Below are positions 1 through 33,555 of a DNA stretch of 33,555 nucleotides, one piece after another. Each line of letters starts with the position of its first letter. Position 1 is the first letter of the stretch. A program made the translations under genes and the position numbers. Source of the stretch: a virus; IMG/VR virus record IMGVR_UViG_3300036770_003822, positions 1 to 33,555 of that record. The stretch is one strand, 5' to 3'. A model generated the notes under the pieces. The model had not been told where the DNA came from and did not search any database. It saw nothing but the letters and a program-made list of their open reading frames with translations.

Positions 1-823
1 CGTTGTATGTTACCGACTGATTAGCTAATGGGTTTTTTGTTGGATAATCAACACTAGATTCCGATGATAAAAAAACAAATGGGATAATACCAAGTTTATT
101 TTCCATGTTCGGATTTTCTTCTTGCTCGACATAGGTTATAGATTTTTTTACTTGCTCACCAGTTGCAGTTTGAATTTTTTGTGATTCAACTTTTATTACA
201 ACGTAATTATCCTTTGACCACATTGCATAAACTTTAGAATTTGCCGAGCTGTCAGCTTGTGATTCTGCAATTAAATCATCTGTTCCATCGCCACTACTTG
301 CACCTGCCGTAATATCTCTATTGCCATAATTTAAAATAACTGCGATTAAATCACCGCTATCCTTATCCTTAACAATAGAATACTCGTAAGGTTGTAATGC
401 CATAAAGCGATAACGTTCTTCAGTTACTAACCAATTCACCCACATTAAAGAATACTTGTGGCAATTAAAAATTGTATCAAAACATTGCAATTGTTTCGGT
501 GCATCACCTTGAATGTAAATATTATTCAGTGCATCTGATTTTGTTGTATTACCTGAAACGCTTCGCTTGGGTTGACTCTTATATGCCTTTGATCTTTTAT
601 CAGTAATCATTTTAGAAACTGAGACATCACTTATCGTGTAAGACTTCCAAGATTTCGGACGTGTTCTTTTTATTTCTTCTAAAACATAAGGATATTGGTT
701 TCCAGAATATATTTGCCACGCATCGAACGCATCGGCTTTTCTGTTTCGTTCTTCTGATTTTTCAATTTCAGTGACAAGGGTATTAATTACATTGTAATCC
801 GTTAAGTTTAGATTTTTTGCCAT
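1..823 (-). CDS. Phage portal protein, N-terminal part (cut by window edge)
   Basis: An open frame runs from ATG at 823 leftward off the window with 274 codons and no stop. Portal proteins form the dodecameric ring at the capsid vertex through which DNA is packaged. The call rests on position directly downstream of the large terminase and on the N-terminal pattern: an acidic/basic helical start, a W-x-I-Y-S-G-N-Q-Y segment near residues 37-46, and a K-M-I-T-D-K-R-S-K-A-Y-K-S-Q-P-K stretch near residues 70-85, typical of the clip/wing entry of siphovirus portals. A TerL-to-portal gap of 45 nt fits one operon. Portals are usually 400-550 residues, so roughly a third to a half is missing. Confidence is limited by the lack of the C-terminal half. 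Confidence 0.72.
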   Translation of the reverse strand, partial: MAKNLNLTDYNVINTLVTEIEKSEERNRKADAFDAWQIYSGNQYPYVLEEIKRTRPKSWKSYTISDVSVSKMITDKRSKAYKSQPKRSVSGNTTKSDALNNIYIQGDAPKQLQCFDTIFNCHKYSLMWVNWLVTEERYRFMALQPYEYSIVKDKDSGDLIAVILNYGNRDITAGASSGDGTDDLIAESQADSSANSKVYAMWSKDNYVVIKVESQKIQTATGEQVKKSITYVEQEENPNMENKLGIIPFVFLSSESSVDYPTKNPLANQSVTYN

Positions 824-868
824 GTTTTGAAGTCCTTTTCATTAAAATGATATTTTTTATTTTATGCA

Positions 869-2098
869 TTAGTCAAATATTATTTCTGCCTTTGATTCAT
901 GTCTGATCGGATCAATGGCCCATAGTAAATATCCGAGCGCATCGCTTGTGTGTGTTCTTCTCTTGTCTGTTGTCTGATCTAGCTTTCCGCCTTTCCAAAC
1001 AACTTTTTCCAAGTCTTCTCTTAACCATTTACATTTGTTGTCGATTAAAACATTTACTTCTCTTAAGTGTCTATTCACGTTGTTTGTTCTATCAAAAACA
1101 ATTGGATTGTAAGTTCCCACAACTTGAAATCCGTTATTCCATAAAATATCAAAATCCGATTGGCCCGATGTTTTTCTGTTTCCACCAGTATGATCGGGAT
1201 AAATTAAAGCACCACCATAACCGCGCTTAATAGCCTCGTGACACCATTTATAAGTGTCAGCATTTTGCTCAATAATTATTTCATCAATAATGTGAAATTT
1301 TCCATTAATATATTGCGCGACAACTGAACACATCGGTTCAACGTTAAAGTCTAATCCAATTAGAACTGTTCCTGATTGTCGTTTTAAATTCGCTAGATTT
1401 TTTTCACTAAATGAATAATAAACTGAAGACTCTGTTAGGTTTATAAATTCACCAAACAGTTCTTGTTTGGCTAGATTAGTTTGTTCACCACCATAGGCAG
1501 ATACCAATGATTTGTAATAGCCGTCAGGTAGAAAAATGTTATCCTTTGTTTTAGCCTTAATTAATAAGTGTTCATCTGTCTTATTTGTTACCCAAATATC
1601 ATGCAAAAAATTTACACCATTGGGCGATGTCAGAGCATAAAATTGATTGACTCCGTTTTTACCTCTAAGACGTTGAATAATTTTTTTATGAATGTACATC
1701 GGTGATTGATTAGGACGCCCACAAAATGCGTATTCATCAATTATCATTTTATCGACTGTTAAACCTGCAACGGCCTTATCAATATTTTCCAAGGATCGTA
1801 AATAGCAACGCATACCAAGGAAATCAAAAAAACCCTTATTCTCTTGATAATCATAATGTGATTCATTGAACCCATACATTAACAATCTATCTGTCATCGC
1901 TTTAACTGTTGAGTCTCTTAATTGCTTATGAGTGTTTGCGCCGATAAAAATTTCATTTGATTTTGATTCGTGTCTGAACTTAACAATTAAATCACCAATG
2001 GCGAATGATTTACCTGATCCGACACCGCCAACAAGTAAATTAAATCTTTTATCACTCGATAAAATTTTATGTTGGTGTGGTAGAACTTGAATTTGCAT
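869..2098 (-). CDS. terL: Terminase large subunit (ATPase and nuclease)
   Basis: This 409-residue packaging motor cuts concatemeric DNA and pumps it through the portal. The N-terminal ATPase shows Walker A GGVGSGKS at residues 24-31, Walker B ending in D121-E122 (KMIIDEYA), and the coupling motif ALTSPNG at 155-161. The C-terminal RNase H-like nuclease shows D250 in LIGLDFNVEP, a second acidic site near D302 (YPDHTGG) and D386 in SDALGYLLW. Length is normal for the family. The start at 2098 lies inside the end of the small subunit gene (32-nt overlap), which suggests translational coupling. Catalytic motifs appear intact. Confidence 0.96.
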   Translation of the reverse strand: MQIQVLPHQHKILSSDKRFNLLVGGVGSGKSFAIGDLIVKFRHESKSNEIFIGANTHKQLRDSTVKAMTDRLLMYGFNESHYDYQENKGFFDFLGMRCYLRSLENIDKAVAGLTVDKMIIDEYAFCGRPNQSPMYIHKKIIQRLRGKNGVNQFYALTSPNGVNFLHDIWVTNKTDEHLLIKAKTKDNIFLPDGYYKSLVSAYGGEQTNLAKQELFGEFINLTESSVYYSFSEKNLANLKRQSGTVLIGLDFNVEPMCSVVAQYINGKFHIIDEIIIEQNADTYKWCHEAIKRGYGGALIYPDHTGGNRKTSGQSDFDILWNNGFQVVGTYNPIVFDRTNNVNRHLREVNVLIDNKCKWLREDLEKVVWKGGKLDQTTDKRRTHTSDALGYLLWAIDPIRHESKAEIIFD

Positions 2099-2432
2099 CT
2101 GTTGCTACAATCTTAAATTCAAATGGCTTTGAATCATCTTGCTTGTGTTCTATTTTATCTACCCAGCCACAAAGATTTTTCAGAGCGAAAATCATCATGG
2201 CAGTGTTCCCCTTATCGGCCATCTCTAATGCCTTACGAACTAACTTTAATCTAGTGTGAACCATATTTTGTTGCCGAGCGTCCGCAAAATCAATGTAGCC
2301 AAATTCTTTGCAACGTCTTTCGATTGTGTCTTCAGAGCATTTAAAAAAAGATGCAGTGTCCTTTAGTGTGGGGTTCATTCTGCATAAAGCCTCAAGTTGT
2401 TCTTGATCTATTTCTAATTTAGGTCTAGCCAT
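2067..2432 (-). CDS. terS: Terminase small subunit
   Basis: This 121-residue protein recognises phage DNA for packaging and feeds it to the large subunit. Residues 10-45 predict a helix-turn-helix (L-x-A-L-C-R-M-N-P-T-L-K-D-T-A followed by the recognition helix C-S-E-D-T-I-E-R-R-C). A helical oligomerisation region follows at about 55-95 and ends in N-L-C-G-W, then a short flexible tail. It sits immediately upstream of terL and overlaps it. Its start overlaps the end of the methyltransferase gene by 8 nt, so it is part of the same message. Confidence 0.85.
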   Translation of the reverse strand: MARPKLEIDQEQLEALCRMNPTLKDTASFFKCSEDTIERRCKEFGYIDFADARQQNMVHTRLKLVRKALEMADKGNTAMMIFALKNLCGWVDKIEHKQDDSKPFEFKIVATDANSSSTTPT

Positions 2433-3474
2433 TTTTATTTTCCTTAAACCATTGTAAATAAACTTGGTTCGCTACACCATAAGTCATTAATGGTGGAACT
2501 GACATTCCTATCATGTATAAAGCAAGGTTTGTTTTTTGAAATTTATAATCAAGCGGGTAGCTACCTAATACACATGCTTCTTGCTTTGAGAGTTTTCTCG
2601 GGCTTTCATAATGCCAAAGCGGAGCTCCTGCTGTGATTGTAAAACACGGACCATCTCTCTGAATTTTTTTTTGTGTAAAAAGTGATTGAGTCGGGTGATA
2701 TTTAGAAAAAGCCTCTCCAGGTTTGCATTTATGCCAATACCTAGTCATTGATGATAATGTTAAATCTTTACCTTTTTCGTTTATGTCTTTAATCGATTCA
2801 AAGGCCTCTTTAACCGAAATTGCTTTATTACGAAATCCAAGTTTCAATTCAGGCAACAAAATATCCTTTCTTCTGCATATAAAAAACACCCTCTCTCTCA
2901 TCTGTGGCACACCCATTGAGGCACTATTCAAAAGGAATAATTGAACATCATAACCCATTGTGTTAAACAATCCGATTATTTGTTTGACGTAACCTTTTGC
3001 ATTGCCTTGCAACATTCCTTTTACATTTTCAGCAATAACAACTTTAGGCTGTAATTTTCTTGCAAGTTCAATGAAATCAAAAAATAAATCATCAAGAACC
3101 TGCTCAGCTTGCCCCTCTCTAAATTGTTTCTTCTTTCCCCAGCCTTTTTCTCTTGCTCCTGCCATTGAAAAACTGGAGCATGGCGGTGATCCGTCAAGAA
3201 TATCCAAATTATAAAGTTCTTCAGGTAAATCTGTTCGTTGTCTGAACTTTCTAATATCCTCAAGAAAGTAATATTTTGGGCTGTGGTTTTCTTTATAATG
3301 CCAAGCCATTTCTGGATCAATGTCGTTAGCACCTATTACATCGAAACCTGCTAGTTTATAACCCATTGTTGAACCGCCACCGCAAGCAAAACATGAAAAA
3401 ACTTTTAACCTGTTCTTCTTAACCTTTTCAAGATCAGAAAGATACCATTTATAATTGGGCTTATAATCACTCAT
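2425..3474 (-). CDS. DNA (cytosine-5) methyltransferase
   Basis: The enzyme transfers a methyl group from S-adenosylmethionine to C5 of cytosine in DNA. Using the ATG at 3474 (349 residues), motif I FACGGGSTMG is at 29-38, the catalytic P-C of motif IV (GSPPCSS) puts Cys at 99, motif VI ENV at 149-151, motif VIII QMRER at 191-195, an RKLSKQEA motif IX-like segment near 293, and motif X GMSVPP near 323-328. The region between motifs VIII and IX, which would recognise the target, is short. An in-frame start at 3522 adds 16 residues, but the one at 3474 overlaps the upstream stop by only 8 nt and is preferred. No restriction partner is visible, so it looks like a solitary phage methylase for protecting DNA or marking packaging substrates. 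Confidence 0.95.
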   Translation of the reverse strand: MSDYKPNYKWYLSDLEKVKKNRLKVFSCFACGGGSTMGYKLAGFDVIGANDIDPEMAWHYKENHSPKYYFLEDIRKFRQRTDLPEELYNLDILDGSPPCSSFSMAGAREKGWGKKKQFREGQAEQVLDDLFFDFIELARKLQPKVVIAENVKGMLQGNAKGYVKQIIGLFNTMGYDVQLFLLNSASMGVPQMRERVFFICRRKDILLPELKLGFRNKAISVKEAFESIKDINEKGKDLTLSSMTRYWHKCKPGEAFSKYHPTQSLFTQKKIQRDGPCFTITAGAPLWHYESPRKLSKQEACVLGSYPLDYKFQKTNLALYMIGMSVPPLMTYGVANQVYLQWFKENKNG

Positions 3475-3973
3475 TGAATTCAAACCCACATTTTGGGCAT
3501 TGATGTTGTAAATCATTACCAAAATTTTCAGTGTCTATTTCTTGGTTTTTATCTGAAAAATCAAACTTTTCTATCGGTTCAATAACAAAATCTTTTAAAC
3601 CTAACAGGTCAACATCAAAATCAGGCCCTAAGTCTAACATCTCAGTATTAATTTCGCTTAGGTCTAATTCGGCCCACTCAGCAATAGCATTATCAGAAAC
3701 AACAAATGAATATTCTTGTGCTTCATTTTCAAAATCTTGATAATCAACTGCACATTTTTCCCAACCTAATTTTTTAATTGCTTCCAATCTGCCATGCCCA
3801 ACCACAACAAAGCCTGATCTTTTAGAAATGATTACAGGGTGTCTTTGACCCTGATAGTCAATAATTTTTGACAATCTTTCAATTTGTTTTTCGCTGTGCT
3901 TGTTTGGATTTTTTGGATTTGGAATTATTTTGTGAACTTCCAATAGCTCATTATAAGAACAATTTATTTGCAT
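3467..3973 (-). CDS. ParB/sulfiredoxin-fold N-terminal domain protein
   Basis: This is a 168-residue protein. Residues 8-80 match the ParB-N (ParB/Srx) fold: N-P-N-K-H-S-E-K-Q-I near 22-31, a Q-R-H-P-V-I strand near 43-48 and the core V-V-G-H-G-R-L-E-A at 57-65. In ParB this fold binds CTP; in phages such domains often occur in small proteins next to DNA methylases, some annotated as nucleases. The C-terminus is acidic and ends in a C-P-K-C-G knuckle, only half a zinc site. The start has a strong ribosome site (AAGGAG) 8 nt upstream that is part of a hairpin (see 3983-4008). Whether it binds CTP or cuts DNA is unknown. Confidence 0.82.
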   Translation of the reverse strand: MQINCSYNELLEVHKIIPNPKNPNKHSEKQIERLSKIIDYQGQRHPVIISKRSGFVVVGHGRLEAIKKLGWEKCAVDYQDFENEAQEYSFVVSDNAIAEWAELDLSEINTEMLDLGPDFDVDLLGLKDFVIEPIEKFDFSDKNQEIDTENFGNDLQHQCPKCGFEFNE

Positions 3974-3982
3974 TTCTGCACT

Positions 3983-4034
3983 CCTTGATTATTCAATCTT
4001 AATCAAGGCTAGTGTCAATTAAGTGACTTGTCAA
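3983..4034 (-). promoter_or_regulatory. Promoter and 9-bp dyad before the ParB/methylase/terminase genes
   Basis: This is the only sizeable gap (220 nt) inside the left leftward block. On the minus strand a perfect -35 TTGACA (4013-4018) lies 16 nt from TTGAAT (3991-3996), a 4/6 match to the -10 box. A second TTGACA lies at 4029-4034 with no good partner. A perfect 9-bp inverted repeat (CCTTGATTA / TAATCAAGG, 3983-3991 and 4000-4008, 8-nt spacer) covers the -10 region. Its downstream arm supplies the AAGG of the ParB ribosome site. It could be an operator or an RNA hairpin that hides the ribosome site. The rest of the gap (4035-4193) is AT-rich with nothing recognised. Confidence 0.55.
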
Positions 4035-4193
4035 ATATGTGGGTAGGCTTTAATTGATTAATTTTTTCATCATTTGAAGCACACCCATTTTGATTTGTGG
4101 GTTTTTTGGGGAAAATATTTTTACAAAAAATTAAAATTGTAACTACTTAAAATTATTCTTTTATTTTTTAATTATTTTTTGGGGATTTAAAAA

Positions 4194-4457
4194 TTAATGA
4201 TTAATGAGATACCATTTATTTAAAAATTTATCGTGATCCCAACCTTTATTTTTCATGTAACTTTCTAAATTATATTTTTTAATAAATGTGTTTGTTCCGA
4301 TTTTGTGAACCTCAACGTGGTGTAACAGGCATAAGGACATTAAATTCCTTTCATCAAATTTTAACTCAGGGTGAGACTTTCTTGATCTTATATGGTGATA
4401 GCAAGAATCAAAATTCCCACATATTATGCAATTTTCTTCTGACTTAAAATTCTTCAT
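4194..4457 (-). CDS. HNH endonuclease
   Basis: This small 87-residue protein has the HNH/ββα-metal nuclease layout. C10-I-I-C13 forms the first zinc knuckle, followed by the catalytic H-H-I at 21-23, asparagine in R-N-L near 38, and L-C-L-L-H-H-x-x-x-H at 42-51. The second knuckle is C-x2-H rather than the usual C-x2-C. In HK97-like phages an HNH enzyme near the terminase is needed for specific cutting at packaging. Here two genes separate it from terS, so a packaging role is possible but inferred. The ATG at 4457 overlaps the upstream stop; a TTG at 4466 is an alternative. Confidence 0.85.
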   Translation of the reverse strand: MKNFKSEENCIICGNFDSCYHHIRSRKSHPELKFDERNLMSLCLLHHVEVHKIGTNTFIKKYNLESYMKNKGWDHDKFLNKWYLINH

Positions 4458-4629
4458 TTTCGGCAATTTTTACGGCCTCGCCGATTGAACTAAATGTGTA
4501 GATTTTATCCTCGATGAATAAATCTATCCCTAACAGTAGATTTAATTGTTTCCCAGTTGCAGACATTTTCGGAATTTCAATTTCAGAGAATTGTTTTTTA
4601 CAATCAATTAGTTTTTCCAGTTCCATCAT
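4444..4629 (-). CDS. Hypothetical protein (61 aa)
   Basis: This is a small protein of unknown function. It is mixed helical with acidic and lysine residues and a middle L-N-L-L-L-G-I-D-L-F segment. It carries no recognisable motif. The chosen ATG at 4629 has AAGG about 10 nt upstream; a TTG at 4635 in the same frame is also possible. It overlaps both neighbours, which supports its being translated in the operon rather than being chance reading. Confidence 0.6.
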   Translation of the reverse strand: MMELEKLIDCKKQFSEIEIPKMSATGKQLNLLLGIDLFIEDKIYTFSSIGEAVKIAENEEF

Positions 4630-4822
4630 TTTCAACCAACCTTATTTTATTTCTACGTTGTTGAACCATCAAACTCAACCTGACTTTTGCCCAATCGGTT
4701 TCGCCGTCTTGGTTCTTTACGTCAAGTCTATAATTATTTGTGACTGCCTGCAAGTAATGAAATAAATCTTTTTCCTTTTCTGTTGGATTGTAACCTGTAT
4801 TTAAAAAAACTATTTGCCCCAT
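4604..4822 (-). CDS. Hypothetical protein (72 aa)
   Basis: This is a small soluble protein with no membrane segment or cysteines. It has a tyrosine- and charge-rich middle (F-H-Y-L-Q-A-V-T-N-N-Y-R-L-D-V) and a W-A-K-V-R-L-S-L-M-V-Q-Q-R-R-N-K helix near residues 44-59. It is not recognised. It overlaps the metallopeptidase gene by 13 nt upstream and the 61-residue gene downstream, so it belongs to a tightly packed operon. Confidence 0.6.
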   Translation of the reverse strand: MGQIVFLNTGYNPTEKEKDLFHYLQAVTNNYRLDVKNQDGETDWAKVRLSLMVQQRRNKIRLVENDGTGKTN

Positions 4823-5094
4823 TTTTTACCTGATATTTCCAAAATAGTCTGTGCGTAGTCCTCTAACATTAGACAAATAAATTCTTCCATTTCATCTGAA
4901 ATAATATGATCTATTTTGAACTCAGTAAAATATGCGTGTCCAATTTCGTGGGATAACACTTTAAAAAAATCATTCTTGGGAATTTCACTATTAATATGAA
5001 TTTCCTTTCTATCTCGATAACAGAGTCCTGCAGTGTTTTGATCTAATGGTTTTATTTTGACTTTATATTTTGCGCCCTTAATATTGATTGACAT
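4810..5094 (-). CDS. ImmA/IrrE-like small zinc metallopeptidase
   Basis: This 94-residue protein has the zinc-protease signature H49-E-I-G-H53 in L-S-H-E-I-G-H-A-Y-F and a downstream acidic helix (D-E-M-E-E-F near 68-72) that could give the third ligand. A short β-rich N-terminus precedes it. ImmA/IrrE enzymes cleave repressors, usually XRE proteins encoded nearby. An XRE gene lies one gene upstream (5387-5665), so repressor cleavage is a reasonable hypothesis. It is shorter than typical ImmA (about 130-160 residues) but resembles compact phage versions. It has its own putative promoter and AAGGA ribosome site. Confidence 0.78.
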   Translation of the reverse strand: MSINIKGAKYKVKIKPLDQNTAGLCYRDRKEIHINSEIPKNDFFKVLSHEIGHAYFTEFKIDHIISDEMEEFICLMLEDYAQTILEISGKKWGK

Positions 5095-5114
5095 GAACCG
5101 TCCTTGGTTAGTCT

Positions 5115-5143
5115 ATTATCCAATATTGGGAAAATATTTCCTA
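5115..5143 (-). promoter_or_regulatory. Candidate promoter with two overlapping palindromes
   Basis: On the minus strand, -10 GATAAT (5115-5120, 5/6 match) lies 17 nt from a weak -35 TAGGAA (5138-5143). Between and over these boxes are a perfect palindrome CCAATATTGG (5120-5129) and an adjoining dyad GGAAA-ATA-TTTCC (5129-5141). A transcript would start about 15 nt before the metallopeptidase ATG. The arrangement is that of a repressor-controlled promoter; the XRE protein encoded just upstream is the obvious candidate regulator, by inference only. Confidence 0.45.
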
Positions 5144-5154
5144 GAATTTTATAC

Positions 5155-5403
5155 TTAATCAGAAAGGTTTTTATACTCAATACTATCTGAGCATTTTGGA
5201 CAACATCTATTACCGATCCAAGAACTTAGAAATTTTTTTTCACATTTTAAACATTCACGTTGATGTTCTTCTTTTTTTACTGTATGCACTTCTGGCCCTC
5301 GTAAATCCCTTTCATTTTTATCGCGAAAATTATGGCCACAAACAATCACCTTGTTTTTTTCTATCTGTTTTAAATGTCGCCTTTCATCAATATATTCTTT
5401 CAA
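5155..5403 (-). CDS. Small zinc-ribbon protein (TTG start)
   Basis: This 82-residue protein is basic at the N-terminus, with a C-G-H at about 22-24, then C-L-K-C and C-C-P-K-C knuckles that look like one zinc ribbon in the C-terminal half. Function is unknown; a nucleic-acid or protein-binding adaptor is plausible. There is no ATG in the reading frame. The TTG at 5403 is preceded by a perfect AAGGAG ribosome site (5411-5416) with 7-nt spacing, which decides the start. It overlaps the XRE gene by 17 nt and lies between that gene and the metallopeptidase. Confidence 0.75.
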   Translation of the reverse strand: MKEYIDERRHLKQIEKNKVIVCGHNFRDKNERDLRGPEVHTVKKEEHQRECLKCEKKFLSSWIGNRCCPKCSDSIEYKNLSD

Positions 5404-5665
5404 TGTTTTGCTCCTTGTAACTATAAAGTTCTAATGCGTAGTCTTCAATCATCGCTGTTATTATTTCATCTTGATCTACTTTTAAAATACTGGATAATTT
5501 CGCAATATCTTTTTTCGGGATCGAACATAATCCACGTTCTAAATTAGAAATGAACTGCCCTCGTGCTTGGAAGCCCAAATCAAAACTAACTGAATATTGA
5601 CTGATTCTTAGTTCCTTTCTTTTATCCTTAACCAATTTTGCTATTGATGGAAATTGTTTTTTCAT
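5387..5665 (-). CDS. XRE-family helix-turn-helix regulator
   Basis: This 92-residue DNA-binding protein is essentially one Cro/C1-type domain. Residues 11-70 read as V-K-D-K-R-K-E-L-R-I-S-Q-Y-S-V-S, a recognition-helix region (A-R-G-Q-F-I-S-N-L-E-R-G near 34-45) and the closing helices (I-P-K-K-D-I-A-K-L-S-S-I-L). The S-N-L-E-R-G box is characteristic. It has no dimerisation or protease-recognition domain beyond a short tail. Likely targets are the dyads at 5120-5141 and/or 9563-9598. It may act as the phage regulator controlling the leftward genes. Confidence 0.86.
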   Translation of the reverse strand: MKKQFPSIAKLVKDKRKELRISQYSVSFDLGFQARGQFISNLERGLCSIPKKDIAKLSSILKVDQDEIITAMIEDYALELYSYKEQNIERIY

Positions 5666-6000
5666 ATTTCAACCTCTTTCTCATAAACCCAATAAACTGT
5701 CTCGATGCACCCATCGGACTTATTGGTATTAGCCATACTCTCATAGTAAAATTCATCAAACCCATTGAGGTAGATATTTATCCACATTTCATGCCTAATT
5801 AACTTAGTTGGTTTTTTAATTTGCCAATTACCTAAACCACGAAAACATATTATTGACTCTATTTTTAAATCAGTGCAAGTTCTAACATAAAACGACTTAC
5901 TACCAATTGCTAATATTTCATATAATGCAACCCAAGGCTTATAAGCTAAAATATCCCCCACTCTATAAGTCACGTTATTAATTGTTATTTCTGTTTTCAT
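5662..6000 (-). CDS. Hypothetical β-rich protein (112 aa)
   Basis: This protein of unknown function has an N-terminal half that reads like a small β-barrel (V-T-Y-R-V-G-D-I-L-A-Y-K-P-W-V-A-L-Y-E-I near 10-29), followed by tryptophan/tyrosine-rich segments. The ATG at 6000 has a strong GGAGG site just upstream, so the longer frame from a TTG at 6015 is rejected. It overlaps the XRE gene by 4 nt and the 30-residue membrane gene by 4 nt. Confidence 0.7.
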   Translation of the reverse strand: MKTEITINNVTYRVGDILAYKPWVALYEILAIGSKSFYVRTCTDLKIESIICFRGLGNWQIKKPTKLIRHEMWINIYLNGFDEFYYESMANTNKSDGCIETVYWVYEKEVEI

Positions 6001-6089
6001 CTCACCACCCTCCAAATTAAAATTAAATTAACTGCTATTATCACAGCATAAATAATAAATTCAATGTCTGATATTTTATCGGTTATCAT
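5997..6089 (-). CDS. 30-residue membrane miniprotein
   Basis: This short gene lies between two others. It runs from ATG at 6089 to a TGA that overlaps the next ATG (ATGA). The peptide starts with a charged stretch (M-I-T-D-K-I-S-D-I-E) and then one hydrophobic helix of about 18 residues (F-I-I-Y-A-V-I-I-A-V-N-L-I-L-I-W) ending in R-V-V-R. That is the layout of a single-pass miniprotein with a positive C-terminal anchor. An AGGGA ribosome site lies about 9 nt upstream. Function is unknown. Confidence 0.6.
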   Translation of the reverse strand: MITDKISDIEFIIYAVIIAVNLILIWRVVR

Positions 6090-6282
6090 TTTTAATATCC
6101 CTAAATCCTAAGTATGCCCAGAAAATAAAAACCACAAGCCATACAAAGCCCCATTGGTAAACAGTAGTATTAGACCAATAGTCCTCAACTTTCTGCAAAT
6201 AAATTTCCTTACCCATTAAATCCATATTGATTTGATTTAATATAAAATATGTAAACGCTCCAAAATAAAAATCCCTAGTCAT
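6076..6282 (-). CDS. Small membrane protein (68 aa)
   Basis: This protein has one clear transmembrane helix near residues 42-60 (W-G-F-V-W-L-V-V-F-I-F-W-A-Y-L-G-F) followed by a charged tail (R-D-I-K-N-D-N-R). The N-terminus is aromatic-rich and may associate with the membrane as well. A strong AAGGAGAG site precedes the ATG. Its end overlaps the next membrane miniprotein by 14 nt. Function is not recognised; it is one of several small membrane proteins in the early leftward block, where phages often keep host-modifying genes. Confidence 0.68.
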   Translation of the reverse strand: MTRDFYFGAFTYFILNQINMDLMGKEIYLQKVEDYWSNTTVYQWGFVWLVVFIFWAYLGFRDIKNDNR

Positions 6283-6285
6283 TTC

Positions 6286-6513
6286 TCACTCTCCTTTAAA
6301 TATATCTATAATCTCTTGTGACCTCGGTTTTAATAAAATAATTTTATACTCCTCACCACAGCCATGATTTTTGCTTTCAAAACCAACAAAATCTTTAGAA
6401 ATTATCGGGATATTTACATCAACAAGTTTTTTACAATTAAAACACGGGTAAGATGATAATTCTATACCATGCCTGACACTCCAAATTTTTGCATCTATTT
6501 CTGGATATATCAT
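6286..6513 (-). CDS. Small Cys-rich hypothetical protein (75 aa)
   Basis: This 75-residue protein has a C-F-N-C knuckle near residues 24-27 and a distal H-G-C-G-E near 50-54, probably a single zinc site. The middle is β-rich (V-D-V-N-I-P-I-I). It is not recognised. The ATG overlaps the stop of the coiled-coil gene upstream (ATGA), so the two are translationally coupled. Confidence 0.66.
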   Translation of the reverse strand: MIYPEIDAKIWSVRHGIELSSYPCFNCKKLVDVNIPIISKDFVGFESKNHGCGEEYKIILLKPRSQEIIDIFKGE

Positions 6514-6776
6514 TTATCACTCTCCTTCAGTTTATTTAAAACTTCTCTCGCTTCTTGTAAGTCTTCATAACAGCCGATTGCTTTTTCTAAACACTCTCGC
6601 ATCATTTTGTTTTGTTGTTCGAGTTTTTGATATTTATATTTTAATAATTCCAAATCTTTTGATATTTCCATTTCCATTTCATAAAAAGCGCATTCCAATT
6701 TTAAAGCAAAGTCACTGTTAGGCTTTATATCGTAATCTTTTAGAAATTTTTTTTTAAAAATGTTCCAAGTAATCAT
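6510..6776 (-). CDS. Coiled-coil hypothetical protein (88 aa)
   Basis: This is a mostly helical acidic/basic protein with a heptad-like region from about residue 30 to 85 (L-E-L-L-K-Y-K-Y-Q-K-L-E-Q-Q-N-K-M). It has two cysteines and no membrane segment. Function is unknown. It is coupled to the following gene by an ATGA overlap. Confidence 0.66.
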   Translation of the reverse strand: MITWNIFKKKFLKDYDIKPNSDFALKLECAFYEMEMEISKDLELLKYKYQKLEQQNKMMRECLEKAIGCYEDLQEAREVLNKLKESDK

Positions 6777-6779
6777 AAT

Positions 6780-6845
6780 TTAACCCTTAAATTGCCCTTT
6801 AAAAACATTAATATTTTTATCCTTGGAAAATACTGCGTACTTCAT
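6780..6845 (-). CDS. Possible 21-residue miniprotein
   Basis: This is a short frame M-K-Y-A-V-F-S-K-D-K-N-I-N-V-F-K-G-Q-F-K-G. Its ATG overlaps the TGA of the upstream 45-residue frame (ATGA), and a GGGGAG site lies 3 nt before the start. Coupling and a ribosome site make translation plausible, but such a short peptide cannot be validated from sequence alone. It could instead be a spacer with no product. Confidence 0.35.
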   Translation of the reverse strand: MKYAVFSKDKNINVFKGQFKG

Positions 6846-6979
6846 ACTCTCCCCTTTATCTCGTCCAAAAGTTTTTGGTTCTTTAACGATTCACGTCGAT
6901 AAAGACTAATTATTGATTCATCACTACCAACTTTGAAATTATATTCTTCTAATTCCAAAATCAATTCATCGCCGTTCAT
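6842..6979 (-). CDS. Possible 45-residue acidic protein
   Basis: This frame runs from ATG at 6979 to TGA at 6842 in the gap between larger genes. It is acidic and helical at the N-terminus (M-N-G-D-E-L-I-L-E-L-E-E-Y) and basic near the C-terminus. Its own ribosome site is poor. The strong AGGAGG at 7002-7007 serves an overlapping 9-codon frame (6966-6995) that would deliver ribosomes to this start. Function is unknown. Confidence 0.45.
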   Translation of the reverse strand: MNGDELILELEEYNFKVGSDESIISLYRRESLKNQKLLDEIKGRV

Positions 6980-6995
6980 ACAACCCCATTTTCAT
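6966..6995 (-). other. 9-codon leader frame with strong ribosome site
   Basis: A near-ideal ribosome site (AGGAGG, 7002-7007) sits 6 nt before ATG at 6995. That frame stops after M-K-M-G-L-Y-E-R-R, having passed over the start of the 45-residue frame in another register. It could be a leader peptide that couples translation. A sequencing error that split one gene is a simpler alternative. Confidence 0.35.
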
Positions 6996-7011
6996 TTTAA
7001 ACCTCCTCATC

Positions 7012-7068
7012 GGGTACAAAATACCCAATTAATTAATTTTTTATACCTAAAAGGGTATAGTTTAGTAA
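7012..7068 (-). promoter_or_regulatory. Candidate promoter with two dyads
   Basis: On the minus strand TATAAA (7040-7045) lies 17 nt from TTACTA (7063-7068), a good -10 and weak -35. A dyad TATACC / GGTATA (7042-7047, 7054-7059) lies across the -10 and spacer, and a second dyad GGGTA / TACCC (7012-7016, 7022-7026) lies just downstream in the leader. It would serve the small-gene cluster ending at 5155. Support is by eye only. Confidence 0.35.
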
Positions 7069-7254
7069 TCATTTTAATAAAATCCAAGCTCCGAAAAATA
7101 TCTCTAATTCAATGTTATTTTTATAACTCATAAATGGATAAAAAGAACCACTCGAATAGTAAACTTTGTAATATTTTCTGCCTGAAAAATTAGTTCTAAA
7201 TTTTATCTGAATTATATTTTCTCCATCTGGACTTAAATAAAAACCACTTTTCAT
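7069..7254 (-). CDS. Hypothetical protein (61 aa)
   Basis: This small β-rich protein has many aromatics (Y-Y-K-V-Y-Y-S-S-G-S-F-Y-P-F near residues 28-41) and a hydrophobic C-terminus (I-F-F-G-A-W-I-L-L-K). A perfect AGGAGG lies 7 nt before the ATG, strong support that it is translated. Function is not recognised. Confidence 0.62.
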   Translation of the reverse strand: MKSGFYLSPDGENIIQIKFRTNFSGRKYYKVYYSSGSFYPFMSYKNNIELEIFFGAWILLK

Positions 7255-7255
7255 T

Positions 7256-7555
7256 CTAAAACCTCCTATACTCTTTATGCACTAAACACCATTCTGCAAA
7301 CATTGTGATGAAAAATATTCTGACTTCTTGTGGAGTCCATTTTGATTGTTCAAGACAAATATATCTATAAAGCCAACGATCAACACTGGCATCATTAAAT
7401 AAATCATTATATACTTCACACACTTCACCAACCGTATACAATCGGAAAACCCTTGTAAATATCCCATTTATTGCGTGACAGGAAAAAATAACTTCACCTG
7501 AATCAACCAAATTAATTGCCTTATCAATTCTTTCTAAAAATTCTTTTTTAGTCAT
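7256..7555 (-). CDS. Hypothetical protein (99 aa)
   Basis: This is a helical soluble protein with four cysteines. It begins T-K-K-E-F-L-E-R-I-D-K-A-I-N and ends with an aromatic helix (I-F-F-I-T-M-F-A-E-W-C-L-V-H). It shows no known motif. It ends one base before the next start (7254), so it shares the operon. A short shadow frame inside it was ignored. Confidence 0.66.
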   Translation of the reverse strand: MTKKEFLERIDKAINLVDSGEVIFSCHAINGIFTRVFRLYTVGEVCEVYNDLFNDASVDRWLYRYICLEQSKWTPQEVRIFFITMFAEWCLVHKEYRRF

Positions 7556-7568
7556 TGTTAGCCTTATT

Positions 7569-7982
7569 TTAATTTTTACCTTTACACAATCTTACATTGT
7601 CTTCTAATAGTTCATTAGCCAGCTCCATTGATTTAGTTCTTATTTCTTCACTCCTAAGAAGTTGACTTCTGCAATAGTTTAAATACTTATTCGCAGTATC
7701 TAAATTCTTTCTTAATTCCTCAATGTCTTCTTTCAAGCTATTATTTATTACCTCAAATTTTTCTTTTTCATCACGTTCTTTTTTTAAAAGTTCTATTTCA
7801 TTTTCTAATTCATATATTTTATTATTGGCATTATTGTAACTTTCCCAATAGCTATTTTCAGACTTCTCACAATTACTTAGTAGCTCTTTTAATTTTTCAA
7901 TTTCCTGAATATAACTTAGTTTATTTCTGGAAAAGATTAGTACAAAAATAAGTCCACCCATAAACCCAATTAAATAACCCAT
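7569..7982 (-). CDS. Membrane-anchored coiled-coil protein (137 aa)
   Basis: An N-terminal hydrophobic helix (residues 2-18, G-Y-L-I-G-F-M-G-G-L-I-F-V-L-I-F-S) is followed by about 110 residues of charged heptad repeats. The layout, a short N-terminal anchor and a long helical rod, is that of inner-membrane spanins, but the gene is far from the lysis genes and lies among early genes. A role as a membrane scaffold or superinfection factor is equally possible. A GGAGGG site precedes the ATG. Confidence 0.68.
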   Translation of the reverse strand: MGYLIGFMGGLIFVLIFSRNKLSYIQEIEKLKELLSNCEKSENSYWESYNNANNKIYELENEIELLKKERDEKEKFEVINNSLKEDIEELRKNLDTANKYLNYCRSQLLRSEEIRTKSMELANELLEDNVRLCKGKN

Positions 7983-7991
7983 TACACCCTC

Positions 7992-8201
7992 CTATTTTAG
8001 TTTTTGATATTGAGCTTGTTGATGTCTAAAATCACTTACTGAATAGCTATCTGTTGAATACATATTCTCATACATTCTTTCAGCTTCACACTGTAGACAA
8101 TTCTCACAAACTAATTCTTCATAATCTTTCAATCTTTCATCGTGTTCTTCTTTAAACATTTTTACCTCTGTAAATTCCTCACCGCATACATCGCAAATCA
8201 T
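7992..8201 (-). CDS. Small zinc-ribbon protein (69 aa)
   Basis: Two knuckles, C3-x2-C6 and C-x2-C near residues 32-35 (C-E-N-C, with a further C-L-Q-C), make a treble-clef or zinc-ribbon-like site around a charged helix. The C-terminal third is Ser/Tyr/Gln-rich and probably flexible. Small proteins of this kind are common in phage early regions and of unknown function. It is 2 nt downstream of the loader-like gene. Confidence 0.66.
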   Translation of the reverse strand: MICDVCGEEFTEVKMFKEEHDERLKDYEELVCENCLQCEAERMYENMYSTDSYSVSDFRHQQAQYQKLK

Positions 8202-8203
8202 TT

Positions 8204-8701
8204 TTAACCTCCAAATTCAAGTTTTTTTAATCCGCCATTGTTAGCGATTAAATTATTTTTTCTTGCTGAAATTTCTTTCTTACTCAGGGCCGTTATTAAA
8301 TCCCTCAATTGTGCCCTTGTTGATTGCAACTGTTCATTAGTGATCGAGCATAATTGTTGCCAACCGCCGAACATTTCCACCGCCTGCCATGCAATAGGTG
8401 ATAAATTCTGTTGTGCCTCGTGTTGATTTGACCACCCATAAGTTTTGATTGATTGAATGATTGAACCTGCCTCGATATTCCCGTCAATTTCGCACACATT
8501 TTGAGTTAGCATAGCGTTAATCTGTGCAGGCAAGGGATAACGTAGGCTTTCCATTGAAAGGCGTTTAATCGCAATTTTGAACGTTTCAATATTCGCATCG
8601 CGAAATAATTCCGTGTAGGCATGAAGAACCTCAGGAGTTACATCGGCGTTAAGTGCAAGTGCCAAAAATTTTAGCTGTTCAAAAATTTGTTTTTTACTCA
8701 T
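8204..8701 (-). CDS. Helicase-loader/inhibitor-like replication protein
   Basis: This 165-residue helical protein starts K-K-Q-I-F-E-Q-L-K-F-L-A, then T-P-E-V-L-H-A-Y-T-E-L-F-R-D at 22-35 and the telling Y-P-L-P-A-Q-I-N-A-M-L near 54-64. The pattern 'x-Y-x-x-x-L-x-D ... F/Y-P-x-P-A-x-I' is seen in phage helicase loaders of the G39P type. These bring DnaB-type helicase to the origin. Location directly downstream of a replisome organizer (8-nt overlap) supports this. No helicase gene is visible, so it probably recruits the host helicase. The family assignment is by pattern, not alignment. Confidence 0.6.
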   Translation of the reverse strand: MSKKQIFEQLKFLALALNADVTPEVLHAYTELFRDANIETFKIAIKRLSMESLRYPLPAQINAMLTQNVCEIDGNIEAGSIIQSIKTYGWSNQHEAQQNLSPIAWQAVEMFGGWQQLCSITNEQLQSTRAQLRDLITALSKKEISARKNNLIANNGGLKKLEFGG

Positions 8702-9434
8702 AAGGGTTCACCATTTTCAAAATATTTTCTTGCCTGATTTGCGCAAATGTTTTTGGATTTTCTTTTTGCTGACTTGACCTTGACAGCCAGTTAGTTAAAA
8801 ACAATCCAACATTTTTTTTCTTCGCAGGATTTGCCATTAGCCAAGTTTCAGCTTTTTCAAATTCCTTAAAAATGTGATCCAATGCATAAAGGCTTAACCA
8901 TTTGCGTTGTAGTTTTTCTGACACGCCGTTTAGTAAATCAGTAAATTTTTCAAGTTCAAAAATAATTTCAGTTTTTTCTTTTTCTTTTTCCTTATCTTTT
9001 TCCTTATCCTTATCCTTTTCTTTTTCCTTATCTTTATCCTTAGCTCTATCCAAGGGGCTATCTAGCCCCTCGCTAGCCCCTACACTAAAATCACTCAAGT
9101 TATTCAAATCAATGGAAAGTCTAGTAAGTTTATTTATAATACTTAGATGCACCTTGTTATTTTCCCTTAAAGTGCCATATTGAAAATCTATAAACGCTTT
9201 TATTAGAAATTTATCACCATCAACCAACGTCAATTTGTTGCCAAAATTTTTCCTTATTTCCTCAAGCGTTATTTTTTCACCAATATTAAAACTCATCGCA
9301 TCAAAGTCGATATTGTAAATTCCTGCATGATCGCATTTGTCTAAAAGATAGAACCAAACGCATTTTAATTTAGGTGATAATTTTCTGAACCAAGCGCGAT
9401 CCCATTTGTCAGTATCAGTAAATCTTTTGCTCAC
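8694..9434 (-). CDS. Phage replisome organizer / replication initiator
   Basis: The 246-residue protein has a winged-helix-type N-terminus (residues 4-105) with the order seen in phage replisome organizers: W-D-R-A-W-F-R-K-L-S-P, L-K-C-V-W-F-Y-L-L-D-K-C, H-A-G-I-Y-N-I-D. A Lys/Asp/Glu linker of alternating K-D-K-E-K units follows (132-154), then a helical C-terminal domain (about 158-230) with W-L-S-L-Y and F-L-T-N-W-L-S-R, which would contact the helicase loader. The start is GTG at 9434, decided by GGAGGG 5 nt upstream. The linker DNA may itself be the origin (see 8973-9081). Confidence 0.75.
   Translation of the reverse strand: MSKRFTDTDKWDRAWFRKLSPKLKCVWFYLLDKCDHAGIYNIDFDAMSFNIGEKITLEEIRKNFGNKLTLVDGDKFLIKAFIDFQYGTLRENNKVHLSIINKLTRLSIDLNNLSDFSVGASEGLDSPLDRAKDKDKEKEKDKDKEKDKEKEKEKTEIIFELEKFTDLLNGVSEKLQRKWLSLYALDHIFKEFEKAETWLMANPAKKKNVGLFLTNWLSRSSQQKENPKTFAQIRQENILKMVNPYE
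8973..9081 (-). other. Candidate replication origin inside the initiator gene
   Basis: About 70 bp of nearly pure purine on the coding strand (8973-9041) adjoins a GC-rich dyad AGGGGCTA / TAGCCCCT (9053-9060, 9063-9070) and a further direct copy of CTAGCCCCT (9062-9070 and 9073-9081). In lambda, the origin lies within the O initiator gene and combines repeats with an AT-rich, strand-asymmetric tract; this resembles that plan. The assignment is inferred. Confidence 0.4.
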
Positions 9435-9448
9435 AAAAACCCTCCAAT

Positions 9449-9540
9449 AAAAAACCGCCAGTCAGCATTTGAATTGCGAAGTCAAGGTTGCCGACTGACG
9501 GCGGACGTGCTAAAAATGAAATGAATGTAGACTTCGCACC
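9449..9540 (-). ncRNA. Structured 5' leader with interleaved stems and terminator-like end
   Basis: The leftward transcript should start about 9537-9540 and run into its own stem arm. RNA order is arm A (9530-9538), arm B (9495-9504), A' (9475-9483), B' (9455-9465) and six U (9449-9454). A pairs with A' over 9 perfect bp (TGCGAAGTC/GACTTCGCA). B pairs with B' over 10 bp with one bulged A. B-B' plus U6 is an intrinsic-terminator shape directly before the ribosome site. A-A' and B-B' interleave, so they form either an H-type pseudoknot or competing structures. It could be an attenuator, antiterminator or short regulatory RNA. Confidence 0.6.
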
Positions 9541-9543
9541 ATT

Positions 9544-9572
9544 CTTATATCCCAACTAAAACAGATTGTAAA
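9544..9572 (-). promoter_or_regulatory. Leftward early promoter
   Basis: On the minus strand -35 TTTACA (9567-9572, 5/6) and -10 TATAAG (9544-9549, 5/6) are separated by exactly 17 nt. The -35 box lies inside the operator repeat at 9563-9575, so a repressor bound there would block it. It is the best sigma70-type promoter found in the window. Confidence 0.7.
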
Positions 9573-9598
9573 TTGAAAAATCAATAGATTGTAAATCT
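9563..9598. promoter_or_regulatory. Tandem operator sites (AGATTGTAAAT repeats)
   Basis: The 11-bp sequence AGATTGTAAAT occurs at 9563-9573 and 9586-9596, with start points 23 bp apart. The second copy extends to a perfect dyad AGATT-GTA-AATCT (9586-9598). Two sites about two helical turns apart, one over a -35 box in a divergent control region, fit binding of a dimeric repressor such as the XRE protein at 5387-5665. Confidence 0.6.
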
Positions 9599-9645
9599 TG
9601 CAAAATGGCATAACTTATTGAATTAATAGGCAAAGTTAAATATTT

Positions 9646-9676
9646 TTTACACTTGTGTTACATTTCGTGCTACAAT
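9646..9676 (+). promoter_or_regulatory. Rightward early promoter with dyad
   Basis: A -10 TACAAT (9671-9676, 5/6) is preceded by TTTACA (9646-9651, spacing 19) or TTACAC (9647-9652, spacing 18). A small dyad ACAC-TT-GTGT (9649-9658) covers the -35. Transcription would start near 9683 and give a 33-nt leader before the first rightward ATG. Spacing is slightly long, so activation may be needed. Confidence 0.55.
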
Positions 9677-9715
9677 GATTTTATTAGAAAAATAAAATTA
9701 ACTAAGGGGGTAATT

Positions 9716-9877
9716 ATGAGTGAATCAAAAAAGGAATTTGAGAAATTAAAAAATTTAGAAAATGTTTTTATCCAGCTAATTGATAACGATGGCAACCATA
9801 CAAAATGTATGAAAATAGATGAGGAGTCAATTCAGGAATTAATAGTATTTTTAGAGCAATATTTTAAAGGGGAATAA
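9716..9877 (+). CDS. Hypothetical protein (53 aa), first rightward gene
   Basis: This is a small acidic/basic helical protein. The ATG at 9716 has a strong AAGGGGG site, so the longer frame beginning at 9653 (over the promoter) is rejected. The sequence has L-E-N-V-F-I-Q-L-I-D-N-D-G-N-H-T near residues 15-30 and a leucine-rich C-terminal helix. As the first gene after the divergent control region it could be regulatory, but no DNA-binding motif is clear. Confidence 0.66.
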   Translation: MSESKKEFEKLKNLENVFIQLIDNDGNHTKCMKIDEESIQELIVFLEQYFKGE

Positions 9878-9879
9878 TT

Positions 9880-10065
9880 ATGAGTATTTTTTACACAACT
9901 AACAAGGATAAAATAACAGGCGTTAGAATATCCAAGCAAGTATTAAGATTAATTAAAAAGAACTCAAAATTTAAAACAGTTCAATCAATATTAGATGCGA
10001 AAGTTTTGGAAATAATTTCAGAGATTGAAAAAAATGGTTTACAAGTTGAAGAAAAAAAGGAATAA
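9880..10065 (+). CDS. Small basic protein (61 aa), possible regulator
   Basis: This 61-residue protein is rich in lysine and isoleucine. The segment I-T-G-V-R-I-S-K-Q-V-L-R-L-I-K-K (11-26), a strand followed by a helix, then a second helix, resembles a ribbon-helix-helix fold, but the match is weak. An AAAGGGGA site lies just before the ATG, and it follows the previous gene by 2 nt. A small DNA-binding regulator is a guess supported by position. Confidence 0.6.
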   Translation: MSIFYTTNKDKITGVRISKQVLRLIKKNSKFKTVQSILDAKVLEIISEIEKNGLQVEEKKE

Positions 10066-10109
10066 ATAAGAACTTAAAATTTTGATGTTTTAAATTAGAT
10101 GGCGGTGAT

Positions 10110-10433
10110 ATGAAAAAGCGAATTTATTTTATTAAACCTATTGAATTTGATCCAAGTGATTTGAACGAAAATCAAATAAAATTTTTAAAAGAAAATGATA
10201 AGAATTACAAAATTGGTTTTAATTTTGAATTAGACTGCGAAATCAACGCTAATGTCTGGTATCAAGAAGCTAGAATTTATGGCGATCCCGATGATTGCCA
10301 CCCAGAAGAATTTGATTCTGAATTTGAATTAAAATTTAATGGCGTTGATATAAGTGATTTTTTAACAACAAAACAAATTAATAGAATTTATGATGATATA
10401 TGGGAGAATTTTTTGGAGGTAAATTATGAGTAA
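10110..10433 (+). CDS. Hypothetical acidic protein (107 aa)
   Basis: This is a strongly acidic protein. The centre carries Y-G-D-P-D-D-C-H-P-E-E (57-67), a segment that looks conserved-type, flanked by strands (F-E-L-D-C-E-I-N-A-N-V-W-Y and F-E-L-K-F-N-G-V-D-I). It has no catalytic signature that I recognise. It overlaps the recT start by 8 nt, so its product may act with recombination. An acidic DNA mimic is possible but speculative. Confidence 0.66.
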   Translation: MKKRIYFIKPIEFDPSDLNENQIKFLKENDKNYKIGFNFELDCEINANVWYQEARIYGDPDDCHPEEFDSEFELKFNGVDISDFLTTKQINRIYDDIWENFLEVNYE

Positions 10434-11352
10434 TGAAGTAACAAGCAAACTAAACACTTTTATCAATGAAATTGAATTAGATTTCAAGCGTGTTCAAATT
10501 GACAACACAATAGAATTTGCACAGGAAGCACATTTTGCACTTCAATCACTGACTGATAATGATTTCTTATTACAGACAGCTAGGAAAGACCCACAATCTT
10601 TAAAAAATGCAATTATGAATGTTGCCACTATTGGATTGACTTTAAATAAAGCACACAAATATGCTTATCTAGTTCCAAGAAAAGGAAAGGTTTGCTTAGA
10701 TGTTTCATATATTGGACTGATAAAACTTGCTACTGACTCAGGCAGTGTTAAATGGGCACAGTGTGAGCTAGTTTATTCAAAAGATGATTTTGCATTTAAT
10801 GGAATAGGTGAAAAGCCAACCCATAAATATAACCCATTTTCTGAGCGTGGTGATCTAGTCGGTGCTTATTCTTGTGTTAAAACCCATGATAATGATTTTC
10901 TAGTTTGTGTAATGAATATTAATGAAATAAATGAAATCAGAGATAGATCAGAGGCTTTCAAGAAAGGTCATGGCCCATGGGTTGATTTCTATTCTGAAAT
11001 GGTTAAAAAAACAGTTTTAAAGCGTGCTTCTAAGTTATGGCCAAAGTCTAACGAGAGACTACTTAAGGCTATTGATGTAATCAATGAGCATGAGGGAATA
11101 GATTTTAAGCAAGTTGATGCACTTGATGAGGACTTCCCAATTCCACCAGAAGAAAAAATAATTGGCGATAATTATAGAATTTTGAATGGTAAATTTAGAT
11201 CAAAAAAACTTGGTGAAATTTCAATCCCAGAACTAACTAAATATTTTGATGAGCTACAAAATAGAGTATTCAAGCCAGATCATAAAAAAAAATGGGAACT
11301 TGAATTATATAATGTTCTTAATGAATATTTAAACATTGTTAATGATAATTAA
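10426..11352 (+). CDS. recT: RecT-family single-strand annealing protein
   Basis: The 308-residue protein anneals complementary single strands for phage recombination and concatemer formation. Diagnostic segments include N-V-A-T-I-G-L-T-L-N-K-A near 64-75, A-Y-L-V-P-R-K-G-K-V-C-L near 79-90, S-Y-I-G-L-I-K-L-A near 94-102, and G-P-W-x-D-F-Y-S-E-M-V-K-K-T-V-L-K-R-A near 184-202. The C-terminus beyond about 230 is variable, as in the family. No RecE/λ-Exo-type 5'-3' exonuclease lies beside it; the only exonuclease in the module is the DEDD enzyme at 13104-14066. A GGAGG site precedes the start. Confidence 0.93.
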   Translation: MSNEVTSKLNTFINEIELDFKRVQIDNTIEFAQEAHFALQSLTDNDFLLQTARKDPQSLKNAIMNVATIGLTLNKAHKYAYLVPRKGKVCLDVSYIGLIKLATDSGSVKWAQCELVYSKDDFAFNGIGEKPTHKYNPFSERGDLVGAYSCVKTHDNDFLVCVMNINEINEIRDRSEAFKKGHGPWVDFYSEMVKKTVLKRASKLWPKSNERLLKAIDVINEHEGIDFKQVDALDEDFPIPPEEKIIGDNYRILNGKFRSKKLGEISIPELTKYFDELQNRVFKPDHKKKWELELYNVLNEYLNIVNDN

Positions 11353-11375
11353 TTATTTTAAAAACGAGGCGTGTA

Positions 11376-11615
11376 ATGAAAAAAATAGATAAGGCGATAA
11401 ACTCACTTTTATTTTTAAGACAAGAAATTTTCGACCACCAAGACGTAGATTTAACAATGGAGAGAATTAGCCAAATCGAATTTCCAAATGAAGCTGAATT
11501 TCACGAAATCATGCGATATATTGTAAATACATCTGAGGGAATGAATGAAATAAATGTCAATTTAGCAGTATTCACTAAGGCCTTAGCATTTGCAAGGGAA
11601 TTGAACAATGAATGA
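11376..11615 (+). CDS. Hypothetical helical protein (79 aa)
   Basis: This is a helical, slightly acidic protein with no cysteine or known motif. It starts K-K-I-D-K-A-I-N-S-L-L-F-L-R-Q-E and has a second helix ending in A-F-A-R-E-L-N-N-E. It overlaps the next start by 8 nt. Position between recT and ssb suggests a role in DNA metabolism, but nothing in the sequence proves this. Confidence 0.66.
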   Translation: MKKIDKAINSLLFLRQEIFDHQDVDLTMERISQIEFPNEAEFHEIMRYIVNTSEGMNEINVNLAVFTKALAFARELNNE

Positions 11616-11919
11616 ACAGATCTATAATAGAAAGTTTTTAATGCTGTTAGGTGCAGACATTGGTGCATTGATTCTGCAAATTCAGAGATTGGCTAAAACT
11701 CAAGACACTATCACAACAATTGAAATTCACTCCATGAAAAATAATCTTTCAATATCTAAGGAAAATAAATTTCTGATTGGGTTTATTGTCGACTCAATGG
11801 GTGCAATAAATGAAATGAATATTTTCAAAGTTATCGGATATTTTTCAAAAATTCAGACTGATTTTTTTGATTTCTTGGAAATGAACAGAATAAATAAAAA
11901 CGAAATAACATTAAATTAA
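11608..11919 (+). CDS. Hypothetical protein (103 aa)
   Basis: This is an all-helical protein with several hydrophobic segments (F-L-M-L-L-G-A-D-I-G-A-L-I-L-Q-I at 10-25, F-L-I-G-F-I-V near 55-61) that are too short or interrupted for clear membrane helices. It is not recognised. It is coupled to the upstream gene by overlap and lies 13 nt before ssb. Confidence 0.64.
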   Translation: MNEQIYNRKFLMLLGADIGALILQIQRLAKTQDTITTIEIHSMKNNLSISKENKFLIGFIVDSMGAINEMNIFKVIGYFSKIQTDFFDFLEMNRINKNEITLN

Positions 11920-11932
11920 AAGGAAAATTAAG

Positions 11933-12346
11933 ATGATTAATCAGGTAAATTTAAGCGGTCGAATCACTAAGGATATTGAATTAAAAAATGCGAATGGAAA
12001 GCCGATTGTGTTTTTTAATATCGCATATAATGAGGGTCATGGGGATAAAAAACAGACTCATTTTTTTGAACTTGTCGCATTTGGAAAAACTGCCGAGCAT
12101 CTGGCTAACTATGGCAAAAAGGGAAAACATATTTATTTCGATGGCAAATTGCAGACTAAGGAATCAGAATATAATGGCCAGAAAAATAAAAAAGTTCAAA
12201 TCATGGTCAAATATGTTGAGTTCTTAGATGATAAAAGAGAGAAGAAAGAAATCAATGGGAACTCGCTAAATGATACAATTGAAAGTTTAGAGCGCACATT
12301 TGGCGTAAATCAAGATGATTTTACTGTTGATGAAATTCCATTTTAA
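11933..12346 (+). CDS. ssb: Single-stranded DNA-binding protein
   Basis: This 137-residue SSB coats single-stranded DNA in replication and recombination. The OB fold covers about residues 1-100: M-I-N-Q-V-N-L-S-G-R-I-T-K-D start, F-F-N-I-A-Y, H-F-F-E-L-V-A-F-G-K-T-A-E near 42-54, then K-G-K-H-I-Y-F-D-G-K-L. The disordered linker is short and the tail ends in the classical acidic tip D-E-I-P-F that binds partner proteins. It is slightly shorter than bacterial SSB, as is usual in phages. An AAGGAAAA site precedes the ATG. Confidence 0.95.
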   Translation: MINQVNLSGRITKDIELKNANGKPIVFFNIAYNEGHGDKKQTHFFELVAFGKTAEHLANYGKKGKHIYFDGKLQTKESEYNGQKNKKVQIMVKYVEFLDDKREKKEINGNSLNDTIESLERTFGVNQDDFTVDEIPF

Positions 12347-12357
12347 TTGAGGTTGTT

Positions 12358-12684
12358 ATGTATGGTCAATTCGCAGGAGATAGAGATAACAGAAAAATAA
12401 AAATAATTGCCTATGGAAATAAAAAACATAGGCGTGCAATTAGAACCTTTTACCATGATTACATTAAGCATCAAATGATTCAAGATGTGTTGGAATATAG
12501 CGGTTTCACTAATTTTAGTGATTTTATTATAGAAAAAGGTAGATTAAAAAACCACTCATTTGATATTTTTGCAAAAAAGTATGGAACAACTAGATCAAAT
12601 CTATGTATTATATTCAAGCGCGCACGCGCAATAGAAACAATCAAATTGTTAAAATTTGGAATAATTACAATAGATGAAATTTAG
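12358..12684 (+). CDS. Putative DNA-binding protein (108 aa)
   Basis: This is a basic protein with a likely helix-turn-helix in the C-terminal half: F-D-I-F-A-K-K-Y-G-T-T-R-S-N-L-C-I-I-F near residues 68-86, where a short turn separates two helices as in recognition motifs. The N-terminus is rich in Lys/Arg. Function is unknown; it might regulate or bind recombination intermediates. It overlaps the RusA-like gene by 11 nt. A GAGG site precedes the ATG. Confidence 0.6.
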   Translation: MYGQFAGDRDNRKIKIIAYGNKKHRRAIRTFYHDYIKHQMIQDVLEYSGFTNFSDFIIEKGRLKNHSFDIFAKKYGTTRSNLCIIFKRARAIETIKLLKFGIITIDEI

Positions 12685-13078
12685 ATATTATTTAAGGCCC
12701 ATTACATTAAATCATGCTATTAAAACAAGTTTTCATGGTGGGTTTCCAAGAAAATATAAAACTAAAGATTTAATCAATTTCGAGCGTGATTTTGAAATTC
12801 AATCAATGCAGTACAAGAATGAGATTAAGGAATTTAGATCAAAATTTAACCAAAATAAAAATGTCGTTCATTTAAAAATAAACTATTATGTCCGATCCAT
12901 TTGCAATAATCAAGGTCAATTCAAATTAAGATCAGGTGATTTAGACAACTGGAATAAATACACTATTGATTCACTCTCCAAAATATTTGGGTTTAATGAT
13001 GCCTTAGTGAAAAGGTTGGAATGTGAAAAATTTAATCACTATGAAGACATTATCGAAATTGAAATAATTGCTATTTAG
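12674..13078 (+). CDS. rusA: RusA-like Holliday junction resolvase
   Basis: This 134-residue protein cleaves four-way DNA junctions, clearing branches before packaging. The RusA signature is present: G-D-L-D-N-W at 88-93 with D89, D91, N92 and K95, then D99 in T-I-D-S-L and D109 in F-N-D-A-L-V. The first half is a basic strand/helix region (K-Y-K-T-K-D), and a small β-strand tail ends the protein. Length fits the family (about 120-140). It pairs with RecT and SSB upstream. Confidence 0.88.
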   Translation: MKFRYYLRPITLNHAIKTSFHGGFPRKYKTKDLINFERDFEIQSMQYKNEIKEFRSKFNQNKNVVHLKINYYVRSICNNQGQFKLRSGDLDNWNKYTIDSLSKIFGFNDALVKRLECEKFNHYEDIIEIEIIAI

Positions 13079-13103
13079 TTTTTTATCGTGTCTAATTTAG
13101 ATA

Positions 13104-14066
13104 ATGGATTTGCACGACATTGTTTCACAAATTAAAAGATACTATTCTGAAATTGGTGAAGTTCCATCAATGGTTAAATTTCAAAAATTCTTTAAAATTT
13201 CTGATCGACAATTAAATAAACATGGTTGGGTAAATCTTGTTAAAATGGCAGGATTAATTCCGAATCAATATAATAAAACGGCAACATCGATAAGAATAGA
13301 GGCTAGAAAATCAAGAGTTCTAGTTTTGGATATTGAAACAAGTCCGATGCGTGGATATATTTACGGCCTATTCGATCAGAATATTTCACATAAACACATT
13401 GAAAAAGATTGGTTTATTATGTCGTGGGCGTGTAAATTTTTAGATAGTGATGAAATTTTTTATGCTGATAGTAGAGACAATGAAGACGTTGAGGACGATA
13501 AGAGAATTTGCCAACAGTTGCGCGATTTAATCGCATCGGCCGATATTATTCTAGGACACAACTCAGATGCATTTGATATTAAAAAAATAAATGCTAGATT
13601 AATTAAACACGATATAAAGCCAATTCCAGAAATGCAAACATTGGACACGCTTAAGATTGCGAGGAGGTTTTTTAAATTTAGCTCTAATAAATTAGACTAC
13701 ATCGCAAATTATTTGGGAGTTGGTGGGAAACTTCATTCACAAAAATTTCATGGACTAGATTTAAGTATTGCGATATTGAATAAAAACCCTGAAGCATTTA
13801 TTGATTTGGAAATTTATAATAAACAAGACGTTGTTATAACAGAGGCAGTTTTTAAAAAATTAGCAACATTTGACCATAGAATAAATTTACAATTATATAC
13901 ACAAAGTCACGTTTGCATTTGTGGTTGCGAGGAATTCACTAAAGACGGAATGAGATATACAGCATCGGGCGCGTTCCAAAGATATAAGTGTAAGTCATGT
14001 GGAAAGTTTTTTAGATCAAAAGAAAATTTAGTTCCAAACGAAATAAGAAAAAATCTAATGAAATAA
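13104..14066 (+). CDS. DEDDy-type 3'-5' exonuclease with HNH-repeat-like N-terminus and zinc ribbon
   Basis: This 320-residue protein has three parts. Residues 1-52 read as an HNH-associated repeat (I-x-Q-I-K-R-Y-Y-x-E-I-G-E-V-P-S ... W-V-N-L-V-K-M-A-G-L), a helical DNA-binding unit usually found in homing-type nucleases. Residues 72-255 form an RNase H-like exonuclease with D76-x-E78 (L-D-I-E-T-S), H152-N153 and D158 (G-H-N-S-D-A-F-D), and Y238-x3-D242 (Y-N-K-Q-D), the DEDDy set. Residues 270-303 form a zinc ribbon (C271/C273 or C275, C296, C299). It is last in the rightward unit, after the RusA-like gene. It may process ends for RecT. No ribosome site is visible, suggesting coupling. Confidence 0.8.
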   Translation: MDLHDIVSQIKRYYSEIGEVPSMVKFQKFFKISDRQLNKHGWVNLVKMAGLIPNQYNKTATSIRIEARKSRVLVLDIETSPMRGYIYGLFDQNISHKHIEKDWFIMSWACKFLDSDEIFYADSRDNEDVEDDKRICQQLRDLIASADIILGHNSDAFDIKKINARLIKHDIKPIPEMQTLDTLKIARRFFKFSSNKLDYIANYLGVGGKLHSQKFHGLDLSIAILNKNPEAFIDLEIYNKQDVVITEAVFKKLATFDHRINLQLYTQSHVCICGCEEFTKDGMRYTASGAFQRYKCKSCGKFFRSKENLVPNEIRKNLMK

Positions 14067-14091
14067 AAAACCACACCGACGAGCAGTGTGG
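14065..14091 (-). terminator. Leftward intrinsic terminator between convergent units
   Basis: On the minus strand the hairpin CCACAC-(9 nt)-GTGTGG (14071-14076, 14086-14091) is followed by six T (14065-14070). It ends the lysis-gene transcript before it runs antisense into the exonuclease gene. Read rightward, the same hairpin is followed only by a distant TTTT, so rightward termination would be weak. Confidence 0.85.
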
Positions 14092-14123
14092 CTTGGAGGG
14101 TTTTCAAAACGGAAAGATCGTCC

Positions 14124-14342
14124 CTAATCTTTACGCTTGAAACACTTATTGATTTTCTGTAAATCTTGTTCATTAAAACAAGCATAAGTTTTTAGTTCAT
14201 CATTGTGACAACTAATTCGCTTGTTGTTTTTATCAACTATTTCGGCAGTCTCAACATCAAAAAAGAACGGGTTTAACTGACAACTACTTACGATTAAGCT
14301 CGTCACTAAGACATTTAGCTTTTTCTTGTGGTGTTTTTTCAT
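14124..14342 (-). CDS. Small lipoprotein, spanin-like (Rz1-type)
   Basis: This 72-residue protein has a basic start (M-K-K-H-H-K-K-K), a short hydrophobic stretch (L-N-V-L-V-T-S-L-I) and a lipobox V-S-S-C with Cys at 21, so it should be lipidated and sent to the outer membrane. Three more cysteines follow. Outer-membrane spanins of Gram-negative phages are short lipoproteins whose gene overlaps the inner-membrane spanin gene in another frame; here the start lies 59 nt inside the upstream gene. An AAGGA site is 8 nt before the ATG. It is last in the late unit, beside the endolysin. Confidence 0.66.
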   Translation of the reverse strand: MKKHHKKKLNVLVTSLIVSSCQLNPFFFDVETAEIVDKNNKRISCHNDELKTYACFNEQDLQKINKCFKRKD

Positions 14343-14466
14343 TCAAACATTCCTTAACTTTTTTTCTGTTTTTCAATTCGTCTATAAGCTTATAAATTAA
14401 ATCTTTAGTTAGCTTATAACCTTTTTCAATTAATAAACCGATAATGAGTTGATAAATTTTACTCAT
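14284..14466 (-). CDS. Small lysis-cassette protein (60 aa)
   Basis: This 60-residue basic protein has a hydrophobic N-terminus (I-Y-Q-L-I-I-G-L-L-I at 4-13), too weak for a firm membrane call, then a helical charged region. Its C-terminus has C-L-N-E-x7-K-C-L, matching C-F-N-E-x7-K-C-F in the overlapping lipoprotein. Its place fits an inner-membrane spanin partner, but it lacks a clear anchor and long coiled coil. Treat as an unknown lysis-region protein. Confidence 0.6.
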   Translation of the reverse strand: MSKIYQLIIGLLIEKGYKLTKDLIYKLIDELKNRKKVKECLNEKTPQEKAKCLSDELNRK

Positions 14467-14694
14467 CTATCCCTCAGCTCCGTCAATCTTATCAACTGCC
14501 TTGAACACAACTTCCTTGATTTGTGGCATTGCAAGTTTAATTAGATCATCATAAATATTTGGTGAAATTGAAGCACTTTCCTCAACCCATTCAAACACAC
14601 TTTCAGCTAAAATTTTAACTGATTCCTCTGCCATGTCTAAGCCCTTAGCTTTTAATTTTTCGCCTAATACCTTAATGTCGTACGCCTTGTCCAT
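14467..14694 (-). CDS. Hypothetical helical protein (75 aa)
   Basis: This is an acidic all-helical protein (L-G-E-K-L-K-A-K-G-L-D-M-A-E, E-S-V-F-E-W-V-E-E-S, M-P-Q-I-K-E-V-V). The start at 14694 is chosen because GGAGG lies 5 nt upstream; an ATG at 14721 would overlap the endolysin gene. It sits between the endolysin and the spanin-like pair. It has no transmembrane segment, so it is not an obvious holin. Confidence 0.66.
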   Translation of the reverse strand: MDKAYDIKVLGEKLKAKGLDMAEESVKILAESVFEWVEESASISPNIYDDLIKLAMPQIKEVVFKAVDKIDGAEG

Positions 14695-14705
14695 TTTATC
14701 CTCCG

Positions 14706-15116
14706 TTAGATTTTTAACCATGCGACCGGATCGCCATAGTTGTTATTTAATTGAACATGAATGTGAATATTTTCGCCCTCGCCATGAATAACAATTAATT
14801 TTTCTTGTCCGTCTGTTGCACTGACCGCGCCATGGCCCTTATATTTTCTTGTAAAATATGCTGTAAATTCAGAAATAAAATCACGCGACCAATCTTTGCA
14901 ACGTAAGTCAAATGCTCGACCTGTTTCATGTGTTGAGCTTTTACCGCCAACTTTTTTATTTTCATGTGGCGTTCTAATCATTGAAGTGATTAATGGATTA
15001 TAACCATTTGCCATTATAAAAACGATCATGTCAAATGCGACAAGTGCAACCATTGGGTGAATGTGTAACAGATGATGTGATTGATTTTGAAATTTAAAAC
15101 ACTCTAAAACTTTCAT
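14706..15116 (-). CDS. Endolysin, M15-family peptidase
   Basis: This 136-residue zinc peptidase should cut peptidoglycan stem peptides at the end of infection. Metal ligands match the M15 pattern S-x-H-x-x-G-x-A-x-D: H63 and D70 in S-T-H-E-T-G-R-A-F-D, with H118-I-H120 in a downstream strand; a glutamate just before (G-E-G-E) may be catalytic. There is no signal peptide, so it depends on a holin. There is no cell-wall-binding domain, typical for Gram-negative hosts. An AAGGG site precedes the ATG. Confidence 0.86.
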   Translation of the reverse strand: MKVLECFKFQNQSHHLLHIHPMVALVAFDMIVFIMANGYNPLITSMIRTPHENKKVGGKSSTHETGRAFDLRCKDWSRDFISEFTAYFTRKYKGHGAVSATDGQEKLIVIHGEGENIHIHVQLNNNYGDPVAWLKI

Positions 15117-15122
15117 AAACCC

Positions 15123-15521
15123 TTAATTTAAATTAGGAATATTTTGCGCGTCTGTATCTAATTCAAAAACATAAAAATAAACGCGAACATAATTAGGCCC
15201 ATTGTAGAGATTTTGGCATCTAATTGTCGCGCCTGCTGGTACAAAAGGGCCATTATATACAGCCCAATAACCAAATTCAGCTTGGAACGTGGAAACATTA
15301 CCATACATAAGGTGTCTTTTTGGTGGAAATGATGGTTCGCCATCACTTCTTGAGTACCAAAAAATGTGCCCATCTTGCCCATTAATAGATTGATTTTGAA
15401 ATGCGTTTATACTTACAAAGACTAAGCAATCTCTTGTAGGTGTGTATAAAGCTATATTTGCACCGGTGGTTACATCTACAGTAAAAGTTTTAAAATTTGC
15501 CAGTCCTGACATTGTTGCCAT
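15123..15521 (-). CDS. Tail-module hypothetical protein (132 aa)
   Basis: This is a β-rich protein of unknown function, with a strand-rich middle (N-I-A-L-Y-T-P, L-V-F-V-S-I-N) and a C-terminal strand Y-V-R-V-Y-F-Y-V-F-E. Its position, last of the tail tip genes before the endolysin, suggests a small tail fibre or fibre-tip protein. Sequence gives no catalytic residues. It follows its upstream neighbour by 1 nt. Confidence 0.62.
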   Translation of the reverse strand: MATMSGLANFKTFTVDVTTGANIALYTPTRDCLVFVSINAFQNQSINGQDGHIFWYSRSDGEPSFPPKRHLMYGNVSTFQAEFGYWAVYNGPFVPAGATIRCQNLYNGPNYVRVYFYVFELDTDAQNIPNLN

Positions 15522-15522
15522 G

Positions 15523-16065
15523 TTAAACCTCTTTTAAAATTAATTCAAAAAATAAGTGTCTTGAATCAACTTGTGCGTTTGTTAGTTTTGGAACAATCGA
15601 CCACCCTGCGCCTAGTGTTGTGTAGTTTAAAGTTCCAGAAACTTTATTTGGCCCTGATAAAATATCAAGTGAATTTTCTACATCTCGCCCAATAACTGCC
15701 CTGTTTCCTGCTCCACTTGCAATGCTTGGTGCAACTGAAAATAAATTTCCAAGTAAAATATTATTTTCATCGTACACATCAAAATTCACTTCGTTACTTC
15801 CTGACGATCCTGCATTTACAACGCTTAAAACATACCAAGAAATATCACTTTGCTTGTAAATATATCTTAATCCATTTATCCCTGTGCCATAAGTTGTTAC
15901 TCTTGGAACTTGTGACCATTCAAAAAATAAACGATCATAAATTTTATTAATTATGAAATTGATTGATGCTCCAATTCTGCGTGCAGTTACTTCACTAATC
16001 GCACTTTTTGCATCAACTTCCTCGACGTAAACTGTATTTCTAGTAGGCGTAATTGGTGTGGCCAT
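15523..16065 (-). CDS. Tail-module hypothetical protein (180 aa)
   Basis: This protein starts with T-P-I-T-P-T-R-N-T-V-Y-V-E-E-V-D, then a helix (I-S-E-V-T-A-R-R-I-G-A-S-I-N-F-I) that could attach to the tail, followed by a β-rich C-terminal domain (I-Y-K-Q-S-D-I-S-W-Y-V-L). This two-part design is common for short tail-tip fibres. It is not recognised further. It lies just downstream of the large tail-hub gene. Confidence 0.62.
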   Translation of the reverse strand: MATPITPTRNTVYVEEVDAKSAISEVTARRIGASINFIINKIYDRLFFEWSQVPRVTTYGTGINGLRYIYKQSDISWYVLSVVNAGSSGSNEVNFDVYDENNILLGNLFSVAPSIASGAGNRAVIGRDVENSLDILSGPNKVSGTLNYTTLGAGWSIVPKLTNAQVDSRHLFFELILKEV

Positions 16066-16073
16066 TTTTCCCT

Positions 16074-18479
16074 CTAAATATAAAGATAAGGATTTCCCTC
16101 ATCTGATTTAAAACCTACCATGTCAATTACATCATTGATAGATGGCAAGTAATCCAATGGTTCACTAAATGTTACCTGATTTCCTGTAATATCGGCAATA
16201 GTAACTATCTGACTAATGTTATTCCACTCAGGAGAATGAATTTCACAAGTAGAACCAACAAATAAATTCGTCACGTCACATTCAATAATAGTTGAACTTA
16301 TTACATTAGTAATGATGACACTTGGATTAAAATATCCATAACTAGCTTTGTGATATGATTCTGCATCATCATAATCAGGCAATTCAACAATGTAATCAGT
16401 TCCAATTGTGACATTGATATTCTCCAAAAATGTTAAAGCATTTTGATTTCCATTTCCGATCTCTATTAATGTTAAAACTTGTGATTCTGTAAAATTAATA
16501 TCTCTAATTTTTAATTTTCTACCGATAAATTCTTGCCATTTGTCCACTTCTAATTTTGTAATCGGCAAGCCTTGTGAGTCACTCAGGATAACAGTATTTG
16601 AACCTTGCTGTGCTTGAATATAAGATGCAGGCGAGATAACTGGAAAGCGTCCGATAATCCCATAGCCTGAATTAATTAAATTTAATTCTATTCTGCCAGT
16701 AGATATTGATATTTTTTTATCAACAACTTCAAATAATGTTGGCTTAAAATAATCTAAATTCCCATTTGGAATTTGCAAATTATCCGATCCAAAAACTATT
16801 ATGTCGCCGATTTCAATTTGATAGCCGTCTTGGTATCTAACACGAACACCATCAATAAATTCTGGCCCACTGGAATATTTATCAAGAATTTTAGTTGCCC
16901 TTTGCTGAATAGCATCTCGTGTTTGATTGTTCTCCCTAAACCCTTTCGCCTCAATAACAAGTTGTTTATATCCAACTTTTATATTTGTGAACGACTCATC
17001 ATTTAAAATTATAGTCCCCGATTTGAACTTCTCAGTTACAGCATCGTCCTCAAACTTGTACGCAATCGCATTGTAGAAATTTCTATTAGTCGATCTTTGA
17101 ACTGCAATATCTGTAATATTCGTAATTGTATTTTCATCTAAAACAAATGTTTCGCCAGTATTAAATGGTGGCAATGTGGCATAAATTGAAGTTCTGCCCT
17201 TTCGTGGCAAGAAAAATAATCCACATGGCTTAAATAATTCTGACTCGATCCACTCTTTAACTTTTATTTCATCACGAATGTAAATATCTATGCTTGGTAA
17301 AATTCCCAATAGATCAATAAGTGATTCAATTCCTTGAATATCAACGTGCCTTGGTTTCATTCCTAGGCCAACTGGCATTGTATTATATTTACATTTAAAA
17401 TTTGCCGTTGCACTTGTGATAATCTCACTTGCCAATTGCAAGCCATCAACTAAAATATATGATCCTGAGTTATTGACAACAATTTCAGTGATGATTCTAG
17501 TAACATTATTTGCGCCATTTGTTGCGCCTGATATTTCTACTGTGTCACCCTCTGTCACATTCCATAAATAAGTTATGTCAAAATCAAAATAAATTGAATT
17601 TGGAACATCATTATTTTCTGAATTAGTTACAAAGCGTGAAACCTCAACACCGCTAGCGTAAAATTCATCACCGCCACTTAACATTAATTTCATTGCTAGA
17701 TCAATTGGATCGCCAATTAAGCGATAAAATGAACCAACCTCTGCTTCATCATCATGTGAATCAACGCTTGATCCTAATTGATTTCTAAGAACAGTAAAAT
17801 CAGTTGGAGAATTTGCAGTTATTCTCATAATTTCATCATCAATTTTGATGTATGAAATAAAATTTTCTTCCTGTTCTATTGTTGGAATTATAAATTCATC
17901 TGTTGATTCAACTGGAATTGTTAAAACTAAATTATCAATGGCCGATGTTAGTTTTGTATTTATTAAATTAAATAATTCTTGTCTCTTTAATTGGTCAGGG
18001 TGCGCGATATTTAAAACATAAACGCCATGCTTAATTGAATAACTATCGATAAATCCCTCAAAAATTAAAATAAAATCTTGAGGAAAAACACCGCCTAAAA
18101 AACCAAGTGAAACACGACATTCCTTTCCAAGTAATTCAGTATTAAAAACTTCATTTAATGTTTTATTATAATTTACAATTCCGATTTTAAAAGATTGAAC
18201 ACCGCCAGAACCACCCTTTTCTGGAATTAATTGTTGTCTAATATCGTTAGATGTATCTTTTAGTGTGATATAAGGGAATGTTTTATCATCACCGATTGGA
18301 GTATCAAAAAAAATGCCATCATCAAATTCTAATGGTGGAACTTCATCAAATGTTGGATAACGTAAAACATCGCCAGTTGAAAATTTATAATCAATTCCGT
18401 CAATTTCTAAAATTATTTGAGGCGTTTTATTAACTTGATCTTTTAAATTTTTAGCATTTTGAGTGATTTCAAAACTCAT
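16074..18479 (-). CDS. Large tail tip/hub protein (801 aa)
   Basis: This is one of the two largest virion proteins in the window. The N-terminal region (about 15-170) with I-L-E-I-D-G-I-D, then S-F-K-I-G-I-V-N-Y and L-L-G-K-E-C-R-V-S-L-G-F near 98-128, resembles the β-barrel start of siphovirus tail hub proteins. A middle section (about 200-250) carries an S-Y-I-K-I-D-D-E-I-M-R-I insertion. The C-terminal half has G-Y-Q-I-E-I-G-D-I-I-V-F repeats of strand-turn type. It probably forms the tail tip, connecting tape measure and fibres. Identification is by size, position and fold impression; no close family is claimed. Confidence 0.68.
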   Translation of the reverse strand: MSFEITQNAKNLKDQVNKTPQIILEIDGIDYKFSTGDVLRYPTFDEVPPLEFDDGIFFDTPIGDDKTFPYITLKDTSNDIRQQLIPEKGGSGGVQSFKIGIVNYNKTLNEVFNTELLGKECRVSLGFLGGVFPQDFILIFEGFIDSYSIKHGVYVLNIAHPDQLKRQELFNLINTKLTSAIDNLVLTIPVESTDEFIIPTIEQEENFISYIKIDDEIMRITANSPTDFTVLRNQLGSSVDSHDDEAEVGSFYRLIGDPIDLAMKLMLSGGDEFYASGVEVSRFVTNSENNDVPNSIYFDFDITYLWNVTEGDTVEISGATNGANNVTRIITEIVVNNSGSYILVDGLQLASEIITSATANFKCKYNTMPVGLGMKPRHVDIQGIESLIDLLGILPSIDIYIRDEIKVKEWIESELFKPCGLFFLPRKGRTSIYATLPPFNTGETFVLDENTITNITDIAVQRSTNRNFYNAIAYKFEDDAVTEKFKSGTIILNDESFTNIKVGYKQLVIEAKGFRENNQTRDAIQQRATKILDKYSSGPEFIDGVRVRYQDGYQIEIGDIIVFGSDNLQIPNGNLDYFKPTLFEVVDKKISISTGRIELNLINSGYGIIGRFPVISPASYIQAQQGSNTVILSDSQGLPITKLEVDKWQEFIGRKLKIRDINFTESQVLTLIEIGNGNQNALTFLENINVTIGTDYIVELPDYDDAESYHKASYGYFNPSVIITNVISSTIIECDVTNLFVGSTCEIHSPEWNNISQIVTIADITGNQVTFSEPLDYLPSINDVIDMVGFKSDEGNPYLYI

Positions 18480-18652
18480 TTAATTTCCAGTAAATAATTT
18501 TTTATATATTTTACGTCTTCTCTTATTTCTTTAACATCGTCTTTTATATCTGTAGCAACATCTTTAGTTGTAAATGTACTGTGAGCATAAACTATTAAAC
18601 TTGCACCTAAACCGATAAGATAGAAAACTAATTTGATGTCTGATAGTTTCAT
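18476..18652 (-). CDS. Single-pass membrane protein with coiled-coil tail (58 aa)
   Basis: The start at 18652 is chosen because it lies 4 nt past the upstream stop; a start at 18697 would overlap the neighbour by 41 nt. After K-L-S-D-I-K a transmembrane helix (L-V-F-Y-L-I-G-L-G-A-S-L-I-V-Y-A at 8-23) is followed by a charged heptad helix (D-I-K-D-D-V-K-E-I-R-E-D-V-K-Y-I). It could be a holin-like or spanin-like protein placed away from the endolysin, or a membrane factor for DNA entry. It overlaps the tail hub gene by 4 nt. Confidence 0.62.
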   Translation of the reverse strand: MKLSDIKLVFYLIGLGASLIVYAHSTFTTKDVATDIKDDVKEIREDVKYIKNYLLEIK

Positions 18653-18656
18653 AAAT

Positions 18657-21140
18657 TTACCATTCCGTTGTTTCAACATAATTACTTGGTAATTCACATA
18701 ACACTGCCTTGGTTGGTCTAGCTAAGTCCCAAGTAGAACCCCTAATAATAATGCTAGATATTGCTTGAACATTGAAATTTACCTGAGTTACACCTGAAAA
18801 AATAATTGATTCATAGAAAGAAGTCCAATTTGAGCCTGCTCCAATATCCTTTACATCAGAAATGGTTGGACTTATAACATTAGATGATTGATCTCTGAGT
18901 TGTAAATAGAAGCTAACTGCGCCTGTTATTGCCGATGATAGGGAAGCTAAAAAATCAACTTGGTATTTTTTTGAGGAATTTAGATTGGTAAATTGCAAAG
19001 CAGAAATATTCCCAGTAACACTCACATCAGAAACTAAAGTTTTCGTCTGACATTTTACATTAGAATTATCATTCAAATTTTTAACAATGCCTGCCAGGTC
19101 GGGCATTTCTGTGATTGTAATCCTGTGATCTAGTCCTATTCCTAGCGTTTCAGCAGTGGCATATCTAAAAGTATAGACGGAGTTTTTAACCACTGGAACT
19201 AAACAACTTAAACCTGTTTGAAATAATAAATTGTCGTTTAATCCGCATTCAATATTCATATTAATTCCATTTTCATACACCTTAACATTATTACCACCCG
19301 CATTACTATTGTTACTGTGTGCTGAACCTGTAACCATTATCAATCCATCTATTCTAGCTGTATAAGCATCATTAGTATTTGCACCTGTATTTCCTGCATT
19401 TGACCATAAATTGCAATCATCTTTGATTTCTGTTTTCCAAGGAATATCCTCGCCTACTGCAATAGCATCTCCGTCGTTAGTATTTGCAATTACAGTACAT
19501 AAGTCAGTAGTTTTAATTTGATTAAACTCACCAACAATTATTCCTTTATTTAAAGATGGCTTAACTGTAATTCTTAAATCACGCTGACCTTGTGATGGCG
19601 ATCTATCAATAAAAATTGAAGATGCACTCGAACCAAAAGTATATTCATACATTAATCTTACAGTTCTCTCATTTAGATTTGGAAAATAAAAAGTACCACA
19701 AACATTTATTCCATTTAATTGATCAACACTTGTTACAGTACCGCCTCCTGTTTGAGTTCTCTGGCCACCCTCTTGTAAAATAGTTTGAGCATTATTTGGA
19801 GTTTCAATTAATTGATAGATTGGATTTGAATTTGAGTTTGGTGGGTTGTATTGTGTAAAACTTGCGCATACATCATAATAACCAATTTGCGGTGGAGTGA
19901 AAACAATTCCGAGTGACTCATTTCCAACACTACAAGTTAATCCAGTTGATGGATTTGTTGATGAACATGGAATTTCTGCTTGTGCCGAACCACTTCTTAA
20001 GACTAAATCTAATGATGCGTTTGAAATTTCAGTGTAAGTTGTTAATGCCGAACCTGCTAAACCTATATTCGCACCGCCAATATTTGCATCAACAAACCAA
20101 TCTGAAATTTGCTGAGTTACTATTTTTGATTTAGGTGGGTAGTATTCGAGAATGAATTTAGTCCCCTGTGCTGGCGAGGTAACTGCATTGTTCATATTTA
20201 CAGACCCACTAGATGAAGCTGTATATAATTCAAATGATCTATTGCCAGAACTTGAGTAATTAAAAATACATTCAATAACCGCAGTATCATCAACTGTCGT
20301 CGAACCTGATGCAGTAACCGCATAACAAGTAGAAGTTCCGTCGTGAATAGCAAATGCTGGCTTATTATTAACTACATTTGATGAAGTTGCCGACTGAAAT
20401 CTAGCTTTATAAATCCCTGCAGGCAAATTATTTATTGTGACTCTTGGTAAATCTGAATCCGTTGTTTGCCATTGTCCTAATTGTTGATATGTAATTGTTG
20501 GAGATGGGCAGGCAGGCGTGGCAGTAAATGCCCCTATCGTTGTTGAAGTTCTAGACCATACACAACCTACAGAACCAGCAAAATATGCTTCCCCTGCTAA
20601 TTCAGCTTGTGCAATATCTTGAACAAATTGTTTATGTCCGAAACTAACACCATCAATAAATATAGAGCCTGACACATTGCCACTTGTCTTAAATCTAATT
20701 CCTATAGCCGTTGAACCTAGCACAATTGGAATTTGATAAAATTTATAAGTGTTATCATTTGTGCCGTCTAAACATTCAACTTCTACCGAGTCAATTAATG
20801 CGCAAATTTGAAACGCAAAATTGGCTTTAACGTATGCACTGACTTGACCTTGCAAGCCTGCTAGTTGTGAATTATATCCAGTTGATAAAGTTTGACTTAA
20901 ATTTAAAGTTTGAGCAGACAAAACAACCTTACCTGCATAAGTGCCTAGTGCCTTAGTTGTATCAGTTGACAATGTACCGCTCGCATTTGTCCAACCTTTT
21001 AAACCTTGTTCAAAACCTCCGTTAATAGAAAGATTTTCCTCGCTCAAATATTGTTGCTCACTCGGTTTGAATTGTGCTTGTGATTCTTGTGCAAAAAATA
21101 AAATCAAAACAAGAATTAGGAACTTAAAAAAGAGACTCAT
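18657..21140 (-). CDS. Tail-fibre-like protein with signal peptide and carbohydrate-binding-like domains (827 aa)
   Basis: The ATG at 21140 is chosen for its GAGG site; the upstream ATG at 21161 has none. The first residues form a Sec signal (L-F-F-K-F-L-I-L-V-L-I-L-F-F-A, then S-Q-A-Q, probable cut after Ala). Residues about 35-170 resemble a carbohydrate-binding module: N-G-G-F-E-Q-G-L-K-G-W-T and S-V-S-F-G-H. Later domains are Ser/Thr/Asn-rich with cysteine pairs (C-V-W-S-R-T and P-A-C-P), and a repeat-like C-terminal domain. It probably binds surface glycans. Why a virion-module protein carries an export signal is unclear. Confidence 0.74.
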   Translation of the reverse strand: MSLFFKFLILVLILFFAQESQAQFKPSEQQYLSEENLSINGGFEQGLKGWTNASGTLSTDTTKALGTYAGKVVLSAQTLNLSQTLSTGYNSQLAGLQGQVSAYVKANFAFQICALIDSVEVECLDGTNDNTYKFYQIPIVLGSTAIGIRFKTSGNVSGSIFIDGVSFGHKQFVQDIAQAELAGEAYFAGSVGCVWSRTSTTIGAFTATPACPSPTITYQQLGQWQTTDSDLPRVTINNLPAGIYKARFQSATSSNVVNNKPAFAIHDGTSTCYAVTASGSTTVDDTAVIECIFNYSSSGNRSFELYTASSSGSVNMNNAVTSPAQGTKFILEYYPPKSKIVTQQISDWFVDANIGGANIGLAGSALTTYTEISNASLDLVLRSGSAQAEIPCSSTNPSTGLTCSVGNESLGIVFTPPQIGYYDVCASFTQYNPPNSNSNPIYQLIETPNNAQTILQEGGQRTQTGGGTVTSVDQLNGINVCGTFYFPNLNERTVRLMYEYTFGSSASSIFIDRSPSQGQRDLRITVKPSLNKGIIVGEFNQIKTTDLCTVIANTNDGDAIAVGEDIPWKTEIKDDCNLWSNAGNTGANTNDAYTARIDGLIMVTGSAHSNNSNAGGNNVKVYENGINMNIECGLNDNLLFQTGLSCLVPVVKNSVYTFRYATAETLGIGLDHRITITEMPDLAGIVKNLNDNSNVKCQTKTLVSDVSVTGNISALQFTNLNSSKKYQVDFLASLSSAITGAVSFYLQLRDQSSNVISPTISDVKDIGAGSNWTSFYESIIFSGVTQVNFNVQAISSIIIRGSTWDLARPTKAVLCELPSNYVETTEW

Positions 21141-21153
21141 GTATAACCTCACC

Positions 21154-22578
21154 CTAGCCATTTAATTTTAATGTTGAACTGTATTTAATTAATGAACAAT
21201 CCGCATTAGCAGGAATTGTTTCGTTTGTATTATCTCTAAAAAATTTTACAAGTAATAAATCACCAATGGCAACACCGACGCCATTAACTTGACCAGTCGG
21301 ACTTGTTAAATCAAGATCACCAATATCTCTTAAAATATTTGCCGATCCAGAAAGTGTGACCTCTAAATTTGAACTTGTATGTCCAGTTATTGGCAATGCC
21401 GAAATATCTTGTCCTGATTTTAAAAGTTGTGTTTCTGTTTTAAAAAAAACATTATTTGTTGTCGCACTTGTAAAATATTTCATGCCTTGCAGTAATATTT
21501 GTTTCCCTGTTTTGTATGAATCAGGAATAACAATTAGTGCATAAATTTCATGATTAGAAACATCGTCAAAATTTAGAACTGACATTCCTTTTATGATGGC
21601 CTCTATTGGTGAAAAATCACCATTCAATTCCCAAGCGAATGATCCTCCGCCTCCGCCTCCGCCTAACATATTTTCAAGTTTAACTTTTTTCTTATTATAT
21701 GAATCAACACTGTCTTCAATTAAAACAATATCATTTTCGATTGGAATTAATTTTTCTGTGAATGTGTTAAAGTCCCCTGCCGACCTTTTTAATTGTGCAT
21801 CATTTGTGACATTTGACAAGCCTATGTCTGACTTAGTTAAAGTAACTACTCCTGTAAATCCATTTACACTTACTACAGCATTTGAGTTTAAAGATTTTTC
21901 CCAAATTGTGCCGTTATAAACTACCCAATCACCTAAATTAAAACTAATTAAGCCACTGCCTAAGTCTTGTGATCCTGCAACATTTACTAGATAAACCATT
22001 CCTGAGTCACCAATGCCATCGGCAAGTGTTGGCGTGTTAGTAGATGCGTCCCAAGTTCCCTCGTAAGTCATCACTGAGCTAGGTAATTGTGAAGCAGGAA
22101 CTTTTCCACCGCCGTCAAGTGTTGCAATGCCACTTGGTTGACCGATTGCGTCCTCAATATCTTGCACTCTTAATTCAACTTCATCTATTGCCTCTTGTGC
22201 ATTATCAGCACTTAATCCGCTTGCTAGATTGTTGTAAATTATATCTGAAGCATTGTGAGCAGTAGCTGAAAGTAGGTGATTAGAAATTAAATCATCAACG
22301 CCTTTTAAAGAGTCGTCTAAAGTTTCAATACACTCTTTTTGATTGTCACCGTTAGTGATGTAATATTGAGTCGCGTAAGTTGTCGCACCTGCATCGCCCT
22401 CGGTATATCCTTGATTTGCAAAAATTTCATTTAATGATTTTTGAACGGAAAATATTGTTGAACCCTCGGCAGGTTTTGCCAGTGTAAATTTACCTGTTTT
22501 AATATCGTCAGCAAGTTTTGAAATAAAAGCGTTATTTACAACTGCCGATTCAACAGGTGCTTTAAATGCTACTGTCAT
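21154..22578 (-). CDS. Tail fibre protein (474 aa)
   Basis: The sequence holds elements usual in phage fibres: D-N-A-Q-E-A-I-D-E-V-E near 128-138, a V-S-V-N-G-F-T-G-V-V-T-L-T-K-S-D-I-G-L-S-N-V repeat unit near 237-258 (typical trimer-forming tail fibre repeat), and a flexible run of seven glycines near 305-312 separating a C-terminal β-rich receptor-like domain (about 315-474). The N-terminus likely attaches to the tail. It overlaps the upstream gap only by its own operon spacing. Its stop overlaps the non-preferred start of the next gene. Confidence 0.78.
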   Translation of the reverse strand: MTVAFKAPVESAVVNNAFISKLADDIKTGKFTLAKPAEGSTIFSVQKSLNEIFANQGYTEGDAGATTYATQYYITNGDNQKECIETLDDSLKGVDDLISNHLLSATAHNASDIIYNNLASGLSADNAQEAIDEVELRVQDIEDAIGQPSGIATLDGGGKVPASQLPSSVMTYEGTWDASTNTPTLADGIGDSGMVYLVNVAGSQDLGSGLISFNLGDWVVYNGTIWEKSLNSNAVVSVNGFTGVVTLTKSDIGLSNVTNDAQLKRSAGDFNTFTEKLIPIENDIVLIEDSVDSYNKKKVKLENMLGGGGGGGSFAWELNGDFSPIEAIIKGMSVLNFDDVSNHEIYALIVIPDSYKTGKQILLQGMKYFTSATTNNVFFKTETQLLKSGQDISALPITGHTSSNLEVTLSGSANILRDIGDLDLTSPTGQVNGVGVAIGDLLLVKFFRDNTNETIPANADCSLIKYSSTLKLNG

Positions 22579-23355
22579 TTATATTCTCCTGAATTTTATT
22601 ATGCCTGTTTCGTAATGGTTTTTCAAACCCTCGCGCAATAACTCTTTTAATGAAAATTTAGTTCCCTTAGAATCGCTTGAGCTTGATTCTAGTATGCATG
22701 AATCAAATTCACTTCTATCGTCAGCATTTGCCATAAACTCAATCGGCTTTTTATCAATTAAATAATTCATAAAAGTAATTAAGTCGGAATACCCACTTGG
22801 ATTATATTCAAATGGAGAGTCGTCGCAATTATCTTGACTGTTGTTTGCAAATCTAATATTGCAACTCATAAAATATTTTCTGCCATATGAAATAACTTCA
22901 ACAATTCCCATTGCAGTCTCATTTATTGACGCGCTACCAACTTCAACATTATCTGAAAATGGTGAATAAGATTGTAAAAAATATTGTGGTTTATATTCAC
23001 TGCCTGAAGAATTTTCTGATTGATAGTTATTTGATCCTGTTTTGTCGGATAAAACATCAAATCCCATTAGTAAATAAGGTGAGTTTGATGATAATAGTGA
23101 TGTGTTGCAAAGTAATTCAAAATTTGAATCACCTGCGATTGTTATTTTTCTATTGTCTCTATCTAACGAAACAACATAATTATTTAATGATACTGCATTT
23201 AATGCCTTAGATATTTCATTTATAAATTGACTATGTGTATATGATCCAACTTTAACTGTTGCAATTATTTCTGGCCCACCCTCTGAGAACGGGATCAGGT
23301 TATTATCTTTCGTTATTGTTATTCCATAGTAGAAAATTGATTTTGTTTCTATCAT
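22579..23355 (-). CDS. Tail protein, possible distal tail component (258 aa)
   Basis: This gene lies between tape measure and fibre genes, the normal place of the distal tail protein. The sequence is mixed strand-helix: Y-G-I-T-I-T-K-D-N-N-L-I-P-F at the N-terminus, a serine/asparagine-rich middle, and a basic helical tail (L-K-E-L-L-R-E-G-L-K-N-H). No domain is securely recognised. The ATG overlaps the tape-measure stop (ATGA). Confidence 0.62.
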   Translation of the reverse strand: MIETKSIFYYGITITKDNNLIPFSEGGPEIIATVKVGSYTHSQFINEISKALNAVSLNNYVVSLDRDNRKITIAGDSNFELLCNTSLLSSNSPYLLMGFDVLSDKTGSNNYQSENSSGSEYKPQYFLQSYSPFSDNVEVGSASINETAMGIVEVISYGRKYFMSCNIRFANNSQDNCDDSPFEYNPSGYSDLITFMNYLIDKKPIEFMANADDRSEFDSCILESSSSDSKGTKFSLKELLREGLKNHYETGIIKFRRI

Positions 23356-25214
23356 GCGAAACTCGCTCCGTTAAAACTTCCACCATTGTCAGAGAAATTT
23401 TTATTTAATAAATCTAAAATTCTGTTTGCAGTTTGGTCACTGTCTAATATGTCACCTTGAACAACCAATTGAACGCGTGGCCCTACATTTCTTTGCTCAA
23501 TGTCTTCTGGTTCACTTAATGTTGCTGGAGTTACTGGCCCTGCTTGATTTGCATAATTACCTGCACCTGCACCGCCTGCATTTGATGTTGAACCGCCACC
23601 ACCTGCTAATGATTTCATGATTGCGCCTAATGCAACAAGACCTGCACCTGCGACAATCGCGGCCGAACCGCCTAGTGACTTCAATGCTTCAATACCAAGA
23701 CCTGCGCCAATTAAAGTTTGTCCCATTTGAATGGCCATATCACCCATTGTTTGCAAAACAAATTTTCCAAAATTTTTAAATGCGTTTTCACCATTAGCGA
23801 TTGAATTGACAATGTTCTGTATACCGCCAGAAATTCCATTTACTAAGCCTGCTTTAAATTGTTGCGCCAATTGTTGTTGTGTTTTTTTAATTGTCTCGGC
23901 GGTATTATCAAATGTTAATTTAAAATTTGCGAATCCAAGATTGAGCGTTCCAATATCTTGAACAACTGCATCTGTTACTTGTTGGGAATTATTTATAATA
24001 TTATTTTTTAATTCATCATTCCCAATTTTTAAATTGTCGTTTAGTATTTTTGTTTGTTCTAATATTTCAGCATTTTTATTTGCCAAACCTGTCGCAAATG
24101 GAAAATCTAAGATTGATTGGAAGCTCTCTTGTGATTTATTTGCAAAATCAGTAAAAACTTGAGTACTAGTTTCGCCAAAATCTTTTAACCCTTGAGTAAA
24201 TTCATTACTTATTCCGAGTGATTCCAAGCCTTGTGCTATTCCACCACCTGCTTGACCTATTACGGCCACTAATGCAGAAACGCCCTCGGCTATTTTATTA
24301 AATGTGAATATTGCAACATTTCCAACTAATTCAATTGGTGATATTACAAATGTAATTAATAGATCATTAAAATTTAATATTGGTGCAATTACATCATTGA
24401 AAAGAGAAAATGATTTTGCAAAATTTTGAACACTAATTATTGATTTCTGGAATGTTCCGTTTAATATTTTTAAACCCTCTATTAATAAAGGTTGTCTGAT
24501 TATCACAAATCCAATTTCCTCTAATAAATCACCAAATGTATTTGTTGTTTGTTCAAGTGCGCCTGAAAATGTTTTTAATTGATTTTGCGCTGAACCGCCA
24601 AATTTAGTTTCTAATACAGTAAGAACGTTCGCAAGTGTTTGTGATTTTGTCGCACCCTCTTCGACTTTTATTCCATATCGAGATAATGCCCCAACATTTC
24701 CCGCCATCGCTTTGCCAACTAAGCTAGATGCTGTTCCAATATCAATACTCATTGCACTTGCAAAATCAGCACTTGCCTGAGTTGCACGCTTTAAGCCTTG
24801 AGAATCAAGATTTGCCAGTGATTGAATGATTGACGCATTTTGCAGAATAATATCGTCGCCATATTTTGAATTTGCTTGCAATGAACTTGCAAATGATTGG
24901 AAATCATCGCTAGCTTGCTTTGTATATTTTCCAGTTATTATCAATGAGTTGTTAAAAGAGTTTAGAGCATCTTCTGCTTCAGATGCATTATCGATAGCTT
25001 TTTTTAATGAGAATGCACCAAGAACACCACCTGCAATGGTCGCAATTTTTGCAATTCCCTTTGTTATTCCACCAAGTCCAGTTGTAAAACCATCACTGAA
25101 TTTTTCGCCTGATTTTTCACCTGATTTTTTTGCAGTATTTTCTAGCTTTTCAATTCCCTTAATCTGGCCATCAGTTCCAACTTCTAATTTTAAAAGAACT
25201 ATTTCATTTGCCAT
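23352..25214 (-). CDS. Tail length tape measure protein (620 aa)
   Basis: This protein sets tail length and is injected with the genome. It is long, helical and Gly/Ala/Gln-rich, starting E-I-V-L-L-K-L-E-V-G-T-D-G with the 'K-A-I-D-N-A-S-E-A-E-D-A-L' helical region near 80-90. Hydrophobic patches (I-A-K-I-A-T-I-A-G-G-V-L-G-A-F near 55-69, A-I-V-A-G-A-G-L-V-A-L-G-A-I near 529-542) are usual. It follows the chaperone pair, as in λ G/GT-H. By the common rule of about 1.5 Å per residue, a tail of roughly 90 nm would be expected. Confidence 0.9.
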   Translation of the reverse strand: MANEIVLLKLEVGTDGQIKGIEKLENTAKKSGEKSGEKFSDGFTTGLGGITKGIAKIATIAGGVLGAFSLKKAIDNASEAEDALNSFNNSLIITGKYTKQASDDFQSFASSLQANSKYGDDIILQNASIIQSLANLDSQGLKRATQASADFASAMSIDIGTASSLVGKAMAGNVGALSRYGIKVEEGATKSQTLANVLTVLETKFGGSAQNQLKTFSGALEQTTNTFGDLLEEIGFVIIRQPLLIEGLKILNGTFQKSIISVQNFAKSFSLFNDVIAPILNFNDLLITFVISPIELVGNVAIFTFNKIAEGVSALVAVIGQAGGGIAQGLESLGISNEFTQGLKDFGETSTQVFTDFANKSQESFQSILDFPFATGLANKNAEILEQTKILNDNLKIGNDELKNNIINNSQQVTDAVVQDIGTLNLGFANFKLTFDNTAETIKKTQQQLAQQFKAGLVNGISGGIQNIVNSIANGENAFKNFGKFVLQTMGDMAIQMGQTLIGAGLGIEALKSLGGSAAIVAGAGLVALGAIMKSLAGGGGSTSNAGGAGAGNYANQAGPVTPATLSEPEDIEQRNVGPRVQLVVQGDILDSDQTANRILDLLNKNFSDNGGSFNGASFA

Positions 25215-25490
25215 TTAAAAACCTCGCGTAAGTTTAATAAATGCTTGCTCCGTTGTTAGAACTTCCCTTGTGTCTAACTCATCTGGATAAGCAGATTTAA
25301 AAACTTTATTATAGTTTTCTTTTCTTGTTTGTTCTTTTAAATGTGGATAAGCAGAAACATCATAATTAATTAGACGTTCCTGCGATTCGATAATTGGAAT
25401 GTAAGTGTAAAAGTTCGAGAACTCATCTAGTGGCATCGCAAGAACTTCAGATAAACTCATTGAATAGAACTTAGAAAATTTTGCGACCAT
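25215..25490 (-). CDS. Tail assembly chaperone, frameshift extension (91 aa)
   Basis: This frame is open upstream of its ATG back to the slippery site, and its own ribosome site is weak, so it is probably expressed as the C-terminal part of a frameshift fusion. The sequence is helical with aromatic residues (F-S-K-F-Y-S-M-S-L-S-E-V-L) and a charged end. In λ the equivalent T domain recruits tail tube protein to the tape measure. It lies between the chaperone and tape measure, exactly as expected. Confidence 0.8.
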   Translation of the reverse strand: MVAKFSKFYSMSLSEVLAMPLDEFSNFYTYIPIIESQERLINYDVSAYPHLKEQTRKENYNKVFKSAYPDELDTREVLTTEQAFIKLTRGF

Positions 25491-25504
25491 GTAATCAAAC
25501 CTAT

Positions 25505-25759
25505 CTACTTTTTTTTAACACCGCCAATTGTTTCCAGTATTGCATTTAGATGGTCATTTTCTAAACTATCTGCAATGTCAGGTGACAATCCAAGGCCAGT
25601 TAAAAATTCAAGAACACATTCAACTGCCTTAGCAGGATCATTCTCGACTGATTTATGTTTTTTTGTGAACTCAATGTTTTGTTTTACAGTTGGATATTTT
25701 ACATCACACTCTGATTCATTAAATTTTAATTTTAGGACTTTTGTTTTTAATTCTAACAT
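25505..25759 (-). CDS. Tail assembly chaperone (84 aa)
   Basis: This 84-residue protein prevents aggregation of the tape measure during assembly. It starts M-L-E-L-K-T-K-V-L-K-L-K-F-N-E, like many phage chaperones that begin with a β-strand, then K-Y-P-T-V-K-Q-N-I-E-F and a helical region (A-V-E-C-V-L-E-F-L-T-G-L-G-L). The ATG at 25759 has GGAG 4 nt upstream; a TTG at 25780 is rejected. Its last codons K-K-K are the slippery site for the longer fusion product. Confidence 0.8.
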   Translation of the reverse strand: MLELKTKVLKLKFNESECDVKYPTVKQNIEFTKKHKSVENDPAKAVECVLEFLTGLGLSPDIADSLENDHLNAILETIGGVKKK

Positions 25760-25780
25760 ACCACTCCAATGATAAGGCAA

Positions 25781-25804
25781 TGAGGGAACTTTTACATTCC
25801 CTCA
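25781..25804 (-). other. Hairpin between tail tube and chaperone genes
   Basis: A perfect 8-bp inverted repeat TGAGGGAA / TTCCCTCA (25781-25788, 25797-25804, 8-nt loop) lies right after the tail tube gene. No T-run follows in the leftward direction, so it is not a normal terminator. It may stabilise the 3' end of the abundant tail tube message or reduce downstream expression. Confidence 0.55.
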
Positions 25805-25813
25805 AAGGTAGAT

Positions 25814-26710
25814 TTATTCTAGGTCTTGTGTCCAATCACCTATTGCAAATAGGTTGATCTTTTTATTGACGCCACTGTCAAGATAAGCCTTAAATGTTAC
25901 ATTTAAAGTCTGAACTTCTGTTCCTGAGAAGTTTATATCTTGTGGCATTGGTGCGCATTTATGGAAAATATAATCACCTGACTTATCAGAATCTAAAAGT
26001 CTGATTGGGTGCAGAATTAAAGTTCCACCTAATTCACTCATTAATTGATATAATTTTGATTCGCCATAACCAACTAATGATGTTCCACCGATTGGAGTGT
26101 GAACGTCGCCAGTTACTTGACCAACAATTAGTTCTAATTTTTCTTTATCAACTTCAATTAAGGCCATTTCGATTGTTGCACTTGAACCGATATATGATTC
26201 GCCTAAAACAATTTCACCTGTTTGGTCTGATTTATATTCCACGCCTTGAGCTTCCATTGATAGAGTTGATCCACCTGAAGTTTTTCCAAGCTCCCCACCA
26301 ATCCCTGCTTTTTCAATTGCAAATGTAAATCCAGAACCACCATCAACTTCAGCAGTGATTTGGCCTAAATATTTATTTTGAATTTCAACTTTATTTCCTA
26401 CCACTTCAACTTTAACATCAACAGATGCTAGTGCTGATTCAATCGCACTTGCAACTTGGTTAGCTGTGAAGTTTGTTACAGTTCCTGCATTGTACGCAGT
26501 TTTTCCTGCCAATACTGGATCAGTTCCAAAATAAACGTAACCTTTAACTTCAGCAAAACTTACTGGTTCAATTACATTTAATTCAAAATAAGTTCCGTCT
26601 AATGAGTCAGCAACGTCAGCAACAGTCGTAACTGATCTGCAATGTTTGATTCCCCAGAAAGCCTTAACGGCCTCTAGTTTGATTGAATTTGTTGTGCTAC
26701 ACAAAGCCAT
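25814..26710 (-). CDS. Major tail (tube) protein (298 aa)
   Basis: The sequence is β-rich with balanced hydrophobic strands and no membrane segments. The position before the frameshifting chaperones and after the connector genes is that of the tail tube protein. A middle domain (about 75-150), with F-T-A-N-Q-V-A-S-A-I-E-S-A-L and V-G-N-K-V-E-I-Q-N-K, looks inserted or Ig-like. C-terminal F-K-A-Y-L-D-S-G-V-N-K-K fits the tube fold. A hairpin follows its stop. Identification rests mainly on synteny. Confidence 0.8.
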   Translation of the reverse strand: MALCSTTNSIKLEAVKAFWGIKHCRSVTTVADVADSLDGTYFELNVIEPVSFAEVKGYVYFGTDPVLAGKTAYNAGTVTNFTANQVASAIESALASVDVKVEVVGNKVEIQNKYLGQITAEVDGGSGFTFAIEKAGIGGELGKTSGGSTLSMEAQGVEYKSDQTGEIVLGESYIGSSATIEMALIEVDKEKLELIVGQVTGDVHTPIGGTSLVGYGESKLYQLMSELGGTLILHPIRLLDSDKSGDYIFHKCAPMPQDINFSGTEVQTLNVTFKAYLDSGVNKKINLFAIGDWTQDLE

Positions 26711-26720
26711 TTTATTCTCC

Positions 26721-27140
26721 TTAATTAAATCTACAATCTTTCCTTAATGAAAATTGTAATCGCATTTTTATTGAATTGTCATTAGTATTTTCTTCAACTG
26801 GTTCAATAGAACTCGCTGTTACATCTGAAAATAATCCAGTGTAACTTTGAGGGTGAACGATGTTATCCATTATCTGATAAGCCTTGTCGTATAATTCATC
26901 AAAATTTGTAACTAAGTCACGTTTGAAACTTGAGTAAATGTCTAATTGAACAGACGTTGTAATTGATAAGCCTTGACCATCTTTTTCAATAGTAGATGCT
27001 CCGATAATTAGATTATAAAACTTGTCAGCTTGTGACTTATTCAGATCATTATTGCCAAATAAATCTTTATCCCAAGCATTTAATGTCGAATCAATATCCT
27101 TAATCTTATCATCAAAAAATGTTCTTATTTGGGTTATCAT
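26721..27140 (-). CDS. Probable tail terminator/completion protein (139 aa)
   Basis: This small mixed α/β protein lies immediately before the tail tube gene, where siphoviruses keep the tail terminator (λ gpU-like). It has an N-terminal helix (I-T-Q-I-R-T-F-F-D-D-K-I), a strand-rich centre (L-S-I-T-T-S-V-Q-L-D-I-Y) and a C-terminal strand (I-K-M-R-L-Q-F-S-L-R). The order helix-strand-helix-strand suits the fold, but sequence similarity was not tested. Confidence 0.62.
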   Translation of the reverse strand: MITQIRTFFDDKIKDIDSTLNAWDKDLFGNNDLNKSQADKFYNLIIGASTIEKDGQGLSITTSVQLDIYSSFKRDLVTNFDELYDKAYQIMDNIVHPQSYTGLFSDVTASSIEPVEENTNDNSIKMRLQFSLRKDCRFN

Positions 27141-27952
27141 TGCTTAAGCACCTGCAAATCATTTAACTCAAGGTCTTCTTCTTGTTCATACTGGCCATCA
27201 TCATTTTTATCAATAGACAACATGAACAATTCAAATGCGTCGCCATATTTTGCATTATATTCTCGATATTTTTCCATATTTTTATCATCGGCATTTTCAC
27301 TAACATCAAAAAATATTTTAGATAGAACTAAATATTTAGATGCCTGACGAATTTCACCAATGTCAAGAATGTCCCATTTAGTAATATTTTTATATTGAGT
27401 GACTACATTTGCGTTATCAACTTTTTTAATCAATCCGCCATTTCTTAATCTTTGAACAATGTCGTTTCTTGCACTCACTTGATAAGCGATAAATGAATCA
27501 TCGCCCTTTGCTAGATAATTATTTATATCCCTGCACTCTTGCAGTAAATCATTATCATCTGAAAAAACAATGTTTAATCCCTTAAGTGATAATGTAAAAT
27601 TATCAGGGCATGAAAATCTTATCCAATACGCTTCGATCCCACCGATTGAACTTTTTTGCCAATCACTCGGTTTTTCAAATGAGATAAAACCAGAACGATC
27701 AAAGCCATTTGTATCATCAATAACTGATAAACTTGTAAATGATCCATTGTAATAACTCCATTGAATAAATTCACCTGTTGCATCTTGATTTTTTTCAACA
27801 TAAAAATTGTTAAATGGTTTATATAATCCAATGTAAACAAAATCACCAATTACATAAGTTATGTCAAAGAAGTCTCTCAGGTAGTCTATAGATTTAAAAG
27901 TGTAATCATTATAAATTGATTGGTCGTAATGCAAAAATCTTAATTCATTCAT
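27137..27952 (-). CDS. Head-tail connector region protein with β-sandwich N-terminus (271 aa)
   Basis: The N-terminal half (about 35-135) looks like a β-sandwich: F-V-Y-I-G-L-Y-K-P-F, W-S-Y-Y-N-G-S-F, G-F-I-S-F-E-K-P and A-Y-W-I-R-F-S-C. The C-terminal half (about 140-250) is helical, with Q-A-S-K-Y-L-V-L-S-K-I-F-F-D-V and K-Y-R-E-Y-N-A-K-Y-G-D, resembling head-tail adaptors. The combination suggests a connector with an added surface domain. It overlaps both neighbours by 4-8 nt. Confidence 0.62.
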   Translation of the reverse strand: MNELRFLHYDQSIYNDYTFKSIDYLRDFFDITYVIGDFVYIGLYKPFNNFYVEKNQDATGEFIQWSYYNGSFTSLSVIDDTNGFDRSGFISFEKPSDWQKSSIGGIEAYWIRFSCPDNFTLSLKGLNIVFSDDNDLLQECRDINNYLAKGDDSFIAYQVSARNDIVQRLRNGGLIKKVDNANVVTQYKNITKWDILDIGEIRQASKYLVLSKIFFDVSENADDKNMEKYREYNAKYGDAFELFMLSIDKNDDGQYEQEEDLELNDLQVLKQ

Positions 27953-28181
27953 TGTGTATGCCCTCGCATTTTACATTATAGTAAATGTCCTCAGTCTTCA
28001 TGCTCCAAAATAAATGGCCTAAAACAATTCCAAATAATAAAACTATCAATGGATATTTATGTGAACCTCTAATTACATGAGCTGAAATTGATTCCTGCTT
28101 ACCTTTCTTCCAAATAATAAATACATCAAATATAATTAAACTTGATGCAATTATAATTAAAAATAAAACTGTTAAATTCAT
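27945..28181 (-). CDS. Two-pass membrane protein, possible holin (78 aa)
   Basis: The start at 28181 is chosen from the ATGA overlap with the upstream stop. Two hydrophobic helices (M-N-L-T-V-L-F-L-I-I-I-A-S-S-L-I-I-F at 1-18 and Y-P-L-I-V-L-L-F-G-I-V-L-G-H-L-F-W near 43-59) flank a basic loop (K-K-G-K-Q). This size and topology match class II holins, but the gene lies among connector genes, not with the endolysin. Other options are a membrane-associated virion protein or a host-takeover factor. Confidence 0.64.
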   Translation of the reverse strand: MNLTVLFLIIIASSLIIFDVFIIWKKGKQESISAHVIRGSHKYPLIVLLFGIVLGHLFWSMKTEDIYYNVKCEGIHNE

Positions 28182-28621
28182 ATCGCTTTCCAATGTAGAT
28201 ATAAGTTGCATTTAACAACGGCATCAATTGAATTAGTGTTTGTGTATTTCAACCTTAAGTAAAGTCCTGCTATTATTTTCGCAGGATAATCTAGCTGAAC
28301 GTTAAGCGATTCATTTATTGGTAAATAAAAATCTTTAATGAACTCATCTAATACAACACCTGCGCCAAAACCAAGCACGTTATCCTTGTCCACTACTTGA
28401 AATGTTATCTTATCATCTTGCCCGATATTCTTAACAATCAATTTTCCGCCATTAATATATCTTTCTTGTGTGATTTGATAATCAATATCCTTAGATGAAT
28501 TTGCGCTTACAGTGTCAGTAAAAGATGCACCTCTGAAACGCATACCCTCAGAGTCAGAAAATGCCTTTGATCTAACAACTTGTTCATTTGCTGAATTTCT
28601 ATCATGTAAGTAAATACTCAT
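28178..28621 (-). CDS. Structural hypothetical protein (147 aa)
   Basis: This is a β-rich protein with strands such as K-D-I-D-Y-Q-I-T-Q, G-K-L-I-V-K-N, K-I-T-F-Q-V-V-D and L-R-L-K-Y-T-N, of the kind found in capsid decoration or small virion proteins. No family is recognised. Its ATG overlaps the stop of the previous gene (ATGA) and its TGA overlaps the start of the membrane protein, so it is tightly coupled. Confidence 0.62.
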   Translation of the reverse strand: MSIYLHDRNSANEQVVRSKAFSDSEGMRFRGASFTDTVSANSSKDIDYQITQERYINGGKLIVKNIGQDDKITFQVVDKDNVLGFGAGVVLDEFIKDFYLPINESLNVQLDYPAKIIAGLYLRLKYTNTNSIDAVVKCNLYLHWKAI

Positions 28622-29238
28622 ATATCCTTAGCTCCAAATGATATTGCTCTGATCCTTTGAATTGAACTTAAATTATCTCTAACAATGAATTTAATATAAT
28701 CATCTGTCGGATAAGTTCCCTGCTTTTTAATAATGAACGGAGATGCAGGGCCAAATTTAGCTGAAATAAATGTTCCACTTGATGATGCTACGATGTTAAA
28801 ATCACCGCCATCTCCAACAGAAAAAAGTGAATCCATTTCACCAGTTCTTTTTAATGGCAAGAATTGGAATATTGTCCCCTCTGATCTAACTTCAATTAAT
28901 AACCCATTAGTAAGTTCAGTATTTAAATCTAAAAACCTATCCATTCTTACGTTGCCTGCGAAGCACTCAATTGTTAGTGAGTTGATAACATAATCAGCAT
29001 CGGCAAATGGTGGAATAATAAATTCAACTTGGGTAACTGCGCCATTTACGGCCATGTTATCATTTATTCCATTTTTTGCAGGAGTAAAAGAAAGATTTCC
29101 TAAAACCTGTGGCGCAGATGTTGCCTTAACGTAAAGTTTCTTGAAACCTTTTTCCAATACAACGTCAGCGGAGTATTGCTCGTCTCCGCCGACTATTTGA
29201 ACTGGACTTGATGCTTGATTAAAACTTAAATCAGCCAC
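28618..29238 (-). CDS. Structural hypothetical protein (206 aa, GTG start)
   Basis: This is a β-rich protein beginning A-D-L-S-F-N-Q-A-S-S-P-V-Q-I-V-G-G-D-E, with later strands V-E-F-I-I-P-P-F and I-I-K-K-Q-G-T-Y-P. There are no membrane segments. The GTG at 29238 overlaps the upstream TAG by one base (TAGTG), so it depends on coupling. Probably a virion surface or head-associated protein by position between capsid and connector genes. Confidence 0.62.
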   Translation of the reverse strand: MADLSFNQASSPVQIVGGDEQYSADVVLEKGFKKLYVKATSAPQVLGNLSFTPAKNGINDNMAVNGAVTQVEFIIPPFADADYVINSLTIECFAGNVRMDRFLDLNTELTNGLLIEVRSEGTIFQFLPLKRTGEMDSLFSVGDGGDFNIVASSSGTFISAKFGPASPFIIKKQGTYPTDDYIKFIVRDNLSSIQRIRAISFGAKDI

Positions 29239-30074
29239 TAACTAATCCCCACTATTGTGCTGTATAAATCTTGTGCTTGATTATCTTTGTTAGTAATAAC
29301 AACTTCAATATCAACACTAGATGCATTAAGTCCTTTTTGGAAACTCCAGTTCACGTTTGGATTTGCAGTAGAATTAAATCCAACTGCTACTGTTACAGCG
29401 TTTATTTTTAATTCAGCTTTTAATTTTCCTGATCCTGAAACATAAACATCTTTCAGTTTAAAATTTGCAGGTGCAGAAAATGTTTGTGTCGTAGTTCCGT
29501 TAGACGCAATCGCACTGCCTTGATGAAAGTTAAACGCTTCAGTTTGATTCTCGAAAAATTCAACTGGTAATGGGTTAGCACTAGAAAAAGCATTTCCAGC
29601 TTCATCTTTTAAATGCGCCGAAACACTGTCACTAGACGCTGACAAATCCCTAATATCAAGATCAGTCGCAGAAACAGTTGCAGTTACACTTGATCCTGAA
29701 ACATCAACCTTATCTGTTGCAAATGCAAGGTCTCTAATATCTAGATCAGTTGATTGAATTGTCACAGTGTTTGCAACATCTACAGACCATGATCCGCCTT
29801 GATGAGCTGTCACACTATCAGTTGCATTGCTCAAATCTCTTATATCCAAATCAGTCGCACTAACAACGGCGTTTATCGAACCATCTGCATTTACTTCAAC
29901 ATCGTCAGTTCCGTCAGTGATTTTAACCTTTGATCCAGATGCGAAATTTGTGTCAATCGATCCGTCAGCATTTACTTTTAATTTCTGTGATGGCGTTGTT
30001 GCGTCTGAAACAATAACATCAACATCGCCAGATGCTTGTGTTCTAATTGGTAAACTTGAATTGTAATCAGCCAT
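29238..30074 (-). CDS. Repeat-containing decoration/fibre-like protein (278 aa)
   Basis: A modular protein. The N-terminal half has V-N-A-D-G-S-I twice and the unit T-D-L-D-I-R-D-L three times (about residues 73-150), alternating with S-V-T-A-T-V and S-V-D-V-A-N strand segments, which suggests a repetitive β-helix or fibre stalk. The C-terminal domain (about 190-278) has F-S-A-P-A-N-F-K-L-K-D-V-Y-V-S-G and ends in Y-S-T-I-V-G, a β-sandwich that also makes up the protein at 30255-30689. A head fibre or capsid decoration role is likely. Confidence 0.7.
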   Translation of the reverse strand: MADYNSSLPIRTQASGDVDVIVSDATTPSQKLKVNADGSIDTNFASGSKVKITDGTDDVEVNADGSINAVVSATDLDIRDLSNATDSVTAHQGGSWSVDVANTVTIQSTDLDIRDLAFATDKVDVSGSSVTATVSATDLDIRDLSASSDSVSAHLKDEAGNAFSSANPLPVEFFENQTEAFNFHQGSAIASNGTTTQTFSAPANFKLKDVYVSGSGKLKAELKINAVTVAVGFNSTANPNVNWSFQKGLNASSVDIEVVITNKDNQAQDLYSTIVGIS

Positions 30075-30085
30075 GATTTTACTCC

Positions 30086-30265
30086 TTAGATGCAGTCAAT
30101 TGCATCATTTAATTCTTTTATTCTTTTATCTTGATTCTCGATATTTTCTTTCAGGCGCGCAATTTCTTCCTCGCGCTCGAATATTCTTAATTCCATTTCT
30201 TCTTTTGCACATTTTACCTTAGATAACTCTAATTTCTTTTTAGCAATGTCTATCTTAGATGTCAT
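30086..30265 (-). CDS. Coiled-coil protein (59 aa)
   Basis: This small gene runs from ATG at 30265, 11 nt inside the end of the upstream gene, to TAA at 30086. The peptide is almost entirely a charged heptad helix (L-E-L-S-K-V-K-C-A-K-E-E-M-E-L-R and I-A-R-L-K-E-N-I-E-N-Q-D-K-R-I-K). Gene overlap and the good fit to the gap support it. Function is unknown; a short oligomerising helix may be a cofactor or a trimerisation helper for the neighbouring head fibre. Confidence 0.68.
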   Translation of the reverse strand: MTSKIDIAKKKLELSKVKCAKEEMELRIFEREEEIARLKENIENQDKRIKELNDAIDCI

Positions 30266-30689
30266 ATAATCCGCCTGTTATTGTTGATTCAAAAAATTCT
30301 GATGTACTTCCATTATTTTCAACGAAAATTTCTACCTTGTCACTAGCAATAAGTTTTTTTTCTTTAAAATCAAAATCAACGTTAAAGTTAGTCCACCATG
30401 TACGCTTAACCATAACAACTTGATTGTTGACCTTAACGATAAATCTAGCAATATTATTTCCACTGCAAGTACAAAGTAGTAGATCAAATGCTTTCCCGAC
30501 TGGAACAGTAAATGAATTGATTAATGTTTCAGATGCAACTGGAACAACACTGGCAGAATCATAAAAATGATTTACTGGCCCTTTAGTTGTTTCACTGACT
30601 AGTATCGGTTGATTATCAATTAAAACACGTTGGGCATTTTGCCCCTGTGAGTTTTTTCCAATTGTGTGACCTAGCCCAATCACTGCCAT
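30255..30689 (-). CDS. Capsid decoration-type β-sandwich protein (144 aa)
   Basis: The protein consists of an N-terminal extension (G-L-G-H-T-I-G-K-N-S-Q-G) and one β-sandwich: S-F-T-V-P-V-G-K-A-F-D-L-L-L, C-S-G-N-N-I-A-R-F-I-V-K-V-N-N, K-V-E-I-F-V-E-N-N and F-F-E-S-T-I-T-G-G. The domain resembles the C-terminal domain of the next structural gene (29238-30074), so the two are related by duplication. Position near the capsid gene fits a decoration or head-fibre base protein. Confidence 0.66.
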   Translation of the reverse strand: MAVIGLGHTIGKNSQGQNAQRVLIDNQPILVSETTKGPVNHFYDSASVVPVASETLINSFTVPVGKAFDLLLCTCSGNNIARFIVKVNNQVVMVKRTWWTNFNVDFDFKEKKLIASDKVEIFVENNGSTSEFFESTITGGLYDI

Positions 30690-30922
30690 TAGATAGCCTC
30701 ACTCTTAAACGCTTTAAGCATTTCTTTTTCGCTCGGCAACTTATCACGAGTAGGATCAAAATATAACCACACAATCCATTTGTTACCATCTTTCATTGGT
30801 GATTGATAATTGAATGCCCTGCCGTTTATTTCATTTGTGTATTTCTGAAGTAATACAAGATTGATTCGATTACTCGCCTCGATTGAACCCATTACCAATG
30901 ATAAATTTGTTATGTCACTCAT
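30689..30922 (-). CDS. Small hypothetical protein (77 aa)
   Basis: This small α/β protein starts S-D-I-T-N-L-S-L-V-M and has a D-G-N-K-W-I-V-W-L-Y-F-D strand region near 46-57. It has no membrane segment. It is the first gene after the capsid terminator, and its stop overlaps the next start by 1 nt. Possibly head-associated; not recognised. Confidence 0.62.
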   Translation of the reverse strand: MSDITNLSLVMGSIEASNRINLVLLQKYTNEINGRAFNYQSPMKDGNKWIVWLYFDPTRDKLPSEKEMLKAFKSEAI

Positions 30923-30939
30923 TGAATTGAATGGCCCTT

Positions 30940-30967
30940 AAAAAAGGGAACGGCCGAAACCGCTCCC
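30940..30967 (-). terminator. Terminator after the major capsid gene
   Basis: On the minus strand the hairpin GGGAGCGG-(6 nt)-CCGTTCCC (30960-30967 with 30946-30953, one mismatch) is followed by six T (30940-30945). It lies 15 nt after the capsid stop. Partial termination here would raise capsid mRNA relative to the downstream genes, a common phage arrangement. Confidence 0.85.
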
Positions 30968-30981
30968 AATTATTTTAGAAA

Positions 30982-31812
30982 TTAAACACCATCTGCGTCG
31001 AATACTGCCATTCTTAAGCCAGCAGGATCAAGATTGATACCGCCGTACATATGAGTTAAAGCATAGTCAGTTTTTTGCCCTAAAACTTGTCTTTGAGATT
31101 CAAATTTTGGAGCGATTTGTCTTGCGAAACCGATTGCATCTTGACAGAAAACTTGAAAACCGCCATCAATAATTGATGCCGAGCTTGATTCAAGAACTGT
31201 GAAACCATAGATTCTTGTAATGTAACCCGCTTGTTTTGGTTCACTGTTGCCAAATTTATCAGCGTCGATAATACCGCTATTCTTTAAAAGTGCTTCAATG
31301 AATAATGGTGATGCAACTAAATAACGTCCAACCTTTGGAGTGTTTTGAACGTCAAGAACTCTTTTAGCCTTTGCAATATCCTCAAGTGCATTTAAAGATA
31401 GAGCAAATCTTTGAGATGCGTTTGCATCAATTAGCCCTAATAAATAATTATCAACTTCTGCCGATAATGATTTTGCACCATTCTTAACAGCTTCAGAAAC
31501 TAACATTGCCTTAGATTGGATTGATGCTTTGTCTGAAATTGCAAATGGGATTGACTTGTGTCTATTAAGAGATAATTGAGCAGTTTGTAAAACAATTGAC
31601 TGTGGAGTCATGTTTGCGTTCTCGATAACGTCTTGAACTGCAAGTGCGTTAAATAGAGGAACGTCTAATCTATCCATTCCTGCACTAACTTGTGCTGTAA
31701 AATCTTTTACTGCGCCAAGCATGATTGCATTTTGGATCAATGTTTCAGTAACAATTTCCGAGACCCTTTTCTCGATAACTACTGCTGTGTCTGTTGTAGT
31801 TGTAATGGCCAT
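30982..31812 (-). CDS. Major capsid protein (276 aa)
   Basis: The sequence builds the icosahedral shell. Patterns fitting an HK97-fold capsid include a helical N-arm (T-D-T-A-V-V-I-E-K-R-V-S), L-S-L-N-R-H-K-S-I-P-F-A-I-S-D near 80-94, a spine-helix region (A-E-V-D-N-Y-L-L-G near 118-126), G-R-Y-L-V-A-S-P-L-F near 162-171 and A-D-K-F-G-N-S near 184-190, followed by the P-domain end. It is preceded by a scaffold-like gene and followed by a terminator. Length is close to small HK97-type capsids. Confidence 0.88.
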   Translation of the reverse strand: MAITTTTDTAVVIEKRVSEIVTETLIQNAIMLGAVKDFTAQVSAGMDRLDVPLFNALAVQDVIENANMTPQSIVLQTAQLSLNRHKSIPFAISDKASIQSKAMLVSEAVKNGAKSLSAEVDNYLLGLIDANASQRFALSLNALEDIAKAKRVLDVQNTPKVGRYLVASPLFIEALLKNSGIIDADKFGNSEPKQAGYITRIYGFTVLESSSASIIDGGFQVFCQDAIGFARQIAPKFESQRQVLGQKTDYALTHMYGGINLDPAGLRMAVFDADGV

Positions 31813-31825
31813 TTAAAAACTCCTT

Positions 31826-32413
31826 TTAAAAATTTGATAATGCCTTAATAAATAAATCGTCCTTTTCTTTTTTACTTAATTCATCATAACTTGATCTTGA
31901 GTTTTCGCCAACAGGTCGAGATGATGCTTGTCCATGCACTTTTTTGTTGTTAAACATATAAGGTTTCTTTTCTTTAACTAGTGAAACCGCTTCCTCGATT
32001 CCTTTGACAGTCAATGCGTCTTCGTCAATAACTAGAATATCTCTAGGTAAATTTGAAATAACATCATTAATGTCAAATGCATCTGGTGCGTGTTTCGCTA
32101 CTTCAAAATGAACTTTCTGTTTCAACGTTTCCTTTTTAAAGTGCTTGATTTGCTCATTCAACTCATGAGATTTATTTTTTTCAATTTCAAATAAATCTTT
32201 CCAGTTTTCACTTTCCTCTAATTTTTTGGCTTCATTCTTCTCAACATCTGATTTCAAACCTTGATATTTAGATTTCCATTGTTTCGATTCATCTAAAATT
32301 CTTTGATTAGTCGATTCAAGTTGCTCTAAACGTTTCATAACTGCATCAACGTCAACAGTAGGTTTTTCCTCATTAGTTACATTTTCTTTTTGTTCCATTT
32401 CTGGTTTTTCCAT
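31826..32413 (-). CDS. Scaffold protein (195 aa)
   Basis: This is a highly charged, helical protein immediately before the capsid gene, as scaffolds are. Residues 20-100 form a long coiled coil (V-M-K-R-L-E-Q-L-E-S-T-N-Q-R-I-L, E-I-E-K-N-K-S-H-E-L-N). The C-terminal third has an I-N-D-V-I-S-N-L-P-R-D-I region and a basic/serine-rich tail that could bind the capsid. There is no protease motif. A GGAGAA site precedes the start. Confidence 0.82.
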   Translation of the reverse strand: MEKPEMEQKENVTNEEKPTVDVDAVMKRLEQLESTNQRILDESKQWKSKYQGLKSDVEKNEAKKLEESENWKDLFEIEKNKSHELNEQIKHFKKETLKQKVHFEVAKHAPDAFDINDVISNLPRDILVIDEDALTVKGIEEAVSLVKEKKPYMFNNKKVHGQASSRPVGENSRSSYDELSKKEKDDLFIKALSNF

Positions 32414-32431
32414 TTAATTCTCCTTGGTTGT

Positions 32432-33046
32432 TCAACCGAATATTTTCTTTGCCACTAGCGATGCGATTTCTGCAAAACGCAAAGTGATTGATCTACTAAA
32501 CTTTTCACCCTTATTTGTGGGTAACATTCGTCTAACAGTTTGTGATTTTCCTGCTCCTTGTTTATTATGCACATCAAATAATTCATCTGTAAATGTTATT
32601 TCAATGTCTGACTCTTTCGGTGTGATTTTTAATGAACTTAAAAGTTTTCCGCTTAAAGTTAAATTTACTGGTCTTGGCTTTTTATTATATTCAAGAAATT
32701 TAATATTGAGATGCTCTATTAATTCACCGATTTGTTTATTTTGCTTTACTGCTTGCTTGCTTGCACGAAATGACTTTAATTCTTTGCTTGATAATTTATT
32801 CCAAGCAATTATTTTCCCATTTGGAAGTGTTCTAAATGCTGATTTCATATTTATTTGCGCTAAATATGAATCAGAATATTTTGCAAATCTACCGAACCCT
32901 TGAACTGGCGAGCGTCCATTTTCAATTTCATTTAATATTAAACCCTGCAACTCATTTGATGTTTGTTTAATGAACTCATCACGATACTTATTAAGTGATT
33001 TTTTCATTTCCTTTGAATCAACTTTAGCTTTAAATTTAAAACCCAT
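32432..33046 (-). CDS. HK97 gp10-like / virion morphogenesis protein (204 aa)
   Basis: The N-terminal half has the sequence G-R-S-P-V-Q-G-F-G-R-F-A-K-Y-S-D-S-Y (residues about 40-57), followed by L-T-L-S-G-K-L-L-S-S-L-K-I near 129-141. This 'G-x-S-P ... F ... L-x-x-x-Y ... L-x-x-x-G-x-L' pattern is that of small phage head/neck proteins. The C-terminal part has R-R-M-L-P-T-N-K-G-E-K-F, matching the paralogous gene just upstream. Probably a head-completion or neck protein. Overlap with the upstream gene is 11 nt. Confidence 0.66.
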   Translation of the reverse strand: MGFKFKAKVDSKEMKKSLNKYRDEFIKQTSNELQGLILNEIENGRSPVQGFGRFAKYSDSYLAQINMKSAFRTLPNGKIIAWNKLSSKELKSFRASKQAVKQNKQIGELIEHLNIKFLEYNKKPRPVNLTLSGKLLSSLKITPKESDIEITFTDELFDVHNKQGAGKSQTVRRMLPTNKGEKFSRSITLRFAEIASLVAKKIFG

Positions 33047-33555
33047 TTAAGAACTCCTCTAGATAATCCACGCCTAAAATATCACTAAGATTAATTCCGC
33101 CAGTAGTTCTTGCAGTTGTTCTAATCGATCCAGGAAATAATGATGTCGCCTGAGAAGTTCTATTGCTAGATTGTCTTCTTGGTGTCGGTTCATTATCATT
33201 TGGTTCTGTATCTTTATATTCATCAATTATTGTTTTTATTTTTGATTCAATATCCTCTTTAAATCTTTCGTCCTCATCTGGAATAAAACGTCTTAATGGC
33301 AATTTTGAATCACCTGAAAAATTATTGTGTCCGTCAGCTTTACCAACTTGTTTTGCTTTAAAAATTCCAACTTCAATTTCTGATCCTCGCCTTGACTCAA
33401 ATGTTAGAGCATCAAGCATATCGCCTTTTAATTCTAGGTTTGGATTTCTGTCGCCATCTTTTTGTAATTCAGCATATTTTTTTGAAAGTTTATCGAATTT
33501 TCCATAACCATCAACAGGTGATTTTCCGTCTTGTAAATAGATTAATATTTCATTG
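33036..33555 (-). CDS. Virion morphogenesis protein, paralogue of the next gene (cut by window edge)
   Basis: The frame is open upstream of the apparent ATG at 33419 to the window edge, so that ATG is internal and the gene begins outside. The extended sequence reads N-E-I-L-I-Y-L-Q-D-G-K-S-P-V-D-G-Y-G-K-F and later N-L-E-L-K-G-D-M-L-D-A-L, then R-R-F-I-P-D-E-D-E-R-F. These line up in order with the 204-residue neighbour, pointing to duplication. A serine/threonine/arginine-rich tail (about the last 60 residues) is an addition. The family is gp10/morphogenesis-like. Confidence 0.66.
   Translation of the reverse strand, partial: NEILIYLQDGKSPVDGYGKFDKLSKKYAELQKDGDRNPNLELKGDMLDALTFESRRGSEIEVGIFKAKQVGKADGHNNFSGDSKLPLRRFIPDEDERFKEDIESKIKTIIDEYKDTEPNDNEPTPRRQSSNRTSQATSLFPGSIRTTARTTGGINLSDILGVDYLEEFLNGF

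Follow-up and report, generated by a model that had tools for sequence, protein, structure and literature searches.

The leftward gene unit of the window, by which we mean the whole 33,555 nt stretch of viral DNA analysed here, is preceded by a short region whose transcript would carry four pairing arms in the order A-B-A'-B' followed by a run of six U. What kind of leader RNA is this, and what might it do for the operon behind it? The minus strand from 9544 to 9449 reads GAAUGGUGCGAAGUCUACAUUCAUUUCAUUUUUAGCACGUCCGCCGUCAGUCGGCAACCUUGACUUCGCAAUUCAAAUGCUGACUGGCGGUUUUUU, and all four arms of the structured leader that the original prediction had placed at the head of this operon were present (Table 1). 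The A-A' helix comprised nine perfect base pairs as claimed, whereas B-B', described as 10 bp with one bulge, proved to have a better register of 14 contiguous bp including G-U pairs (9502-9489 with 9467-9454). Because A' lies in the apical loop of B-B' and A lies outside B, the two helices share no base and are compatible as a pseudoknot; this bore out one of the two arrangements originally offered and contradicted the other, in which the stems would compete for common bases. Within the apical loop, A' sits on a small UUGA/UCAA hairpin. In the MFE fold A can lie in the loop of a 5' hairpin (P1), and its counterpart in related leaders is likewise the loop of a 5' hairpin. The second stem also agreed with the original description of a terminator-like element before the first gene: a GC-rich stem stands directly before U6, so that B-B' with its U-tract is best read as the anatomy of an intrinsic (Rho-independent) terminator, termination itself being a prediction.

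Table 1. Features of the leader and its surroundings in the window
Feature	Sequence	Position	Strand	Detail or basis
Putative leftward promoter	TTTACA-17-TATAAG	9544-9572	-	Putative, read from sequence
P1, 5' hairpin, 5 bp	GAAUG[GUGCGAAGUCUA]CAUUC	9523-9544	-	MFE fold of 9545-9435
A = L1, kissing partner 1	UGCGAAGUC (also written TGCGAAGTC)	9538-9530	-	Exact reverse complement of A'
AU-rich linker, 20 nt		9503-9522	-	
B, 5' arm of terminator stem P2	GCCGUCAGUCGGCA	9489-9502	-	
A' = L2, kissing partner 2	GACUUCGCA (also written GACTTCGCA)	9483-9475	-	In P2 apical loop
B', 3' arm of terminator stem P2	UGCUGACUGGCGGU	9454-9467	-	14 contiguous bp with 5' arm
U-tract	UUUUUU	9449-9454	-	Sequence
Shine-Dalgarno	GGAGGG	9440-9445	-	5 nt upstream of start codon
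First gene of leftward unit, DnaD-like helicase-loader/replication protein, 246 aa		8694-9434	-	GTG start; PHROG 1701, E 9e-5

Operationally, we speak of a kissing-loop leader if its 5' loop and the apical loop of its terminator are reverse complements over at least 6 nt; the pairing in the window spans 9 nt, and this pair of 9-mers had no further exact copies within the window. The region 9543-9449 displayed an MFE z-score of -4.1 relative to shuffles. None of 3000 dinucleotide shuffles of the 206 nt leader reached a kiss of at least 9 nt with a comparable stem, and a single one reached at least 8 nt, with a weaker stem.

The intergenic region that holds the leader is divergent, and no leftward gene lies upstream. 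The leftward promoter proposed for it is plausible but weak: a scan of 9430-9720, which used the sigma-70 consensus only, returned no promoter-like site on either strand, neither for the leader nor for an opposite-strand antisense RNA, and missed the proposed promoter because its -10 box lacks the last T. A start near 9537, if this promoter is used, would remove the 5' arm of P1 yet keep A. An exact 11 bp direct repeat, AGATTGTAAAT, occurs at 9563-9573 and 9586-9596 on the plus strand, 23 bp apart and with no third exact copy in the window. It overlaps and adjoins the upstream side of the putative promoter, and is a possible operator. The match of the first gene product to the DnaD-like helicase loaders of PHROG 1701 is weak, and relatives of the protein were found in viral contigs. 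This protein and nearly all of its relatives carry a long K/D/E repeat linker (KDKDKEKEKDKDKEK...) between their N- and C-terminal parts. It is possible that the leader gates most of the phage genes in the window.

Relatives of the first gene were taken from IMG/VR viral contigs and GTDB genomes. The window's own lineage was represented only by an identical phage (L001), and covariation was thus seen for the architecture in relatives outside that lineage. The upstream regions of these relatives could not be aligned with the window, yet many kept the same plan. P1, which presents loop L1, is separated by a 12-20 nt linker from a terminator hairpin (P2), and the apical loop of the latter, L2, reads as the reverse complement of L1; a U-tract comes next, and the start codon follows at a distance of 9-26 nt. 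Several leaders had two loops of exactly 7 nt that were complementary throughout. Examples of the paired hairpins include AGGU[GUCGGAU]ACCU with ACCA[AUCCGAC]UGGU (L131) and GAUGG[GGUGAAGA]CCAUC with CUUCACC (L011), whilst further loop pairs were AUGCGAC/GUCGCAU (L107), AACGAGG/CCUCGUU (L005) and ACGUAGA/UCUACGU (L018). Leaders of Bacteroidota type displayed a TATnTTTG-like promoter immediately 5' of P1, and P1 would therefore be the 5' end of their mRNA. The design is not confined to phages with such promoters, since a 10 nt kissing match (UCUGGACGGA) was present in a Thiothrix MAG contig (L134; NZ_JAQTLS010000024.1) binned as a gammaproteobacterial genome. Gammaproteobacterial genomes searched with the Thiothrix Rep yielded, besides the query itself, C-terminal-domain relatives only, and a scan of the Rep region of Pan5, a named phage with a Rep relative, found no such leader. 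The leader headed the operon even where HNH or GIY-YIG-like genes had been inserted first with Rep after them, and the downstream genes spanned unrelated replication families (DnaD-like, DUF1376/primosomal and Lin1244-type replication initiation). Whole records contained one leader per genome, apart from low-scoring chance hits; a single complementary partner was present in the window and in each of six related records, and no second copy of either loop hairpin was found above chance elsewhere in seven records.

Statistical support for the loop-loop pairing came from 21 distinct Rep-gene leaders, which were picked by the presence of a terminator stem no more than 45 nt from the start codon and thus blind to pairing. 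A simple MFE-based detection of terminators had overlooked most leaders and was replaced. Terminator anatomy, stem plus U-tract, was present in all 21, and loop complementarity of at least 6 nt in 19. When the terminator interior was compared with the upstream 70 nt, the longest complementary stretch averaged 7.38 nt within a locus and 5.27 nt between loci, and the own-locus sum was reached by none of 20,000 permutations. Scanning whole loci on both strands (1.77 Mb over both) gave 57 hits compared to 14.75 in locally shuffled sequence; at scores of at least 50, approximately that of the window element, there were 21 hits compared to 0.75.

Alignment of two leader families provided a further line of evidence. 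In family G1, represented by 11 distinct rows, the kissing helix was 100 % paired and five of its seven pairs had changed on both sides; when the partner was slid by 1-3 columns, no more than 45 % of the whole structure remained paired. In family G2 the helix was 93 % paired and displayed two-sided changes at four of seven pairs; P1 counts for G2 are underestimates, as the MAFFT alignment misplaces part of P1. Since the search pattern itself contributes to the invariance of the G1 linker, we did not count that invariance as evidence. Covariation in related phages was a refutation test that the original prediction had itself named, and the compensatory changes in G1 and G2 were clear. Across these leaders, comparison shows an L1-L2 pair that is kept by compensatory change and coexists with the predicted P1 and P2. 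Geometry permits this: by a simple estimate of 2.8 angstrom per pair, stacked P1-kiss-P2 rods measure 67-87 angstrom, and the linkers can span 78-126. The linker was long enough for the stacked rod in 15 of 16 leaders, indicating that the kiss can form in cis alongside a closed terminator.

Several known RNAs share parts of this design. In the ColE1 (RNAI/RNAII) and R1 (CopA/CopT) systems, fully complementary 7 nt hairpin loops set replication control and incompatibility groups; these are sense/antisense pairs from opposite strands with complementarity extending into the stems, whereas here a single sense RNA carries both loops, whose stems lack complementarity to each other. The c4 antisense RNA of phages P1 and P7 (Rfam RF01695) likewise involves a phage leader with short complementary segments in the same transcript, although its gene context differs from that of the leaders described here. 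For the Staphylococcus plasmid pT181, the rep leader is switched to termination when an antisense RNA kisses its 5' hairpin (PMC4878617). That attenuator and our leaders both place a 5' hairpin and, behind it, an intrinsic terminator ahead of a replication-initiator gene; in pT181, and as predicted here, the 5' hairpin does the sensing, the pairing of kissing hairpins decides and loop sequence sets specificity (PMC4878617). However, pT181 needs a separate antisense RNA that is complementary throughout, whereas here the terminator of the same transcript carries the complementary loop and complementarity ends exactly at the loop edges; moreover, the base of the pT181 5' hairpin contains an antiterminator segment, which pairs with and so captures the 5' arm of the terminator (PMC4878617). 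No such arm was seen here: on inspection of the window, G1 and G2, no stretch of P1 complemented the P2 5' arm, and MFE folds kept P1 and P2 separate. In the seqA-seqC immunity of satellite phage P4, transcription of the phage's replication genes is described as ending prematurely in the lysogen through the action of its own leader RNA (CI RNA; PMC4825925). The two cases have in common a phage leader RNA, replication genes, premature termination (predicted here) and short RNA-RNA pairing. However, CI RNA is a short stable RNA that arises by processing of the leader and has two targets, seqA and seqC (PMC4825925), compared to one partner here. Furthermore, the pairing described here involves the apical loop of a predicted intrinsic terminator, and most carriers, unlike P4, lack lysogeny genes. 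By this comparison the pT181-type attenuator and P4 CI RNA are functional analogues, each with a defining feature that our leaders do not share (the antiterminator arm and the two target copies, respectively).

Searches for a known class returned little. No Rfam 15 family, riboswitches, c4 and leaders included, matched at gathering score in the window or 12 related loci; a permissive Rfam search of three leaders gave only matches far below cut-off, and no account of a leader of this kind came up in the literature. The metabolite-sensing switch suggested by the original prediction thus found no Rfam match; nor were there conserved aptamer-like residues, and the paired loops were the least conserved part. 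An HDV-like ribozyme, which the A-B-A'-B' order resembles in its P1-P2-P1'-P2' arrangement, was dropped on account of the long P1-P2 linker, the terminator tail and the lack of a conserved core, and a type III toxin-antitoxin RNA was dropped for want of repeats and a toxin gene. A blastn match of the G1 terminator to Aggregatibacter phage Aaphi23 was judged to be chance, as it involved the terminator only and lay at a structural gene in a different context. The leader looks like an RNA-based replication control that has not been described before in the literature searched and is absent from Rfam.

Three simpler accounts of the element may be weighed against these data. The original prediction named the HK022 put sites as an analogue; putL and putR, each of approximately 70 nt, are made up of two adjacent stem-loops of conserved sequence, which bind RNA polymerase and let it pass distant terminators (PMC9378689). 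A leader RNA that similarly folds on the polymerase so that later terminators in the operon are ignored would fit the presence of two hairpins of similar size at the very start of an early phage transcript, within some 75-100 nt. However, the put element itself has neither a terminator nor loop-loop pairing (PMC9378689), whereas the second hairpin here is a terminator with its U-tract directly before the first gene in all leaders. The hairpins are also 12-20 nt apart, and the lineages share no sequence, the conserved trait being a loop pairing that is not described for put in PMC9378689; we therefore regard a put-like antiterminator as improbable. Slightly less credit still is due to an element acting as DNA, for instance an origin or protein-binding palindromes before the replication gene, with RNA folding irrelevant. 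Inverted repeats form in DNA too, and the element is always found beside replication-initiator operons, but G-U pairs are common in P1 and P2 of both G1 and G2, the U-tract always follows the second stem on the coding strand, and position is fixed relative to start codon and promoter. That we are dealing with the plain intrinsic terminator of an upstream transcript, and that A matches A' by accident, is scarcely credible. A chance 9 bp match is always possible in a single window, but the shuffles of the window leader and the cross-lineage covariation contradict it; the divergent setting, which leaves no leftward gene for such a terminator to serve, also counts against it.

The loops themselves were hypervariable. 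A scan with the G1 linker pattern detected more than 120 viral contigs, and 97 G1 leaders were parsed. L2 was the exact reverse complement of L1 in 95 of these (7 nt loops), and there were only six loop versions, recurring in many backgrounds. The two others (L295 and L371) displayed one mismatch each, with L1 from one known version and L2 from another one base apart; they look like intermediates between known versions, or assembly chimeras. Phages whose coding regions were less than 2 % apart differed pairwise at 17 % of L1 and L2 sites compared to 2 % of fourfold-degenerate sites, such that loops change approximately eight times faster than fourfold sites among close relatives, the pairs of phages not being independent. 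For example, L128 and L132 share 98.2 % identity across the 500 nt upstream of the leader and 98.6 % across the 900 nt downstream of it, yet carry GUACGAA/UUCGUAC and CUGCGAA/UUCGCAG, respectively. Loops likewise differed in eight of 14 G2 pairs at 95-98 % downstream identity, and clusters of near-identical phages repeatedly contained several loop versions. In L337 and L345, which are 82 % identical upstream and 98.6 % downstream, the leader lies at a recombination junction between modules, and some loop switching may result from recombination at the leader. We read the diversity as a whole as diversifying selection on a specificity tag. Mirror-image versions were also observed: L107 and L076 carry AUGCGAC as L1 and GUCGCAU as L2, whilst L173 and L157 carry the reverse arrangement, and the 5' loops of the two groups are therefore complementary to each other.

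On the basis of these sequence comparisons, we consider it probable that the element is a kissing-loop transcription attenuator of the replication operon, and that its loop pair serves as a diversifying tag of specificity, which other copies of the RNA probably read. The mRNA would start with P1, or with a short arm presenting L1, and approximately 20 nt on would come the P2 terminator with L2; the U-tract would follow, and within approximately 20 nt the replication initiator or helicase loader would begin with its start codon. P1 would already be folded when L2 emerges, so that the kiss could precede closure of the lower terminator stem. Part of the transcripts would end at the U-tract, releasing a leader RNA of approximately 90 nt, and L1-L2 pairing would set how often this happens; both termination of RNA polymerase at the leader and the effect of the kiss upon it are predicted. 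Leader RNAs from resident genomes would then pair with the loops of same-type leaders still being transcribed, taking the place of the cis partner and promoting termination, as we propose by analogy with pT181. We infer that the loops act in trans because the pair diversifies far faster than its surroundings yet stays self-complementary. The outcome would be a copy-number-like feedback on replication that gauges active genomes of the same loop type and is blind to other loop pairs. The least certain step is direction, with the cis kiss giving read-through and the trans kiss a stop; the sign could be reversed.

A purely cis attenuator or insulator would explain much of the same evidence. Here pairing would shape the terminator, affecting timing or the early level of replication protein, with no role in trans, and loop diversity would reflect recombination and the neutral drift of a helix that is free to covary. 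Complementarity that stops at the loops is what a structural kiss would look like, unlike an antisense duplex; the linkers allow pairing in cis; each genome has a single leader, no trans partner was found, and most carriers do not look temperate. Set against this are the rate of loop change relative to fourfold sites, although each step needs a double change, and the recurrence of the same small set of six versions across many backgrounds, and we consider cis action by itself the less likely account. Beyond the attenuator with trans-read loops, we entertain only tentatively a broader idea of phage RNA self-recognition, in which the leader is both regulator and target and loop types are compatibility types, the same type throttling replication whilst others escape. 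Such a system would have arisen or spread across Bacteroidota-type phages and phages of proteobacterial hosts before unrelated initiators.

Phage regulatory RNAs would gain a new class in a structured RNA that heads the replication operons of many phages, has no Rfam entry and carries loops that are hypervariable but remain strictly self-complementary. If the loops are read in trans, it would represent plasmid-like incompatibility for phages mostly devoid of lysogeny genes, explain competition between near-identical phages, and offer natural sets of apparently orthogonal RNA attenuators. A tyrosine integrase was present in one of 23 carrier records and an above-threshold CI-type HTH in one of 23, both in the record of L018, and a serine recombinase in none of 22, counts that are to be read with the possible incompleteness of carrier records in mind; no integrase was found in the window. 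As most carriers lack an integrase, CI-like HTH and serine recombinase, classical prophage immunity is not an obvious use.

Elsewhere in the window, a strong intrinsic-terminator-like hairpin with an 11 bp stem was observed between the convergent rightward and leftward units (14068-14094, minus strand). A gene encoding a protein with a ParB-like N-terminal domain (PHROG 620/498; 3467-3973, minus strand) precedes and overlaps that of an apparent cytosine-C5 DNA methyltransferase (2425-3522, minus strand), identified by reading its translation, and this gene pair adjoins the terminase genes.
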